Source: Winogradskyella eckloniae
GTDB lineage: Bacteria; Bacteroidota; Bacteroidia; Flavobacteriales; Flavobacteriaceae
DNA length: 64,000 nucleotides
Direction of reading: 5' to 3'
NCBI RefSeq assembly: GCF_013249045.1
Contig: NZ_JABRWP010000003.1
Span: forward strand, 62,001 to 126,000
Shown: in pieces, positions 1-64,000 of the stretch
Layout: each line of letters opens with the position of its first letter
Numbering within the stretch: position 1 is the stretch's first letter
Made by a program: the position numbers and the translations under genes
Notes under the pieces: generated by a model
Database searches by the model: none
Told to the model about the DNA's origin: nothing
The model's input: only the letters and a program-made list of their open reading frames with translations

Positions 1-1482
1 ATTACAAGTGAGCGTATCTTTGAATGTCTACTTCCAGGACTTAATAATGTAACACAACGTATTCGTTATTATTCGTTTTATAGTTGGTTTTTTCAATGGT
101 ATGCTGCACATATTGGTAGCACATCTGTGAAACAACAAAACAGTTATTTAAGGCGTGCAGAATTTATATTAGCACTTATTTCAGCGCATAACCAAAAAGG
201 TGGTGTGCCAGGTATTACAAAAGCACAGCATATCTATGAAATTTCAGACGAGGTTATAGAATTAAAGAAGGGGACACAAGAAGGGGATACTAGTGTCGGT
301 TCATATTGGAATAACAGTCGTGGCGTGCTTGGTCAGTATTATATTAGTTCAGTAAAGCAATTAGGGATTTTGGCAGATCAAGGCTCTATTAACGGTTTGT
401 ATATTCGTACTGATTTTGAGAATAAGACCAAAGTGTCAGGAAAAAAATTGGCTGATGCCTTTATAGAGAATACAGCGTCCAATCTTCCTGTTTTTATTAA
501 AGCTATAGAAGATAATAGTATTTCTAAGTTAGCTTTAAATGACTTAAAAACGGATTTCGATATGCAACTTATTCCTAATAATAGCAATGAACAAAAATTA
601 TTCTGGCAATTGTTTTCTGGTGTTGATAACCCAAAACTTAAAATAGATACTTTTTATAGAAAAGAAACTATAAAATTGGTGTTGCAAAGTTTTAATGATG
701 CCGATAACAACCAAAAGTATAATCAACTCCATGTACCTTTTTCTCTATATGATAAGCAATGGGATTTGCTAAGCACAACGACTGAGAAATTATGGTATTT
801 GTATATGATGGAGCAATTTTGGAGTGTTGCCTGTACAAGTGCTCTTGATATTTTTTTATTAATACTTAAAGACGAATCTCATGATAATTGGATAGATGAA
901 ACAAAACTTGTTGACGGAATAATTAAGAAACTTGATGCTGTATTTGAATCTGAAAGTATGCAGCCTAAGCAAGATTTGTTTATTACAGAGCAGTTTATGG
1001 GTTTTTCGGTTCCTCAATTAATTGAATCAGCTCGTAAAGAGGAGGATCTGTTTGACAGATTGGGCTTTGTACTTTATGCAATTCAGAAGCTGTATTTAGA
1101 GAATTGGCTACATTATAAAAGTATTTTAGAGTTTGCTAACACTTTTAATATGCATTCAGCAAGTAGTTTTATCGTTTCAATGGCAGATATTGAATCTAAA
1201 AAACAATTAACCATTTCAGATTTTAGTCATTACTTTTTAACCCGTTACATCATTAATAGGCATTATTATGTAGCTTTAAGGAAATTGAGTGCAACTCAAA
1301 ATAGTGCTAAGTTTTACAGAGAAGAAGGACAGATACGCTATGTAGATAAATTTATATATGGATATTCATCGCCTAGAATACACACTCTTGTTGATTTTTT
1401 AAAAGACCTTAATCTTATCCATAAAGATAAAACGGAACTTACCGAACTTGGTCAGCTAAAACTAGAAGCTTTATCTATATGA
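1..1482 (+). CDS. Unrecognised protein, 5'-truncated by the window; partner of the PLD-like gene
   Basis: The reading frame is open from base 1 and runs without a stop to TGA at 1480-1482, so the gene starts outside the window. The GTG at 127 is only an internal codon, because the upstream codons read as protein-like sequence (ITSERIFECLLPGL, then an aromatic YYSFYSWFFQWY stretch). About 493 residues are visible. They look soluble and mostly helical, with no signal peptide, membrane segment or catalytic motif I can name. The C-terminal 60 residues resemble a winged-helix tail, but that is weak. The stop overlaps the next start by 4 nt (ATGA), so the two genes are probably translationally coupled. 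I do not recognise the family. Position inside a tRNA-associated island and coupling to a PLD-like protein suggest a defence module; this is inference. Confidence 0.75.
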   Translation: MTSERIFECLLPGLNNVTQRIRYYSFYSWFFQWYAAHIGSTSVKQQNSYLRRAEFILALISAHNQKGGVPGITKAQHIYEISDEVIELKKGTQEGDTSVGSYWNNSRGVLGQYYISSVKQLGILADQGSINGLYIRTDFENKTKVSGKKLADAFIENTASNLPVFIKAIEDNSISKLALNDLKTDFDMQLIPNNSNEQKLFWQLFSGVDNPKLKIDTFYRKETIKLVLQSFNDADNNQKYNQLHVPFSLYDKQWDLLSTTTEKLWYLYMMEQFWSVACTSALDIFLLILKDESHDNWIDETKLVDGIIKKLDAVFESESMQPKQDLFITEQFMGFSVPQLIESARKEEDLFDRLGFVLYAIQKLYLENWLHYKSILEFANTFNMHSASSFIVSMADIESKKQLTISDFSHYFLTRYIINRHYYVALRKLSATQNSAKFYREEGQIRYVDKFIYGYSSPRIHTLVDFLKDLNLIHKDKTELTELGQLKLEALSI

Positions 1483-4172
1483 TTATTGAAAGAGCTAATA
1501 TTCTAGAACTAATAGGTACTGGTAAAAACAAATATCATAGTTGTGTAATAACCAGTTATAGTATGGATTTGTCGTTTTTTGAGCATTTGGTTTTACCCAA
1601 ACTAAAAGCAGCAGGAGTTACTAATATTAATGTATTTGTAGATGCGGCAATGCTTGAGAAATATTTAGGTTCACATACGGCTTATAATCATATAAATTAT
1701 AAAGTTAATTACAGTATTACACCAATGGATAAGTCAGGTGCTTTTCACCCAAAAATGATGTTTCTAGCGGGTAAGACTAGGGGGTATTTATCTATAGGTA
1801 GTGGTAATATAACATCCAGTGGAATGCTCTATAATGACGAAATATGGGCTTCATTTTATTTAGCTAATGATAAGTTAAAAGCACAGCCCATATTTAAACA
1901 AGCATGGAATTACATCCAAGATTTTGTAATACACAGTCATAGTATTAATAGAACTAAGATACAATGGATAGAACAGCATGCTAAATGGATACAGTCACTT
2001 GATAAAACAGATTCACTATTAGCGGATTTTGACAAGGATTCATACCAGTTCCATTACACAAAATCGACGGATTCTTTATATAATGAGGTTTTTGGTACTA
2101 TTCAAAAACAACCTGAAAGCATTAAGGTTGTTGCACCATATTATAATAAGTCAGGTGCATTTATCGATAGGCTAATAAAAGATTTGCAACCAAAGGATAT
2201 ACATTGCATAGTTGATACGAGTCATGGTAGTTTACCTATTGATTTTAAGTTAGAAACTTGTCAATTCTCAGATTGGTCGCAAGTGATTGAGAAAGATGAC
2301 TCAGATAGGATTAATAAATTACATGCTAAAGCTGTCCAAATAGAATATAAAGATTATACATTATTTATTCTAGGTAGTGCAAATGCGACATTAGAAGCTT
2401 TTGGCATTAGTGATAGAAAAGTTAAGAATGATGAAGCTGTCGTTGTTCTAAAAACAATAAAGCCTCGCGACTTTTTTGCAGAATTAGGAGTAGATATTCC
2501 TAAGCTAGGTACTTTGAAAATTAATGAATTAAAAACATTATCAACGGAAGAGAAGCTGACTAGTGAAAAAAGAATAAAATTAAGGCATGCTGAAACAAAA
2601 GGATTACAACTATTACTGTTTTTAGATAAAAATATTGATAAATCTGTAGTTGTAAAATTATATAGTGCTGATAATAGATTGTTAGAGGAAATTCCTGTTG
2701 TACAATGTAGCAAAGAAATCATAGTGAATATTAAAAATGAAGTCGATCTTTTTAAAGTAGCACTTTATGATGATAAGTCAGAAGAAAGACTTACAACTTT
2801 TGCAATTGTTCAAAAAAATGAGGTACTGCAAAAGTCTAATCCAGATGAAAGATTAGCAAAATTGCAAAGTTTTGAGCATTTAGATATTTTTAATGCTTTA
2901 GATTATGAATTGGTTTTAAATTTTTTAGAGGATGAGAAGGTTTTAAAGGAGGGTGCTAACACATTTACATCAGCACCAGTTAAAAATGTAGAGTCAGATA
3001 ATGAAGGAGAAATTCTTTCTGAAAACGAGTATAATAAAAGGGCAAGTTTAACATTAGAAGATCAGGTGACGTCAGAAACTATAACGTCTATGGTTGAAGA
3101 GTTTTTAGATGTACTTAAAATAAGAGATAGCAACGAGGAATTATCAGACAATAATGAAGAACTAGCTATAGATGCTGGTGATGATGGCGTAGAAGAATTA
3201 CCTGAGCTTAAGACACAAACATATACTGTTGACACAAAAGAGGGAGAACGTATTCAGCGTAAAATAAATAAAACACTATTGTCTGTTTGTGATTTAATAA
3301 GTAAACGTATTGATAAAAATAGACCTTTAGATGAGAGAACTTTAAATGCCTTCTACATTGGTTGTCATATTTTAATACATTTTTGGAATGAAGGTTATAA
3401 TGAAGAAATTTGTAAAATAAAAATACGTTATCAGCAATTAGATGAATTATCAAAACTAGAGCGAAACTTTAAATTGAAAAGAACTGAAAGTCAAGTTGAT
3501 TCTGTAGATCATGAAGTGAGTTATTATATTGACGTAACTAGAATCCAAAAACTACAATTTTTAATTGAGAATAGTAAAGGAGCATTTAAAATTACAGAAA
3601 AGCCTTCTGAACCTATTATGGTTAATCATAGTTTTATAACAATTAAGCATGTTAGTGATTTAGATAGTACAAGTGTTTTATCTATGGTTATTAAAAATGC
3701 TTTATGTCCTATTTTATTAGCATTAAAAGAGAATCATTTTCATATTAAGTTAAAGGATAAAATAAAACTCTTAATATTAGCAGACCAATTATTATCCACG
3801 GCGACTTGGTCATCAAAAATGATTTACTTTAAGGATTTGCTATATCTAAACATGTTCGAGTTATTGGCTATTGAAAATAAGGAAGCGGCAAGCTATACTA
3901 AGCATTTATCTAAAAATTCAAATGAAATGTTATCTCAATATTTGAGTTTTAAGAGTAAGCTTGAGAAAAATGAGATTGAGTCTGTTCCATTAGAAAATCA
4001 TATGTGTAATAATTTAATATATAGTACTCAATTAGGATTTTGTAAACTAAAAACGGTTAGGAGTAATTTGAGGATTGATTTAGAAAGCCCAATTGGAAAA
4101 ACTCTTAAAAACTGCTACTACTCAGGTTTTTATAAAGTTTTTATTGGTAAGAAAGTAAAAGTCTATTATTAA
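1479..4172 (+). CDS. Phospholipase-D-like (HKD-type) protein, candidate defence nuclease
   Basis: 897 residues. Two PLD-type half-sites are visible: H90-P-K92 followed by G107-S-G-N110, and a second H-A-K at about residues 282-284 followed by G-S-A-N-A-T at about 299-304. This HxK...GS(G/A)N pattern is typical of the PLD superfamily, whose bacterial nuclease members cleave DNA through a phosphohistidine intermediate. Residues 1-330 therefore probably form the catalytic pseudo-dimer. The rest is not recognisable: it has an acidic, low-complexity stretch at about 510-600 and then a helical C-terminal half. There is no helicase domain and no signal peptide, so it is probably cytoplasmic. ATG overlaps the stop of the upstream gene by 4 nt. 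Known PLD defence proteins include DISARM DrmC and various helicase-linked nucleases, but I cannot place this one in a named system. Confidence 0.75.
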   Translation: MIIERANILELIGTGKNKYHSCVITSYSMDLSFFEHLVLPKLKAAGVTNINVFVDAAMLEKYLGSHTAYNHINYKVNYSITPMDKSGAFHPKMMFLAGKTRGYLSIGSGNITSSGMLYNDEIWASFYLANDKLKAQPIFKQAWNYIQDFVIHSHSINRTKIQWIEQHAKWIQSLDKTDSLLADFDKDSYQFHYTKSTDSLYNEVFGTIQKQPESIKVVAPYYNKSGAFIDRLIKDLQPKDIHCIVDTSHGSLPIDFKLETCQFSDWSQVIEKDDSDRINKLHAKAVQIEYKDYTLFILGSANATLEAFGISDRKVKNDEAVVVLKTIKPRDFFAELGVDIPKLGTLKINELKTLSTEEKLTSEKRIKLRHAETKGLQLLLFLDKNIDKSVVVKLYSADNRLLEEIPVVQCSKEIIVNIKNEVDLFKVALYDDKSEERLTTFAIVQKNEVLQKSNPDERLAKLQSFEHLDIFNALDYELVLNFLEDEKVLKEGANTFTSAPVKNVESDNEGEILSENEYNKRASLTLEDQVTSETITSMVEEFLDVLKIRDSNEELSDNNEELAIDAGDDGVEELPELKTQTYTVDTKEGERIQRKINKTLLSVCDLISKRIDKNRPLDERTLNAFYIGCHILIHFWNEGYNEEICKIKIRYQQLDELSKLERNFKLKRTESQVDSVDHEVSYYIDVTRIQKLQFLIENSKGAFKITEKPSEPIMVNHSFITIKHVSDLDSTSVLSMVIKNALCPILLALKENHFHIKLKDKIKLLILADQLLSTATWSSKMIYFKDLLYLNMFELLAIENKEAASYTKHLSKNSNEMLSQYLSFKSKLEKNEIESVPLENHMCNNLIYSTQLGFCKLKTVRSNLRIDLESPIGKTLKNCYYSGFYKVFIGKKVKVYY

Positions 4173-4235
4173 ATTATAGAGTATGATTGGTATAGTTAAA
4201 AATGTTCATCTAGGTTTTTCTTTTTAAATCGGCTA

Positions 4236-4330
4236 TTTTTTTATGGATAAAAGATAAAGCAGATTGGTATGACTCTTTAATAGAAAAGGAAGATGAATTA
4301 TTTAAAGGTATTGATAGAGATTCTATTTGA
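4236..4330 (+). pseudogene. Coding debris, left copy (C-terminal fragment of an unknown ORF)
   Basis: A frame reading WIKDKADWYD...LFKGIDRDSI and ending at TGA 4328-4330 is nearly identical to the stretch ending at TGA 5046-5048. Upstream the frame is blocked by a stop, so only about 30 codons survive. The shared sequence starts at about 4236 here and about 4957 in the right copy. This marks the left limit of a duplicated end-unit rather than a live gene. The parent protein is unknown. Confidence 0.5.
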
Positions 4331-4483
4331 TGGTATAAAAAAGTAAAGTATTACAAATTTAAACGCACCAAGAACTGTACCTGTGTTTTGAGAAAATTTT
4401 AATTCTAAAGTATTTAGAGCGTCTACATTGTGTGTAAAATTAGGCCAGTTGTGTTGTTGCCAATTCCAGATGTTTCGTGCCAT
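4298..4483 (-). pseudogene. Fic gene remnant with internal deletion (left copy)
   Basis: The first 42 codons (MARNIWNWQQHN... to ...GTVLGAFK) match the intact Fic gene starting at 6178 with few changes. The frame then jumps directly into the sequence that lies downstream of the intact gene. Relative to the right copy, about 977 bp (equivalent to 5078-6054) are missing, with a TT microhomology at the junction near 4358-4360. The whole catalytic region and the C-terminal winged helix are lost. A 61-codon ORF remains, but it cannot be a Fic enzyme. Confidence 0.85.
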
Positions 4484-4744
4484 GGGCTATAATTTTAACT
4501 TTTATAGCTCAATTATAGTTAAATTTTGAGCTATATATTTATAACGTATAGCTCAAAGGATTTTTTTTGTCCTTAAATATATGTACTACAATTAATGTAT
4601 ATTTGAGTTTTGAAATTAATTATAAATTAGAGTACACGATTAAGTACACGATTTTATTGCGAAAAGCCATTTAGGGGCTAGTTTTCGGGCAAAATATCAA
4701 ACTCATAACCCGAAGGTCACAGGTTCGAGTCCTGTTCCCGCTAC
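4484..4744. repeat. Left copy of the island end-unit (Fic promoter region plus tRNA-fMet 3' half)
   Basis: This stretch is a close copy of 6177-6439. It includes the AGCTCAA/TTGAGCT half-sites in front of the Fic remnant and the direct repeat GTACACGATTAAGTACACGATT. The 42 bases at 4702-4743 match the 3' half of an initiator tRNA: anticodon CAT, GGG/CCC anticodon stem, T-arm ACAGG-TTCGAGT-CCTGT, then the 3' acceptor strand. There is no 5' half, so it is not a tRNA gene. A 3' tRNA half at an element end is the usual footprint of tyrosine-integrase insertion. Confidence 0.8.
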
Positions 4745-4766
4745 AAAGCTTTATGCTAATAAATTC

Positions 4767-4796
4767 AACGGATTGTGTCTCACAATCCGTTTTTTA
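4767..4796. terminator. Hairpin terminator after the left attachment repeat
   Basis: Stem AACGGATTGTG / CACAATCCGTT with a 3-nt loop, followed by a T-run. It lies 23 bp after the first tRNA 3' half. Its sequence differs from the terminator after the second tRNA half, which suggests it belongs to the element and not to the original tRNA locus. Confidence 0.75.
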
Positions 4797-4840
4797 TGTC
4801 TTCTATTTTCTTACTTTTACAAAACGTACACGGTTTTCCA

Positions 4841-5048
4841 ATGAAATTGAATTATTCCGAACCTAAAATTTATACTGGTAAAGTGCAGGTTTCTAAATGG
4901 TCTTCACTTAAGAAATCCGGATAGAAAAAAGCACTATCTAAACCTTGAAGACTTGCTTTTATGGATAAAAGATAAAGCAGATTGGTATGATCGTTTAATA
5001 GAAAAAGAAGATGAATTATTTAAAGGTATTGATAGAGATTCTATTTGA
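4841..5048 (+). pseudogene. Tyrosine integrase N-terminal remnant fused to unknown C-terminal debris
   Basis: ATG at 4841 begins MKLNYSEPKIYTGKVQVSKW, which resembles the N-terminus of Bacteroidetes tRNA-site tyrosine integrases as I remember them. A TAG follows at about codon 28 and the frame is then broken. A shifted frame, LEDLLLWIKDKADWYD...GIDRDSI, ends at 5048. No catalytic integrase residues remain. An integrase start directly beside a tRNA 3' half is where an island integrase is expected. The family call rests on N-terminal similarity only. Confidence 0.5.
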
Positions 5049-5068
5049 TGGTATAAAAAAATAAAGTA

Positions 5069-6178
5069 CTACAAATTCAGCCAATACCGAGTGCCTTTAA
5101 GTTCGCCTGTTTTAATAAATATATTTTTATCTAGCATATCTTTTAAATCACGAGTAGCTGTAGATGCAGAAGTTTTAGCAATTTTTGTATAATTACTAGC
5201 GCTTAACCCTCCATGAAAGCCTTGGTGTCCTGCATTAAAAATTCTGGTAACAACCTTTAATTGACGGTCGTTCATTATTTTATTAAAACGGTCAAAGAAT
5301 TTTGCTTTTTTTATTAGGAAGTCAATTAGTTTTAAAGTGTCTTCTTGTGCATCTAATATAGTTTGACCAAAATATATTAACCAATCTGTAATGTCTAAGT
5401 CTTTATTATTGTTTGCAAGTGCATTGTAATAAGCTTTTTTATTGCTTTCTATAGTTTTTGATAATGAGATAAGAGTGGGTTGTCCTACACTTTGTGCTAT
5501 AGATTTTTCTGCAAGAGCACGTGCAATTCTACCATTACCATCCTCAAAAGGGTGTATGCATACAAAATATAAATGTGTAATACCTGCTTTGGCAATTGGT
5601 AATACATTACCTTCTGATTTGACATACGTTGTATTAAATTTGTGTATAAACTGTTCCATTTCTTTATGCATATTAGATGATGGTGGTGCTTCAAAATGTA
5701 CAGTTGGTTGGTCTAATCTGCCAGACACTACTTGCATTGGGTCTTCATGTGTGCGATATTTACCAATATCATTTAAATCTCTTCTACCATTGGTTAGCAT
5801 TTTGTGCCAATTAAATAGGTCTTTATGAGAAAGTTGTTTTGAGAAGTTTTGGTATAAATCAACCATCATTTCTGAAATACCATATTCGGCAGGTGCTATC
5901 TTTTTTTTATCAACTTTTAATCCTAGATTTTTCTTAATAGAGGATTGAATACTGTCTCTGTCTAGATACTCACCTTCTATTTCAGAAGTTTTTATAGCTT
6001 CGTTAGATAGGATTTCAATGATTAATTGTTCCTTCTCATTGTCATTAACATGTTTAAACGCACCAAGAACTGTACCTGTGTTTTGAGAAAATTTTAATTC
6101 TAAAGTATTTAGAGCATCTACATTGTATGTAAAATTTGGCCAGTTGTGTTGTTGCCAATTCCAGGTGTTTCGTGCCAT
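5069..6178 (-). CDS. Fic-family protein (AMPylase), DUF4172-type N-terminus
   Basis: 369 residues. The Fic catalytic motif HPFEDGNGRIAR is intact at 209-220 and fits HxFx(D/E)GNGRxxR, including the catalytic His209. An N-terminal inhibitory-helix motif of the (S/T)xxxE(G/N) type is visible as T64-S-E-I-E-G69, so this is probably a self-inhibited class II Fic. The first 45 residues (WNWQQHNWPNF...) match the DUF4172 region common in these proteins, and the C-terminal 80 residues look like a winged helix (SASTATRDLKDML). Fic enzymes transfer AMP from ATP to target hydroxyls. Stand-alone Fic proteins are known as antiphage genes (SoFic), which fits the island context. Start is the ATG at 6178; half-sites upstream suggest autoregulation. 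Confidence 0.9.
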   Translation of the reverse strand: MARNTWNWQQHNWPNFTYNVDALNTLELKFSQNTGTVLGAFKHVNDNEKEQLIIEILSNEAIKTSEIEGEYLDRDSIQSSIKKNLGLKVDKKKIAPAEYGISEMMVDLYQNFSKQLSHKDLFNWHKMLTNGRRDLNDIGKYRTHEDPMQVVSGRLDQPTVHFEAPPSSNMHKEMEQFIHKFNTTYVKSEGNVLPIAKAGITHLYFVCIHPFEDGNGRIARALAEKSIAQSVGQPTLISLSKTIESNKKAYYNALANNNKDLDITDWLIYFGQTILDAQEDTLKLIDFLIKKAKFFDRFNKIMNDRQLKVVTRIFNAGHQGFHGGLSASNYTKIAKTSASTATRDLKDMLDKNIFIKTGELKGTRYWLNL

Positions 6179-6252
6179 GAGCTATAATTTTAACTTTTAT
6201 AGCTCAAATATAGTGAAATTTTGAGCTATATATTTATAACGTATGGCTCAAA
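6178..6252. promoter_or_regulatory. Repeated AGCTCAA/TTGAGCT half-sites in front of fic
   Basis: Four related half-sites occur within 75 bp: GAGCTATAA directly at the start codon, ATAGCTCAAA at 6199-6208, TTTGAGCTAT at 6220-6229 and TGGCTCAAA near 6245. The middle two form an inverted repeat with 10-bp arms. The same pattern is kept in front of the deleted Fic copy. Fic proteins with a C-terminal winged helix could bind such sites; autoregulation is inferred. Confidence 0.5.
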
Positions 6253-6439
6253 GGGTTTTTTTTGTCCTTAAATATATGTACTACAATTATTGTATAATTG
6301 AGTTATGAAAGTAATTATAAATAAGAGTACACGATTAAGTACACGATTTTATTGCGAAAAGCCATTTAGGGGCTAGTTTTCGGGCAAAATATCAAATTCA
6401 TAACCCGAAGGTCACAGGTTCGAGTCCTGTTCCCGCTAC
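6179..6439. repeat. Right copy of the island end-unit with tRNA-fMet 3' half (right attachment site)
   Basis: Nearly identical to 4486-4744. The tRNA-fMet 3' half is at 6398-6438. Just before it, a 5' arm-like TTCGGGC is followed by about 12 extra bases and then TCATAACCCGAA, so the crossover probably lies in the anticodon loop. The native tRNA is expected to the left of the window, because integrated elements rebuild the tRNA and push the old 3' end outward. Confidence 0.8.
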
Positions 6440-6443
6440 TAGT

Positions 6444-6480
6444 AAAACGATTTAGTTGATTCTAAATCGTTTTTTTTTAT
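6444..6480 (+). terminator. Probable native tRNA-fMet terminator at the chromosomal edge of the island
   Basis: 12-bp stem AAAACGATTTAG / CTAAATCGTTTT with a 6-nt loop and a T-run, starting 5 bp after the last tRNA 3' half. A terminator here is what remains of the original tRNA transcription unit after insertion. It marks 6440 as the likely right border. Confidence 0.75.
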
Positions 6481-6733
6481 GCGTTTACTTTTCTGTTTTA
6501 TGCTATTGATGATAGACACTAAGGAGGTTTGCAGACTTCTATTCCTACTGTAACATAATTATTGTAACTCTAAATTAAATTTCTGTCGTTTTTTTATATT
6601 GTAGGATAAAGGCTTCTATTTTATATATATTATCTACAATATTTACTCTTTAACTATAAAACACACGGAAAGTGCTGGTTTTTATTTAAATAATGCGCAA
6701 AAAATTTTCTTATATTAAAAAAATTAGTATTTT

Positions 6734-6769
6734 CGTTGAAATGCAAAATAATCCGACAAAACGCAAAAT
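6734..6769. promoter_or_regulatory. Tandem 16-bp motif, 20-bp period, upstream of the T9SS gene
   Basis: CGTTGAAATGCAAAAT (6734) and CGACAAAACGCAAAAT (6754) are spaced exactly 20 bp apart. The same pattern, with the same 20-bp period, occurs at 14505 and 14525 beside the other surface-protein gene. Paired direct repeats with about 20-21 bp spacing are typical of LytTR-type regulator sites. The regulator is not identified. Confidence 0.45.
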
Positions 6770-6911
6770 TGTATTAAAGAATTTCGCTTCCATCAATAAG
6801 TGAAATTTGAATTAATTTAAATCTAATTATTAAGTTGTTATGTTAATTAAGCATCTATTTTTCAAACATTCTGAAGGTTTTAAAAACCATTTCAATATGC
6901 TAAAGTTCAAT

Positions 6912-8759
6912 ATGCGTAAAACCATAGTGGTGTCATTGTTTTCTACTGTGTCACTGTTATCATATGCGCAACTCAGTGTAAGACATGATAATTTTATCTT
7001 TGTAAATGATGAGATTGTTTTTGTTAATAACGCCATTACATTAGGAGAATCAGATTCTAAATTTTATTTAAGAGAAGAAGCTCAACTTATTCAAGGAGAA
7101 GAAACATCTTTAAATACAGGTATAGGAGAATTGAGTGTCTACCAAACGGGTAATTCTAGTAATTATACATATAACTATTGGTGTTCGCCAGTAGGAAATA
7201 ATTCTATGGCACTAGGAAATGAAGCTTCGCGGGTTAATCTTATTGATGAGGCAACAAATAATATTACAGTGCAAGATCCAACAGGATTAATTTCAAGTGT
7301 GGATGTTGCTTTTACTTCAAGTTTTGATGGGTTTTCTTCCCCTTCATTAACAATTTCTAACCGTTGGTTATACACTTTTAGTACGTCTAATGACTATGCC
7401 GATTGGAATTATGTAGGTTCAACTTTACCAATTTTACCTGGTTTAGGTTTTACGATGAAAGGCGTGACAGGCACTAATAAACAGCTTTATGATTTTAGAG
7501 GAAAGGCGAATAATGGTACCATTAGTAACTTAGTGACAGCCGAGCAGTTTACGCTAATCGGGAACCCTTATCCATCTGCTATTGATGCCTTATTATTTAT
7601 ACATGATCCGCAGAATACAACTTTAAACAATGGGCCTTCACCACATCCAGCTACGACTGGAGCCTTATATTTTTGGGAACAGAGGGATGAAGGTTCGCAT
7701 AATATTGCTGATTACGTTGGTGGTTATGCCTCGTATACGATTTCTGATACTGGTATGGAGAGTTTTGTGAATGCTATGTTTTCTGCATATGATGGTAGCG
7801 GTAATCCTGTTGTACTAGCGCCATCTCCAGGTGGAAATATGGGAACAAAAATTTCGAAACGCTATATTCCTATTGGTCAAGGTTTCATGGTGGAAGGCGC
7901 AAGTGGAATACCAACAGGTTCAAGTGTCTATGTCAAAAATGCACATCGAGTCTATGAAAAAATTTCAGATAATAATAGTGTGTTTTTTAGAAGTGCTAGT
8001 GTTCAAAAATCGGCATCTAGCACAAATTCAAATGAGGATGTATATAATGAATATGGATTAAATATCGTACCAGATGACTTTAAGAGATTTCGTTTAAATA
8101 TTACGTTTAATGATGAAATTACGAGACAGCTAGTGCATAATTTTAATGATATGGCTACTTCTGGTTTTGATTATGGCTTAGAGGCTAAATTACCAGGTAA
8201 AGGACCATCTGATGCCTTTTGGGTTTTAGGTGATGAGGCGTATTCTATTCAGGCAAGCCCGTTTTCAACAGATTTAGCAATACCTATAACGGTATCGTCT
8301 AATGGTCAGCAGCCATTAAAATTTAGCATTTTTGATGTTCAGAACTTTGACGAAACTCAGGCTATTTATTTACATGATATGGTTAACAATACCTATATAG
8401 ATTTAACGCAACAAGATTATTTGTTAAATATTGAAGCCGGAAACTTTTCTAGCAGATTTCAAATCGTATTTACCAGTAATAATGCATTAAGTCAAGATAT
8501 GAGGCTAAAAGAGCAGTTTGATATCTTTATTGATAATGACAATGCATTATTTACTTTATTGAACCCTAACTTTGTAGATATAGAGTCATTTATCATATAT
8601 GATATTAATGGTAGAGAAGTTATTAATTATGAGATCACATCTCTAAAGGATAGTTATCAGTATTCTTCAAAAAATTTAAGTGACGGTATTTATATCACAA
8701 AAATTAAAATTAGAGGAAATACATCTTTCTCTAAAAAGTTAATTGTTTCTCAGAAATAA
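6912..8759 (+). CDS. Type IX secretion-sorted cell-surface protein
   Basis: The longer frame opens at ATG 6840, but the signal peptide begins at MRKTIVVSLFSTVSLL, encoded from ATG 6912, so I use that start. This gives 615 residues ending the signal in SYAQ. The last 80 residues (YDINGREVINY..., then NLSDGIYITKIKI...KLIVSQK) form a Por/T9SS type A C-terminal sorting domain. The protein is therefore exported by Sec, moved across the outer membrane by T9SS, and probably anchored or released at the surface. The central part is rich in Asn, Ser and Thr with beta-type patterning and motifs such as YNYWCSPVG and FTLIGNPYPSAI, which are frequent in flavobacterial surface proteins of unknown function. 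No enzyme motif seen. A paired 20-bp-period motif lies about 140 bp upstream. Confidence 0.85.
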   Translation: MRKTIVVSLFSTVSLLSYAQLSVRHDNFIFVNDEIVFVNNAITLGESDSKFYLREEAQLIQGEETSLNTGIGELSVYQTGNSSNYTYNYWCSPVGNNSMALGNEASRVNLIDEATNNITVQDPTGLISSVDVAFTSSFDGFSSPSLTISNRWLYTFSTSNDYADWNYVGSTLPILPGLGFTMKGVTGTNKQLYDFRGKANNGTISNLVTAEQFTLIGNPYPSAIDALLFIHDPQNTTLNNGPSPHPATTGALYFWEQRDEGSHNIADYVGGYASYTISDTGMESFVNAMFSAYDGSGNPVVLAPSPGGNMGTKISKRYIPIGQGFMVEGASGIPTGSSVYVKNAHRVYEKISDNNSVFFRSASVQKSASSTNSNEDVYNEYGLNIVPDDFKRFRLNITFNDEITRQLVHNFNDMATSGFDYGLEAKLPGKGPSDAFWVLGDEAYSIQASPFSTDLAIPITVSSNGQQPLKFSIFDVQNFDETQAIYLHDMVNNTYIDLTQQDYLLNIEAGNFSSRFQIVFTSNNALSQDMRLKEQFDIFIDNDNALFTLLNPNFVDIESFIIYDINGREVINYEITSLKDSYQYSSKNLSDGIYITKIKIRGNTSFSKKLIVSQK

Positions 8760-9621
8760 AATAGTATGAATTGTCTACCATAGACTATCTATAGGAAATA
8801 AGAAATGAATGCTTTCGATCTTCTAAATACAATACGATGTGTATTTAATTTCTAGAGGTAAAACTTAGGACCCAAATAGAGCCTAATCTTTTCCTATATA
8901 ATTTGATGTTGTACTATTCGTTTTAATATGATGTGATTGTTAGATTATATTTTTGGTCTTCGAAAATGATACGTTTCAATTTGAAATATATGAACTGCCA
9001 TAATATGGCATGCCTAGTTTAAACATACATTTATACAGTCTAAAGTTTGAAGACTTTAGCGTGATTGGTAATACACTTTAATGACGAGGTTTGTTTATAA
9101 ACACATGGTTAAGTTTATTTGGCAATAAGACCAAAATCTTATGAAAACCTTGGGTGAATTTCAATTAAGAAGGTAAGAACTAGTGCTGTGAGCTGTTTTT
9201 ATTTACTGTTATGTTATCTAACAAAATTCTAATATGTCTTATTCAGGATGTTACTATAAGCCCTGATTTATGGACTGTTTGTGTGGCTTTGCGTTTAAGC
9301 TCTATATAAAAATCACATAGCTTATGATGTGATACCTCTTGATTAACAATGTTTTTGAAGTCTACAGTAAAAACAAGGCTGTTATTGCTGGATTGATTAC
9401 CTTAAATTAGGTTATTGTGATATTCGAGCGGCCTTTATTATCAATAATTTTACGGTATACAAGTTTTGATATTTTAAAAAAGGTATATGATTACCAGGTC
9501 ATACGTAGATTCTTTATTTTACGATGACTTAAGTCGAAAAACTAAATTAGGCATAGGCAATAATTTGAAAAGTAAGTTTTAATGCTTTTTACCAAAAACA
9601 GTATCTATTAATAGATAAAAG
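8760..9621. other. Gene-free stretch between the two surface-protein genes
   Basis: About 860 bp with no convincing ORF on either strand, no tRNA and no obvious repeat. Stops are frequent in all frames and start codons lead nowhere. A small inverted repeat (CATAATATGGCATG) sits near 9000. It could be a decayed gene or a long 3' region; I cannot tell which. Confidence 0.5.
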
Positions 9622-9662
9622 AAAAGTCAAGATGAATTTTAAATCCATCTTGACTTTTGTTG
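9622..9662 (-). terminator. Strong terminator of the repeat-protein gene
   Basis: 13-bp perfect stem AAAAGTCAAGATG / CATCTTGACTTTT (9622-9634 and 9646-9658) with an 11-nt loop. Read on the minus strand it ends in a T-rich run (TTTTCTTTT). It begins 25 bp downstream of the stop codon at 9683. Confidence 0.85.
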
Positions 9663-9682
9663 TAAATATTTTTTAAGGTGAA

Positions 9683-12600
9683 TTAATTCACTGTTGCAGT
9701 AATATTAGATTCATTATACGACCAATTATCAGTACCAATGTTTCTTGCCCAAAGTGCAATGGTATAGTTTCCATCACATGTGCTCGCGGTACCACTAGTA
9801 CCTCCATAGCCTAGAGAATCATCATTTCTGACTTCTGAAAAAGTGCCACCAGATAAGTTTACGTTAGAACAACCTCCAGTACCTGTTAAGCGGACTTCAA
9901 AGTTTAATGTATCGGTAGTGCTAGAACCAGTTAATTTTACAATAGTTGACCAATTTACCAAAATAACGTCTCCGTTTACTACGTTTATTGATGGTGAATT
10001 ACCCGTTATTCTTCGCCAATCATCAGAACTATTATAGTTAGCAGATGTACCTCTGGCGAATGTAGCACTTCGTGTGGAACGCGTGGATAAAACACCTTCG
10101 CTGTCTGCATAGACGATTCGGTTACCTGAGCCAGTCAATTCACGTACTCTTGCATTACCGTTAACATCTAATGATTGTGTAGGTGCAGTTGTTCCTATGC
10201 CTAAACCTGTCGTGGTTAACCTCATACCTGTACTTGTTGTTATGGCTGTTCCGGCTGTTACGTTTTCTGCTATTTCAAATGACATGGCTGCATTTATGTT
10301 GCTATCAACATTAACACTTATTCGCGCAGCATTTCCATCCACATCTGGAATTCTTGAAGTGTTGTTGAATGTGATATTTGCGTTTCCTCCACTATCATTT
10401 GCTGTAAGTGCGACTGAGCCTGTATTTCTTCCCGTTTCAATTCTATTTGTTGCAATTTGGGCATGTGTATTTGTACTTCTTCCAACCTGAACAGTGCCAT
10501 TAACATTTAACCTTTCTTCGGGATCGGTCATGCCAATTCCAACTCTGTTCGTGTCTGCATCTATGGTAAATGTAGATCCATCAACTTGAAATGCATCATT
10601 AGCACTACCACTAAAATCAATAGTATTGGTGTTTAAATTCACTATACGGTTCCCTGTAATTGTGCCGTTAGTGCTGTAAATATTGTCATCATTACCACCA
10701 CCAGCAGCAACAATCTGAGCGGCAGTTCTACGACGAATATTACCACTAGAATCTCGAGTTAAAATATAATCACTGTCATCTCCATTATTTACGGTTCTAA
10801 TTCTAGCTGTACCATTAACATCTAACTTAGCTGTTGGATTTGAAGTACCGATACCAACTTCATTTTCGTTCCCTTCAATAACCAGTGTGCTGGCGTCAAA
10901 ATTGACGTCGAAGTTATTTTGAATGATATTGCGATTTCCAGTAATTGTACCACTTGTAGAATAAAAGTTATCATCGCTTCCACCACCAGCAGTAACAATC
11001 TGAGCTGCAGTTCTACGACGAATGTTACCACTAGAGTCTCTAGTTAATATATAGTCACTGTCATCTCCAATATTGACGGTTCTAATTCTAGCTGTACCAT
11101 TAACATCTAACTTAGCATCAGGGTTACTTAAACCTATGCCTACATTACCACCGTCTTCAATAAAGAGGTCATCTGTATTGTTAGTTCCAAGTCTTATTTG
11201 TCCGGTGCCACGGTTACGTAAATACATAATACCATTGCCTTCATTATCAATAATAAAATTACCATCTTCACCGTTATTTCTAATAATTTCGGCATCGTTG
11301 GCGGTGTCAGAATCCGTGTAGAATTGAATTCTTGAGTTTCTGTTACCAGTACCCATTTCGTTAAGTCTAAAATCTCCATCGCGAGAAACATTAGTTCCTA
11401 ATCTACTGTTACCATTAACATGCAGTCTTTCTTCAGGAAGCGTAGTGCCTATACCAACATTACCGTTATTGCTTATTCTTACTCTTTCATTATTATTAGA
11501 GTAGATGGCTAACATACCATCACCTTGTTGTTGTAGCCCAGTATCATTGTCTCCAATAGCTAAATCAATATTAGGGTTTGAAATGCCAATACCAACATTG
11601 TCAGTACTACCATCTATAACAAAGGTGTCATCATCAAAATTAACATCGAAGTTGTTTTGTATAATGGATCTGTTACCAGTAATAGTACCACTTGTAGAGT
11701 AAATGTTATCATCGCTTCCGCCACCAGCAGCAACAATTTCGGCTGCAGTACGTCTACGGATGTTACCACTAGAATCTCGCGTTAAAATATTATCTGTAGC
11801 AGCACCATTATTCACTGTTCTAATTCTAGCTGTACCATTAACATCAAGTTTTGCTGTAGGGCTGTTGGTACCGATACCAACTTCATTTTCGTCCCCTTCA
11901 ATAACCAGTGTGCTGGCGTCAAAATTGACGTCGAAGTTGTTTTGAGTAATATATCTATTTGCAGTAATGGTGCCGTTAGTACTGTAAATATTATCATCAT
12001 TACCACCACCAGCAGCAACAATCTGAGCTGCAGTTCTACGACGAATGTTACCACTAGAATCTCTAGTTAAAATATAGTCACTGTCATCTCCAATATTGAC
12101 GGTTCTAATTCTAGCTGTGCCCCCAATATCTAATTTAGCAGTAGGGGCAGTTATACCTAACCCCACATTACCACCATCTTCAATAATGAGGTCATCTGTG
12201 TTGTTAGTACCAAGCCTTATTTGTCCGGTGCCACGGTTACGTAAATACATAATACCATTCCCTTCATTATCAATAATAAAATTACCATCTTCACCGTTAT
12301 TTCTAATAATTTCGGCATCGTTGGCGGTGTCAGAATCCGTGTAGAATTGAATCCTTGAGTTTCTGTTACCAGTACCCATTTCGTTCAGTCTAAAATCTCC
12401 ATCGCGAGAAACATTAGTTCCTAATCTACTGTTACCATTAACATGCAGTCTTTCTTCAGGAAGCGTAGTGCCTATACCAACATTACCGTTATTGCTTATT
12501 CTTACTCTTTCATTATTATTAGAGTAGATGGCTAACATACCATCACCTTGTTGTTGTAGCCCAGTATCATTGTCTCCAATAGCTAAATCAATATTAGGGT

Positions 12601-14467
12601 TTGAAATGCCAATACCAACATTGTCAGTACTACCATCAATAACAAAGGTGTCATCATCAAAATTAACATCGAAGTTGTTTTGTATAATGGATCTGTTACC
12701 AGTAATAGTACCACTTGTAGAGTAAATGTTATCATCGCTTCCGCCACCAGCAGCAACAATTTCGGCTGCAGTACGTCTACGGATGTTACCACTAGAATCT
12801 CGCGTTAAAATATTATCTGTAGCAGCACCATTATTCACTGTTCTAATTCTAGCTGTACCATTAACATCAAGTTTTGCTGTAGGGCTGTTGGTACCGATAC
12901 CAACTTCATTTTCGTTCCCTTCAATAACCAGTGTGTTGGCATCAAAATTAAGATCAAAGTTGTTTTGAGTAATATATCTATTTGCAGTAATGATGCCGTT
13001 AGTACTGTAAATATTATCATCATTACCACCACCACCAGCAGCAACAATCTGAGCTGCAGTTCTACGACGAATGTTACCACTAGAATCTCTAGTTAAAATA
13101 TAGTCACTGTCATCTCCAATATTAACGGTTCTAATTCTAGCTGTACCATTAACATCTAACTTAGCATCTGGGTTACTTAAGCCTATACCTACATTACCAC
13201 CGTCTTCAATAAAGAGGTCATCTGTATTGTTAGTTCCAAGTCTTATTTGTCCGGTGCCACGGTTACGTAAATACATAATACCATTGCCTTCATTATCAAT
13301 AATAAAATTACCATCTTCGCCGTTATTTCTAATAATTTCGGCATCATTGGCGGTGTCAGAATCCGTGTAGAATTGAATCCTTGAGTTTCTGTTACCAGTA
13401 CCCATTTCGTTAAGTCTAAAATCTCCATCGCGAGAAACATTAGTTCCTAATCTACTGTTACCATTGACATGTAGTCTTTCTTCAGGAAGCGTAGTGCCTA
13501 TACCAACATTACCGTTATTGCTTATTCTTACTCTTTCATTATTATTAGAGTAGATGGCTAACATACCATCACCTTGTTGTTGTAGCCCAGTATCATTGTC
13601 TCCAATAGCTAAATCAATATTAGGGTTTGAAATGCCAATACCAACATTGTCAGTACTACCATCAATAACAAAGGTGTCATCATCAAAATTAACATCGAAG
13701 TTGTTTTGTATAATAGATCTGTTACCAGTAATAGTACCACTTGTAGAGTAAATGTTATCATCGCTTCCGCCACCAGCAGCAACAATTTCGGCCGCAGTAC
13801 GTCTACGGATATTACCACTAGAATCTCGCGTTAAAATATTATCTGTAGCAGCACCATTATTCACTGTTCTAATTCTAGCTGTACCATTAACATCAAGTTT
13901 TGCTGTAGGATTATTAACACCAATACCTACTTCATTAGCACTACCATCTATTACTAAGGTGTTAGCATCTATGTTTAAATCAAAATTACCAGTAGTTAAT
14001 GTTCTATTGGCATCTAAGGTTAAGTTATTGTGTGCAATATTCGTATCTGAGCCTGACACAATATCACTTAGAGGTACAGTTGCTGTATTGCCATTTTCTA
14101 ATGTTATACTAAGGTTAGCTCCAATAACGCTAAAGTTTGTTATAGATTGATTATCTAAATTAGAGCCTGCAGCCAATCTTACCCATTGACTATTGTCCCA
14201 ATAATAATAACCAGGTTGAATATCATTTATGAGTTGTGTGTTATAAACTAATAGACTTTCAATATTTCCATCTGTAATTGTGGTTGTATCATTTGTACTA
14301 GTTAGGGCAACACGTGGAATTAGTATCCCTTGAGTGTTAGACTCAATGTCCAATATAGAGGATGGATTAGGTGTTGTAGTGCCAATACCGACTTGTGCAT
14401 TTGAGTAGGTGCAAAAGCCTAAGAATAGCATGACAATTTTTAAACTTGATGGTAGTTGCGTTTTCAT
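9683..14467 (-). CDS. Giant secreted repeat protein (fibre/adhesin-like, VGIGTTxP repeats)
   Basis: 1594 residues. A Sec signal peptide is followed directly by QVGIGTTTPNPSSILDIES, the opening typical of flavobacterial fibre-like surface proteins with recurring (V/L)GIGxxxPxxxLDVNG units. Three large units of about 341 residues are almost identical; homologous points lie at 13554, 12528 and 11505, giving spacings of 1026 and 1023 bp. Each large unit contains a smaller repeat (LDVNGTARIRTVN...ILTRDSSGNIRRRTAA) and a GTNVSRDGDFRLNEMGTGN block. The C-terminal 130 residues are non-repetitive, with two Cys (GGCSNVN, ASTCDGN), and look like a beta-sandwich head. There is no recognisable T9SS sorting domain, so the export route after Sec is unclear. 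Start is ATG at 14465-14467, supported by the signal peptide. A strong terminator follows. Confidence 0.85.
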   Translation of the reverse strand: MKTQLPSSLKIVMLFLGFCTYSNAQVGIGTTTPNPSSILDIESNTQGILIPRVALTSTNDTTTITDGNIESLLVYNTQLINDIQPGYYYWDNSQWVRLAAGSNLDNQSITNFSVIGANLSITLENGNTATVPLSDIVSGSDTNIAHNNLTLDANRTLTTGNFDLNIDANTLVIDGSANEVGIGVNNPTAKLDVNGTARIRTVNNGAATDNILTRDSSGNIRRRTAAEIVAAGGGSDDNIYSTSGTITGNRSIIQNNFDVNFDDDTFVIDGSTDNVGIGISNPNIDLAIGDNDTGLQQQGDGMLAIYSNNNERVRISNNGNVGIGTTLPEERLHVNGNSRLGTNVSRDGDFRLNEMGTGNRNSRIQFYTDSDTANDAEIIRNNGEDGNFIIDNEGNGIMYLRNRGTGQIRLGTNNTDDLFIEDGGNVGIGLSNPDAKLDVNGTARIRTVNIGDDSDYILTRDSSGNIRRRTAAQIVAAGGGGNDDNIYSTNGIITANRYITQNNFDLNFDANTLVIEGNENEVGIGTNSPTAKLDVNGTARIRTVNNGAATDNILTRDSSGNIRRRTAAEIVAAGGGSDDNIYSTSGTITGNRSIIQNNFDVNFDDDTFVIDGSTDNVGIGISNPNIDLAIGDNDTGLQQQGDGMLAIYSNNNERVRISNNGNVGIGTTLPEERLHVNGNSRLGTNVSRDGDFRLNEMGTGNRNSRIQFYTDSDTANDAEIIRNNGEDGNFIIDNEGNGIMYLRNRGTGQIRLGTNNTDDLIIEDGGNVGLGITAPTAKLDIGGTARIRTVNIGDDSDYILTRDSSGNIRRRTAAQIVAAGGGNDDNIYSTNGTITANRYITQNNFDVNFDASTLVIEGDENEVGIGTNSPTAKLDVNGTARIRTVNNGAATDNILTRDSSGNIRRRTAAEIVAAGGGSDDNIYSTSGTITGNRSIIQNNFDVNFDDDTFVIDGSTDNVGIGISNPNIDLAIGDNDTGLQQQGDGMLAIYSNNNERVRISNNGNVGIGTTLPEERLHVNGNSRLGTNVSRDGDFRLNEMGTGNRNSRIQFYTDSDTANDAEIIRNNGEDGNFIIDNEGNGIMYLRNRGTGQIRLGTNNTDDLFIEDGGNVGIGLSNPDAKLDVNGTARIRTVNIGDDSDYILTRDSSGNIRRRTAAQIVTAGGGSDDNFYSTSGTITGNRNIIQNNFDVNFDASTLVIEGNENEVGIGTSNPTAKLDVNGTARIRTVNNGDDSDYILTRDSSGNIRRRTAAQIVAAGGGNDDNIYSTNGTITGNRIVNLNTNTIDFSGSANDAFQVDGSTFTIDADTNRVGIGMTDPEERLNVNGTVQVGRSTNTHAQIATNRIETGRNTGSVALTANDSGGNANITFNNTSRIPDVDGNAARISVNVDSNINAAMSFEIAENVTAGTAITTSTGMRLTTTGLGIGTTAPTQSLDVNGNARVRELTGSGNRIVYADSEGVLSTRSTRSATFARGTSANYNSSDDWRRITGNSPSINVVNGDVILVNWSTIVKLTGSSTTDTLNFEVRLTGTGGCSNVNLSGGTFSEVRNDDSLGYGGTSGTASTCDGNYTIALWARNIGTDNWSYNESNITATVN
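10650..13930. repeat. Tandem 1023/1026-bp coding repeats
   Basis: Three head-to-tail copies of a block of about 1.02 kb inside the giant protein gene. Copies differ by scattered single bases (for example ATTCTTGAG near 11330 and ATCCTTGAG near 12350) and by one codon in the GGG(G) stretch, which explains the 1026 versus 1023 spacing. Boundaries are approximate because the unit itself contains shorter repeats. Confidence 0.85.
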
Positions 14468-14504
14468 TTTGTAAATATTTATTCGGTAAAGAAATAAATA
14501 AATC

Positions 14505-14540
14505 CGATAAAATGCAAGTTTTATCGATAAAATGTAAAAT
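14505..14540. promoter_or_regulatory. Tandem 16-bp motif, 20-bp period, upstream of the repeat-protein gene
   Basis: CGATAAAATGCAAGTT (14505) and CGATAAAATGTAAAAT (14525), exactly 20 bp apart, about 40-75 bp upstream of the start at 14467. They match the pair at 6734/6754. The motif runs the same way on the plus strand in both places although the two surface genes point in opposite directions. It might instead serve the plus-strand transporter gene at 14766. Confidence 0.45.
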
Positions 14541-14765
14541 TATTGTAATTATTTTTTTGAGATTTTCGCTCCTTCGCATCATAAGTAGGGTGGTGTGATG
14601 TATTGGTACTTGAGTTTAAAATATTGGTGTTAAGGGTTTTATATGGTGTTTTTGTTTTGTAGGATGAGCTTTTTGTATTCTTCAATTAATTTTATGTATA
14701 TCTCAGCGAATTATTCATTCTAAAAATTTATATTGAATCATTTAATTTAAATACAATTGCTTTAA

Positions 14766-16208
14766 ATGAGCTTGTCAAAAAAAAACATTGGATTAGTCTT
14801 AGGTCCTATTGCATTCATAATTATTAAGTGCTTTTTTAGTCCTGATGGATTAGATCCTACAGCGAATGCTGTATTGGCATCGACACTTTGGATTGCAATT
14901 TGGTGGATTACAGAAGCGATACCGATACCAGCAACTGCATTATTACCAATAGTGCTATTTCCGTTGTCGGGAGGATTGTCTTTGAGTTCCACAACGGCGT
15001 CGTACGGTCATAAATATATTTTTCTGTTTGTAGGCGGTTTTATATTGGCCATAGCCATAGAAAAATGGAATTTGCATAAACGTATTGCGCTTAATATTAT
15101 AAAAGTTGTCGGAACAAATATTAGTAGAATTATTTTAGGTTTTATGGTGGCAACCGCTTTGCTATCTATGTGGATTTCTAATACGGCTACAGCAGTGATG
15201 ATTTTACCGGTTGGAATAGCTATTGTGCTTCAACTTAAAGATAATCCAGCAACTGCACACAATGAAAATTTAATTTTTGGAAAGGCTTTAATGCTGGCCA
15301 TTGCATATAGCGCTTCCATTGGAGGCATGGCTACATTAATTGGTACACCGCCTAATTTAGTGTTGGCAGGTGTTGTAGAAAGCACTTATAATATTGAATT
15401 GACATTTTCACAATGGTTTGCTTTTGGATTTCCTATTAGTGTAATCTTATTAATGATTTGTTGGTTTTATTTAACTCGAATTGCTTTTAAGTTTAAGCAA
15501 AAGTCATTTCCAGGTGGAAAAGAAGAAATTAATAAACAATTGGCTGCATTAGGAAAAGTATCTTATGAAGAAAAGTTGGTGCTATTTATATTCTCAATCA
15601 CAGCGATAGCATGGATTGGTAGATCCTTTTTCTTGGTAAATTGGTTGCCAGCTATTGATGATACCATTATCGGTATGATCGCTTCAATAGTTTTATTCTT
15701 AGTGCCAAACAAACAAAAAAAATCAGCATTGATTACATGGGAAGATGCTGTGAAATTACCTTGGGGCATTCTTCTTCTATTTGGTGGTGGAATGGCGCTG
15801 GCAAGTGGCTTTGAGACTTCTGGTTTAGCGGCATGGATAGGAAATCAATTAACGACTTTAATTGGTGTGTCTGTTTTTGTTCTATTAATAGTTTTGATTT
15901 CTGCTGTTAATTTTCTAACTGAAATTACATCTAATATGGCAACAACTGCCATGTTATTACCTGTATTGGTATCTTTAGCTGTTGTACTTGATATTCATCC
16001 ATATATATTATTAGTGAGTGCAACCGTAGCGGCATCTTGTGCCTTTATGCTGCCCGTTGCAACACCACCAAATGCGGTAGTATTTGGGTCTGGCTATTTA
16101 AACATAAATGATATGGTTAAAAAAGGTATCTGGATGAATTTAATTTCAATTGTAATTCTTACCCTATTTGTATATTTCATTCTTCCATTAATCTGGAATT
16201 TAAATTAA
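14766..16208 (+). CDS. SLC13/DASS family sodium-coupled anion symporter
   Basis: 480 residues, very hydrophobic, with about 11-12 membrane segments. Both halves carry the signature loops of the divalent anion:Na+ symporter family: MWISNTATAVMILPVG and GMATLIGTPPNLVLAG in the first half, and TEITSNMATTAMLLPVL with ATPPNAVVFGSG in the second. SNT motifs in this family bind Na+ and the substrate carboxylate. Likely substrates are C4-dicarboxylates, but sulfate or other anions cannot be excluded from sequence alone. It acts in the inner membrane. ATG at 14766 gives a family-typical N-terminus. It appears monocistronic; the next gene starts 71 bp later. Confidence 0.88.
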   Translation: MSLSKKNIGLVLGPIAFIIIKCFFSPDGLDPTANAVLASTLWIAIWWITEAIPIPATALLPIVLFPLSGGLSLSSTTASYGHKYIFLFVGGFILAIAIEKWNLHKRIALNIIKVVGTNISRIILGFMVATALLSMWISNTATAVMILPVGIAIVLQLKDNPATAHNENLIFGKALMLAIAYSASIGGMATLIGTPPNLVLAGVVESTYNIELTFSQWFAFGFPISVILLMICWFYLTRIAFKFKQKSFPGGKEEINKQLAALGKVSYEEKLVLFIFSITAIAWIGRSFFLVNWLPAIDDTIIGMIASIVLFLVPNKQKKSALITWEDAVKLPWGILLLFGGGMALASGFETSGLAAWIGNQLTTLIGVSVFVLLIVLISAVNFLTEITSNMATTAMLLPVLVSLAVVLDIHPYILLVSATVAASCAFMLPVATPPNAVVFGSGYLNINDMVKKGIWMNLISIVILTLFVYFILPLIWNLN

Positions 16209-16279
16209 ACGAAAGGTCATAATTGATGTTTTTGAATCAATCAATTTCTTTTCATCCTCTGCTTTATTAGTTTTGTGCT

Positions 16280-16738
16280 ATGAATGATAATTTAATAAAC
16301 GAATTTTTTGGTATCGGAATTCAGAATGGAAAAACACCTGAGAATTTAGGTGTCTTGTGGCGATCCGCGCAAAATCTAGGTGCTAGTTTTATCTTTACTA
16401 TAGGGAATCGCTATGCAAAACAAGCTTGTGATACACATAATGCTGTGAAATCTATGCCTTATTTTCATTACGATACCTTTAAGGATTTCTATAATAATAT
16501 TCCAAAAGGCGCTAGACTTGTTGGTGTAGAATTGACCGAAGACGCAGTTCCGTTAGAAACGTTTCATCATCCAAGACGTTGCGTTTATTTATTAGGTGCA
16601 GAAGATCATGGGTTGTCTAAGGAAGCGATAGAAAAAAGTCATTTTTTAATAAAATTTCAATCGCAATTAAGCCTTAATGTTTCGGTTGCAGGTAGCATTG
16701 TTATGTACGATAGAGGCATAGCGAAACCACGTGTTTAG
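16280..16738 (+). CDS. TrmH/SpoU-family RNA 2'-O-methyltransferase
   Basis: 152 residues, the length of single-domain TrmL/TrmH-type SPOUT enzymes. The knotted C-terminal SAM site is visible as YLLGAEDHGLS and LSLNVSVAGSIVMYDR, and the N-terminal motif contains NLGVLWRSAQNLGA with the conserved Asn and Arg. These enzymes methylate ribose 2'-OH in tRNA or rRNA using S-adenosylmethionine. The exact target nucleotide cannot be read from sequence. It converges on rho and shares a bidirectional terminator with it. Confidence 0.88.
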   Translation: MNDNLINEFFGIGIQNGKTPENLGVLWRSAQNLGASFIFTIGNRYAKQACDTHNAVKSMPYFHYDTFKDFYNNIPKGARLVGVELTEDAVPLETFHHPRRCVYLLGAEDHGLSKEAIEKSHFLIKFQSQLSLNVSVAGSIVMYDRGIAKPRV

Positions 16739-16747
16739 ATGGCATAA

Positions 16748-16777
16748 AAAAACCTTGAACGTTAATTCAAGGTTTTA
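16748..16777. terminator. Bidirectional terminator between the methyltransferase and rho
   Basis: Stem AAAACCTTGAA / TTCAAGGTTTT with a 6-nt loop, flanked by A- and T-runs, in the gap between two convergent genes. Confidence 0.85.
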
Positions 16778-16798
16778 AAATTTATATAATATGAATTT

Positions 16799-18490
16799 TT
16801 ATCCGTTCATTGAGATTAAAAATTCTTCATTATTTCTAGTTTGTTTAAAGCGATCGTTAATAAATTCCATAGCTTCAACCGGATTCATGTCAGCTAAATA
16901 CTTACGCATTACCCACATTCTTTGAATGGTGTTTTCATCTAAAAGAATATCATCACGTCTTGTACTAGAAGACGTTAAATCAATAGCTGGGAAGATTCTA
17001 CGGTTAGAAATCTTACGATCTAACTGAAGTTCCATATTACCAGTTCCTTTAAATTCTTCAAAAATCACCTCGTCCATTTTAGAACCAGTTTCTGTCAATG
17101 CCGTAGCAATAATCGTTAATGAACCTCCATTTTCAATATTTCGGGCTGCACCAAAGAAACGTTTTGGTTTGTGTAACGCATTGGCATCTACACCACCAGA
17201 AAGTATTTTACCAGACGCAGGTTGTACGGTATTATATGCTCTAGCTAAACGTGTAATAGAATCTAATAAAATAACCACATCATGGCCACATTCTACCAAT
17301 CGTTTTGCTTTTTCTAAAACAATATTTGCAATTCTCACATGTTCATGCGCTTCTTTATCAAACGTAGATGCAATAACTTCACCTCGAACATTTCTTTGCA
17401 TATCTGTTACTTCTTCAGGTCGTTCATCAATCAATAATATCATTTGATACACTTCAGGATGATTAGCTGCAATGGCGTTTGCAACATCTTTCAGTAACAT
17501 GGTTTTACCTGTTTTAGGTTGTGATACAATCATACCACGTTGTCCTTTACCAATAGGTGCAAACAAATCCATTATTCGTGTAGAAATTGTAGCTTGCTTT
17601 TCGGCTAAGTTAAATTTCTCTTGAGGAAATAAAGGTGTTAAATGCTCAAAAGCCACTCTATCTCTTACCACATTGGGATTTTGTCCATTAATTTTACTTA
17701 CTTTAATTAATGGGAAATATTTTTCACCTTCCTTAGGTGGTCTTACATGGCCAAGAACAGTATCTCCTGTTTTTAAACCAAATAAGCGTATTTGCGATTG
17801 CGAAACATAAATGTCATCTGGCGATGATAAATAGTTATAATCAGAAGACCTTAAAAACCCATAACCATCTTGCATAATGTCTAAGACACCTTCACTTTCA
17901 ATGATGGCGTCGAATTCAAAATCTGGTTCGCGGTAACGATTTCTGCTATCCTTATTACCGTTATTCTTTTGGTTATTGTTGTTTCTATTATTGTTTTTAG
18001 AAGAGTTCTGCCTTTTGTCGTTGTTTTGATTGGCGTTAGAACGTCTTTTATCGTTAGGTTTGTTGTCTTGGTTTTTGTGCTGCGAATTATCTTTATTCGC
18101 TTTCTCATTCTGGGAAGACTTATTGTCTTTACTAGCAGTTTCACTAGATTTATCCGTATTCGATTTTGTGTTTCTAGGTGTTTGCACTCTAGGTTTAGGA
18201 TCCTCTTTTTTGTCTTTATCAGTAAACTCTATGGTTTTTTGATCTTTGTCTTCTTGAGGTTTTTTTGGAACTCTTGCACGTTTTTGAGGTGCTTTTGCTT
18301 TTGCTGGTTCTGGCTTCGCTTCTGCATCTACAGTTGCTTTTACTGCGCCAGGATTGGCTGCTTGGTAATCTAAAATTTGATACACCAAGTCTAATTTTTT
18401 TTGTGTACGGTATTTAGGTACGTTTAGTTGTTTCGCTATTTCCTGTAATTCAGGTAGTTTTTTAGCTTTTAACTGAGAAATTTCAAACAT
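16799..18490 (-). CDS. rho: Transcription termination factor Rho with a long disordered insert
   Basis: 563 residues. Residues 1-45 form the Rho N-terminal helical domain ([15 protein letters not shown]). Residues about 50-190 are a very polar Lys/Asn/Asp/Arg-rich insert, absent from E. coli Rho (419 residues) but common in Bacteroidetes. The RNA-binding cold-shock-like domain follows ([15 protein letters not shown]), then the RecA-like ATPase with Walker A (SQPKTGKT) and Walker B ([16 protein letters not shown]). Rho is a hexameric RNA translocase that ends transcription of untranslated RNA. The insert probably affects RNA affinity or phase behaviour; that is inference. Monocistronic. Confidence 0.96.
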
Positions 18491-18703
18491 TCGTATGTTG
18501 TATAAGGTAATTAATTTGATATTATTAATTCAATATTTTCTAAATGAAATAAAAAGAAAAAAAGTGAGATTAATTTGGAAGATTACAAAGATGTAACTCA
18601 GTAGGTTACTTCTTTCTACTGCAATAATACAATTTTATTTTAAAACATTTTCTATCTTTTTAAAAAATAAACTACTAATTTTGCATTGCTTTTTTAGTAA
18701 TTT

Positions 18704-19114
18704 ATGATTCAACGCATTCAAACCTTATATTTAGTTTTAGCCGCAGGTATTTCTGCAGGCTTAATATTTGTGTTTCATTTGTGGTTAAATAATGAAGGTG
18801 TTAAAGTTTTTGCTCTAGATAACTATACGTATTTAGGCTTGTTTTTAGCCTCTGCATTGTTGGCAGTGATATCAATATTTAGTTTTAAAAACAGGAAGTT
18901 TCAATTTGTTTTGGGACGACTCAATATAATATTAAACTTTATTTTACTAGGAATCTTTGTATATCAATCGCAAAATTTATCTGGAGAAACTAACGTTTCT
19001 GAGAAAGGTATTGGGATTATTCTTCCTATTTTTTCTATTGTGTGTTTAGTCTTGGCTAACAAGGCTATTAAAAAGGATGAAGATCTCGTAAAATCTGTAG
19101 ATCGATTACGATAG
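18704..19114 (+). CDS. DUF4293 family four-helix membrane protein
   Basis: 136 residues with four predicted membrane segments. It starts MIQRIQTLYLVLAAGI, the signature N-terminus of DUF4293 proteins, which are conserved in Bacteroidetes beside rho or truA. Function unknown. The C-terminus is charged and probably cytoplasmic. It diverges from rho and ends at a strong terminator. Confidence 0.8.
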   Translation: MIQRIQTLYLVLAAGISAGLIFVFHLWLNNEGVKVFALDNYTYLGLFLASALLAVISIFSFKNRKFQFVLGRLNIILNFILLGIFVYQSQNLSGETNVSEKGIGIILPIFSIVCLVLANKAIKKDEDLVKSVDRLR

Positions 19115-19141
19115 ACCTAAAATCTTAGTAGTATTAGTGTG

Positions 19142-19173
19142 AAAAACCCAGTCGCTGCCGACTGGGTTTTTTT
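19142..19173. terminator. Bidirectional terminator, GC-rich stem
   Basis: Stem ACCCAGTCG / CGACTGGGT with the loop CTGC, flanked by five A on one side and a T-run on the other. It lies between the convergent DUF4293 gene and the phosphoesterase gene. Confidence 0.9.
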
Positions 19174-19189
19174 ATGGTATTCTTAAGGA

Positions 19190-19705
19190 TTAACTCGGTA
19201 TGGATTGAGATGTTTTTGTTTGAAATTCTATCACTTCTAAATCTTTTATGTGTTTTCCGTCTATTTTAAAACGCAGCATTGTTCTTACTTTATGAAATCC
19301 ATGTTTGCCAACAGCACCTGGATTCATATGTAACAAATTTAAGGTTTTGTCTGGCATAACTTTTAAAATGTGAGAATGACCTGTGATAAATAAGTCAGGA
19401 GGATTTGCTTCTAAAGCATTTCTCACTTTGTTATTATACTTGGGAGGATAGCCACCAATGTGCGTAATCCATACATCTACTTCTTCGCACATAAATCGGT
19501 TATGCAACGGAAATTCAGACCTAGCTTTTGCGCCATCAATATTGCCATATACGGCTTTTAGTGGTTTTAATTTTGCAATGCTATCGGTTACAGACAATTC
19601 GCCAATATCGCCAGCATGCCATACTTCGTCTGCTTGTTTTACATGTTTTAAAATGGCATTGTCCAGGTAACTATGTGTATCTGATAATAAAAGAATCTTT
19701 TTCAT
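19190..19705 (-). CDS. YfcE-type metallophosphoesterase
   Basis: 171 residues, full length for small calcineurin-like phosphodiesterases. All five metal-binding blocks are present: LLLSDTHSYL (D9, H11), VWHAGDIGE, VYGNIDG, WITHIGG and FITGHSH. Relatives such as E. coli YfcE and archaeal MJ0936 hydrolyse phosphodiesters with Mn2+ or Ni2+; the natural substrate is unknown. Cytoplasmic. Divergent from truA, with about 100 bp between them. Confidence 0.9.
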   Translation of the reverse strand: MKKILLLSDTHSYLDNAILKHVKQADEVWHAGDIGELSVTDSIAKLKPLKAVYGNIDGAKARSEFPLHNRFMCEEVDVWITHIGGYPPKYNNKVRNALEANPPDLFITGHSHILKVMPDKTLNLLHMNPGAVGKHGFHKVRTMLRFKIDGKHIKDLEVIEFQTKTSQSIPS

Positions 19706-19803
19706 ATTTACTTTTTACAAAGGCTGAAATCTTATTAATTATTTTAGGATTTCTTTAGCATCTAAAACTGTAACTTTGCAGCTTAACAAAAGTAAGATTT
19801 CTA

Positions 19804-20553
19804 TTGCGATTTTTCATAGAACTTTCATATAATGGTAAAGCATATCATGGCTGGCAGAACCAACCCAATGCTATTTCTGTGCAAGAAGTACTAGAAAAAG
19901 CTTTGTCTACGATTCTTAAGTCTGAGATTTCAATAATGGGAGCAGGTAGAACAGATGCTGGTGTACACGCATCTCAAATGTTTGCTCATTTTGATTGTGA
20001 TACTAAGTTTAATTCAAAAGATTTAGTTTATAAGCTCAATTCCTTCTTGCCAAAAGATATCGCAGTGCGTTCCGTTTTTGAAGTAAAACCTGAAATACAT
20101 GCCAGATTTTATGCGGTTAGTAGAACCTATAATTATAAAATTTCTACGGCTAAAAATGTATTCGATTATGATTATTCCTATCTCGTACATTTACCATTAG
20201 ATATTGCATCAATGAATGAAGCCTGTAAAATCTTATTGGCGTATAAGGATTTTCAATGTTTTTCTAAGACGAATACAGATGTAAAGACGTATAATTGTGA
20301 TATCATGGAAGCTTTTTGGACAAAAGATAAGGATGAACTTATGTTTACAATTAAAGCAGATCGTTTTTTAAGAAATATGGTAAGAGCTATAGTTGGTACT
20401 ATGATAAATATAGGAATGGGTAAATTGAAGCCTCATGATTTACACCAAATTATAGCATCAAAGAAGCGAAGCGAAGCCGGTTTTTCTGTGCCTGCTCAAG
20501 GCCTTTACTTGGTTAATATCGTTTATCCAGAAGATATAAGAATAGAGAATTAA
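19804..20553 (+). CDS. truA: tRNA pseudouridine synthase TruA
   Basis: 249 residues. The catalytic block MGAGRTDAGVHA carries the nucleophile Asp51, and RFFIELSYNGKAYHGWQNQ is the usual N-terminus. TruA makes pseudouridine at positions 38-40 of the tRNA anticodon arm. The start codon is TTG (19804-19806): there is no in-frame ATG between the upstream stop and the conserved first residues, so TTG is the only reasonable choice. The next gene follows after 34 bp. Confidence 0.94.
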   Translation: MRFFIELSYNGKAYHGWQNQPNAISVQEVLEKALSTILKSEISIMGAGRTDAGVHASQMFAHFDCDTKFNSKDLVYKLNSFLPKDIAVRSVFEVKPEIHARFYAVSRTYNYKISTAKNVFDYDYSYLVHLPLDIASMNEACKILLAYKDFQCFSKTNTDVKTYNCDIMEAFWTKDKDELMFTIKADRFLRNMVRAIVGTMINIGMGKLKPHDLHQIIASKKRSEAGFSVPAQGLYLVNIVYPEDIRIEN

Positions 20554-20587
20554 AATTGTAAGATTTCCGATTATAAGGAAAGTTAAT

Positions 20588-22357
20588 ATGGCAGAAAAAA
20601 GTAAAAAAATATTTGACGTATCGTTGTTTACACGATTATTGCAGTATATAAAACCCTATCGAGCGGTCTTTATTATTTCTCTGTTTTGTGTTGTGGGCTT
20701 GGCCGTATTTGGTGCGCTTAGACCTTATATATTAAAGGAGGCTATTGATGTAAAAATAGCAAACAAGGCTTATAACGGTTTTGTGCTTTACATGGTTATT
20801 ATGTTGGCCTTATTAATCCTCGAAGTAGTATCTCAATTACTTTTTATCTATTATGCGAGTTGGTTGGGTCAGTCTGTTGTTAAGGATATCCGAGTGAAAC
20901 TGTTTAAGCATATGCTTAAATTTAAAATGACCTATTTTGATAAATCTTCAGTAGGTGTTTTAATTACAAGAGCAGTTACAGATATGGAACGTATTGCAGA
21001 TATCTTTGGGCAAGGACTATTTATGATTTTTAGTGATATTCTAAAAATGCTTGTCGTAGCTGGCTTTATGGCTTTTATTAATTTGAAATTAAGCCTTATT
21101 GTATTTATTACAATGCCTATTGTATTGTTTGCTACTAAGGTTTTTCAGAAATATATGAAACGCGCTTTTGAAGATGTAAGAACAGAGGTGTCTAATTTAA
21201 ATTCTTTTGTACAAGAACGAGTTACAGGAATGAAAATTCTTCAGTTATTTACAAGAGAAGATATAGAATATAAGAATTTTAAAGCGATTAATGAGCGTCA
21301 TAAAAAAGGATGGCTAAAGACGGTTTGGTATAATTCTATTTTCTTTCCTATAGCTGAATTTTTAGGGTCGTTAACGTTGGCAATGGTTATATTGGTTGGT
21401 GGTTTTGATACCATTTCTAAATTACCTGGAACTACCTTAGGAGATCTCATATCTTTTACAATGTTTATTCCTATGTTGTTTAGGCCATTAAATCAAATTG
21501 CTAATAAATTCAATACCTTACAAATGGGTATGGTTGCGGCAGACCGTGTATTTAAGGTCTTAGATACAACATCCAATATTGATGATTCTGGTACTATAGA
21601 AGCTAAACATTTTAAAGGTGATATTGAATTTAGTAATGTTAGATTTTCCTATATAAAAGACGAAGAGGTTCTTAAAGGCATATCTTTTAATGTAAAAGCA
21701 GGTGAAACCGTAGCTATTGTAGGTGCTACTGGCGCAGGAAAATCTACGATTATCAATTTATTAAACCGGTTTTATGATATTAATGCTGGTGCTATAAAAA
21801 TCGATGGAACAAATATAAAAGACACAACATTGAGCTCCTTGAGAAGTCAAATTGCTGTGGTTTTACAAGATGTGTTTTTGTTTGCGGATACTATTCTTAA
21901 TAATATTACCTTGAATAATGATGGAATTACGGAAGAGGATGTTGTTAAGGCAGCTAAGGCTATAGGAATTCACGATTTTATTTCGAGCTTACCAAACGGT
22001 TATCATTATAATGTAAAGGAAAGAGGTGTGATGTTGTCTTCTGGTCAACGTCAACTTATTTCGTTTTTAAGAGCATATGTTACTAATCCAAGTATATTAA
22101 TTTTAGATGAAGCTACATCTTCTGTAGATTCTTATTCTGAACAATTAATACAAGACGCAACTGATAAAATTACAGATGGAAGAACCTCTATTGTAATTGC
22201 GCATAGATTGGCAACCATACAACAAGCCGATAAAATTATAGTGATGGATGCAGGTAAGATTGTTGAAATGGGTACGCACAGTACACTCTTAGAAAAAGAA
22301 AATGGTTACTATAGAAATCTTTATGAAGTACAGTTTTTAAAGGCAGAAGCAGTTTAA
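20588..22357 (+). CDS. ABC exporter (fused permease-ATPase, MsbA/multidrug type)
   Basis: 589 residues: a six-helix ABC transmembrane domain (about 15-320) followed by one nucleotide-binding domain. Walker A is GATGAGKST at about 378-386, the signature is LSSGQRQLISF, Walker B is ILILDEATSSVD, and the H-loop is IVIAHRLAT. The glycine of the consensus LSGGQ is Ser here, a common variant. It acts as a dimer in the inner membrane and exports lipids or drugs; the substrate cannot be told. It lies 34 bp after truA and may be co-transcribed. Confidence 0.92.
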   Translation: MAEKSKKIFDVSLFTRLLQYIKPYRAVFIISLFCVVGLAVFGALRPYILKEAIDVKIANKAYNGFVLYMVIMLALLILEVVSQLLFIYYASWLGQSVVKDIRVKLFKHMLKFKMTYFDKSSVGVLITRAVTDMERIADIFGQGLFMIFSDILKMLVVAGFMAFINLKLSLIVFITMPIVLFATKVFQKYMKRAFEDVRTEVSNLNSFVQERVTGMKILQLFTREDIEYKNFKAINERHKKGWLKTVWYNSIFFPIAEFLGSLTLAMVILVGGFDTISKLPGTTLGDLISFTMFIPMLFRPLNQIANKFNTLQMGMVAADRVFKVLDTTSNIDDSGTIEAKHFKGDIEFSNVRFSYIKDEEVLKGISFNVKAGETVAIVGATGAGKSTIINLLNRFYDINAGAIKIDGTNIKDTTLSSLRSQIAVVLQDVFLFADTILNNITLNNDGITEEDVVKAAKAIGIHDFISSLPNGYHYNVKERGVMLSSGQRQLISFLRAYVTNPSILILDEATSSVDSYSEQLIQDATDKITDGRTSIVIAHRLATIQQADKIIVMDAGKIVEMGTHSTLLEKENGYYRNLYEVQFLKAEAV

Positions 22358-22361
22358 GAAA

Positions 22362-23147
22362 TTATACTTTAGATAAGATTATAAATAAGATTGCAATTAG
22401 AATTCCTGCAATAAAAAATAATGAAATTGCAATAAATCCAACAATAATAAATCGCAAAAGCGTAGCCCAAAACTTGTCTTTAAATATACGTTTTAGAATA
22501 AAAAACAAATAGGCAATTGTTGGTAAAAGTAGTATGGATGCAATAAGCATGTAGTCTATGCCAAAAATTGATAAAACAATGGCTATTATAGCTGTAAGAA
22601 TAATGACTTGTCCATAGTAATATAGATTAATGACTATATGTTCCGTGAAATTGTATTTTCTTTGACCTAAAACATAATAAGTCAGCCATGTACCAAAGGC
22701 ATAAAACGGAACAGTTGCTATATAAATTAAACTCTGGTATTTATTTAAAGTATCTACCTTTAAATCTTTAAACGGATTGTCTTCTTGAGATTTTGAAGAT
22801 GCATTAAAACCTTCCACAAAACCACTTTGAAAATCAAAAGACTCTTTAAAAAAGGTGCTCATTATAAATAACTGAATACCTGCTAAAGTTAAAGCAATGG
22901 CAAAATATTGTAAAACGTCAATGTATTTTTTTCGTGTACCATCAATGTAACTAACAATGACCTTTTCTGGTTGTGTAAAAAGATGAATAAAGGTGCGAAG
23001 AAATTTGTTGTCTACACAAAGAAATTGCTCATTTACCTGCGTAACTAATACTTTTGGTTTTAGGCGATTATAAATGATTTTTGCGCCACACTCGTCACAA
23101 AATTTTTGAGATTCTCTTAATGTATTATTACAATTTTTACAATGCAC
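22362..23147 (-). CDS. DUF3667 zinc-ribbon membrane protein
   Basis: 261 residues. An N-terminal zinc ribbon (C3-x2-C6 and C17-x2-C20) is followed by a linker and about five membrane segments, the DUF3667 layout. Function unknown. The start is GTG, and its first base is the last base of the cdaA stop codon (TAGTG), so translation is probably coupled to cdaA. That raises the possibility of a role linked to c-di-AMP signalling or its membrane context; this is inference. Converges with the ABC exporter with 4 bp between stops. Confidence 0.82.
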   Translation of the reverse strand: MHCKNCNNTLRESQKFCDECGAKIIYNRLKPKVLVTQVNEQFLCVDNKFLRTFIHLFTQPEKVIVSYIDGTRKKYIDVLQYFAIALTLAGIQLFIMSTFFKESFDFQSGFVEGFNASSKSQEDNPFKDLKVDTLNKYQSLIYIATVPFYAFGTWLTYYVLGQRKYNFTEHIVINLYYYGQVIILTAIIAIVLSIFGIDYMLIASILLLPTIAYLFFILKRIFKDKFWATLLRFIIVGFIAISLFFIAGILIAILFIILSKV

Positions 23148-23929
23148 TAGCCTAAATCTTCTTTAATTTTTAGAATAAGATCATCCGTATTATTAAACAT
23201 TACAAACTCGCCATTTTTTATATAAGAAATTTGTCCAGTTTCTTCACTTACACAAAGGGCTAAAGCATCTGTTTTTTCAGATATTCCAATGGCAGCTCTA
23301 TGTCGCAGTCCAAAACGTTCTGGAATATTTTTTTCATTGTTAACTGGTAAAATAACACGCGTCGCTTTTACCACATTTTTATCTATAATTATAGCGCCAT
23401 CATGTAACGGACTATTTTTAAAAAATATGCTTTCTATGATAGGTTGTGAGACGAGAATGTTCATTTCATCACCAGTATCAGTTAAGAAGTCTAGGTTATT
23501 GTTGCGTTCTATAACAATTAAAGCACCAGTGTTTGAAGATCCCATTTTATTACAAGCATTTATAATCGCATCTACATCTGTAGAGGTTTGATCTTCGTTT
23601 TTTAAGAATTTAAAGTTTTTGAAAATACCTTTTTTGCCACCAATATTTGTGGAACCAACGAGCAATAAAAATTTTCTTATTTCAGGTTGAAAGACTACGA
23701 TCAAAGCAATAATACCAACTTTCATAAAGCCATCAAAAATGCTGTAAAGCATCTGCATATTGAGATAGTCCGTTAAGCGCCAAGCAAAATAAATAACTAA
23801 TATTCCAATAAAAATATTGATGGCAACAGTACCTTTTACAAGCTTGTATATGTAATATAGAAGTATAGCCACGAGAAAGACATCCACGAAATCTATAAAT
23901 CTAAAATCCCAAAGTTGTAAGTTTTCCAA
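23147..23929 (-). CDS. cdaA: Diadenylate cyclase CdaA
   Basis: 260 residues: three N-terminal membrane helices (about 10-90) and a cytoplasmic DAC domain. The two catalytic motifs are intact: D177-G-A179 in SPLHDGAIII and R209-H-R211 in FGLRHRAAIG. CdaA condenses two ATP into c-di-AMP, a second messenger for osmolyte and cell-wall control. It lies downstream of folP with one lipoprotein gene between, an order often seen in flavobacteria, and overlaps the DUF3667 gene by 1 nt. Confidence 0.95.
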   Translation of the reverse strand: MENLQLWDFRFIDFVDVFLVAILLYYIYKLVKGTVAINIFIGILVIYFAWRLTDYLNMQMLYSIFDGFMKVGIIALIVVFQPEIRKFLLLVGSTNIGGKKGIFKNFKFLKNEDQTSTDVDAIINACNKMGSSNTGALIVIERNNNLDFLTDTGDEMNILVSQPIIESIFFKNSPLHDGAIIIDKNVVKATRVILPVNNEKNIPERFGLRHRAAIGISEKTDALALCVSEETGQISYIKNGEFVMFNNTDDLILKIKEDLG

Positions 23930-23955
23930 GCGGTTGGTGTTTTTGCTAATTTAAG

Positions 23956-24657
23956 TTAAAATATGTATTCATTAAAATCCACTGAAATTAAATCTGTATC
24001 TATAAAATTAATCTTTCTTTTAATAGTGATGTAATCTTGGAAAGTTAAATTTCTAGAAAAGTATAATTCTAAATGTATGCCAATGAAATTAATATCAGTA
24101 AGTGTCTTCATTTTATTGTCTAGATGCTCAAAATTTAAATTTTCATTTCCAATTTGAAATTTTAAGTCTTCCTTAATAATTATTGGAATTGTGTTTCTAG
24201 CGTGGAAACCAGCCATATTCATTAAATTTTCCTTTGTAGGAATGTTACGCTCATTATAAACAGAGTCGATTTTGAGCTCTTCTTTATAATAGATATCAGT
24301 AAAATCCAAAAACCCTAAATTCCCAATACTAGTATCATTACAAGAAAAATAATTTTTGGCATCTTCGTTTTTATGCATTTCCGCATTTCGTTTTTTGTCT
24401 TGTAAGAATTTAATGTGTGGAATGGCTTGTTTTAAGGTTAAGCGTTTATCAACATTAACCAACCAGTTGGTTGTGATTATTAAATTCTTTCGGTTTAATA
24501 ATGTAGAATCTGGTTGTGTTTCGTCATAAAAAATATAAGCAGGAGACACATCTAGAACTTCTGTGACTTTTGCATTTTCAATTTCTGGCAATAGTAAAAC
24601 GCGTTCGTTATTACAGCTGAAGCAACATACAATTAATAGAAAGTAAATAAAACGCAT
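23956..24657 (-). CDS. Putative lipoprotein of unknown function
   Basis: 233 residues. A short hydrophobic signal ends in CCFSC, so Cys15 (or Cys12) is the probable lipidation site. The remaining sequence is polar, with no motif I recognise. It sits 26 bp upstream of cdaA and 37 bp downstream of folP on the same strand, so it is probably in that operon. A link to envelope or c-di-AMP functions is only suggested by position. Confidence 0.7.
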   Translation of the reverse strand: MRFIYFLLIVCCFSCNNERVLLLPEIENAKVTEVLDVSPAYIFYDETQPDSTLLNRKNLIITTNWLVNVDKRLTLKQAIPHIKFLQDKKRNAEMHKNEDAKNYFSCNDTSIGNLGFLDFTDIYYKEELKIDSVYNERNIPTKENLMNMAGFHARNTIPIIIKEDLKFQIGNENLNFEHLDNKMKTLTDINFIGIHLELYFSRNLTFQDYITIKRKINFIDTDLISVDFNEYIF

Positions 24658-24694
24658 AAGATTCGATTAAAATGTTTTTAAATATATTTTAGAC

Positions 24695-25522
24695 CTACGA
24701 GGATTGCAATTGATTGTAAAGTGTAACGCATTCCATGGCTTCTTTTACATCATGAACACGTAACAGTTTTGAACCTTTTTGTAAAGCAACCATGTGTAAA
24801 GCGGTTGTACCATTTAATGCTTCTTGTGAGGTAGCATTTAAAGTTTTATAAATCATAGATTTTCTAGAAATTCCGGCGAGGACAGGCTTATCTAGCATCT
24901 GCAGTAAGTCTAGTTGGTTTAATAATTCAAAATTTTGTTCTGTTGTTTTTGCAAAACCAAATCCAGGATCTATAATGATATCATTAATTTTTTCTTGGTG
25001 TGCAGCTTCAATACGTTCGGCAAAATAAGAAATCACTTCTTTGGTTAAATCAGTGTATTGTGTTTGCTGTTGCATAGTTTTGGGCGTGCCTCTCATGTGC
25101 ATCATAACATATGGTACACTTAGTTTTCCAACGGTTGCAAGCATATTAACATCAAGTTGACCTGCCGAAATATCGTTCACTAAAGTAGCACCAGCTTCAA
25201 TACTTTGTTTAGCAATTTCACTTCTAAAAGTATCAATAGAGATTAAGGCTTTAGGAAAATGCTTCAAGATTAACTCAATAACAGGCAAAACACGATTGAG
25301 TTCTTCGGTTTCGCTAACATCATCTGCATTTGGTCTAGAACTGTAACCACCAATATCTATAAAAGTGGCTTGGTGTGTCAACATGGTTTCCACCTGATTT
25401 AAAATTTCGGTCGCATCCTTATATTTTCCACCATCAAAAAATGAATCTGGCGTAACATTAAGGATTCCCATTACTTTAGGAGTCGATAAATCAATTAATT
25501 TTCCTTTACAATTTATGGTCAT
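24695..25522 (-). CDS. folP: Dihydropteroate synthase
   Basis: 275 residues. The pterin-binding signatures MGILNVTPDSFFDGG and DIGGYSSRP are clear, along with DPGFGFAKT and the C-terminal LRVHDV. FolP joins p-aminobenzoate to dihydropterin diphosphate in folate synthesis and is the sulfonamide target. First gene of the run folP, lipoprotein, cdaA, DUF3667 on the minus strand. Confidence 0.95.
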   Translation of the reverse strand: MTINCKGKLIDLSTPKVMGILNVTPDSFFDGGKYKDATEILNQVETMLTHQATFIDIGGYSSRPNADDVSETEELNRVLPVIELILKHFPKALISIDTFRSEIAKQSIEAGATLVNDISAGQLDVNMLATVGKLSVPYVMMHMRGTPKTMQQQTQYTDLTKEVISYFAERIEAAHQEKINDIIIDPGFGFAKTTEQNFELLNQLDLLQMLDKPVLAGISRKSMIYKTLNATSQEALNGTTALHMVALQKGSKLLRVHDVKEAMECVTLYNQLQSS

Positions 25523-25799
25523 GAATTATTGAAAATTCTAAAGTTAATTTCTCAAAAATCAGTGCGTTTTTGAGTGTGTTTTTTAATGTAATTAATATTC
25601 AAGAGTAAGCATCTTTGCGTCTTTGCAGCTTCGAGAGCAACAAAATAACCTCAAACTTTGAACTTCTAATTTATTTATGCGAAATTTACGGAAATTTTAC
25701 GCGATAATCGATAATTACATATTTCTAGTTGTCTGTTGTTCTAATTATTTTTAGACTGAAAAAATTTATAATTTTAGACTAGAATTTAACTTTTTATAA
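25523..25799. other. Divergent intergenic region between folP and the DUF1599 gene
   Basis: 277 bp of AT-rich sequence holding the promoters of two divergent units. It contains CTTTGCGTCTTTGCAGCTT near 25613, similar to a sequence I recall as dispersed in flavobacterial genomes. No ORF or RNA gene seen. Confidence 0.4.
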
Positions 25800-26342
25800 A
25801 TGCAAGATACTTCAAAACAATACGATGCTGTTATAGCAACATGTAGAGCACTTTTTATAAATAAAATGAGTGATTATGGTAGTGCGTGGCGCATACTAAG
25901 ATTACCGTCTTTAACTGATCAAATTTTTATAAAAGCACAACGTATTAGAGGTTTGCAACAAAATGATGTTAGAAAAGTAGACGAAGGAGAGGTCAGCGAA
26001 TTTATTGGCATTATTAATTATTGTGCCATGGCGTTGGTGCAGTTAGATAAAGGTGTGGTAGAGCAACCCGATTTAAACACGGAAGAAGCCACAGAACTTT
26101 ACGATGAAAAAATTGCCATAACCAAGCAGTTAATGCTCGATAAAAATCACGATTATGGTGAAGCTTGGCGAGATATGCGAGTAAGTTCCTTAACCGATTT
26201 AATTTTACAAAAATTATTACGTGTTAAGCAAATTGAAGACAATGCTGGTAAAACAATAGTGAGCGAAGGTATTGATGCTAATTATCAAGACATGATTAAT
26301 TACGCTGTTTTTGCGATGATTCACTTAGGCGAAAGCGAATAA
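25800..26342 (+). CDS. DUF1599 domain protein (internally duplicated)
   Basis: 180 residues made of two related halves. The first has KMSDYGSAWRILRLPSLTD and the second KNHDYGEAWRDMRVSSLTD, each followed by a helix with conserved Arg and Gln and an INY(C/A)(A/V) block. This is the DUF1599 arrangement. Function is not established. Cytoplasmic, no signal peptide. Lies 71 bp upstream of the DoxX-like gene. Confidence 0.85.
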   Translation: MQDTSKQYDAVIATCRALFINKMSDYGSAWRILRLPSLTDQIFIKAQRIRGLQQNDVRKVDEGEVSEFIGIINYCAMALVQLDKGVVEQPDLNTEEATELYDEKIAITKQLMLDKNHDYGEAWRDMRVSSLTDLILQKLLRVKQIEDNAGKTIVSEGIDANYQDMINYAVFAMIHLGESE

Positions 26343-26413
26343 TTTAGTACGCCTGAAAATTCAGGAAAATTTAAAGGTAAATAATTTTAAAATAGATTTC
26401 TGTTTGCGCAGAA

Positions 26414-27520
26414 ATGGAAAAAGCGATGAAATACATAGTACACCTTAGTAGAATATTAACCGGAATATTATTTATTATTTCAGGATTTATAAAATTGAAT
26501 GATCCTCTTGGCTTTTCGTATAAGCTTGAAGAATATTTTAGCGCAGAGGTTTTAAATTTAGAATTTTTAATACCTTTTGCATTAGGTATCTCTGTTATTG
26601 TAGTCGTTTTTGAAGTGGTTTTGGGAGTCTTTTTGTTAATTGGCTACAAACCTAAATTTACAGTATGGAGTTTACTGTTAATGATTGTGTTTTTTACGTT
26701 TTTAACCTTTTATTCGGCTTATTTTGATAAAGTTAAAGATTGTGGATGTTTTGGAGATGCCCTAAAACTTACACCATGGGAAAGTTTTACGAAAGATGTC
26801 ATCTTACTTGTATTAATTCTAATCTTGTTTGTAGGTCTAAAACATATTAAGCCAATATTTACTAAACTGCCAACAACAGTAATTGCGTTATTAAGTTTTA
26901 TACTATCACTATGGTTTGGGTACCATGTATTAATGCATTTACCGTCTATAGATTTTAGAGCCTATGCTATTGGTAAAAATATACAAGAGCAAATAATTAC
27001 ACCAGAGGATGCGCCAAAACCAGTTTCGGAATACACTTGGACATTTAATGTCAATGGTGAACACCAAGAATATATTACCAACGGAAGTTACCCAAAAGTA
27101 GATGGAGATTATGTAAGTGTAGAGACTAAAGTTATAGACGAAGGTTATATTCCACCTATTCAAGATTTTACTATTGAAGCAGATGGTGAAAATAAGTTAG
27201 ACGATTTTTTAGAGGTCGATAAACTTTTAATTATTACCATTTATGCAAAAGAAAAGTCCGAAGCAGAAGGCATTGGCAAAATAAAAGCACTTACAGATAA
27301 GGCAATTGCAAAAGGCTATACTGTGATAGGTGTTTCGGCTTCTGGCTCAGATAAAATGGCAGCATTGGTAGAAGCCAATGATCTAAATTTTAGTTTCTAT
27401 GCAACCGATGAAAAAGTGGTAAAAACCATAGTGCGTTCTAATCCTGGTGTTATCATTTTACACAAGGGTACAGTTGTGAATAAAGCACATTGGAATGATT
27501 TTGAAGATGTAGAGTTGTAG
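26414..27520 (+). CDS. BT_3928-type DoxX/MauE-like membrane protein with a C-terminal thioredoxin-like part
   Basis: 368 residues. Residues 5-150 are a four-helix DoxX/MauE-like domain with the family motif ISGFIKLNDPLGFSYKLEEY and a CGCFGD motif after helix 3. The C-terminal part (from about 265: LLIITIYAKEKSEAEGIGK...VIILHKGTVVNKAHWND) resembles a degenerate thioredoxin fold without a CxxC pair. MauE/DoxX relatives take part in redox or disulfide chemistry at the membrane; that is family-level inference. The start may be the second ATG at 26426 (MKYIVHLSRIL), which fits relatives better. Confidence 0.8.
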   Translation: MEKAMKYIVHLSRILTGILFIISGFIKLNDPLGFSYKLEEYFSAEVLNLEFLIPFALGISVIVVVFEVVLGVFLLIGYKPKFTVWSLLLMIVFFTFLTFYSAYFDKVKDCGCFGDALKLTPWESFTKDVILLVLILILFVGLKHIKPIFTKLPTTVIALLSFILSLWFGYHVLMHLPSIDFRAYAIGKNIQEQIITPEDAPKPVSEYTWTFNVNGEHQEYITNGSYPKVDGDYVSVETKVIDEGYIPPIQDFTIEADGENKLDDFLEVDKLLIITIYAKEKSEAEGIGKIKALTDKAIAKGYTVIGVSASGSDKMAALVEANDLNFSFYATDEKVVKTIVRSNPGVIILHKGTVVNKAHWNDFEDVEL

Positions 27521-27590
27521 TTTTCAGTTTTCAGTAGACAGTAGGCAGTAGGCAGTGAAAAGTATGCAGTAAACAGTAAACAGTACAAAT
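27521..27590. repeat. Degenerate (GCAGTAG/AACAGTA)n repeat
   Basis: A run of short imperfect units (TTTTCAGT, AGACAGTA, GGCAGTA, GGCAGTG, TGCAGTA, AACAGTA, AACAGTA) directly after the stop codon of the DoxX-like gene. Similar CAGTAGGCAGTA-type repeats are scattered in flavobacterial genomes as I recall them. Confidence 0.75.
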
Positions 27591-27636
27591 TATACTTGCT
27601 AATAGTTTGCTTGAAACATTTTAAATTAATTTAATA

Positions 27637-27687
27637 CCAACAACCAACAACCAACAACCAACAACCAACAACCAACAACCAACAACC
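27637..27687. repeat. Heptamer microsatellite (CCAACAA)7 touching the permease start
   Basis: Seven perfect copies of CCAACAA at 27637-27685, then CC, then TGATACGC. The last C of the array is the first base of the CTG where the permease should start. Seven is not a multiple of three, so each copy gained or lost shifts any frame reading through it. Confidence 0.9.
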
Positions 27688-28763
27688 TGATACGCTATTT
27701 CATAAATAAAATCTTCTATGCGTTCATCACCTTATTAGGTGTCGTAACCGTTATATTCTTTTTATTTACGATTTTGCCAGGTGATCCTGCAAAAATGATG
27801 TTGGGTCAAAACCAAACAGCAGAACAAGTTGATGCCGTAAAACAAAAATACGGATTTGATAAACCCATTGGGACGCAGTTTTTATATTACCTAAATGATT
27901 TGTCACCAGTTTCATTTCACTCTAATGCACCAAGCGATTATACATGTCTGAGTGCTAATAAGTATACAGCAGCAAAACTATTTACAATACGTACTACAAC
28001 AACTGTACTAAAAGTTCCATACTTAAGAGAATCCTTTGCAAAACAAGGCAAAAAAGTAACACAAGTTATAGGTGAAACCATACCCAACACCTTTGTTTTA
28101 GCTGTGTCAGCCATAGTTATCGCACTTATTTTAGGCGTGTTATTTGGTATATTATCAGCGCTATACAAGGATACATGGTTAGATAAAACCATTCAAGTTC
28201 TGAGTACATTTGGTATGAGTATTCCGTCGTTTTTTAGTGCCATCTTATTCGCATGGTTATTTGGTTATGTTTTGCATCAATATACCAATTTAGAAATGAC
28301 AGGTAGTTTGTATGAACTCGATGATTTTGGAGAAAAAATGACCATTAAATGGAAAAATTTAATACTTCCAGCGTTCGTTTTAGGAATAAGGCCACTAGCC
28401 GTAGTTATCCAATTAATGCGAAATTCACTGTTAGAAGTCCTCAATCAAGATTACATACGTACAGCGAGAGCAAAAGGCTTAACTGAGTTTCAAGTTATAA
28501 AGCGTCATGCTGTAAAAAATGCGTTAAATCCTGTAGTAACTGCAATTTCTGGATGGTTTGCATCGATGTTAGCAGGCGCCGTTTTTGTAGAATATATTTT
28601 TGGTTGGAATGGCTTAGGAAAAGAAATTGTGAATGCATTAAATACCTTAGATTTACCAGTAATAATGGGAGCGGTTCTTGTGGTTGCTATTATTTTTATA
28701 ACCATTAATATGTTCGTAGATATTATTTATGCTTGGTTAGATCCAAGGGTAAAATTATCATAA
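27687..28763 (+). CDS. ABC transporter permease, oligopeptide/dipeptide type (OppB/DppB-like), non-ATG start
   Basis: Protein sequence is continuous from CTG 27687 (LIRYFINKIFYAFITLLG...) through TILPGDPAKMMLG to the stop at 28763, about 358 residues. The first membrane helix and the family N-terminus lie before the nearest usable in-frame ATG (27804) and the TTG near 27774, so a start at CTG 27687 fits best. No ATG occurs in frame back to the stop at 27627. The inner-membrane BPD_transp_1 domain has about six helices and the EAA-type loop RTARAKGLTEFQVIKRHAVKN. No ATPase or binding-protein gene is adjacent. Confidence 0.85.
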   Translation: MIRYFINKIFYAFITLLGVVTVIFFLFTILPGDPAKMMLGQNQTAEQVDAVKQKYGFDKPIGTQFLYYLNDLSPVSFHSNAPSDYTCLSANKYTAAKLFTIRTTTTVLKVPYLRESFAKQGKKVTQVIGETIPNTFVLAVSAIVIALILGVLFGILSALYKDTWLDKTIQVLSTFGMSIPSFFSAILFAWLFGYVLHQYTNLEMTGSLYELDDFGEKMTIKWKNLILPAFVLGIRPLAVVIQLMRNSLLEVLNQDYIRTARAKGLTEFQVIKRHAVKNALNPVVTAISGWFASMLAGAVFVEYIFGWNGLGKEIVNALNTLDLPVIMGAVLVVAIIFITINMFVDIIYAWLDPRVKLS

Positions 28764-28949
28764 TAAAACCTAGTTAAATGTGTTTCGGGTAAACATAAAA
28801 TTAAGAAAGCTGTTATTAAGTTGATCTATAACGTTTTCGCTCATTTATCCTTGTGCTATGCGAGCTTTGTGTAATCTTTTACCTTATTTTTGTATTCACA
28901 ATACGCAATTCAATAATCAACTTCAAAGTCTGGAGTAAAAATAAAACAT

Positions 28950-29708
28950 ATGAGAAAAAATATAGTAGCCGGCAACTGGAAAATGAATAATGATTTAAAA
29001 GCAACAAAAAAGTTGGTAAAACAAATCAAAAAAACATTAAAGAAAGATAAATTAAAAAACACAAGGGTTATTGTAGCGCCAACATTTGTTAATTTAACAG
29101 CGGCTGTAAAACGATCAAAAAAATCTAAAATCGAAGTCGCTGCTCAAAACATGCATCAAGCCGCAAATGGTGCTTTTACAGGTGAGATTTCAGCAGAGAT
29201 GTTAAGAAGTGCAGGCGTAAAAACCGTTATTTTAGGGCACTCAGAAAGACGCGCTTATTTTGGTGAAACAGATGCGTTATTAGCAGAGAAAGTGAATACA
29301 GCTCTAGCAAATAATATAGAAGTAATATTCTGTTTTGGAGAAGAATTAGCCGATAGAAAAGCAGGTAAAGAAGAAGCCGTAGTAGGTGGTCAAATAAAAA
29401 ACGCATTATTTCATTTAGAGGCAGATGCATTTAACAAAATAGTATTAGCCTACGAGCCAGTTTGGGCCATCGGAACAGGAGAAACAGCAAGTCCAGAGCA
29501 AGCACAAGATATGCATTCATTTATTAGAAAAAACCTAGCAGACCAATACGGTAACGATGTGGCAGAAAATGTATCCATTCTTTACGGCGGAAGTGTTAAG
29601 CCAGCAAACGCTCAAGAAATATTCTCTAAACCAGACGTCGATGGCGGATTAATAGGAGGTGCATCGCTTAAGGCTGAAGATTTCTGTGCTATCATAAATG
29701 CCTTTTAA
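28950..29708 (+). CDS. tpiA: Triose-phosphate isomerase
   Basis: 252 residues. Catalytic residues are in place: N9 and K11 in AGNWKMN, H97 in ILGHSERR, E169 in AYEPVWAIGTG, plus the phosphate-gripping loops (IGTGETASPEQ, LYGGSVKP, GLIGGASL). It interconverts dihydroxyacetone phosphate and glyceraldehyde 3-phosphate in glycolysis. ATG start at 28950. The gap before prmA carries a structured dispersed repeat. Confidence 0.97.
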   Translation: MRKNIVAGNWKMNNDLKATKKLVKQIKKTLKKDKLKNTRVIVAPTFVNLTAAVKRSKKSKIEVAAQNMHQAANGAFTGEISAEMLRSAGVKTVILGHSERRAYFGETDALLAEKVNTALANNIEVIFCFGEELADRKAGKEEAVVGGQIKNALFHLEADAFNKIVLAYEPVWAIGTGETASPEQAQDMHSFIRKNLADQYGNDVAENVSILYGGSVKPANAQEIFSKPDVDGGLIGGASLKAEDFCAIINAF

Positions 29709-29732
29709 AAATCGCATAATTTTGACGTTACC

Positions 29733-29828
29733 ACAAGGGTCGCGCTATACACTATATCTTTTTATTCGGTGGCTTTTGCTACGCGCAGCCACCAAATAAA
29801 AAGGATGCCGTTTCTATCGCTAACGCAA
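29733..29828. repeat. Structured dispersed repeat between tpiA and prmA
   Basis: A long hairpin: CTTTTTATTCGGTGGCT (29758-29774) pairs with AGCCACCAAATAAAAAG (29787-29803) with one mismatch, around a loop TTTGCTACGCGC. It is flanked by GGGTCGCGCTATACACTATAT and by GGATGCCGTTTCTATCGCTAACGCAA. This arrangement resembles an intergenic repeat I recall in many flavobacterial genomes. It may be a mobile or RNA-structured repeat, or simply a terminator; its function is unknown. Confidence 0.65.
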
Positions 29829-29915
29829 TGGCACCAATGTCAGTTATTGTATTCATAACATCTTTAGATTACCAATTGTAGGTGTCTAATAACAAAACAT
29901 CAACACAAATAGTAT

Positions 29916-30752
29916 ATGTCTAATACCATTTATATAGGTTATAACTTTAAAGTAAAACCATTACAACCCGCTACCGAAATACTCATTGCAGAACTTGGTT
30001 ACGCCGGTTTTGAGAGTTTTGTGGAAACCGAAGAAGGTGTCACAGCATACATTCAGAAAACGGAGTGGTCCGAAAATATCTTAGATGATATCTATATTTT
30101 AAACTCAGATGAATTTGAAATCACTTCAGAGTTTAATGAAATAGAGCAAACCAACTGGAACGAGGAATGGGAAAAGAACTTTAACCCAATCATTGTCGAT
30201 GATTTAGTATCTGTACGCGCACCATTTCATGAAAAACCAGATGCTAAATACGATTTAATTATAGAACCCAAAATGAGTTTTGGTACAGGTCATCATGAAA
30301 CCACACATATGATGATTCAACATATTTTAAAAAACGACTTTAAAGGGAAGTCTGTATTAGATATGGGCTGTGGCACCGGAGTTTTAGCCATTTTAGCAGA
30401 GAAAGTTGGTGCAACAAAACTAGATGCTATAGATATAGATAATTGGTGTTACTTAAATAGTTTAGAAAACGTAGAGCGCAATAACTGTCATAATATTACC
30501 GTTTTTGAAGGCGATGTAAAATTACTAGATGGAAAAACGTACAATAGTATTATAGCTAACATTAACAGAAATATCCTTTTGGCAGATATTTCAAGTTATG
30601 CTACATGTTTAACAGCAAATGGCACCTTGTTTTTAAGTGGTTTTTATGAAGAAGATATTCCAATTATAACGGCAGAATGTGAAAAACACATGTTAAAATT
30701 AGATGAAACTATTCAAAAAGGACGTTGGGTATCGTTAAAATTTATAAATTAG
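29916..30752 (+). CDS. prmA: Ribosomal protein L11 methyltransferase
   Basis: 278 residues. The C-terminal SAM domain has FGTGHHETTHMM, the family hallmark, and motif I LDMGCGTGVLA followed by AIDID. The N-terminal 90 residues form the L11-recognition region (TNWNEEWEKNFNP). PrmA trimethylates ribosomal protein L11. Followed at 63 bp by clpS on the same strand, a neighbourhood common in Bacteroidetes. Confidence 0.94.
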   Translation: MSNTIYIGYNFKVKPLQPATEILIAELGYAGFESFVETEEGVTAYIQKTEWSENILDDIYILNSDEFEITSEFNEIEQTNWNEEWEKNFNPIIVDDLVSVRAPFHEKPDAKYDLIIEPKMSFGTGHHETTHMMIQHILKNDFKGKSVLDMGCGTGVLAILAEKVGATKLDAIDIDNWCYLNSLENVERNNCHNITVFEGDVKLLDGKTYNSIIANINRNILLADISSYATCLTANGTLFLSGFYEEDIPIITAECEKHMLKLDETIQKGRWVSLKFIN

Positions 30753-30815
30753 TAGAGAATAATTAATAGAGTCTGTTGCACTAAGTACAAAAACGTACTT
30801 AAAAAGAGATTTAAG

Positions 30816-31088
30816 ATGACAAAAGAAAAATACTCAGAAGAGCTACTTCTACAAGAAGAAGTCGTAAAAGAAAATGAAATTGTATTGTTCAATGATGAGG
30901 TAAATACCTTTGACCACGTTATTGATACGTTAATATACGCATGTGACCATATGCCAGAACAAGCAGAACAATGTGCGTTGTTAGTGCATTACAAAGGAAA
31001 GTGTACGGTAAAAACAGGACCTTACGAAGATTTAGAGCCAAGATGCTCAAAGCTATTGCAAGCAGGTCTAAGTGCAGAAATAGTTTAA
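30816..31088 (+). CDS. clpS: ATP-dependent Clp protease adaptor ClpS
   Basis: 90 residues, full length. The core motif LFNDEVNTFDHVIDTLIYAC contains the NDE...T segment that contacts ClpA and the N-degron pocket, and the C-terminal AGLSAEIV is conserved. ClpS brings N-end-rule substrates to ClpAP. Closed by a terminator directly after the stop. Confidence 0.94.
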   Translation: MTKEKYSEELLLQEEVVKENEIVLFNDEVNTFDHVIDTLIYACDHMPEQAEQCALLVHYKGKCTVKTGPYEDLEPRCSKLLQAGLSAEIV

Positions 31089-31089
31089 T

Positions 31090-31120
31090 AAAAAATCCCA
31101 CTCATAGTGGGATTTTTTAT
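31090..31120 (+). terminator. Terminator of prmA-clpS
   Basis: Stem AAAAATCCCACT / AGTGGGATTTTT with a 4-nt loop and a T-run, starting one base after the clpS stop codon. Confidence 0.9.
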
Positions 31121-31143
31121 TTGTAGCTTTTTTTAATACTATC

Positions 31144-31164
31144 ATTCCGAACTTGTTTCAGAAT
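31144..31164. repeat. Small palindromic repeat, same family as one inside icmF
   Basis: ATTCCGAA-CTTGT-TTCAGAAT, 8-bp arms with one mismatch. Its sequence matches the reverse complement of 62137-62157 at 17 of 21 positions, so the two are copies of one repeat family, one between genes and one inside a gene. Confidence 0.7.
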
Positions 31165-31193
31165 ACCAAAAAAGCGTGTTTAGGTCTAGCGCG

Positions 31194-31463
31194 TTATTTT
31201 GTTAATCTACCAACGGCACAACTCACAAACGACTTTGCCTTTTTGGGTAATGAGTTGGCATCGCCAACTATAGGATACCCTAAATCTGATAACTTTTGTT
31301 TTACGGATTCTATTTCAATTTCAGATACAGAATTAAAACTTACTTCATCGGTGTCTTTATTAACGTCTACTTCAGAAATACCGTCTAATCTAGATAATTG
31401 TGTTACGATAGTGTTGGCACAACCACCACATTTAAGGTTTTGTATGTAAAGTGAACTTTTCAT
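31194..31463 (-). CDS. Heavy-metal-associated (HMA) domain protein
   Basis: 89 residues. One HMA fold with the metal site LKCGGCAN (C12-x2-C15), like copper chaperones of the CopZ type. The C-terminal tail has an extra Cys (SFVSCAVG) not needed for the fold. It probably binds Cu(I) in the cytoplasm; the metal is inferred. It lies at the downstream end of the sulfur gene cluster, separated by a large hairpin repeat, so co-transcription is doubtful. Confidence 0.85.
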   Translation of the reverse strand: MKSSLYIQNLKCGGCANTIVTQLSRLDGISEVDVNKDTDEVSFNSVSEIEIESVKQKLSDLGYPIVGDANSLPKKAKSFVSCAVGRLTK

Positions 31464-31540
31464 GTTTATTAGTTTTATGTATATGATATATCCCTTAAGA
31501 ATTCTAAAGGTTACGATTTATTGTAATTTATATTGGAAAA

Positions 31541-31640
31541 CACCCCTAAAGTCCCCTCAAGGGGACAGTCTCACTGTTGCGAATAAAAAAATCTAAAAGA
31601 TTTTTTTATTGATTGCCGCCTTGAGGGGACTTTAGGAGTG
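31541..31640. repeat. Large inverted repeat (MITE/REP-like)
   Basis: 22-bp arms at 31541-31562 and 31619-31640, beginning CACCCCTAAAG and ending CTTTAGGAGTG, match at 21 of 22 positions. The 56-bp centre contains a second hairpin (AATAAAAAAATC / GATTTTTTTATT). Nested palindromes of this type are dispersed in flavobacterial genomes. A related but diverged palindrome family occurs inside icmF at 61083 and 61226. Confidence 0.85.
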
Positions 31641-31696
31641 TATTAATATTGCTATTTATTTCCGACCTACATAGTCTAGGTCTGGTCATTATTTAT

Positions 31697-33103
31697 CTAT
31701 AAAGTCGATGGGCAAACAAAATCAGTTACTGGTAAATCGGTTTTTTTAATAGCACCAAATCCACCTTCTACATCAATTAAGTTATTATAACCTCTGGCTT
31801 TTAAAATAGACTCAGCGATAACCGAGCGATAACCACCAGCACAATGAACATAATAGGTTTTGTCTTTGTCAACTTCGTTCATTTTTTCATTAATAAAGTC
31901 TAAAGACAAGTGTTGCGCATCTTCTATATGAGATGATAAATATTCACCATCTTTTCTTACATCAAGAATATTAATTTTGCTTTCTTTGGCTTTCGCAGCA
32001 AATGCTTCAGCAGAGATTGATTGTAATGTTTCAATATCTTTTCCGGCATTTTGCCAAGCTTCTAATCCACCTTCAAGATAACCTAATGTGTTATCGTAAC
32101 CAACACGAGATAATCTTGTTATAGCTTCTTCAGATTTACCTTCAGGCACTACCAAAATAATCGGTTGTTTAATGTCTTTTATTAACGCGCCAACCCATGG
32201 CGCAAAGCCACCATTTAAGCCTATAAAAATAGAATTAGGAATATGCGATTTTAAGAAGTCGGCTTGTGTTCTAACATCTAAAACTAATGCCGATTCGTGG
32301 TTAGCTATGGCTTCAAATTCATCTGGAGTAAGTGCTACATTTCCTGTTTTTAAAACCGTTTCAAAAGTATCGTAACCCATTTTGTTCATCATGGCATTTT
32401 TTGCAAAATACTGTGGAGGAGGCGCAATACCATCTAAAACTTCTTCAACAAATTCGGCTTTTGTCATATCTGCACGTAGTGCATAATTTGTTTTTTTCTG
32501 TTCACCCAAAACGCCAACCGTTTCTTTGCTTAGATTTTTACCACAAGCAGAGCCAGCTCCATGTGCAGGATAAACGATAACATCATCCTCTAGCGTCATA
32601 ATTTTATTGCGAAGTGAATCGTATAACATACCAGCTAAATCTTCTTTAGTTAAATCAGATTTAATCGCTAAATCTGGACGACCAACATCACCTAAAAACA
32701 AGGTGTCACCAGAAAAAATAGCATGGTTTTTTCCGTTTTCGTCAATTAAAAGATACGTTGTAGATTCAAGAGTATGTCCTGGCGTATGCAAGACTTTAAG
32801 GATTACTTTACCGAGTTTTAGTTCTTCACCATCAGTTGCAGTATGAATATCGTATTCCGTAGTAGCACCAGGTCCATAAACGATAGTAGCACCAGTTGCT
32901 TTGGCTAAATCTACATGTCCAGAAACAAAATCAGCATGAAAATGCGTTTCTAGAATGTATTTTATTTTAGCATTATTGCTATTAGCCTTGTCCACATATT
33001 GTTGAACCTCTCTCAACGGATCTATAATAGCAACTTCGCCTTCTGATTCTATGTAGTATGCACCTTGAGCTAAACAGCCTGTATATAATTGTTCTATTTT
33101 CAT
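31697..33103 (-). CDS. Persulfide dioxygenase-rhodanese fusion (MBL fold, CstB/Blh-like)
   Basis: 468 residues. Residues 1-240 are a metallo-beta-lactamase fold with H54-F-H56-A-D58 and H63, then HTPGHT, FSGDTLFLGDVGRPD and YPAHGAGSACG, as in ETHE1-type persulfide dioxygenases. Two rhodanese domains follow (about 265-355 and 375-460). The second keeps the active-site Cys in YYVHCAGGYRS; the first has VVPEGKS where the Cys loop should be, so it is probably inactive. The enzyme oxidises glutathione- or CoA-persulfides to sulfite, and the rhodanese part moves sulfane sulfur. Last gene of the sulfur cluster, with its own predicted promoter and a Crp-like operator upstream. Confidence 0.92.
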   Translation of the reverse strand: MKIEQLYTGCLAQGAYYIESEGEVAIIDPLREVQQYVDKANSNNAKIKYILETHFHADFVSGHVDLAKATGATIVYGPGATTEYDIHTATDGEELKLGKVILKVLHTPGHTLESTTYLLIDENGKNHAIFSGDTLFLGDVGRPDLAIKSDLTKEDLAGMLYDSLRNKIMTLEDDVIVYPAHGAGSACGKNLSKETVGVLGEQKKTNYALRADMTKAEFVEEVLDGIAPPPQYFAKNAMMNKMGYDTFETVLKTGNVALTPDEFEAIANHESALVLDVRTQADFLKSHIPNSIFIGLNGGFAPWVGALIKDIKQPIILVVPEGKSEEAITRLSRVGYDNTLGYLEGGLEAWQNAGKDIETLQSISAEAFAAKAKESKINILDVRKDGEYLSSHIEDAQHLSLDFINEKMNEVDKDKTYYVHCAGGYRSVIAESILKARGYNNLIDVEGGFGAIKKTDLPVTDFVCPSTL

Positions 33104-33118
33104 ATTTTTAATTCTTGT

Positions 33119-33167
33119 AGTACAAATTTACGAAACTTCATTTTTTTGAAATGTGACAATTGTCACA
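33119..33167 (-). promoter_or_regulatory. Crp-like operator and -7 box in front of the persulfide dioxygenase gene
   Basis: TGTGACAATTGTCACA at 33152-33167 is a perfect 16-bp palindrome with the 5-6-5 TGTGA/TCACA layout of Crp/Fnr sites. On the minus strand TAAATTTG (33130-33123) fits the Bacteroidetes -7 consensus. If +1 is near 33119, the palindrome is centred about 41 bp upstream, the class II activator position, and it covers the place where a -33 box would be. Confidence 0.7.
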
Positions 33168-33174
33168 AAGTGTG

Positions 33175-33978
33175 TTAAAAAAGCTCTTTGTAAACGATAT
33201 AAATCGCCATGATTATAGTAAAGTAACCAAACGCGCTTTTTAAGCCTTTAGCGCTTATTTTTTTTGATATGGCAAGTCCTATAAAAATACCTGCTATAGA
33301 AATTGCGGTAAACGTTAATAGAAATTTCCAGTCAATATTTAAGGTGTTTAGATCTCCTAAAAAACCCAATAAGGATTGAATTGCAATAATAAAAAGAGAT
33401 GTACTTATCGCTTTCTTTATTGGTAATTTAACTAATAAAACCAACGCAGGTACTATAAGAAATCCTCCGCCAGCACCAACTAAACCCGCTAATGTACCAA
33501 TACCTATAGCCTGTGTGCCAATAGCAAAATAGTGATTGTTATCATAACGTTTTATTTCTAGGTCTGCAGGAATCTCTTTAGATTTTATCATAGACCAACC
33601 TGCTAGTAGCATTATTATTGCGAATAATAACATAATAAAAAGTGAATTGGTAAGATGAAATTTTCCAAATGAAAATAGAACGTCAGGGAGATTAGGAATC
33701 ACTAAACGTCTTACCATAAAAACTGTAATAATAGAAGGTACGGCAAATATTAAAGCGGTTTTAAAGTCTATTGTGTTTTTTTTGATATTCTGCAAGGTGC
33801 CAACCAAAGCAGTGCTTCCAACCACAAATAGCGAGTAACCTGTTGCTATAATAGGGCTAAAGCCTAAAAAATAGACTAGGATAGGCACGGTTAAGATAGA
33901 TCCTCCGCCACCAATAAGCCCTAATACAAGTCCTACTAACAAAGCACCAACATAGCCTAAAATTTCAATGAATTCCAT
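33175..33978 (-). CDS. TauE/SafE-family sulfite/anion exporter
   Basis: 267 residues, about eight membrane segments. Both internal repeats carry the family glycine motif: GLIGGGGSILTVPIL in the first half and GLVGAGGGFLIVPALV in the second. TauE/SafE proteins move sulfite, sulfoacetate or similar anions across the inner membrane. Sulfite, the product of the neighbouring dioxygenase, is a reasonable substrate here. It starts 1 bp after the stop of the YeeE-type gene upstream. Confidence 0.9.
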   Translation of the reverse strand: MEFIEILGYVGALLVGLVLGLIGGGGSILTVPILVYFLGFSPIIATGYSLFVVGSTALVGTLQNIKKNTIDFKTALIFAVPSIITVFMVRRLVIPNLPDVLFSFGKFHLTNSLFIMLLFAIIMLLAGWSMIKSKEIPADLEIKRYDNNHYFAIGTQAIGIGTLAGLVGAGGGFLIVPALVLLVKLPIKKAISTSLFIIAIQSLLGFLGDLNTLNIDWKFLLTFTAISIAGIFIGLAISKKISAKGLKSAFGYFTIIMAIYIVYKELF

Positions 33979-33979
33979 A

Positions 33980-34396
33980 TTAATGCGGAAGTTTGTTTTT
34001 TAGTAATCCGTATACATAGGTGCCAAGTAGTGCACCAGCTATGGCTATTAATATTGAAAAAGCTCCTGTACCAACTAAGATGTACATAGGGCCAGGACAA
34101 GCGCCACTCAAAGCCCATCCTAAACCAAAAATAGTTCCACCAATAATGTACCTCATAAAACCTCGGTCTTTTAATGGTACTTTTAATGACGTGCCTTCCG
34201 TGGTTTTAACGTTCATTGCTTTAGAAATTAAGAGTAGGATAATGCCAGAACCAACAGCAGTTCCTATTATGCCATACATATGAAACGATTGAAACTTAAA
34301 CATTTCATAAATGCGATACCATGAAACGGCTTCGGATTTTACAAGTACAATGCCGAAAAAAATACCAATAAAAAAGAATTTTAAATATTTTCCCAT
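33980..34396 (-). CDS. YeeE/YedE-type (DUF6691) sulfur transport membrane protein, second half
   Basis: The long frame extends to 34522, but its first 42 residues overlap the upstream gene and are not family-like. The proper start is ATG at 34394-34396 (MGKYLKFFFIG), 2 bp after the upstream stop, giving 138 residues. Four membrane segments; the motif GLGWALSGACPGPMYIL holds the conserved Cys of YeeE/YedE proteins. Such proteins import thiosulfate or sulfane sulfur through conserved Cys residues. It probably pairs with the next protein to make a full transporter. Confidence 0.88.
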   Translation of the reverse strand: MGKYLKFFFIGIFFGIVLVKSEAVSWYRIYEMFKFQSFHMYGIIGTAVGSGIILLLISKAMNVKTTEGTSLKVPLKDRGFMRYIIGGTIFGLGWALSGACPGPMYILVGTGAFSILIAIAGALLGTYVYGLLKNKLPH

Positions 34397-34398
34397 AA

Positions 34399-34956
34399 TT
34401 AAAATAGTATTGGATAAATAAGATGAATCATTATTAAACCACCAATAAAGAAACCAATAACAGCAATTAATGATGGTAATTGAAGACTGCTTAGGCCTGT
34501 AATAGCATGTCCAGAGGTACAACCACCAGCATATCTAGTGCCAAAACCCACTAAAAAACCGCCTATGGCAAGAATTAAGATGCCTTTAAAACTCAAAACG
34601 GCTTCTAAGCTAAACAGTTCTGGAGGTAGTAAGCTGTTACCAACATTTGAAAATCCTAGATTGTTTAAATCGTTAACGGTTGCGTCGCTTAATGCGATAT
34701 CTATTGGGTTAGATAGAAAATAATGTGCGATAAATCCGCCGAAAATTGCACCAGCAACAACAACGAGATTCCAGCGTTGGCTTTTCCAATCGAATTTAAA
34801 AAATTCTACACGTTTACCTGCGCCACCAATGGTACATAAGGTTCTTAAGTTGGATGACATGCCAAATGTTCTTCCAAAATAAAGTAGAAGAAACATGACT
34901 AATGCAATCAATGGGCCCGAAACATACCAAGGCCATGGTTGTAAAATATATTCCAT
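34399..34956 (-). CDS. YeeE/YedE family sulfur transport membrane protein, first half
   Basis: 185 residues, about five membrane segments. The family motif GFGTRYAGGCTSGHAITGLS carries the conserved Cys, and a second Cys-containing segment (SNLRTLCTIGGAGK) is near residue 40. E. coli YeeE imports thiosulfate by relaying it along Cys residues. Together with the 138-residue neighbour it forms a split transporter. Lies 58 bp downstream of the Crp/Fnr regulator gene. Confidence 0.9.
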   Translation of the reverse strand: MEYILQPWPWYVSGPLIALVMFLLLYFGRTFGMSSNLRTLCTIGGAGKRVEFFKFDWKSQRWNLVVVAGAIFGGFIAHYFLSNPIDIALSDATVNDLNNLGFSNVGNSLLPPELFSLEAVLSFKGILILAIGGFLVGFGTRYAGGCTSGHAITGLSSLQLPSLIAVIGFFIGGLIMIHLIYPILF

Positions 34957-35014
34957 AAATAAAATTTAATGCAAAAATAAGATTCTAAAAAGTTAGACTA
35001 TGTAACAAATGTAA

Positions 35015-35650
35015 CTAAAAGTCTATCACAGTAATTTTGTTGCGTCCAAGCTTTATTTTTTGTGCTTTTTCAAGTTGCTTGAGTAAACGCGAAATAACAA
35101 CTCTAGAGGTGTGCATGTCTTCAGCAATCTCCTGGTGCGTTATTTCTAATGCGGTAGATCCATTGAGTTTTACTTGGTCTGTAAGATGTTTGTATAAACG
35201 CTCATCCATTTTCATAAATGCTAAAGTGTCAATGGTTTCTAGCATTTCATCAAAACGTACTTGGTAACTTTGTAAAATAAAGAGTCTCCAACTCTCGTTA
35301 GAGTTAAACCATAATTTCATATTTGTAATAGGGATCATCACTACAGTAACATTATCATCTGCGATGGCTCTTATTTTGCTAACAGATTTAACCATGCAAC
35401 ATGTTAATGACATGGCACAAGTGTCACCAGATTCTAAAACATAGAGTAGGAGTTCATCCCCTTCTTTATCTTCTCTAAGTACCTTAATGTTTCCGGAAAT
35501 TAATAATGGAATGTAATTTAAATCTTGACCAATATCTATAATGATATCTGATTTTTTAAAGGATTTTAGAAAGGCGACGTTAGCAATTTTATCGATTAAT
35601 TCTGAGTCGAATAAATAATAGAATGGTTGAAGCGTTTCTTTAGAAATCAT
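35015..35650 (-). CDS. Crp/Fnr-family regulator with a Cys cluster, probable regulator of the sulfur genes
   Basis: 211 residues. An N-terminal cyclic-nucleotide-binding-like beta-roll (about 10-125) and a C-terminal winged helix with the recognition segment HTSRVVISRLLKQLE (about 180-195). Three Cys (C78, C84, C85) in GDTCAMSLTCCM sit where cAMP contacts occur in Crp, and the usual cAMP-binding RAA motif is missing, so the signal is probably thiol-based (persulfide or redox); that is inference. It is the first gene of the minus-strand run, with two YeeE genes, TauE and the dioxygenase after it. Confidence 0.9.
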   Translation of the reverse strand: MISKETLQPFYYLFDSELIDKIANVAFLKSFKKSDIIIDIGQDLNYIPLLISGNIKVLREDKEGDELLLYVLESGDTCAMSLTCCMVKSVSKIRAIADDNVTVVMIPITNMKLWFNSNESWRLFILQSYQVRFDEMLETIDTLAFMKMDERLYKHLTDQVKLNGSTALEITHQEIAEDMHTSRVVISRLLKQLEKAQKIKLGRNKITVIDF

Positions 35651-35688
35651 AATTCAAAAATACTAATTTAAAAATTTGAAATAAATAG

Positions 35689-35721
35689 TTTGGCTATGAT
35701 TTAATAAATGTATTATATTTG
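35689..35721 (+). promoter_or_regulatory. Bacteroidetes-type promoter of tRNA-Arg
   Basis: TTTG at 35689-35692 and TATATTTG at 35714-35721 match the -33 (TTTG) and -7 (TAnnTTTG) boxes with 21 bp between them. The mature tRNA starts 15 bp after the -7 box. Confidence 0.75.
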
Positions 35722-35735
35722 CACCCACGAAAAAA

Positions 35736-35809
35736 GGCCTCGTGGCGCAACTGAATAGCGCACTTGATTACGGCTCAAGAGGTTACAGGTTTGAATCCTG
35801 TCGAGGTCA
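35736..35809 (+). tRNA. tRNA-Arg (ACG)
   Basis: 74 nt cloverleaf. The acceptor stem GGCCTCG pairs with CGAGGTC (one G-U), the anticodon stem CTTGA/TCAAG encloses the loop TTACGGC with anticodon ACG, and the T-arm is ACAGG-TTTGAAT-CCTGT. The discriminator base is A; CCA is not encoded. ACG is read as inosine in tRNA-Arg. Confidence 0.95.
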
Positions 35810-35818
35810 CAAGAATAT

Positions 35819-35856
35819 AAAGTTCATTTCTTAATTGAAATGGACTTTTTTTTTGG
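35819..35856 (+). terminator. Terminator of tRNA-Arg
   Basis: Stem AAAGTTCATTTC / GAAATGGACTTT (one G-T pair) with loop TTAATT and a run of nine T, starting 10 bp after the tRNA. Confidence 0.85.
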
Positions 35857-35927
35857 ATTTTTTTAAAGTTGTCTCTCTTTTTGAGAACAAAGAATACTGA
35901 GTTTTATTAAAAATGCGTGGATATATC

Positions 35928-36080
35928 TTAATCCAAAGCATTTTTAGTAACATAAACGCGCCAACCAATAATAGCAAGTTGTAGTTTAGAGGCTTTGCTT
36001 AAATCTAATTGTTTTTTAGAGTAAGAAGGCAGTATGGCTTTATTGAGTTTAGCCAATGTTTTAAAGATTTTGTTTTTCAT
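35928..36080 (-). CDS. 50-residue conserved flavobacterial microprotein
   Basis: ATG at 36078-36080, stop at 35928-35930. The protein is basic and begins MKNKIFKTLAKLNKAILPSY; the middle is LDLSKASKLQLAIIGW and the end RVYVTKNALD. I recall near-identical small proteins from many Flavobacteriaceae, some labelled SsrA-binding protein in databases, though it is far too short to be SmpB. The coding pattern and recognisable sequence make it a real gene. Function unknown. Confidence 0.75.
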   Translation of the reverse strand: MKNKIFKTLAKLNKAILPSYSKKQLDLSKASKLQLAIIGWRVYVTKNALD

Positions 36081-36643
36081 TTGTGGTTGAATAGTAAATC
36101 CTTAACAAAAATAGTAAAACTTATTCTAGAACTAAGTTTTACATTTTTATGATTGTAATTAGTTAGGATACTAATTTAGAATATCGAAATAATTATTTCA
36201 ATAATAAGTTTAGCTAGTGTCATCATAATTTTTGGTTTTAGAGGTTAATGAATTTGTTTTTTAATTGATTGAGTTTTCAATATATATACTCATCACATTG
36301 CTTTCCAAATGTTTTTGGTAAAATTCACAATTTTGAATTCTAATATGTAACTAAATTAATGTCTTTAGTTATGATGTTTTGTGACTTGTCTTTATTGTGG
36401 TAACAAATTGTTATAAAAAATAGATTTTTAATTATAATTTGATGCTTTTGTAGGGTGTATTTGAAGTGAATTTTCAATACCTAGAGGCGTTTCGTTATTT
36501 ATTCGTTGATTTTGTTCTATTTGATCTTTTTGAATTACGATTTCCTGATAAATTTCATATTTTAATTTTGGAATATTTAGTATTTAATTTATTGATAACA
36601 TTTAGATGTATTATTGGGTTATCTTTGTGAAAAAATACGATCT
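36081..36643. other. AT-rich intergenic region upstream of the endonuclease gene
   Basis: About 560 bp without a coding frame. It contains two perfect AT-rich palindromes, GAAATAATTATTTC (36186-36199) and TAACAAATTGTTA (36401-36413), and poly-T-rich stretches. No RNA gene seen. Probably the promoters of the microprotein and the endonuclease. Confidence 0.4.
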
Positions 36644-38602
36644 ATGAAAAGAATTACTTTTATCTTATGTTTATTAATTTCTGCTATAAGCTGGTCTCAA
36701 GTTTTATTAATAAATGAGTTAGATGCGGATTCTCCAAGTACAGACACGGCAGAGTTTATAGAATTAAAGTCTCAAACTCCAGATTTTTCTACAGATGGTT
36801 ATATTCTTGTGTTTTTTAATGGTTCTACCAGTGGAGGCGATTCTAGCTACATGGTTATGGACTTAAATGGGTATACAACCGATTTTAATGGATTGTTGGT
36901 CATTGGTAGTGAAGGTGTTGCTCCATTTCCTCAAATGCTAATTTCTCAAAACGTAATACAGAATGGTGCAGATGCCATTGGTTTATATCAGGCTAGTGTT
37001 AATGATTTTCCAGAAGGTACTTTAGCGACTCAAACGAATTTAATAGATGCTATTGTTTATGGTACAAATGATGCTGATGATACTGGTTTATTAACATTAT
37101 TAGGGCAAACCGAACAGCATAATGATAACGGAACGAATGCAAATCCTAAGTCAATACAAAGATATGTCGACGCAATGAATACGGTAACTTTTGCCGCGGC
37201 AACACCAACACCACGACGAGAAAACGATGGTTCAGGTAATGCTATAAATCCTATTAGTATTATGGTAGCGCAATCACAATATGGTGAGGATGCTGCGTTT
37301 GATATCACGTTTACGTCAGAATCGAATACAACGTCAGATTTAAATTTTAATATAAGTTTAGATAATGAAGGGTTTACTTCTAATGATTTTACAGGGAACA
37401 CGAGTTTAACGATACCTGCTGGACAAAACTCTGTGACCACCACAATAACGCTAATAGATGATGCTTTAGATGAAGGCGATGAGGTTGCTACAATAAAATT
37501 TTTAGATTTAGAGGAGCCTAATGTTGCTAATAATAATTATGTAGAAGTAAGGATTGTAGACAATGATTTTACAGTGGCACCTTTCGGTACACCATTAAAC
37601 CCAACCACAGGTATTGTACAAAGTACACAACCAGATGGCTACTATGATAGTACAGAAGGTTTGGCTGATGTCGCTTTGAGACAAGCCTTACAAGATATAA
37701 TTGCAGATCCGTCAATAGTTAGGGCACAAACTTATGCGGACGTTTTAACGATATTAAATGAAGCAGATCAAAACCCAGCGAATAGTAACCAAGTTTGGCT
37801 ACTGTATACAGAGCAAGGACGAGCAAAGTTAGATGTTCAAACAGGCTCGGACAACACAGGTAAATGGAATAGAGAGCATACGTTTCCGAGATCATTAGGT
37901 GGCTTTTTTGATATAGAAGAAGACGAAATAGCAGATGGCATAGATATTTATTGGACCACCAAAGCAGATTCATTGCGTCATGGAAATTCAGATGCTCACG
38001 CTTTAAGAGCGGCAGATGCCGCAGAAAATAGTACAAGAAACAATCAGCATTACGGAGAATATAATGGACCATCTGGTACTCTAGGAAGTTTTAAAGGCGA
38101 TGTAGCCCGAAGCGTTCTGTATATGGAAATTAGGTACAACGGCTTATCTGTTGAGAATGGATTTCCGAGCACCACAGGTCAAATGGGAGATTTAGCGACA
38201 CTATTAGATTGGCATAGAAATGATCCACCAGATGATTTTGAAATGAACAGAAATAACATTGTATACAATTGGCAAAAAAACAGAAACCCATTTATAGATC
38301 AGCCGTTAATGGTAGAATATATTTGGGGCGATAATGTGGGTGATGTTTGGATGCAATCTTTAAATCTTGAAACCAATGAGACCTTAGAAGTTGCCCTTTA
38401 TCCAAATCCTACAACAGGAAGGGTTTATCTTTCAGGATTAACAAATGAAATAGACGTTGAAATTTTTTCGGTAGAAGGTAAGCTCTTAAAACAATTTACA
38501 GCAGTAGGAGATTATGTAGACTTGGATTTATCTAGTGGTCTATATATGGTAAAACTGATACATAACAACCGTTCTATAATTAAAAAAATTATACTTAAAT
38601 AA
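36644..38602 (+). CDS. Secreted endonuclease I family nuclease with LTD and T9SS sorting domains
   Basis: The frame opens at 36614, but the signal peptide starts at ATG 36644 (MKRITFILCLLISAISWSQ), giving 652 residues. Domains in order: a lamin-tail-like domain (about 20-190, LLINELDADSPSTDTAEFIE), a Calx-beta-type segment (about 210-310, DDALDEGDEVATIKFLD), an endonuclease I domain (about 330-560) with NREHTFPRS and HGNSDAHALRAAD, and a T9SS type A sorting domain (ALYPNPTTGRVYLSGL to the end). Endonuclease I enzymes are Mg2+-dependent and non-specific. It probably degrades extracellular DNA for nutrients or biofilm turnover. A strong terminator follows. Confidence 0.92.
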   Translation: MKRITFILCLLISAISWSQVLLINELDADSPSTDTAEFIELKSQTPDFSTDGYILVFFNGSTSGGDSSYMVMDLNGYTTDFNGLLVIGSEGVAPFPQMLISQNVIQNGADAIGLYQASVNDFPEGTLATQTNLIDAIVYGTNDADDTGLLTLLGQTEQHNDNGTNANPKSIQRYVDAMNTVTFAAATPTPRRENDGSGNAINPISIMVAQSQYGEDAAFDITFTSESNTTSDLNFNISLDNEGFTSNDFTGNTSLTIPAGQNSVTTTITLIDDALDEGDEVATIKFLDLEEPNVANNNYVEVRIVDNDFTVAPFGTPLNPTTGIVQSTQPDGYYDSTEGLADVALRQALQDIIADPSIVRAQTYADVLTILNEADQNPANSNQVWLLYTEQGRAKLDVQTGSDNTGKWNREHTFPRSLGGFFDIEEDEIADGIDIYWTTKADSLRHGNSDAHALRAADAAENSTRNNQHYGEYNGPSGTLGSFKGDVARSVLYMEIRYNGLSVENGFPSTTGQMGDLATLLDWHRNDPPDDFEMNRNNIVYNWQKNRNPFIDQPLMVEYIWGDNVGDVWMQSLNLETNETLEVALYPNPTTGRVYLSGLTNEIDVEIFSVEGKLLKQFTAVGDYVDLDLSSGLYMVKLIHNNRSIIKKIILK

Positions 38603-38625
38603 AGGATCTTATCCTTATTAAAGTT

Positions 38626-38665
38626 GAAAAGCCAAACTAAATTATTCTAGTTTGGCTTTTTATTA
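38626..38665. terminator. Bidirectional terminator between the endonuclease gene and the M56 gene
   Basis: Stem AAAAGCCAAACTA / TAGTTTGGCTTTT with a loop of about 8 nt, between two convergent genes. Confidence 0.88.
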
Positions 38666-38682
38666 TGTATAAACTTTATAGA

Positions 38683-41022
38683 TTAGTCAATTGATCTTGC
38701 TACCAATGACTCTTCAGATATGCCAATTTCTATGTTAGGAATTCCGTTATTAGATTTCCAATTACCACTAGATTTTGAACCATTATTGTCTGAAATACTA
38801 ATTTTTAAACTCGTAATTTCATCTAACTTGTTTCGCTTTACTTTTGAATATTTAACTGTGATACCTTTCTTTGAGAGTGCTGTCTTATAGTTTTCTAGAC
38901 TAGCATCGGTTGAATGTTTTGAAATGTAAAATAAAGTACCACTATTTGCGTCGTTTTCATAATCAGTATAGGTGATTCGTTTTATTTCGCTATCTGAATA
39001 CCAAGTATTGCTGTTTTTTAATTTAATGACGACAACACCATTTCTACCTTTTTCTCCATACGCTTTTATGGCTTTTTCATCTTTCAGAACAGTGACACTT
39101 TCAATGTCATTAGGGTTTAGTTTTTTTAGAGCATCTGAATGCGCTTCTTTGCTGTTAACTATAATAAGCGGTTGAGGGTTTTTGCTATTTGATAGCTGAA
39201 TATTGTCAATACTACGTTGTTGCGTTTGTAGAATTTTATTTTCTTTTTTTACTATTTGAGTTGTGTTGGAGTTTACGTCCTCGTAATAAATTTGAGTTGG
39301 TTCCTTTAAACTTTCATTTACTTGCAATGAGTCTATGGTAGCATTTGTGGAGTTTTTTTGCTTTTCTTGAACCATTGAAGTTTGTAATCTGTTGGTGCTA
39401 ATGCTATCTTTTTGGTCTTGAGATGTACCAACTCCAAAACTGCCATCGTCATTCATTTCAAAATAGAAAGGATCAATTCCGTTTTGGTCCTTTTTCTTAT
39501 AGATAGTTGATCCATGTTTTGTAATAAATTCAATAACAATATTGGTAATCTCGTTATTGCTATTTCGTTTTATTTTATTGATAGACATTGTAACGTTATG
39601 CAATTTTAAAAACTTAGTCATTCTGTCTAAATTTTCGTTATTCATGTCTTTAGTGAACGTCACTTTTATAGATTCTGAGATGATTTGAGATGCTGGCTTC
39701 TCTTTTTGTGAATGCTTCTGAGTCTTATTTTTAGTGTGTTGTACGCTCGTATTTTTCAATTCCTCGTCAGTATAAACTCCTGCCTTTAGAATTGCTTGGT
39801 GTGCGCGTTTGGTAAGTTGATCTAAAATTGTTTTATCATAGATTTTATCATCTTCATCAAAGTGAATCGTAGCACCATTTATTCTACCTACATAGCCGCC
39901 TCCATAACCAGAGAATTCTTTGTAGATTATAAAAGGATCTATTGTACTTTTAGAATCTCCTCCACCATATTTATGATTGTTTAGTTCTAAAAAAATACTG
40001 ATTAGTTCATTGTTAGCATTACGTTTTATTTGACTAAAAACTAAAGTGCCACCTTTTTGTTTAATGGCTATAGACATGCTTTTTAGTTCTTGATCTGTTG
40101 TCGTTTTTGTGACTACAAATTCAAGCGTGGAGTCTTTTTCATGAATAGCACTTACAGTATCAATATAAATCCTTTCGGTACTCATACTCGTTAGTAAACC
40201 CGCTAGAAGGGGTAAAATCAATAGATATTTCCATTGCTTGGTTTTGTTTGATCTCGTTTTGTTTAACATAAGAATTCGTTTTTTGATGGATGAATTGTAA
40301 AAATTATTAATTAATGAGATGTCATGATTAGTAACACCTGTTTTTAGTAATAAATGCTGATATTTCTTTTTGGTTTTAGAATGTATTTCTGTTTTAGAAT
40401 CAGCGATGTATTCTAAATTTTGCCTTACTTCTTTTCGGTATAACCAAATCAAAGGATTAAACCAAAAGATTACGCAAGTGATTTGGGTTAACAGAATATC
40501 TATGGAGTGGAATTCGTGAGCATGGACTTTTTCGTGCGTTAATATAAGTTGAAGGTCTTCTTTGTTGTACGATTCAGGATTGTAAACAATCCATTTAAAA
40601 AATGAAAATGGCGAAATCTTATTATCAATAATGACATAAGTAAATCGCTGAGATTTCCGTTTGGGATTTTTCAGAATAAGTATAATTAATGATCCAAACT
40701 GAAGAATAAATTGTACTAAAAATACAGTAAATCCTATAATGTATAAAAGCGGTATGAGTTGAAGCCAATCAAATGCGACTTCAGTAGGAGCTGTTGCGAC
40801 AAAACTTGAAGATGTTGTTAATATAGGTGCAGTTGTTTGCGATGTTATGGCTTCAACAGGTATATAAATAGGAATGACAATGAATGGGAAAACGATTGCT
40901 AAGACTAATCCGATTAAGAGAAAAAACCGGTTATGTTGAAAAAACGTTTCCTTTTTTAGTATTAGGAAAAAACACAAATAAAATATAGCGATAACAGCAG
41001 ATGCTTTTAAAAGATATTCCAT
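38683..41022 (-). CDS. BlaR1-like M56 metallopeptidase receptor with repeats and a TonB-plug-like segment
   Basis: The frame opens at 41040, but ATG 41020-41022 (MEYLLKASAVIAIF) avoids overlap with blaI and fits relatives. About 779 residues. Four membrane helices carry an M56 zinc site (HEKVH, about residue 163, then NLEYIADSK). The periplasmic part has three related blocks of about 35 residues (GGTLVFSQIKRNANNELISI; VTMSINKIKRNSNNEITNI; GITVKYSKVKRNKLDEITSL) and a TonB-receptor plug-like segment (LNPNDIESVTVLKDEKA...GRNGVVVIKL). It probably senses an envelope signal and cuts the BlaI repressor encoded directly upstream. The signal is unknown. Confidence 0.85.
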   Translation of the reverse strand: MEYLLKASAVIAIFYLCFFLILKKETFFQHNRFFLLIGLVLAIVFPFIVIPIYIPVEAITSQTTAPILTTSSSFVATAPTEVAFDWLQLIPLLYIIGFTVFLVQFILQFGSLIILILKNPKRKSQRFTYVIIDNKISPFSFFKWIVYNPESYNKEDLQLILTHEKVHAHEFHSIDILLTQITCVIFWFNPLIWLYRKEVRQNLEYIADSKTEIHSKTKKKYQHLLLKTGVTNHDISLINNFYNSSIKKRILMLNKTRSNKTKQWKYLLILPLLAGLLTSMSTERIYIDTVSAIHEKDSTLEFVVTKTTTDQELKSMSIAIKQKGGTLVFSQIKRNANNELISIFLELNNHKYGGGDSKSTIDPFIIYKEFSGYGGGYVGRINGATIHFDEDDKIYDKTILDQLTKRAHQAILKAGVYTDEELKNTSVQHTKNKTQKHSQKEKPASQIISESIKVTFTKDMNNENLDRMTKFLKLHNVTMSINKIKRNSNNEITNIVIEFITKHGSTIYKKKDQNGIDPFYFEMNDDGSFGVGTSQDQKDSISTNRLQTSMVQEKQKNSTNATIDSLQVNESLKEPTQIYYEDVNSNTTQIVKKENKILQTQQRSIDNIQLSNSKNPQPLIIVNSKEAHSDALKKLNPNDIESVTVLKDEKAIKAYGEKGRNGVVVIKLKNSNTWYSDSEIKRITYTDYENDANSGTLFYISKHSTDASLENYKTALSKKGITVKYSKVKRNKLDEITSLKISISDNNGSKSSGNWKSNNGIPNIEIGISEESLVARSID

Positions 41023-41026
41023 AGTA

Positions 41027-41383
41027 TTATTTGTTTTCAATTAATTTAATGATCTCTTTAAGCTCGTCCACACTAATTTTTTCTTCTTTGGCGAAAAAGG
41101 ACACTACATTTTTATAGGAGTTATTGAAGTAGTTTTCAATAGCAGTATTCATAAATTTAGTTTTGTAGTCCTCTTTTGAAACAATAGGAAAGTATTGATG
41201 CGTTTTACCATAAGCATTATAGCTTACATAACCTTTTTCTTCTAAATTTCTTATTATGGTTGAAAGTGTATTGTAGTGTGGTTGGTCAACTTTAATTTCT
41301 GCTAAAACATCTTTTACGAAAGCTTTTTCAAGCTTCCATAGGATGTGCATTATTTCTTCTTCCTTGTTTGTTAGTTTCTGCAT
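41027..41383 (-). CDS. BlaI/MecI/CopY-family repressor
   Basis: 118 residues. N-terminal winged helix (LTNKEEEIMHILWKLEKAFV...YNTLSTIIRNLEEKGYV), then a dimerisation tail. The family represses operons until an M56 sensor triggers its proteolysis. It stands directly upstream of the M56 gene with 4 bp between them, so the two form one signalling pair. Target genes outside the pair are not identifiable. Confidence 0.93.
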   Translation of the reverse strand: MQKLTNKEEEIMHILWKLEKAFVKDVLAEIKVDQPHYNTLSTIIRNLEEKGYVSYNAYGKTHQYFPIVSKEDYKTKFMNTAIENYFNNSYKNVVSFFAKEEKISVDELKEIIKLIENK

Positions 41384-41550
41384 GAATCATTTTTATGGGT
41401 TGTCATATAAATCAAATGTATAACTGTTTTTATAGTTATAAAACTATTTTAATAGTTATTTAACGAAAAATCTAGTTTTATATATCTGTAAAAAGTAAAT
41501 AGTATCTTCGCTGCTTTAGTAAATCAAGGTATTAAAAAGTAGAATAGAGA

Positions 41551-42501
41551 ATGAGTGTATTTTATGTTATTGCTGGTTTAGCGTTGTTAGTAGTTGGTGG
41601 CGACTTTTTAGTAAGGGCATCTGTAGGATTAAGTTTTAAACTTAAATTATCAAAATTAGTCATAGGTATGACTGTGGTATCGTTTGCGACTTCAGCTCCA
41701 GAGTTATTAGTAAGTCTGCAAGCCGCTTTAGATGGTGTTTCTGATATTGCTCTAGGAAACGTTATAGGTTCTAATATCGCCAATATTGGATTGGTTTTAG
41801 GGATTACGGCTATTATTTCGCCATTAGCAGTAGATAAGGAATTTTATAAATTAAATTGGCCAATGATGATGCTGTTGTCCTTTGTTTTATATTATTTTTT
41901 ATGGAATGATAATGTTTTAAGTGCTTTGGAAGGTGTGATTATTTTTATTGCTTTAATCGTATTTCTTATTGTATTAATTAGAAGTTCAAGAAAAACCACA
42001 AAGGCCAATATGGAGGAGGTTGATGATACCCTTGCAACGGTTTCTAATTTTAAAATTACAATGTGGTTACTTATAGGTGCGGCTGGTTTGTATTTTGGTT
42101 CAGAATGGTTGGTAAATGGAGCAAAACAATTGGCAGAAGATCTTGGTGTTAGTGATTACGCTATTTCGGTAACGGTCATTGCAATAGGTACCAGTGTGCC
42201 AGAATTAGCAGCCTCAGTTATTGCTGCCTTAAAAAAAGAAAAAGCCTTGTCTCTAGGAAACCTAATAGGCTCGAATATTTTTAATATCGCTTCGGTTTTA
42301 GGTCTTACTGCAATTATTAAGCCTATAATGGTTAATCCTAATACACCACAAATACTGTCTACTAATATTTGGTGGATGATTGCATTTGCAGCTATTTTAA
42401 TTCCGTTAATAATGATTCCTAAACGTTTTGAAATTGGGCGATTAAAAGGAATGTTGTTATTCGGTGCTTATTTGGTTTTCATTTATATATCTTTAAAATA
42501 G
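41551..42501 (+). CDS. Calcium/sodium antiporter (CaCA family, YrbG-like)
   Basis: 316 residues, about ten membrane segments. Both alpha-repeats are clear: FATSAPELLVSLQAAL with GNVIGSNIANIGLVLG, and IGTSVPELAASVIAAL with GNLIGSNIFNIASVLG. The Glu in each PEL motif binds the cation. It exchanges Na+ (or K+/H+) for Ca2+ at the inner membrane. ATG at 41551. Shares a terminator with the GSII gene. Confidence 0.93.
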   Translation: MSVFYVIAGLALLVVGGDFLVRASVGLSFKLKLSKLVIGMTVVSFATSAPELLVSLQAALDGVSDIALGNVIGSNIANIGLVLGITAIISPLAVDKEFYKLNWPMMMLLSFVLYYFLWNDNVLSALEGVIIFIALIVFLIVLIRSSRKTTKANMEEVDDTLATVSNFKITMWLLIGAAGLYFGSEWLVNGAKQLAEDLGVSDYAISVTVIAIGTSVPELAASVIAALKKEKALSLGNLIGSNIFNIASVLGLTAIIKPIMVNPNTPQILSTNIWWMIAFAAILIPLIMIPKRFEIGRLKGMLLFGAYLVFIYISLK

Positions 42502-42506
42502 ATATA

Positions 42507-42541
42507 AAAAAAAGCTTGTGCATAAACACAAGCCTTTTTTT
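42507..42541. terminator. Bidirectional terminator between the antiporter and GSII genes
   Basis: Stem GCTTGTG / CACAAGC with A-run and T-run flanks and a 6-nt loop (CATAAA). Confidence 0.87.
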
Positions 42542-42561
42542 ATTGAAGTCAGTATAACTAA

Positions 42562-43587
42562 TTAAGAGATATCAGCACTCTTAACCGTTTTGATTATTCT
42601 ACCTGCTATTTTGTAAGGGTCACCATTAGAAGCTGGTCTTCTATCTTCTAACCAACCTTTCCAGCCTTTTTCAACTGTAATAATTGGAATACGAATTGAA
42701 GCACCTCTGTCAGATACACCATAGCTAAAATCATTAATAGATGCTGTTTCGTGATCACCTGTTAAACGTTGATCATTAAATTCTCCATAAACAGCAATAT
42801 GTTCTTTTACAACTGGTCTAAAAGCCTCACAGATTTTTTCGTAAGTTTCTTTACTTCCGCAAGTTCTTAAAACTTCATTAGAGAAGTTTGCGTGCATACC
42901 AGAACCATTCCAGTCCATATCTTTACCTAATGGTTTTGGGTGGTATTCAATATAGTAGCCATACTTTTCAGTTAAACGATCTAATAAATAGCGCGCTACC
43001 CATATTTCATCACCAGCTTTTTTTGCACCTTTTGCAAATAATTGGAATTCCCATTGACCAGAAGCAACCTCTTGGTTAATACCTTCAAAGTTTAAACCAG
43101 CATCAATACATAAGTTAGCATGCTCTTCAACTAAAGATCTTCCGTGTGTGTTTTTTCCACCAACTGAACAGTAATACATACCTTGTGGTGCAGGATATCC
43201 ACCAATTGGGAATCCTAAAGGTAATTGTGTTTTTGTATCCATGATGAAATATTCTTGTTCAAAACCAAACCAGAAATCATTGTCATCATCATCAATTGTT
43301 GCTCTACCATTAGAGACGTGTGGTGTTCCATCGGCATTTAAAACTTCAGTCATAACCAAGTATCCATTAATTCTATCTGGATCTGGATAAATAGCTACAG
43401 GTTTTAATAAACAATCAGAGGATCCACCTTCAGCTTGTCTAGTCGATGATCCGTCAAATGACCACATTCCTAATTCTTCTAATGTTCCTTTGAAATTTTC
43501 GTGCTCTTCTACTTTAGTTTTACTTCTTAAATTCTGAGTAGGAAAGTACCCATCTAACCAAAGGTATTCTAATTTAATTTTTGCCAT
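42562..43587 (-). CDS. Glutamine synthetase, eukaryote-like type II
   Basis: 341 residues, the short GSII length. Beta-grasp start (YLWLDGYFPTQNLRSKTK), catalytic region (WFGFEQEYFIMD, NQEVASGQWEFQ, MDWNGSGMHANFS) and the ATP/ammonia segment near RGASIRIP. It makes glutamine from glutamate, ammonia and ATP. GSII is unusual among bacteria but occurs in Bacteroidetes. It is transcribed away from a GSIII gene with 172 bp between, so nitrogen status probably controls both. Confidence 0.93.
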   Translation of the reverse strand: MAKIKLEYLWLDGYFPTQNLRSKTKVEEHENFKGTLEELGMWSFDGSSTRQAEGGSSDCLLKPVAIYPDPDRINGYLVMTEVLNADGTPHVSNGRATIDDDDNDFWFGFEQEYFIMDTKTQLPLGFPIGGYPAPQGMYYCSVGGKNTHGRSLVEEHANLCIDAGLNFEGINQEVASGQWEFQLFAKGAKKAGDEIWVARYLLDRLTEKYGYYIEYHPKPLGKDMDWNGSGMHANFSNEVLRTCGSKETYEKICEAFRPVVKEHIAVYGEFNDQRLTGDHETASINDFSYGVSDRGASIRIPIITVEKGWKGWLEDRRPASNGDPYKIAGRIIKTVKSADIS

Positions 43588-43759
43588 AATGAAATTTTGT
43601 TTATATAATGTTACAAATATTGCGAATTTTTTCGTGCGCTCAAAAAAAATAGGGCACTTTAGTTGAAATGTTGTTAAAAATTATTGAGTACCCTATTTTT
43701 TTATGGGTGGCTTAAGAATTTTTAAATATTTCGTATTTTTGAACTAAAATTTTATCAAT

Positions 43760-45946
43760 ATGTCAACGCTAAGATTTCATGCCGTAAAAGCATCTTTAAA
43801 GCGCAAGCCTAAAAAAAATAAAGCCTATAAAAGACAATCTGAAATCTTTGGTATGCACGTCTTTAATGAAGTTACAATGCGCCAATTTTTAACTGGTGAA
43901 GGATTAAAGAGTGTTACAGAAGCTGTAAAGAAAGGTGCCAAGATAGATCGAAAGATAGCAGACCATATTGCTATAGGTATGAAGGAGTGGGCTATTACTA
44001 AAGGTGTAACGCACTATACGCATTGGTTTCAACCTTTAACGGGTGCAACCGCAGAAAAGCATGATGCTTTTTTTGAAACAATAGGAAATGGAATAGCCAT
44101 TGAAAAATTTGGTGGTGGCCAGTTAGTACAGCAAGAACCTGATGCATCTAGTTTTCCAAATGGTGGCATACGAAATACATTTGAAGCCAGAGGATATACG
44201 GCTTGGGATCCTACTTCACCAGCATTTATTTATGAAGGGACATTATGTATACCTACAGTATTTGTGTCATATACAGGTGAGGCCTTAGATTATAAAACAC
44301 CATTACTAAGAGCATTGCAAGCGGTAGATAGTGCTGCGGTTGCAATTTGTAAGTATTTTGATAAAAATGTAAAAAAAGTAACGGCCTCTTTAGGATGGGA
44401 ACAAGAGTACTTTTTAATAGATAGAGCGTTAGCTACATCAAGACCAGATATATTACTTACCGGAAGAACACTTTTTGGGCATTCTCCTGCAAAGGGTCAG
44501 CAGTTAGATGATCATTATTTTGGTTCTATTCCTACACGAGCGATGTCTTACATGAAAGATCTAGAATACGAATGTATGTTATTAGGTATTCCTGTAAAGA
44601 CCAGACATAATGAAGTTGCGCCAAACCAATTTGAATTGGCGCCAATATATGAAGAGGCGAATTTAGCTGTAGATCATAATTCATTATTAATGGATATTAT
44701 GCAAAAAGTAGCTAAGCGACATGATTTTACGGTATTAATGCATGAAAAACCTTTTGATGGAGTTAATGGGTCTGGCAAACATAATAATTGGAGTCTAAGA
44801 ACCAATACAGGTGTTAATTTATTGTCACCAGGGAAAACTCCTATGAGTAATCTTCAATTTTTAACGTTCTTTATTAATACGATTATTGCCGTACAAACGC
44901 ACGAAGAATTGTTGAGAGCAGCCATTGCATCTGCAAGTAATGACCATCGTTTAGGTGCTAACGAAGCACCTCCAGCTATTATATCGGTATTTATTGGCGA
45001 TCAATTAACCAAAGTATTAAATGAATTAGAAACTGTAACTAAAGGAAAGTTATCGCCAAAAGAAAAAACAGAACTTAAGCTTAATGTTGTTGGGAAAATT
45101 CCTGAAATATTAATGGATAACACAGATAGAAACAGAACGTCTCCTTTTGCGTTTACTGGGAATAAGTTTGAATTTAGAGCTGTTGGCTCAACTGCAAATT
45201 GTGCTAATCCTATGACAGTTTTAAATTCTATTGTTGCCCAACAACTTTTAGATTTTAAAATTGAAGTTGACGTGCTAATTGATTCTAAAGGCATGAAAAA
45301 GGATGATGCTATTTTCAATGTTTTAAGAGAATATATTAAGAAATCAAAAGATATATTGTTTGAAGGTAATGGTTATAGTAAAGACTGGGAGAAAGAAGCA
45401 AAAGCACGTGGTTTAAGTAATAACAAAACCACTCCTGAAGCTTTAAAAGTTAAAAAGTCAAAAGCTACAATCGCATTATTTGACCAATTAGGGGTTTTAA
45501 ATCCGGTAGAATCTCAAGCACGATACGAAATTGAAATTGAAGAATATATCCTTCACATTCAAATAGAAAGTAGAGTAAGTGGCGATATTGCAAGAAACCA
45601 TGTTGTACCAACAGCTGTTAAGTATCAAAATATATTAATTGAAAATGTTACGGGCTTAAAAAACATTTATGGAGAGCGATTTAAGGAATTCGCTAAAGAA
45701 CAATTAGCATTGATAGAACAAATCTCTGAGCACATTGAGGCTATAAATTCATTAGTGACAAAAATGATAGATACCCGAAGAACGATTAATAAATTATCTG
45801 ACTTGGATAAAAAAGCGGATGGTTACTGCAATAAGGTAAAGCCGCTTTATGAGGAAATAAGGAAACATTGTGATAAATTAGAAATAATGATTGACGATGA
45901 ACTATGGCCTTTAACTAAATATAGAGAATTATTGTTTACTAAATAA
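43760..45946 (+). CDS. glnN: Glutamine synthetase type III
   Basis: 728 residues, the long GSIII length. Catalytic signatures include SLGWEQEYFLIDR, RHNEVAPNQFELAPIYEEAN, VNGSGKHNNWSLRTNTG and FEFRAVGSTANCANPM. GSIII works as a dodecamer with a C-terminal helical extension, seen here after about residue 560. Same reaction as GSII. The gene starts 172 bp from the divergent GSII start. Confidence 0.95.
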   Translation: MSTLRFHAVKASLKRKPKKNKAYKRQSEIFGMHVFNEVTMRQFLTGEGLKSVTEAVKKGAKIDRKIADHIAIGMKEWAITKGVTHYTHWFQPLTGATAEKHDAFFETIGNGIAIEKFGGGQLVQQEPDASSFPNGGIRNTFEARGYTAWDPTSPAFIYEGTLCIPTVFVSYTGEALDYKTPLLRALQAVDSAAVAICKYFDKNVKKVTASLGWEQEYFLIDRALATSRPDILLTGRTLFGHSPAKGQQLDDHYFGSIPTRAMSYMKDLEYECMLLGIPVKTRHNEVAPNQFELAPIYEEANLAVDHNSLLMDIMQKVAKRHDFTVLMHEKPFDGVNGSGKHNNWSLRTNTGVNLLSPGKTPMSNLQFLTFFINTIIAVQTHEELLRAAIASASNDHRLGANEAPPAIISVFIGDQLTKVLNELETVTKGKLSPKEKTELKLNVVGKIPEILMDNTDRNRTSPFAFTGNKFEFRAVGSTANCANPMTVLNSIVAQQLLDFKIEVDVLIDSKGMKKDDAIFNVLREYIKKSKDILFEGNGYSKDWEKEAKARGLSNNKTTPEALKVKKSKATIALFDQLGVLNPVESQARYEIEIEEYILHIQIESRVSGDIARNHVVPTAVKYQNILIENVTGLKNIYGERFKEFAKEQLALIEQISEHIEAINSLVTKMIDTRRTINKLSDLDKKADGYCNKVKPLYEEIRKHCDKLEIMIDDELWPLTKYRELLFTK

Positions 45947-46116
45947 GGTCTTAAAACCTTGTTTTTCATGGTTTTGTTAGCGTGTTGTTCGTATATCTAC
46001 GTAGGTGTTTTGTTATTTTTATGTCGTTTGTCGATGACATTAAACTAGTTGTCGAAAAGGTAGCATAAAGTTGTTAAATTATTGATTGGTGTCATTTTAG
46101 ATTAGTGATTATGTCG

Positions 46117-46124
46117 TATTTTTG
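46117..46124 (+). promoter_or_regulatory. -7 box upstream of the small exported peptide gene
   Basis: TATTTTTG fits the Bacteroidetes -7 consensus TAnnTTTG and lies 28 bp before the ATG at 46152. No perfect -33 TTTG at the right spacing. Confidence 0.5.
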
Positions 46125-46151
46125 TAGGGCTATTAATCAATATTTTTTAAA

Positions 46152-46289
46152 ATGAAAAAGTTACTACTTAGTGTAGCGATACTTATTGGAGCAACATTAG
46201 TTCTTTCACAAGATAAATCGGAGGATTTAAATCAAGTGACAAAAGAGGATGTTGTAAGCCTTCAATCGACGCTTCAAGCGGAATCTTAA
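46152..46289 (+). CDS. Small exported peptide precursor (45 residues)
   Basis: ATG 46152, TAA 46287-46289. A Lys-rich start and hydrophobic core (MKKLLLSVAILIGATLVLS) look like a complete Sec signal peptide, leaving an acidic mature peptide of about 26 residues (DKSEDLNQVTKEDVVSLQST...). A -7 box lies 28 bp upstream and a strong terminator about 45 bp downstream, so it looks like its own transcription unit. I do not recognise the family; secreted signal, structural peptide or cell-envelope factor are all possible. Confidence 0.65.
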   Translation: MKKLLLSVAILIGATLVLSQDKSEDLNQVTKEDVVSLQSTLQAES

Positions 46290-46333
46290 ACAGTTTAAGA
46301 TAGGTCTAAGGTATTTATTACCACTAACATAGA

Positions 46334-46368
46334 GGATAAAATCGAGATGCGGTTTTATCCTTTTTTTG
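46334..46368 (+). terminator. Terminator of the small exported peptide gene
   Basis: 11-bp stem GGATAAAATCG / CGGTTTTATCC (one T-G pair) with loop AGATG and a run of seven T. Confidence 0.9.
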
Positions 46369-46473
46369 GTTAGAGAATTTTGAGTTTTTCACTTTTTTTG
46401 ATTAATATTTTTCTATATTGCGACCGCTTCAAAATCTGCAATGGGATAAACTTATTTCTAACAAATAAGGTTT

Positions 46474-47145
46474 ATGCGTTCAAAATACAATACTATATTC
46501 CTAAGTATAGTAATGGCTCTAATTACTAATTCATCTGTTTTTGCGCAACCATCTAAATCTAATGATAGATTTAATGCGCGTAAATATGCTTTTTATGATT
46601 TTAGAGGTGCAAATGCTATTGATTTAGCGGCAGGATCAACCTTTATTGATGGTGACTATACAGAATATGCGTTAGAAAGCTATTTTAGACTTGGTTATAA
46701 ATGTATAATTTCTAGTCATTTAAATGTCAACTTCATATTTAATAAATATAATATTGCGGTTAAAGATGTTTATAACCAAGGTTTTATGTCTTATGACCTT
46801 AATTTAGAACTGCTTTTAACCCCTTACACTAAATGCACACCATACGTTTATGCTGGTGGAGGCTATAATACGGCAAATTCCTTTGAATCTGCATCTACGA
46901 AAGCACAAGCAGGTTTGGGTATTGAGTATATCGTAACTTCAAATATAGGTCTAAAATTATTTGGTGAATATAATTATACCTTTACAGATGCATTAGATGG
47001 TTTGGTAGAAGGCACAACAGATGATATGCTTTTAAGGGTTGGTTTAGGACTACATATTTATTTTGGAGGCAATAAGAAAAAAGAAATGTATCAAAGAAAA
47101 TTAAAAACAGTTATTAATTCCAACCTAATCATTCCTTATAATTAA
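46474..47145 (+). CDS. Outer-membrane beta-barrel protein
   Basis: 223 residues. Signal peptide ending SSVFAQ, then alternating hydrophobic and aromatic strands (LESYFRLGYKC, YVYAGGGYNTA, AQAGLGIEYIV, LKLFGEYNYTF, LLRVGLGLHIYFGG) typical of an eight-strand OmpW/OmpA-like barrel. The C-terminal 30 residues are basic and follow the last strand. It is probably an outer-membrane structural protein or small porin. Unclear partners; purM follows 44 bp later. Confidence 0.75.
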   Translation: MRSKYNTIFLSIVMALITNSSVFAQPSKSNDRFNARKYAFYDFRGANAIDLAAGSTFIDGDYTEYALESYFRLGYKCIISSHLNVNFIFNKYNIAVKDVYNQGFMSYDLNLELLLTPYTKCTPYVYAGGGYNTANSFESASTKAQAGLGIEYIVTSNIGLKLFGEYNYTFTDALDGLVEGTTDDMLLRVGLGLHIYFGGNKKKEMYQRKLKTVINSNLIIPYN

Positions 47146-47189
47146 ACGCAATTCTTACTTTTGCAGTACCAATACAAATAAATGGTATC

Positions 47190-48368
47190 ATGAGTAATTC
47201 GGTAAGTAAAAGATATGCGCAAAGAGGAGTTTCTGCTTCTAAAGAAGATGTTCACAATGCTATAAAGCATATAGATAAAGGTCTATTTCCTAAGGCCTTT
47301 TGTAAAATTGTTCCAGATTATTTAACTAACGACGATGATTTTTGTTTAATAATGCATGCGGATGGTGCAGGTACAAAATCATCACTAGCTTATATGTATT
47401 GGAAAGAAACAGGCGATATTTCTGTGTGGAAAGGTATTGCTCAAGATGCGTTAATTATGAATATTGATGACCTGCTTTGTGTTGGTGCTACTGATCATAT
47501 TATGTTATCGTCAACAATAGGAAGGAATAAAAATTTAATTCCAGGTGAAGTTATTTCTGCGATTATAAATGGGACTGAAGAATTAATACAAGATTTAAAA
47601 TCGTTTGGTGTTACCATTCATTCCACAGGAGGCGAAACAGCAGATGTTGGCGATTTAGTAAGAACCATAATTGTAGACTCTACAGTTACGGCACGTATGG
47701 AACGCCATAAGGTTATTGATAATGCTAATATCGTAGAAGGAGATGTCATTGTTGGTTTAGAATCATTCGGTCAGGCGACCTATGAAACCCAATACAATGG
47801 AGGCATGGGAAGTAATGGCTTAACCTCTGCGAGACATGATGTGTTTTCGAAATATTTAGCCGAAAAATACCCAGAAAGTTACGATGCTGCAGTACCAGAA
47901 GATTTGGTATACTCTGGCCAAACAAAACTGACAGATACTGTAGAAGATGCGCCAATCGATGCAGGTAAATTAGTATTGTCACCAACACGCACGTATGCAC
48001 CAATTATTAAAGCCATTTTAGACCAATACAATAGCGAATCCATTCATGGAATGGTACATTGTAGTGGAGGAGCGCAAACTAAAATTCTTCATTTTATTGA
48101 TAACCTTCATATTATAAAAGATAATATGTTTAAGGTTCCGCCGTTATTCAAACTCATACAAGAACAATCTAAAACAGATTGGAAAGAAATGTACCAAGTA
48201 TTTAATTGTGGTCACCGCATGGAATTATATGTAAAGCCAGACGTAGCCAATGCGATAATTGAGATTTCTAAGAGCTTTAATGTGGATGCTAAGATTATTG
48301 GTAGAGTAGAGGCTTCTGATACAAAGAAGTTAACTATAACAAGTGAGTACGGTACATTTACATACTAA
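47190..48368 (+). CDS. purM: Phosphoribosylformylglycinamidine cyclo-ligase (AIR synthase)
   Basis: 392 residues. AIR synthase features: SKRYAQRGVSASKEDV near the start, MHADGAGTKSSLAYMYW, STGGETADVGD and a C-terminal domain with HCSGGAQTKI. It is somewhat longer than E. coli PurM (345 residues), as is usual for the Bacteroidetes form. It makes aminoimidazole ribonucleotide from FGAM and ATP in purine synthesis. Confidence 0.9.
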   Translation: MSNSVSKRYAQRGVSASKEDVHNAIKHIDKGLFPKAFCKIVPDYLTNDDDFCLIMHADGAGTKSSLAYMYWKETGDISVWKGIAQDALIMNIDDLLCVGATDHIMLSSTIGRNKNLIPGEVISAIINGTEELIQDLKSFGVTIHSTGGETADVGDLVRTIIVDSTVTARMERHKVIDNANIVEGDVIVGLESFGQATYETQYNGGMGSNGLTSARHDVFSKYLAEKYPESYDAAVPEDLVYSGQTKLTDTVEDAPIDAGKLVLSPTRTYAPIIKAILDQYNSESIHGMVHCSGGAQTKILHFIDNLHIIKDNMFKVPPLFKLIQEQSKTDWKEMYQVFNCGHRMELYVKPDVANAIIEISKSFNVDAKIIGRVEASDTKKLTITSEYGTFTY

Positions 48369-48388
48369 TTTTTATATTATTTTTAGAC

Positions 48389-49393
48389 ATGAAAAACTAT
48401 TCATGGTTTATTTTTTGCGTATTTGTTTTATGTTTTAGTGTTGGGTTTGCCCAGCCAAACACCTTATTTTTTCAAAAGAAAAAAAACGATCAAGTTGTGT
48501 TGGGTTGGCGAACGCAAAAAGAAATAGGCCTTAACCTCAATCAGGTTTCTTTTACAAACTGGAATTCTGGAGGAACTAATTCTATTTCAGGAATAATCAC
48601 TGGTAAAGCATCTGCTAAATACAAACAAGAAAAATGGTTTTGGAATTCTAACTTTAATATTAATTACGGATTAAATAAACAAGAAGGTAGAGGTCTCAGA
48701 AAAACAGATGATGCTATTGAAGTAATTTCTAATGTTGGTTTAGAAAAAGATCCTAAAAGCAATTGGTTTTATTCTTCAAAATTTAGTTTCAATACACAAT
48801 TGGCAAAAGGGTTTAATTATCCTGATAGAGATGAGCCAATTTCTAAGTTTTTAGCGCCTGGTTATATGTTTTTTGGAGTAGGTATGGAGTATGGTAGATT
48901 TATTGAGCGTCTTTCTTTTTATGGGTCGCCTTTTACTTTAAAAACAACCTTTGTTTTAGATGATGATTTAGCAAATAAAGGGGCATTTGGTGTGGATCCT
49001 GCGATATATGATTTAGACGGAAATATTTTAAAAGAAGGGGAAAAGGTAAAACAAGAGTTGGGTATTTTACTCACTAACCAATACCAGCAAGAGGTTTTTG
49101 AAAATATAAAAATAACGAGCCTGTTAAGACTCTACACAGATTATATTAACAGCTTTGGCAATATAGATTTAGAATGGGAGCTTAATTTTGATATGAAGGT
49201 CAATAAGTTTGTAAAAGCGTCTTTAGGTTCGCATCTTAGATATGATAATGATATTAAAGTTGAAGTTGAAACTAATGAAATGACCAATGAAGAAAATGTT
49301 ATTGTTGGTCCAAAATTGCAATGGAAACAAATTTTAGGTGTAGGTGTGGTTGTAGATTTAGACAACGTTATTAAATCCAACCATAATTCTTAA
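48389..49393 (+). CDS. DUF3078 outer-membrane-type protein
   Basis: 334 residues. Signal peptide ending SVGFAQ, then the DUF3078 pattern: GLNLNQVSFTNWNSGGTNS, WFWNSNFNINYGLNK, WFYSSKFSFNTQLAKGF. Beta-rich, alternating residues suggest an outer-membrane barrel. Function unknown. Starts 20 bp after purM. Confidence 0.85.
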   Translation: MKNYSWFIFCVFVLCFSVGFAQPNTLFFQKKKNDQVVLGWRTQKEIGLNLNQVSFTNWNSGGTNSISGIITGKASAKYKQEKWFWNSNFNINYGLNKQEGRGLRKTDDAIEVISNVGLEKDPKSNWFYSSKFSFNTQLAKGFNYPDRDEPISKFLAPGYMFFGVGMEYGRFIERLSFYGSPFTLKTTFVLDDDLANKGAFGVDPAIYDLDGNILKEGEKVKQELGILLTNQYQQEVFENIKITSLLRLYTDYINSFGNIDLEWELNFDMKVNKFVKASLGSHLRYDNDIKVEVETNEMTNEENVIVGPKLQWKQILGVGVVVDLDNVIKSNHNS

Positions 49394-49464
49394 GATACCA
49401 ATCGCCTTTAACAGACTAATGCAGTCATTATATACCCATATTTAGACCTTCAAACTTAATACTA

Positions 49465-50181
49465 ATGGAATTTTTAAATCAAAAACATTCTAAACTAATT
49501 GGGATTCTCATCCTCATATTTATAAACCTCATTGCGATCCTTTTAGATCATGATTTTTCTAGTAGAATTTTACGATTATTTGATTCCGTTTTGTTTTTAA
49601 CGGTGTTTATCTATTTGACCAATAAGCGACCAAAGTTATTACACCTATTGTTGTTTGTCTTTTTTGTTATTCCAGATATTTGTGCGATAAATTACGACAA
49701 CATTATATCTGCAAACATTTTGTCTAGTGCAAGAATGATTAGGCATATTTTAATGATTATGTATGTGGTTTCGCAATTGAATTTTAAAAAAATCAGTGCA
49801 ACAGTATACGCTTCTATTTTAGTCGTAACGTTGTTAAATATATATTTAACCTATGTGGTTATAGATTTAATAAAAACCAATTTATTTAGCTTAGAGCAGT
49901 ATTTTTTTATGATTATGGAAGGCGTTTTTATGCTTATTATTGGGTTTTTAGCAGCCATTTATAGTATAAGTATAATTACAGAAAAAGCGAATCAGTTTAT
50001 GATTGCCACCTTTGCATTTATTTTTTCTGATATTTTATATGTATTGGCACTCTACGTAGAGATGACATCTTTATATTATTTAGATAGAATCCTTTATATA
50101 GTAGGTTTTGTATTGCTTATTAAAAGCATTACAAATAAAGAGAATGATTTAATAATGTCTAGAAAAAACTTATATAATTAG
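49465..50181 (+). CDS. Polytopic membrane protein, possibly YhhN-like
   Basis: 238 residues with about eight membrane helices filling nearly the whole length. Length and topology resemble YhhN/TMEM86 lysoplasmalogenases, and PDICAIN with FIFSDILYVL might be the two acidic motifs of that family, but the match is loose. It ends 4 bp inside the convergent ABC ATPase gene. Confidence 0.6.
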   Translation: MEFLNQKHSKLIGILILIFINLIAILLDHDFSSRILRLFDSVLFLTVFIYLTNKRPKLLHLLLFVFFVIPDICAINYDNIISANILSSARMIRHILMIMYVVSQLNFKKISATVYASILVVTLLNIYLTYVVIDLIKTNLFSLEQYFFMIMEGVFMLIIGFLAAIYSISIITEKANQFMIATFAFIFSDILYVLALYVEMTSLYYLDRILYIVGFVLLIKSITNKENDLIMSRKNLYN

Positions 50182-50834
50182 GTTGAGGCACTAAGGTAGT
50201 TGTAGTCTTCAAGTTCTGTAAGTTTGTTAATTAATTTAGTAGTGCCATTCTTTAAGAGGTATATGCTGTCTGAGGACGCTATAATATGTTGATACATATG
50301 ATCTGTAATAACAATAGCCTTATGTTTTTTTTCTTCTTCAATAAGTTGTATTACGGTTTCAATATAAAGAGGCGCAAGGTGTGAAAAAGGTTCGTCTAGG
50401 AATACAATTTTGCTCTTGGTTTTTAGTATAATATAAGTTTCAATTAAACGTTTTTCTCCACCAGAAAGTAGTTTAAACTTAGAGTTTTTATGTAGAGCAA
50501 ACGCATTAAAGGTGTTTATGAAAAGTGACCAGTCTAAGTTGTATAATTTAAAAATAAAGGACAATTTAAATCCGTCTGAAATAAAATTATATTGTGGTAA
50601 ATATTTAGCAATTCCCGTACTATATAAAGGTTTTAAAAGTGGTTTGTGGTCTAATCGTATGAGTTTGTATTTCGGTTTTAAATTGCCAAAAGCAATGTTT
50701 AGCAAACTACTTTTTCCGCTGCCATTTAGGCCTAAAAGACCTGTTACTTTGCCGGTTTCAGCTTTAAGATAAATACCGTTTAAAATACGTTTGTTTTTAA
50801 AGTAAAGTTCTACATTATCGAGTTCAAAAATCAT
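50178..50834 (-). CDS. ABC transporter ATP-binding protein
   Basis: 218 residues. Walker A GLNGSGKSS, signature LLSGGEKRLIE, Walker B KIVFLDEPFSH, and VITDHMY as H-loop. A single ATPase domain without a membrane part. A small membrane protein gene lies 62 bp upstream on the same strand and may supply part of a permease. Substrate unknown. Confidence 0.88.
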   Translation of the reverse strand: MIFELDNVELYFKNKRILNGIYLKAETGKVTGLLGLNGSGKSSLLNIAFGNLKPKYKLIRLDHKPLLKPLYSTGIAKYLPQYNFISDGFKLSFIFKLYNLDWSLFINTFNAFALHKNSKFKLLSGGEKRLIETYIILKTKSKIVFLDEPFSHLAPLYIETVIQLIEEEKKHKAIVITDHMYQHIIASSDSIYLLKNGTTKLINKLTELEDYNYLSAST

Positions 50835-50896
50835 TTAATTCGTATATAATTTTTTTAGCTTGGTATAGTGTTGCGCAATATACATTCGTTTTGGGT

Positions 50897-51184
50897 CTAA
50901 GTAAATTCTTTAAAAATACTTAAATAGACAACGGTTAATATACAATCCATTAAAAACATCACCGAAAATAGTTTTAAAGGCGAAATTCCTAAATTTTTGT
51001 AGAACGTCAATTTTCGCTTGTTGTGAGTTTCACTCATGTAATACCAAACAAAAACCATAAGGAATAGTTTTGTAGCAATTACAGGAGCGATTTGCGCATT
51101 AAAAAATGCGATAACAACCGTTACAAATAACGACCAAACCACAAAAGGTTTGTAAAAGGAGAGTATAGCTAGGAAACGATACAT
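50897..51184 (-). CDS. Small membrane protein next to the ABC ATPase gene
   Basis: About 95 residues from ATG 51182-51184 (MYRFLAILSFYKPFVV); an in-frame start at 51196 is also possible. Three membrane segments, with the loop TFYKNLGISPLKLF between the second and third resembling a coupling helix. It lies upstream of the ATPase gene and could be its membrane partner; that is inference from position. Family not recognised. Confidence 0.6.
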   Translation of the reverse strand: MYRFLAILSFYKPFVVWSLFVTVVIAFFNAQIAPVIATKLFLMVFVWYYMSETHNKRKLTFYKNLGISPLKLFSVMFLMDCILTVVYLSIFKEFT

Positions 51185-51303
51185 GTTAATTAACAAACGT
51201 ACTTCTTATGTAATTTATTTTTTAAATGTTGAAAATGTCCTTCTTATGGAAGCAAGAGAATCCATAAAAAAACGTATTTTTGAATTCCAATTTTTTGAAG
51301 AGC

Positions 51304-52380
51304 ATGTTAGAGAAATTACAGATTATAAAACAACGTTTTGATGAGGTAAATGACCTTATTATTCAACCAGATATTATATCAGATCAGCAACGTTATACCA
51401 AGCTGATGAAGGAATACAAGGATCTAAAATTAATAGTAGATAAAGGCGAGATTTATAAAGAAGCTACAGATAATGTTGCCGAAGCCGAAGAAATTATTGC
51501 AGATGGTTCTGATGCCGAAATGGTAGATATGGCAAAAATGCAATTGGAAGAAGCAAAGGAAACGATAGAGAAGCTAGAAGAAGAAATTCGTTTTATGCTA
51601 ATTCCTAAAGATCCAGATGATGCTAAAAATGTTGTGGTTGAAGTACGTGCAGGTACAGGTGGAGACGAAGCCAGTATATTTGCTGGTGATTTGTACAGAA
51701 TGTATTCTAAATACTGTAGTGATAAAGGTTGGCGTGTAGATGTTGTAAGTCAGAGTGATGGAACATCTGGAGGTTTTAAAGAAATTATTTTTGAAGTTTC
51801 TGGTGAAGATGTTTATGGAACTTTAAAATTTGAAGCTGGTGTTCACCGTGTACAACGTGTGCCACAAACCGAAACTCAAGGTCGCGTGCATACAAGTGCA
51901 GCAACGGTTATGGTCTTACCAGAAGCAGAGGAGTTTGATTATGAATTGGATATGACAGAAGTACGTATAGAGCGTACCACATCAACAGGACCTGGTGGGC
52001 AGTCGGTAAATACAACCTATTCTGCTATTAAGTTACATCACGAGCCAACTGGCATGATTGTGAGCTGTCAAGATCAAAAATCGTCTCACAAAAACTTAGA
52101 AAAAGCCTTAAAGGTATTACGATCGCGTTTATACGATTTAGAATTAGCGAAGCAACAAGCCGCAGATTCTGAAAAACGTAAAAGTATGGTGAGTTCTGGA
52201 GATAGATCTGCTAAGATTAGAACGTATAATTATCCACAAGGTCGTGTAACAGATCACAGAATTGGTTTAACGCTTTACGATTTATCTAATATCATTAATG
52301 GTGATATTCAAAAAATAATAGACGAATTAATGTTGGCAGAAAACACAGAGTTGTTAAAAGCTAGTGATGATGTAATATAA
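51304..52380 (+). CDS. prfA: Peptide chain release factor 1
   Basis: The frame opens at 51280 but the family start is ATG 51304 ([15 protein letters not shown]), giving 358 residues. The GGQ motif is present in [16 protein letters not shown], and the tripeptide that reads UAG/UAA is PQT in [12 protein letters not shown] (E. coli has PAT). RF1 releases the peptide at stop codons. A terminator follows, which overlaps the start region of the next gene. Confidence 0.96.
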
Positions 52381-52384
52381 ACCT

Positions 52385-52408
52385 AAGCCTCTTTTTGAGG
52401 CTTTTTTT
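52385..52408 (+). terminator. Terminator of prfA abutting the signal peptidase start
   Basis: Stem AAGCCTC / GAGGCTT with a 4-nt loop of T and a T-run ending at 52407, immediately before ATG 52409 of the next gene. Confidence 0.8.
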
Positions 52409-53080
52409 ATGGACAAGAAAAAAATCATATTTCTCATAGCAGCATTTATAATCTTCGTGATGTTGTTTAGATGGTCTGGAGTCATTAGGACGTATAGTAT
52501 AAGTTCAACTTCGAGCGAACCAAATTTAAAAGTTGGAACTACAATTTTAGGTTCTAGTTTAATAGCACCAAAACGATTAGACTTTGCCTATTTTAAATAT
52601 TCAGATAGTTTGGATGGTTGGACAATAGTGAAACGATTAATTGCGATTCCGGCAGATACATTAGAATGTAAGAATGGGTATTATTTTGTCAATGGAAAAC
52701 ATATTGATGAAGCGCTTGATTTAAGATTTCTGTATAAGATGTTACCTCAAGATTATGATAGGTATGTAAAAAATAATGTTGTAAATCCAGAGTTAATTTC
52801 GCACTATAGTGCAGATACAGTTAGAGTTTTTTTAGATGATTCGTTTGTGAAAACACTTCCGGTGAAATTAGAAAGATATAATTACTCAGGTAGTAAAAAT
52901 CTATCAAAAGCCATTTTTGTTAACCATCCTGATTGGAATTTTAATAATTTTGGACCCATTATAATCCCAGAAGGAAAGTACTTTTTTTCAGGCGATAATA
53001 GAGATAATTCTTATGATTCTAGGTATAGAGGATTTGTAAATGAAGCGCATATATTAGGTACAGTTTTAATTAATTTTTAA
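52409..53080 (+). CDS. Signal peptidase I (S26 family)
   Basis: 223 residues. One N-terminal membrane anchor (about 5-22), catalytic Ser36 in SSTSSEPNL (in place of the usual SMxPTL), catalytic Lys75 in TIVKRLIAIPAD, and the box SGDNRDNSYDSR near the end. It removes signal peptides of exported proteins. The substitution of Met-Pro-Thr by Ser-Glu-Pro-Asn around the Ser is unusual and may mark a specialised subclass. pyrF starts directly at the next base after its stop. Confidence 0.9.
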   Translation: MDKKKIIFLIAAFIIFVMLFRWSGVIRTYSISSTSSEPNLKVGTTILGSSLIAPKRLDFAYFKYSDSLDGWTIVKRLIAIPADTLECKNGYYFVNGKHIDEALDLRFLYKMLPQDYDRYVKNNVVNPELISHYSADTVRVFLDDSFVKTLPVKLERYNYSGSKNLSKAIFVNHPDWNFNNFGPIIIPEGKYFFSGDNRDNSYDSRYRGFVNEAHILGTVLINF

Positions 53081-53893
53081 ATGACAACACAACAACTCAC
53101 CAACCAAATTAATAAAAAGAAATCCTTTCTTTGTATAGGATTAGACGTTGATTTAAATAAGATTCCGAAACATTTATTGCAAGAAGACGACCCTATTTTT
53201 GCGTTTAATAAAGCTATAATAGATGCAACGCATCATCTTTGTGTTGCCTACAAGCCCAATACAGCGTTTTATGAAGCGTACGGAATAAAAGGTTGGCAAG
53301 CCTTAGAGAAAACAATTAACTATCTCAACGAAAACCATCCTGATATTTACACCATTGCAGATGCTAAACGAGGTGATATTGGGAATACGAGTTCTATGTA
53401 TGCTAAAGCGTTTTTTGATGACTTAGGGTTTGATAGTGTTACGGTTGCGCCTTATATGGGAAAAGATTCGGTAGAACCTTTTTTAGCGTTTAAAGATAAA
53501 CATACTATTCTTTTAGCCTTAACCTCTAACCAAGGTGCTTTTGATTTTCAGACTAAAATGGTAGATGGTGTAGAATTATATAAGGAGGTTCTAGAAACAT
53601 CTAAATCTTGGGAAAATTCTAAAAATTTAATGTACGTTGTTGGTGCAACTAAAGCTGAATTTTTAGGAGAAATAAGAAATATAATTCCAGATAGTTTTTT
53701 ATTAGTACCTGGCGTTGGTGCGCAAGGAGGCGATCTCAAAGCAGTTTGTAAATATGGTTTAAATGATGCTGTTGGTTTGTTAATCAATTCTTCAAGAGGA
53801 ATTATATATGCTTCAAATGATGAAAATTTTGCACAATCAGCGGCAAAAGAAGCAAAAAAAATGCAATCGCAAATGGCAGAGGTGCTACGTTAG
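53081..53893 (+). CDS. pyrF: Orotidine-5'-phosphate decarboxylase, long type
   Basis: 270 residues. Active-site block [10 protein letters not shown] (K96) and LCIGLDVD near the N-terminus; [12 protein letters not shown] and [12 protein letters not shown] are conserved. It belongs to the longer type of PyrF (type 2). It makes UMP from OMP. ATG is the first codon after the signal peptidase stop, so co-transcription is likely. Confidence 0.94.
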
Positions 53894-54074
53894 CCTAGTG
53901 CCTATTTTTGACTGTATTTTAAAATAATAAAGGGTAAGACGGCTTAATATAGTTGAGTTAAGTGTTTTAAAATTTTCTACGTTCGTTTTTGTTTACTAAC
54001 TTTAGTTCATAATCCAGTCAAAGTAATTGTGTATTAAACCTTTGAGAGGTGTAGGTGTAATCAAAATGTAAGCA

Positions 54075-54440
54075 ATGAGAAATTTTAAAATTATACTATT
54101 TCTTTTTCTGTTGAGTATGTGTATCTCTTGCAAAACTAGCGATGATGGTAATGCGCAACAATTAGCAGGTCTGTATTCTGAAACGTTTCCGGAAGAAGGA
54201 CGTTCTCAATTAAATTTTATCAATGAAAATACCCTAGAAAAATTAGAATCTAACAGTGCAATTGTAGACGAGTTTAATTACGAAATAATAGGAAATGTTT
54301 TAAAATTAACACCAATTACAGAGGGTTCTACAGTACAAAATTTTGAAATTGAGATTATAAACAGTTCCGAATTTAAAATAGAAAATCTGTATCCTAGTAT
54401 CGGAATAGGTGCTGCTACTTTTATGACGTTTAAGAAATAA
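54075..54440 (+). CDS. Putative lipoprotein with a lipocalin-like domain
   Basis: 121 residues. Signal ends LSMCISC, so Cys19 is the likely lipidation site. The rest (LAGLYSETFPEEGRSQLNF ... NVLKLTPITEGST) has a small beta-barrel or sandwich look, similar to lipocalin-like lipoproteins in Bacteroidetes. Function unknown. Confidence 0.65.
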   Translation: MRNFKIILFLFLLSMCISCKTSDDGNAQQLAGLYSETFPEEGRSQLNFINENTLEKLESNSAIVDEFNYEIIGNVLKLTPITEGSTVQNFEIEIINSSEFKIENLYPSIGIGAATFMTFKK

Positions 54441-54459
54441 CTGGCTTCACTCCAATAAA

Positions 54460-54876
54460 ATGATAATTAATAAGATCGTAAAAAATGCAACTTCAAATCC
54501 AAGACGACTTTTTTTATTAGATGGTTTTGGCGCTATACTTTCTTCTTTTTTATTAGGTGTTGTATTAGTGGAATTTGAACAGATTTTTGGGATGCCAATA
54601 CCTGTTTTATACGGTCTTGCTGTTTTACCCTTGTTCTTTCTTGTGTATGATATTTATAGCTATATGCAAACAGGAAATAACGTTGGTTTATTATTAAAAG
54701 GAATTGCTGTCATTAATATATTATATTGTTGCCTCTCGTTAGGAATTACCTGCTATCATATTGACTCTATTACAGTTTTTGGTTGGTTATACGTCATAAT
54801 CGAAATTATAATAGTGTTGCTAATTGCTATAGCAGAATTAAGGGTGGGAAACAATATTATAGCAAGCTATAAATAG
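54460..54876 (+). CDS. Hypothetical four-helix membrane protein
   Basis: 138 residues. Short polar N-terminus (KIVKNATSNPRRLFLLDGFGA), then four membrane segments. No motif recognised. Starts 19 bp after the lipoprotein gene. Confidence 0.6.
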   Translation: MIINKIVKNATSNPRRLFLLDGFGAILSSFLLGVVLVEFEQIFGMPIPVLYGLAVLPLFFLVYDIYSYMQTGNNVGLLLKGIAVINILYCCLSLGITCYHIDSITVFGWLYVIIEIIIVLLIAIAELRVGNNIIASYK

Positions 54877-54993
54877 CAATTCAATAGTATGGTATTTAGG
54901 GCCAATACAAAGATTATTAATTTGCGTATTACATTTTGAAAGGAGATTCAAGATACCTTATATGCACAAAACATTAAGTTTTTAACAGCAACG

Positions 54994-55794
54994 ATGACCT
55001 ATAACGATCAGCTTAATAGAACGGTTATTCTTAACAAAATACCAAAGCGAATCATTTCGTTAGTGCCTTCGCAAACCGAATTGTTAGTAGATTTAGGACT
55101 AGAATCAGTAATCGTTGGTGTTACAAAATTCTGTATTCATCCTAACACGATACGAAAATCTGCAGGTGTAGTGGGTGGAACAAAACAGGTTAATCTTCAA
55201 AAAATTAAAGATTTACATCCAGATCTAATTCTTTGTAATAAAGAAGAGAACACAAAAGAAATGATTGCATCTATGGCAACCATAGCGCCAATTCATATTA
55301 GTGATGTGTATAATCTCAATGATTGTTTTGAGCTCATTCATATGTATGGAGACTTGTTTAATGTAGAAGCTAAGGCATTAGAATTAATACAAGCTATTGC
55401 AAAGGAACGCAATAGATTTAAGCTTTTAAAGCAACCTATTATAAAGGTGGCTTATTTTATTTGGAAAAACCCATGGATGGTGGTGGCTTCAGATAATTTT
55501 ATAGATGAAATGCTAAGCGAAGCAGGCTTTGTAAATGTGTTTAAAGATCAAAAAAGGTATCCAATAATAGAACTAAATTCGCCTTTATTAAAAGAAGCTG
55601 ATGTGGTATTATTGTCTAGTGAGCCATTTCCATTTAGTGCACAAGACGTTTTAGAATTTAAAACCCAATGCCCTGAGACATTAATAAAAATTGTTGATGG
55701 AGAATTGTTCTCGTGGTATGGGAGTCGTCTGTTGCAATCGTATACGTATTTTAATGGTCTACGCAATGCAATAAAAAAGTCGATATTTCCCTAA
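54994..55794 (+). CDS. Helical-backbone metal receptor protein (BtuF/FepB-like), without signal peptide
   Basis: 266 residues. The fold signature is clear: RIISLVPSQTELLVDLGL, VIVGVTKFCIHPN, GGTKQVNLQKIKDLHPDLIL and the second-lobe NPWMVVASDNFIDEML. These proteins usually bind B12 or siderophores for ABC importers, but here there is no signal peptide and no transporter gene nearby, so it may act in the cytoplasm. Its stop codon is inside a hairpin terminator. Confidence 0.82.
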   Translation: MTYNDQLNRTVILNKIPKRIISLVPSQTELLVDLGLESVIVGVTKFCIHPNTIRKSAGVVGGTKQVNLQKIKDLHPDLILCNKEENTKEMIASMATIAPIHISDVYNLNDCFELIHMYGDLFNVEAKALELIQAIAKERNRFKLLKQPIIKVAYFIWKNPWMVVASDNFIDEMLSEAGFVNVFKDQKRYPIIELNSPLLKEADVVLLSSEPFPFSAQDVLEFKTQCPETLIKIVDGELFSWYGSRLLQSYTYFNGLRNAIKKSIFP

Positions 55795-55806
55795 ATACCG
55801 ACTTTG
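55778..55806 (+). terminator. Hairpin terminator overlapping the stop of the metal receptor gene
   Basis: AAGTCG / CGACTT outer stem with an inner TATTT / AAATA stem around CCCT; the TAA stop is in the loop region. Weak T-run. Confidence 0.5.
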
Positions 55807-55952
55807 AACTAACAATCTTAATCTAATAAAAGACGTTTACTAACTCAATCTTTATGTGATACAAAGGTGATTAATTTATATCAGCTTGATGTTAAGTGAG
55901 TATTAGATTAAGATTACTATACTGTAATTTTTAAAACAGTAATGTTTCTAAA

Positions 55953-56150
55953 TTAATTTGCGACAACATTAGTATCTCCTAAAATAAATTTGAGTTTATT
56001 TATTTTATGAAGAATTTTAGTTGCTTTAAATTCAGAAAAATCGCTTAACGCATGGTCTGTTTGCCTAAAATTATAAGCGTCTTCAATAAGACGCTTATAT
56101 TTAGTATTGAGTTTTTTCTTTTTGTTAATCAGCTGATTTAAATGAACCAC
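55953..56150 (-). CDS. Lacal_2735-like small protein
   Basis: 65 residues, helical and very basic at the start (NKKKKLNTKYKRLIEDAYN). The pattern of KL, KYKRLxEDAY, SD, KATKILHKI resembles small flavobacterial proteins of the Lacal_2735 family. Function unknown. Confidence 0.6.
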   Translation of the reverse strand: MVHLNQLINKKKKLNTKYKRLIEDAYNFRQTDHALSDFSEFKATKILHKINKLKFILGDTNVVAN

Positions 56151-56229
56151 AACGTAATATATTATTAGTTAGTTGCAGAAAGTTAATGATTTAACTTTTA
56201 AATCAGAAAAAAGAATAATAAAAAGTGGA

Positions 56230-56940
56230 TTAGTCTTGTAGCGCAAATACTTTCTTTAAAAGATCAGAGCCACGAGAAGAAACTTTTGTTCTAATTTCTT
56301 TTTCTTCAACAGCAATCATGGTGTAAACACCTTTAAGTGCTTCTGTAGTTACGTAATCTGTTAAATCTGGATTGACGTTATTGGTTAATGGTATGTTATT
56401 GTATTTAGTGATGAGGTTCGACCAGATTTGATCTGCACCTACTTTACTAAATGAATTTTCAATAACAGGTTTAAATTTAGCGTAAAGTGCAGTTTCTGTT
56501 TTCGTTGTTAAGTAAGATGTCGCTGCATTATCTTCGCCTAATAATATGTTTTTTGCGTCGTCAAAAGTAATATCGCTTACTGCACTCACAAAAATAGGTG
56601 TTGCCTCTTTTACTGCATCTTCTGCTGCTCTATTAAGCACTTTTAAACCTTCATCTGCTAAACTACCTAAGCCAATTTTACGTAAACCAGAATCTACTTT
56701 TTGTAATTCTTCGGGTAAAACTATTTTTACAAGTTCATTTTTAAAAAAACCATCTTCTTGGGTTAATTTGGTAACTTGTTTATCTATACCTACATCTAAA
56801 GCTTCTCGTAATCCGGCTGCAATATCTGTACTGCTTAATACACCTTCTGTTTGAGGTAATTGGTTGACAACTTCTTGTAATTCATCACAAGAGTTAAATA
56901 ATAAAGTAAAACAAAGGACTGCTGCTAATAATCGTCTCAT
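56230..56940 (-). CDS. DUF4197 lipoprotein
   Basis: 236 residues. Signal ends LLFNSC, giving lipid Cys18, then the DUF4197 helices: DIAAGLREALDVGIDKQV, VLPEELQKVD, NRAAEDAVKEATPIF, DAKNILLGEDNAATSYL. Likely periplasmic, attached to a membrane. Function unknown. Confidence 0.9.
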   Translation of the reverse strand: MRRLLAAVLCFTLLFNSCDELQEVVNQLPQTEGVLSSTDIAAGLREALDVGIDKQVTKLTQEDGFFKNELVKIVLPEELQKVDSGLRKIGLGSLADEGLKVLNRAAEDAVKEATPIFVSAVSDITFDDAKNILLGEDNAATSYLTTKTETALYAKFKPVIENSFSKVGADQIWSNLITKYNNIPLTNNVNPDLTDYVTTEALKGVYTMIAVEEKEIRTKVSSRGSDLLKKVFALQD

Positions 56941-57099
56941 AATTATATTTTTTTTGCAAATATAAAATAAACTTAGTTCTAAGAGGTTTAATTATTAACC
57001 AATAATTGTTAATAGTAATTGCTATAATGTTAAATTTAATTTTTCAAATTATTACTTTAGCATCATATTTGATTACAGCTAATAAAAGTATCATATTTA

Positions 57100-58230
57100 A
57101 TGGAATTAATTAGAAATAGAATCTTAGGTATTTTATTAATTTTTGTGAGTTTTAGTCATGGTCTTCACAGCCAGATAAAAGTCTCAGAATTTTTACAGGA
57201 GTCTAAAATTGCAACTACAGATAACAATAAATTATATTTTGTTGATTTTTGGGCTACGTGGTGTGGACCATGTATAACGGCAAAAGAGCATTTGGGTGTG
57301 CTGCAAAAACAGTTTCCTAATGATTTGTATATCGTTTCACTCACATCAGAAAACCCTTTGGTGGTTGAGCGCTTCCTTAAAAAGAAGCCTGCAGATTTAG
57401 CTATTGCTATAGATTATAATAAAGAAACATTTAAGAGCTATGAAGTTGCTGTTTTGCCAGATGGTGTACTCTTTAATAGTCAAGGTAAGGTGCTTTGGCG
57501 AGGAGGTGCTCCAGACTTAAAAAAAGAAATTGTTTCCAAATTCCTAAGACAACAATCGTCTAAATCGTCCTTGAGTTCTTTTTTTAAGATAGAAACTATT
57601 GAGGATGAAAGTATTTCAGAATATGTGCCAATTGAAGATTTAGAGATAAATGCGCTTAGTAATAATGTTGAAGAATTATCGGTTGTAGATACTGAGAATT
57701 ATTTAAAATTAACTGGGTCTCTAAAGCAAATCGTAGGTTACTTAGCAAAAATTTATAAAAATCAAATTGTCATTGAGGAGCATCTAAACACCAATTATGA
57801 GGTGTATTTTAAAAAACCTATGAATGAGAACGAAAACTTGGCGGTAAAACTTGTTAATGAAATGAATCTTGGTGTTGTGAGAACCTACAAAGACGGTGAA
57901 GGGATTAGTTTTTCTGCAGATGCTTCAAAATTTTGGGATACCCAACAAATCGATTGGGGAAAAAACAATGCCAAGTATTTGGTTGGTGATGCGCAAATAC
58001 AGGCAGATAACGTTTCATTGCGTGATGTAGCTTATCAATTAGCTTACGTTTTAGATATGCCTATTATAGTTCCAGATGATAATCTGGTTAGTTTATCGCT
58101 TCATGATTGGGACTTTCATTATAAGTTTTTTCAATTAATGCAATCTGATCTCGAAGATAACTTTGGGATAATTGCAGAAAAGAAAATAGTGTCCTATCCT
58201 GTATATCATATACAAAAAAAAGCTCCTTAA
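57100..58230 (+). CDS. Secreted thioredoxin-like (TlpA-type) protein with a C-terminal DUF3738-like repeat
   Basis: 376 residues. Signal peptide (to about residue 25), then a thioredoxin fold with W-C55-G-P-C58 and the cis-Pro loop VLPDGV. Residues about 180-376 hold two related blocks (KLTGSLKQIVGYLAKIYKNQ and DNVSLRDVAYQLAYVLDMP) similar to the DUF3738 domains found after thioredoxins in Bacteroidetes. It probably works as a periplasmic thiol:disulfide oxidoreductase. Its stop codon sits in a terminator hairpin. Confidence 0.85.
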   Translation: MELIRNRILGILLIFVSFSHGLHSQIKVSEFLQESKIATTDNNKLYFVDFWATWCGPCITAKEHLGVLQKQFPNDLYIVSLTSENPLVVERFLKKKPADLAIAIDYNKETFKSYEVAVLPDGVLFNSQGKVLWRGGAPDLKKEIVSKFLRQQSSKSSLSSFFKIETIEDESISEYVPIEDLEINALSNNVEELSVVDTENYLKLTGSLKQIVGYLAKIYKNQIVIEEHLNTNYEVYFKKPMNENENLAVKLVNEMNLGVVRTYKDGEGISFSADASKFWDTQQIDWGKNNAKYLVGDAQIQADNVSLRDVAYQLAYVLDMPIIVPDDNLVSLSLHDWDFHYKFFQLMQSDLEDNFGIIAEKKIVSYPVYHIQKKAP

Positions 58231-58246
58231 ATAAGGAGCTTTTTCG
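58217..58246. terminator. Terminator between the thioredoxin-like and OmpA genes
   Basis: Perfect 9-bp stem AGCTCCTTA / TAAGGAGCT flanked by A-run and T-run; the TAA stop of the upstream gene lies within it. Confidence 0.85.
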
Positions 58247-58268
58247 TACGGTTGTTATTTAGGTTTTC

Positions 58269-59369
58269 TTAGTTGCTGATTACTCTAAATTCTGTACGTC
58301 TGTTATTTTGGTGTTGTGTTTCAGTACAATCTACACCGTTAGAACATCTGTTTCTTAATTTAGTTTCTCCAAATCCTCTTGCAGTTAATCTGCTTCTTGA
58401 GATCCCTTTAGATACTAAATAGTTTACTACAGAATTAGCTCTTTGTTGTGATAAAGACTGGTTGAAATCATCGTTACCTCTAGAATCTGTATGAGACATA
58501 ATTTCAATACTTACGTTAGAATCAGTTAAGATTGGTAATAAAGTACTGTCAATTGTCTTTTTAGACGCAGCTGTTAATCTTGCGCTACCTAACTCATAAT
58601 AAACTGGTAATACGTTAGGATCTAATAATTCACACTCAACTTCTTCCCAAGTAGTAATACCACCTTTTTTATCTAATACAGTTCTTGTTACAGTTTGGTA
58701 CTGTGCAGCAATTGTATTTGTTGTCGTAGAAGCAGGTGTATCAATAACTCTTCTTTTTATTGTAGTGTATTCTGCAGGAATTTCAATTTCATCCATTCTT
58801 GCAGGCGTTTTAATAACTCTTTTCTTGTACGTTGTTGTTTGTTCTGGTACTGGTACAGAATTTGTACTAGCATCTGATGATAATGTTGTAAATCCAACAT
58901 CTCTTGATTGTGCAGGATACTCAACAAAACAAGCGGCAACACAGTCATCTTTGTTTACTGAAGGACAATCTTCTAGAATTTTGTACTCCCATCCTGAAGT
59001 TTGAGGGTAAACTTCAAAAGTTCTTGAGTCATTTCCAAAAGTAGCAGGTACAACTTTTAAATCTGTACGGCTTTCTTGTTTAACGTAAGGTACTTCTACA
59101 GTTTCGTATGTAGCAGGTACGTAAACAAACTTTTTTGAAGCTTCTTTTACTAATACGCGCTCTTCAACAGTTTTATACGTTGCAGGAACTACTTTTAAAG
59201 TAGTATAAGCAGGATACGTTTGTATTGTTTCTTCTACTTCTTTAAAAGAATCCTTAGTAATACATTTTACGTAACACTTTCCTGGTTCTGGGTTTGATGG
59301 TAAACCTTGCGCTTGAGAAAATCCGATTCCGGCAATAAAGCATACCAATAATAATAGTTTTTGTTTCAT
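58269..59369 (-). CDS. OmpA-family peptidoglycan-associated outer-membrane protein with N-terminal repeats
   Basis: 366 residues. Signal peptide ending FSQAQ. Residues 40-240 contain repeats with the pattern VPATYxTVxxxV (KVVPATYKTVEERV, VYVPATYETVEVPYV, EIPAEYTTIKRRVI, QYQTVTRTVL). The C-terminal 110 residues are an OmpA/MotB domain (EIMSHTDSRGNDDFN, LSQQRANSVVNYL, RGFGETKL, NRRTEFRV) with the Asp and Arg that bind diaminopimelate. It links outer membrane and cell wall. Cysteines (VKCITKD, DDCVAACF, GVDCTE) hint at disulfides. Confidence 0.92.
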   Translation of the reverse strand: MKQKLLLLVCFIAGIGFSQAQGLPSNPEPGKCYVKCITKDSFKEVEETIQTYPAYTTLKVVPATYKTVEERVLVKEASKKFVYVPATYETVEVPYVKQESRTDLKVVPATFGNDSRTFEVYPQTSGWEYKILEDCPSVNKDDCVAACFVEYPAQSRDVGFTTLSSDASTNSVPVPEQTTTYKKRVIKTPARMDEIEIPAEYTTIKRRVIDTPASTTTNTIAAQYQTVTRTVLDKKGGITTWEEVECELLDPNVLPVYYELGSARLTAASKKTIDSTLLPILTDSNVSIEIMSHTDSRGNDDFNQSLSQQRANSVVNYLVSKGISRSRLTARGFGETKLRNRCSNGVDCTETQHQNNRRTEFRVISN

Positions 59370-59642
59370 GGATAAATAATTAAATAGTTAATAGTTTACA
59401 TTTTTTTTAGCAAGAAAACTTAATCTCTCACATCATATTAGATGCAATAATATAACATAGGTCACATTAATTTTAGTTAGGGGGAAATTAATGCTGAAAG
59501 TTTAGCGAATAATAGATTTGGATTTTGATTTTAAATCGAGGGGTTGCAATGTATAAAAAATTATGATAATATTAACATAATATTTGCGTAAAACGTATTT
59601 TTTATCAAAATTAATTGCGACTTCGTAAGTTTTGAGGTGTTT
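59370..59642. other. Intergenic region between the OmpA and purU genes
   Basis: 270 bp of AT-rich sequence with no frame or RNA gene; probably the OmpA promoter and leader. Confidence 0.4.
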
Positions 59643-60497
59643 TTAAGAGAAAATAACCGTTTTATTATTAAATACCATGACCTTCCTATTCGCATGCAGT
59701 TTTATTGCGTTAGACAATACAATTTTTTCTAAGTCGCGTCCTTTGGCAATTAAGTCTTTAATAGAATGTGTATGCGATACTTGTGTAACATCTTGTTCAA
59801 TTATTGGTCCTGCATCTAATTCTTCTGTAATATAATGACTTGTTGCTCCAATAATTTTAACACCACGTTTGTAAGCCGAATGGTAAGGTTTAGCACCAAC
59901 AAAAGCAGGTAAGAAAGAATGATGAATATTGATGATCTTATTAGGATATTTATCTATCAACGTTTTAGAAACAATTTGCATATAACGTGCTAAAACAATG
60001 AAGTCAATATTGTGCGCTTCTAAAAGTTTTAATTGCTCTTGTTCGGCTTCCCGTTTTGTGGTTTTTGTAATAGGAACATGATAAAACGGAATATTAAAAC
60101 TTTCTGCAATAGGTTTTAAATCCAGATGATTACTTAAAATAAAAGGAATGTCTAGAAATAATTCTCCTGAGTTGTACCGACTAAGAATGTCATATAAACA
60201 ATGATCGTATTTTGAAACGAACAATGCCATTTTGGGTTTCTTTTCTGCCGCATAAATACGCCATTTAAGCTTAAATTTAGCCACTAATGCGCTTTTAAAT
60301 AACTGTTTAAAATCTTCTACTGAAAATGAACTCGAATTAAACTCACACTCTAATCGCATAAAAAAGATGTTTTGCTCTCTATCGACATGCTGATCGATAT
60401 AAACAATATTACCTTCATTAGAAGCCATAAATGAAGTCACAGAAGCAATAATGTTGGACTGGTCTTCACAATTAATAAGTAATGTTATTTTCTGCAT
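59643..60497 (-). CDS. purU: Formyltetrahydrofolate deformylase
   Basis: 284 residues. N-terminal ACT domain (about 1-80; LLINCEDQSNIIASVTSFM) followed by the formyl-transferase fold with NIHHSFLPAF, GAKPYHSAYKRGVKIIGATSHY and LDAGPIIEQD. It cleaves 10-formyl-THF to formate and THF, balancing one-carbon units. Divergent from icmF with 145 bp between. Confidence 0.95.
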   Translation of the reverse strand: MQKITLLINCEDQSNIIASVTSFMASNEGNIVYIDQHVDREQNIFFMRLECEFNSSSFSVEDFKQLFKSALVAKFKLKWRIYAAEKKPKMALFVSKYDHCLYDILSRYNSGELFLDIPFILSNHLDLKPIAESFNIPFYHVPITKTTKREAEQEQLKLLEAHNIDFIVLARYMQIVSKTLIDKYPNKIINIHHSFLPAFVGAKPYHSAYKRGVKIIGATSHYITEELDAGPIIEQDVTQVSHTHSIKDLIAKGRDLEKIVLSNAIKLHANRKVMVFNNKTVIFS

Positions 60498-60642
60498 AAA
60501 ACTAAACTTAAATGAGTGGATAAAAGTAATTAAAAATGTAAGCTATATGGCTTTTTTTAAAGTTTTAGATATTTGTTGATTATTGTAATATATTTTTGAA
60601 TAATCCGTAAATTGCAAGCCTAAATCAGATTATTTTTTAAGA

Positions 60643-63600
60643 ATGATACAAGCTACTCCGTATAAACCCAAACATAAAGTTAGAATTGTAACTGCTGCGT
60701 CTTTATTTGATGGCCATGATGCGTCTATCAATATTATGCGTCGTATTATTCAATCTACAGGTGTAGAGGTTATCCATTTAGGCCATGATAGAAGTGTAGA
60801 CGAGGTTGTAAATACAGCCATTCAAGAAGATGCCAATGCCATTTGTTTAACCTCTTACCAAGGTGGTCATAACGAGTATTTTAAATATATGTACGATCTT
60901 TTAAAAGAAAGAGGTGCAGAGCACATCAAGATTTTTGGTGGTGGAGGAGGTGTAATTTTGCCTTCAGAAATTAAAGAATTAATGGATTATGGTATTGCGC
61001 GAATCTATTCTCCAGACGATGGTCGTGCTATGGGTTTGCAAGGCATGATTAACGATTTGGTAGAGCAGTCAGATTATCTTAGCCCATCCTTAATCCTTCC
61101 CAAAGGGAAGGAAATTACGCAGAGCTTAAAAGATAAAGATGTTAATACGATCGCTAGATTAATATCTTTTGCGGAAAATCAACATGATAAGTTTGAGAAG
61201 TTATTTTCTCAAACGAGTAAGAATTCTTCTCCTTTGGGGAAGTTAGAAGGGGCTCCAGTTTTAGGGATTACAGGAACTGGAGGCGCAGGAAAATCCTCTT
61301 TAGTAGACGAATTAGTACGTCGTTTTTTAATAGATTTTCCAGAAAAAACGATTGGCTTAGTATCTGTAGATCCTTCTAAACGTAAAACAGGAGGCGCACT
61401 TTTAGGCGATCGTATTCGTATGAATGCGATTAACTCACCAAGAGTATATATGCGTAGTTTGGCAACACGTCAATCTAACTTAGCATTATCTAAATATGTT
61501 AATGAAGCGGTTGAGGTTTTAAAAGCTGCAGAATACGATTTAATTATCCTAGAAACCTCAGGTATTGGACAGTCTGATACCGAAATTATTGAACATTCTG
61601 ATGTTTCTCTTTATGTAATGACACCAGAATTTGGAGCAGCAACACAATTAGAAAAAATAGACATGCTAGATTTTGCAGATCTAGTAGCCATTAATAAATT
61701 TGATAAACGTGGTTCTTTAGATGCCTTACGTGATGTAAAAAAACAATACATGCGTAACAATAATCTTTGGGATACACCACAAGAAGATTTACCTGTTTAT
61801 GGAACTATTGCGTCGCAATTTAACGATCCAGGAATGAATACGCTATACAAAGCCATCATGGATAAGTTGGTTGAAAAAGCAGATTCAGACTTAAAATCTA
61901 CGTTTCATATTTCTGATGAAATGAGCGAAAAGATTTTTGTAATTCCTCCAAGTAGAACACGTTATTTATCTGAAATTGCTGAAAATAATCGTGCTTACAA
62001 TAAAACAGCAAAGACTCAAGTTGAGGTGGCTCAAAAACTTTACGGAATTTATAAAACCATTTGTTCGGTAATGGATGTCACATCGAGCGCAGTCGAGATG
62101 TCTCTTATTGGTAAGCAAGGACTTAATCAAGATGAGATCCTGAAGCAAGTTCAGGATGACAATAAAGACTTTATAAAATTACTTATTGCAGAATTCGACC
62201 GTGTAAAATTAAACTTAGACCCTTACAATTGGGAAGTGATAACTGGTTGGGACGACAAAGTAAACCAATATAAAAATCCGATTTATAGCTTTAAAGTTAG
62301 AGATAAAGAAATAAAAATCGAAACCCATTCTGAATCCTTATCGCACTTACAAATTCCAAGAGTAGCTTTACCAAAATACCAGGCTTGGGGAGATTTATTA
62401 CGTTGGTCATTACAAGAAAATGTGCCAGGAGAATTTCCGTATACTTCAGGATTATACCCATTTAAACGTACAGGAGAGGATCCAGCACGTATGTTTGCTG
62501 GCGAAGGTGGACCAGAACGTACCAACAGACGTTTTCACTATGTCAGTGCAGGTTTACCAGCCAAGCGTTTATCTACTGCTTTTGATAGTGTAACCCTCTA
62601 CGGAAACGATCCCGATTTACGTCCAGATATCTACGGAAAAATTGGTAATGCAGGTGTTTCTATTTGTTGTTTAGACGATGCTAAAAAACTATATTCTGGT
62701 TTCGATTTAGCAAATGTTATGACCTCGGTAAGTATGACCATTAATGGTCCTGCGCCAATGTTGCTAGGTTTTTTTATGAATGCAGCCATTGACCAACAAT
62801 GTGAATTATACATTAAAGAAAATGGTCTTGAAGACGACGTAGAAGCAAAAATTGCGAAGCTTTATAAGGATAAAGAACGTCCTAAATACAATGGTGAATT
62901 ACCAGAAGGAAACAATGGTTTAGGTTTAATGTTATTAGGTGTTACTGGTGATCAGGTATTACCACCAGACGTGTATGCAGAGATTAAAAAGAATACCATT
63001 GCACAAGTAAGAGGAACGGTTCAAGCCGATATTTTAAAAGAAGATCAAGCACAAAATACTTGTATTTTCTCTACCGAATTCGCATTACGATTAATGGGAG
63101 ACGTGCAAGAATATTTTATTGCCAATAACGTGCGTAATTTTTATTCGGTGTCTATTTCTGGATATCATATTGCAGAAGCAGGAGCAAACCCTATTACCCA
63201 ATTAGCACTGACCTTATCTAACGGTTTCACTTACGTGGAATACTATTTAAGTCGTGGTATGGATATCAATAAGTTTGGTCCAAACTTATCCTTCTTTTTC
63301 TCAAACGGAATCGATCCAGAATATGCAGTGATTGGTCGTGTGGCTAGAAAAATTTGGGCAAAAGCCATGAAGCACAAATATGGAGCCAATGCAAGAGCGC
63401 AAATGCTTAAATACCATATTCAAACGTCTGGACGAAGCTTACACGCACAAGAAATTGACTTTAATGATATTCGTACAACGCTACAAGCCTTGTATGCTAT
63501 TTACGATAATTGTAACTCATTACACACCAATGCTTACGATGAGGCAATTACAACGCCAACTGAAGAATCGGTAAGACGTGCCATGGCCATTCAATTAATT

Positions 63601-64000
63601 ATCAATAAAGAATTAGGGTTAAATAAAAACGAAAACCCAATTCAAGGCTCTTTTATAATTGAAGAATTAACCGATTTAGTTGAAGAAGCAGTATTACAAG
63701 AATTTGACAGAATTACAGAGCGTGGTGGTGTTTTAGGCGCTATGGAAACCATGTACCAACGCAGTAAAATACAAGAAGAGAGTTTGTATTATGAAACCTT
63801 GAAACACAACGGAAAATTCCCAATTATTGGTGTAAACACATTTTTAAGTTCTAAAGGTTCGCCAACAGTAATTCCTGCGGAAGTGATTAGAGCAACGGAA
63901 GAAGAGAAGCAATTCCAGATAAAAACTCTAGAGAATTTACATAAAGCCAATGATACTAAAGCGATGCTTAAAGACTTACAGCACAAAGCCATTAATAACG
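60643..64000 (+). CDS. icmF: Fused B12-dependent acyl-CoA mutase (IcmF type), 3' end outside the window
   Basis: The frame is open from ATG 60643 to the window end with no stop (1119 residues visible). Order: B12-binding domain (1-140) with DGHDASIN (H25) for the base-off cobalamin; a linker; a MeaB-like GTPase with Walker [10 protein letters not shown] (about 211-219), [10 protein letters not shown] and NKFDKRG; a second linker; then the mutase TIM-barrel with [28 protein letters not shown] and related segments. IcmF isomerises isobutyryl-CoA and n-butyryl-CoA and carries its own G-protein chaperone. Both linkers contain in-frame palindromic repeat sequence. Length is close to complete for the family (about 1080-1160). 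Confidence 0.95.
61083..61111. repeat. Palindromic repeat inside icmF, first arm
   Basis: The 3' part is CCTTCCC-AAA-GGGAAGG, a perfect 7-bp palindrome with loop AAA (61095-61111), preceded by CCCATCCTTAAT. It is translated in frame as SLILPKGK in the linker after the B12-binding domain. Confidence 0.75.
61226..61252. repeat. Palindromic repeat inside icmF, second arm
   Basis: CTTCTCC-TTT-GGGGAAG then TTAGAAGGGG. It is roughly the reverse complement of the repeat at 61083, diverged at several bases, and reads in frame as SPLGKLEG just before the GTPase domain. The two arms lie 114 bp apart around ordinary linker codons. Confidence 0.65.
62075..62160. repeat. Two further palindromic repeats inside icmF (second linker)
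   Basis: GTCACATCGAGCGCAGTCGA at 62077-62096 continues into GATGTCTC and matches a sequence often seen between genes in flavobacteria (from memory). ATCCTGAA-GCAAG-TTCAGGAT at 62137-62157 is a perfect 8-bp palindrome of the same family as 31144-31164. Both are translated in frame (DVTSSAVEM and [10 protein letters not shown]) between the GTPase and mutase domains. Confidence 0.75.

Follow-up and report, generated by a model that had tools for sequence, protein, structure and literature searches.

Ogata et al. are said to have described Rickettsia palindromic elements (RPE) that lie inside protein genes. An account of CGTC/TGTC REPs and their dimers likewise covers REPs inside genes of several bacteria including Rickettsia, and its section 6 places Rickettsia RPE-4 and RPE-6 in the CGTC/TGTC superfamily (PMC3733652). 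Bacteroidetes are among the phyla for which it gives CGTC repeats, the string "flavobacter" is absent from its main text, and the one case in its section 15 of REPs at roughly equivalent sites is that of recB in two Xanthomonas species (PMC3733652). A literature search, with most subscription journals outside its scope, returned no recognised description of in-frame REPs in proteins of Flavobacteriaceae. An initial annotation of the present locus had regarded coding palindromes as little described in flavobacteria.

The locus analyzed here is icmF, encoding a fused isobutyryl-CoA mutase, at the end of a 64-kb stretch of DNA (the window) from a 3.69-Mb draft genome (Table 1). Pfam assigned B12-binding (residues 14-111), MeaB (171-406) and MM_CoA_mutase domains to the protein, and its best PDB match was IcmF 4xc6 (E=0). 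The closest of the 80 named icmF genes used for comparison include those of Winogradskyella, with 94% identity over the best segment for L094 and 90% for L048, which makes the host probably a Winogradskyella. L048 and L094 share their linkers with L022 and L019 and may belong to the same species. AlphaFold2 modelled the window protein poorly (mean pLDDT 58.9, pTM 0.44), with hints of coil for aa 147-157 and 195-204 and of partly helical units in linker 2. Upstream of icmF, positions 58269-59369 of the minus strand encode a protein with several similar PATYKTVEERV-like stretches and a C-terminus that we presume to be OmpA-like.

Table 1 Features of the icmF locus and its palindromic units, in window coordinates.
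Feature	Position	Strand	Remarks
icmF, fused isobutyryl-CoA mutase	60643..63999, past window end	+	complete ORF 1166 aa
Linker 1 region, palindrome-bearing "type B" version	61057..61260	+	aa 139-206; two linker versions in relatives
Linker 2 region, MeaB-to-mutase domain	62059..62187	+	aa 473-515
Unit 1, TCC family (AGCCC..CTTCCCAAAGGGAAGG)	61081..61111	+	aa 147-157
Unit 2, TCC2 form of unit-1 family, inverted	61226..61253	-	aa 195-204; 96% of consensus
Unit 3, TGTC-tagged REP, SAVE family, slot a	62077..62103	+	aa 479-487
Unit 4, TGTC-tagged REP, KQVQ family, slot b	62134..62160	-	aa 498-506
Intergenic sister of unit-4 family	31141..31167	+	23/27 bases of KQVQt consensus; in gap, after a hairpin

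Scanning the full 64 kb with 14 repeat consensuses at a threshold of at least 76% identity gave five matches, four inside icmF and one intergenic, and the reversed sequence gave none. The consensuses used here and in the gene comparisons below were composed once such genes had been seen, and independent support comes from searches of the genomes and from reversed controls. The four palindromic units that the initial annotation had placed at 61083, 61226, 62077 and 62137 are all present within a few bases of these positions, and its additional copy near 31144 is the intergenic sister in Table 1. The reading frame is open across all four units and throughout the complete gene, as had also been proposed. 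Confinement of the units to inter-domain linkers holds for three of them, which lie between Pfam domains; the unit at 61226 falls by Pfam within the first part of MeaB, immediately before the P-loop strand. The palindromes are not all kin: units 1 and 2 in linker 1 represent one untagged family in opposite orientations, and units 3 and 4 in linker 2 represent two TGTC-tagged families, inverted, with their tags outside and 30 bp apart. Three individual patterns exceeded the chance expectation in the window, with one match each for CTCCTTTGGGGAAGTTAGAAGGGG (at most three mismatches, 0.00 expected), ATCCTGAAGCAAGTTCAGGAT (at most three, 0.01 expected) and TCGAGCGCAGTCGA (at most two, 0.07 expected). 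The pattern CTTCCCAAAGGGAAG, at up to three mismatches, was unexceptional in the window (three matches against 0.86 expected; equalled in 5 of 100 shuffles).

Like RPE, these are short palindromic repeats that lie in frame inside conserved genes. The initial annotation had likened them to the Rickettsia coding palindromes, and the comparison is apt for the linker-2 units, which resemble the CGTC/TGTC superfamily of RPE-4 and RPE-6 as described in section 6 of the account above (PMC3733652). The likeness is drawn from described features, with two differences: Rickettsia is obligate intracellular whereas the genomes here are of Flavobacteriaceae (the nearest named icmF genes being from Winogradskyella and other Flavobacteriaceae), and here several families can occupy one codon slot, depending on the species. 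Both units 3 and 4 begin with TGTCA on their own strand. The 8-bp perfect stem of unit 4 (ATCCTGAA/TTCAGGAT) with its 5-nt loop fits the published form, a stem of 8-9 bp starting with A-T pairs and a loop of 4-5 nt (PMC3733652), whereas the stem of unit 3 is broken, with five outer pairs followed by a mismatch and C-G as the second pair. The tail also differs, being CCA in most, though not all, REPs of that account and TCT (unit 3) or CTC (unit 4) here. The arrangement of units 3 and 4 fits that of inverted dimers whose tags face outwards and whose members commonly lie 20-100 bp from each other, a spacing that the source gives for GTAG dimers (PMC3733652). Further points of likeness are that no dedicated transposase is described there and that copies occur inside ORFs, including those of tRNA synthetases; turnover at a fixed slot is frequent here, in contrast to the recB case of its section 15 (PMC3733652). 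From their sequences, units 3 and 4 may thus be called related to, rather than proven members of, the four described CGTC/TGTC families, and units 1 and 2 stand outside the superfamily because they have no tag. The inverted pair with outside tags and short spacing is also reminiscent of REPINs as outlined in PMC3116915 and PMC6006769, with the difference that no RAYT lay beside these repeats at the 30 Y1_Tnp loci scanned.

A search of the genome, as suggested in the initial annotation, found the palindromes dispersed across the own genome and the genus, in gaps as well as in other genes. The own genome contains seven sites of TCGAGCGCAGTCGA, 14 of TNGAGCGNAGTCGA (unit 3) and six of CTTCCCNAAGGGAAG (unit 1), and the latter two patterns are present in 54 and 28 of 60 genus genomes, respectively. 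For TCCTGAANCAAGTTCAGGA (unit 4), found in 37 of the 60, the icmF copy is the sole exact one in the own genome, where it has three looser relatives. Linker 1 had no match when searched against plasmids. Local concentrations were also seen: at G000:C21:493-508 kb (L333), five repeat matches cluster within 18 kb, and three of these lie in frame in the genes for 3-hydroxyacyl-CoA dehydrogenase, E2 and E1. At G000:C23:149314-149680 (L185, L336), the SAVE repeat occurs three times at intervals of about 177 bp, outside long ORFs, in an apparent tandem array.

The icmF gene was present in 60/60 same-genus genomes searched and was also fetched from 80 named genomes. Fifty-six of the same-genus genes were usable, leaving out G023 (N run) and G040, G045 and G046 (partial genes); a broken frame in the G023 gene, which tblastn had split, was rejected since the gene contains a run of N. 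At a threshold of at least 80% identity, 63 of the 64 repeat matches in same-genus genes fell within two stretches, residues 138-207 and 470-516, which together make up roughly a tenth of the gene. At least one repeat was found in 30 of these 56 genes, and 26 had no linker match. In the named set, 13/80 genes carried repeats, with 18/18 matches in the linkers; carriers include Seonamhaeicola (L060), Flavobacterium (L062, L063), Polaribacter (L078), Lutibacter (L092, L098) and Salegentibacter (L055). Reversed controls of all 56 same-genus and 80 named genes gave no matches.

Linker 1 occurs in two forms, each found across genera: the common type A, free of repeats, and type B, some of whose representatives carry repeats flanking a conserved helix. 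Linker 2 contains as many as three slots. Among the 56 genes, slot a held SAVE in 17, SEK in seven, ASE in one and a decayed SAVE in five; slot b held KQVQ in 14, RQAQ in five, RSAQ in three and a decayed or interrupted copy in five; and slot c held PTEG in five and VSSS in two. Linker-1 repeats were present in eight. The initial annotation had asked whether the linker residues are lineage-specific insertions, and so they appear: the VTSSAVEM slot (a) is empty in 26/56 genes and the EILKQVQDD slot (b) in 29/56, where L032 is counted as empty despite a nested, interrupted copy, and linker 1 is without repeats in 48/56. Against this, PKG(K/R) residues resembling those of the window linker stretch also occur in linkers of Myroides, Muricauda and Allomuricauda (L065, L074, L091) with no evident palindrome, so that part of the stretch may predate the repeat or represent a decayed copy. 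Slot match scores were mostly bimodal (at least 0.85 and at most 0.67), with the decayed copies in between.

Mapped onto a tree built from the remainder of icmF, the slots require at least 16 (a), 18 (b), 5 (c) and 7 (linker 1) changes of state, or 15 (a) and 14 (b) with decayed copies excluded, and among filled rows alone the family switches at least eight times in slot a and at least seven in slot b; the tree is a quick one, from codon positions 1+2, with 19 open forks in 76 inner branches. Close relatives differ in their repeats, with L017 lacking both linker-2 units, L019 the linker-1 units and the named L058 all four. In three sister pairs, a drop of identity to 42-60% was confined to a linker: 47-60% in linker 1 for the window and L019 (85-96% in other segments), 42-46% in the linker for L020 and L034 (85-98% elsewhere), and 51% in linker 2 for L247 and L250 (74-96% elsewhere). 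In L032 and L261, a 24-nt palindromic insert is nested in the slot-b repeat with the frame kept. The earlier proposal that repeat insertion has added or replaced linker codons is supported by these comparisons, with the correction that the linkers are not merely lengthened, because one slot carries different families in sister species. Linker 1 switches as an entire block, helix included, and the insertion of repeats into the window's linker 1 is therefore deduced rather than seen.

The content of two of these sites follows the repeat load of the genome. Where slot a holds an intact SAVE, the remainder of the genome is richer in SAVE copies (median 15 vs 6, p = 0.006), and linker-1 repeats likewise track TCC copies (5 vs 0, p = 0.0002); the KQVQ count does not track slot b content (p = 0.38). 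These tests make no correction for relatedness, and their subtraction of a single copy from each genome is crude. Linker 1 in two Flavobacterium genomes has a copy that matches the commoner local variant of the palindrome, CCCCCGAAGGGGG in L064 (5/7 sites) and CCTCCGAAGGAGG in L069 (11/14 sites), counts that may include the icmF copy itself.

The symmetry of the repeats is maintained across copies. Among 28 intact copies from slot a, of which 19 are distinct, 92.1% of the pairs at the five outer positions were Watson-Crick; shuffling of partners gave 62.3% on average and reached the observed value in 0/2000 trials. SAVE alone gave 94.4% vs 81.1% (0/2000), slot b 81.9% vs 73.7% (0/2000) and KQVQ alone 91.9% vs 88.1% (reached in 21/2000). 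When the stem was displaced by one or two columns, pairing was 30-41%; the +1-displaced stem also beats all its shuffles, and relatedness therefore plays a part in these values. The simplest cause of the kept symmetry would be replacement by an entire new repeat, with quasipalindrome correction and selection as alternatives.

SAVE-type repeats were also collected from seven genomes chosen for complete listings rather than drawn at random. Of 87 sites, 84 were classified, and 21 of these lie inside genes by a fixed rule (ORF of at least 150 aa, 25 aa after the first Met and 20 aa before the stop); all 19 genes concerned are Pfam-supported. In the own genome, they encode 3-hydroxyacyl-CoA dehydrogenase, E1, E2, HisA and IcmF; in other genomes, LeuS, a ValS-like synthetase, a MetH activation domain, a HemN-like protein, diphosphomevalonate decarboxylase, HsdM, an AcrB-type transporter, a glycosyltransferase and E1/E2 proteins. 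Fifteen of 18 forward SAVE copies are in one frame, reading (L/S)S(A/V/G)VE. The hisA gene of the own genome (L005) has an in-frame inverted repeat pair in a frame other than this usual one.

Two of these enzymes were followed across species, using for each the best 30 of the 60 genomes' matches, and the frequencies may be biased upward because the query itself bears a repeat. Repeats were found in 25/30 LeuS genes, with all 40 matches in three slots, and the reversed control of the 30 genes gave none; the LeuS gene of the own genome (L377) had no repeats in the consensus scan. Slot 1 comprises eight residues when empty (11/30 genes) and is longer in 19/30. Between the same landmarks, the filled L347 has 39 aa and the empty L349 has 30 aa, a net difference of +27 nt, or one repeat length. 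The longer gene contains GTCACTTCGAGCGCAGTCGAGAAGTCT, and the codons beside the repeat also differ between the two. Other filled sites are longer by 6, 8, 14, 16 or 21 codons, and the gain is thus not always a single unit. The families in LeuS include PTEQ, SAVE variants, VSSS, ASE and RQAQ, and in slot 3 SSPLGKSEGA-like codons occur in 7/30 genes, with the same repeat and frame as unit 2 in IcmF linker 1. In the 2-oxoacid-dehydrogenase E2, 19/30 genes have repeats (VSSS, SAVE, SEK, TCC2) between the lipoyl and catalytic domains, and some of these genes read the unit-2 repeat in the frame used by IcmF. The same palindromes thus lie in frame in LeuS, E2 and other Pfam-supported genes. Separately, columns ~756-916 of the LeuS loci L347-L376 form a long, strongly species-variable block, with no repeat at 78% identity among the matches listed.

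Taken at the level of sequence, these observations make it likely that REPs have been captured in frame at permissive sites, replaced there by different REPs and reshuffled in the form of linker alleles. In the proposed pathway, dispersed REPs would be captured in frame inside icmF at a loop or linker. The commonest unit (GTCA...TCT) is 27 nt long, or nine codons, and its favoured frame, V-T-S-S-A-V-E-x-S, supplies mostly small polar residues, so that capture in a loop or linker would spare the protein. Once present, a slot would remain permissive, and its copies would decay, be replaced by other REP families or receive nested REPs; complete linker alleles would then be swapped between species through recombination. 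We infer that REP copying would be transposition-like, that slot replacement would be REP-for-REP and that the effect of the repeats on IcmF would be near neutral. No insertion between near-identical strains was caught among the relatives compared, and inspection by eye of filled and empty LeuS sites, where the neighbouring codons have diverged, gave no clear target-site duplication. A RAYT as the mover was rejected as far as tested: with eight exact patterns or cores, no matching repeats were found beside the Y1_Tnp gene at 30 of 43 Y1_Tnp loci, the nearest association being one SAVE core ~1.2 kb away (L148). At L024 (1-1440, G029:C9), a RAYT-like Y1_Tnp match lies directly 3' of icmF, and GACAAGTCGCGACTTGTC palindromes adjoin it.

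Chance palindromes were rejected by the window, genome and reversed controls, and an assembly artefact by the recurrence of the slots in many genomes. Among the other explanations weighed, the repeats could be passengers that entered icmF once or a few times in the distant past, with the patchwork arising only from homologous recombination of linker alleles. Recombination alone would explain the en-bloc switch of the window's linker 1: the switches are block-like and limited to linkers, with linker 1 being 91-94% identical to that of L017 compared with 76-86% in the four preceding segments, it differs strongly from that of the sister L019, and types A and B both range across genera. The scenario is nevertheless unlikely as a full account, given that slots a and b of icmF each hold three families, of which the two whose distribution was searched, SAVE and KQVQ, proved to be dispersed in the genus, that slots of unrelated genes are filled by the same families, and that nested repeats (L032, L261) and the net gain of 27 nt between LeuS relatives are seen. 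We give very little weight to the idea that the palindromes are kept for an RNA or DNA role at domain boundaries, for example as a hairpin slowing the ribosome during domain folding. Three of the four window units do lie between Pfam domains, and the symmetry survives changes of both arms, as in the outer stem of slot a; however, 26/56 same-genus IcmFs have no linker repeat match, copies with broken stems exist, and stem covariation is expected from replacement of entire repeats or from quasipalindrome correction, with the shuffles being blind to relatedness.

Ordinary linker evolution, in which the peptides are selected and the palindromes arise by chance, is hardly credible: linkers are variable in all these IcmFs, and L065, L074 and L091 have PKG(K/R) where no palindrome is present, but exact and near-exact copies lie in gaps and unrelated genes, and the reversed controls are near zero. 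A bolder extension, which we regard as improbable though not negligible, is that repeat slots in conserved enzymes of Flavobacteriaceae (IcmF, LeuS, E2 and others) are active targets of cassette exchange by an unknown machinery; many proteins would then draw on one common, evolving stock of exchangeable linker peptides, and the palindrome or the peptide would bring some benefit.

Returning to in-frame capture and replacement of REPs, the best reading is that the system would work like the protein-coding palindromes of Rickettsia, here in Flavobacteriaceae and with fast turnover. Protein-coding palindromes would thereby be extended to Flavobacteriaceae. In conserved genes of these bacteria, the repeat families found at a given codon slot turn over fast, and their changes can be counted. 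The entry of palindromic repeats into proteins becomes testable because filled, empty, decayed and nested states coexist in one genus. For annotators and phylogeneticists, there is also a caution, in that stretches such as SSPLGK in these proteins represent repeat DNA rather than conserved motifs. In these bacteria, it seems that debris of the genome continually alters the flexible stretches of functional proteins.
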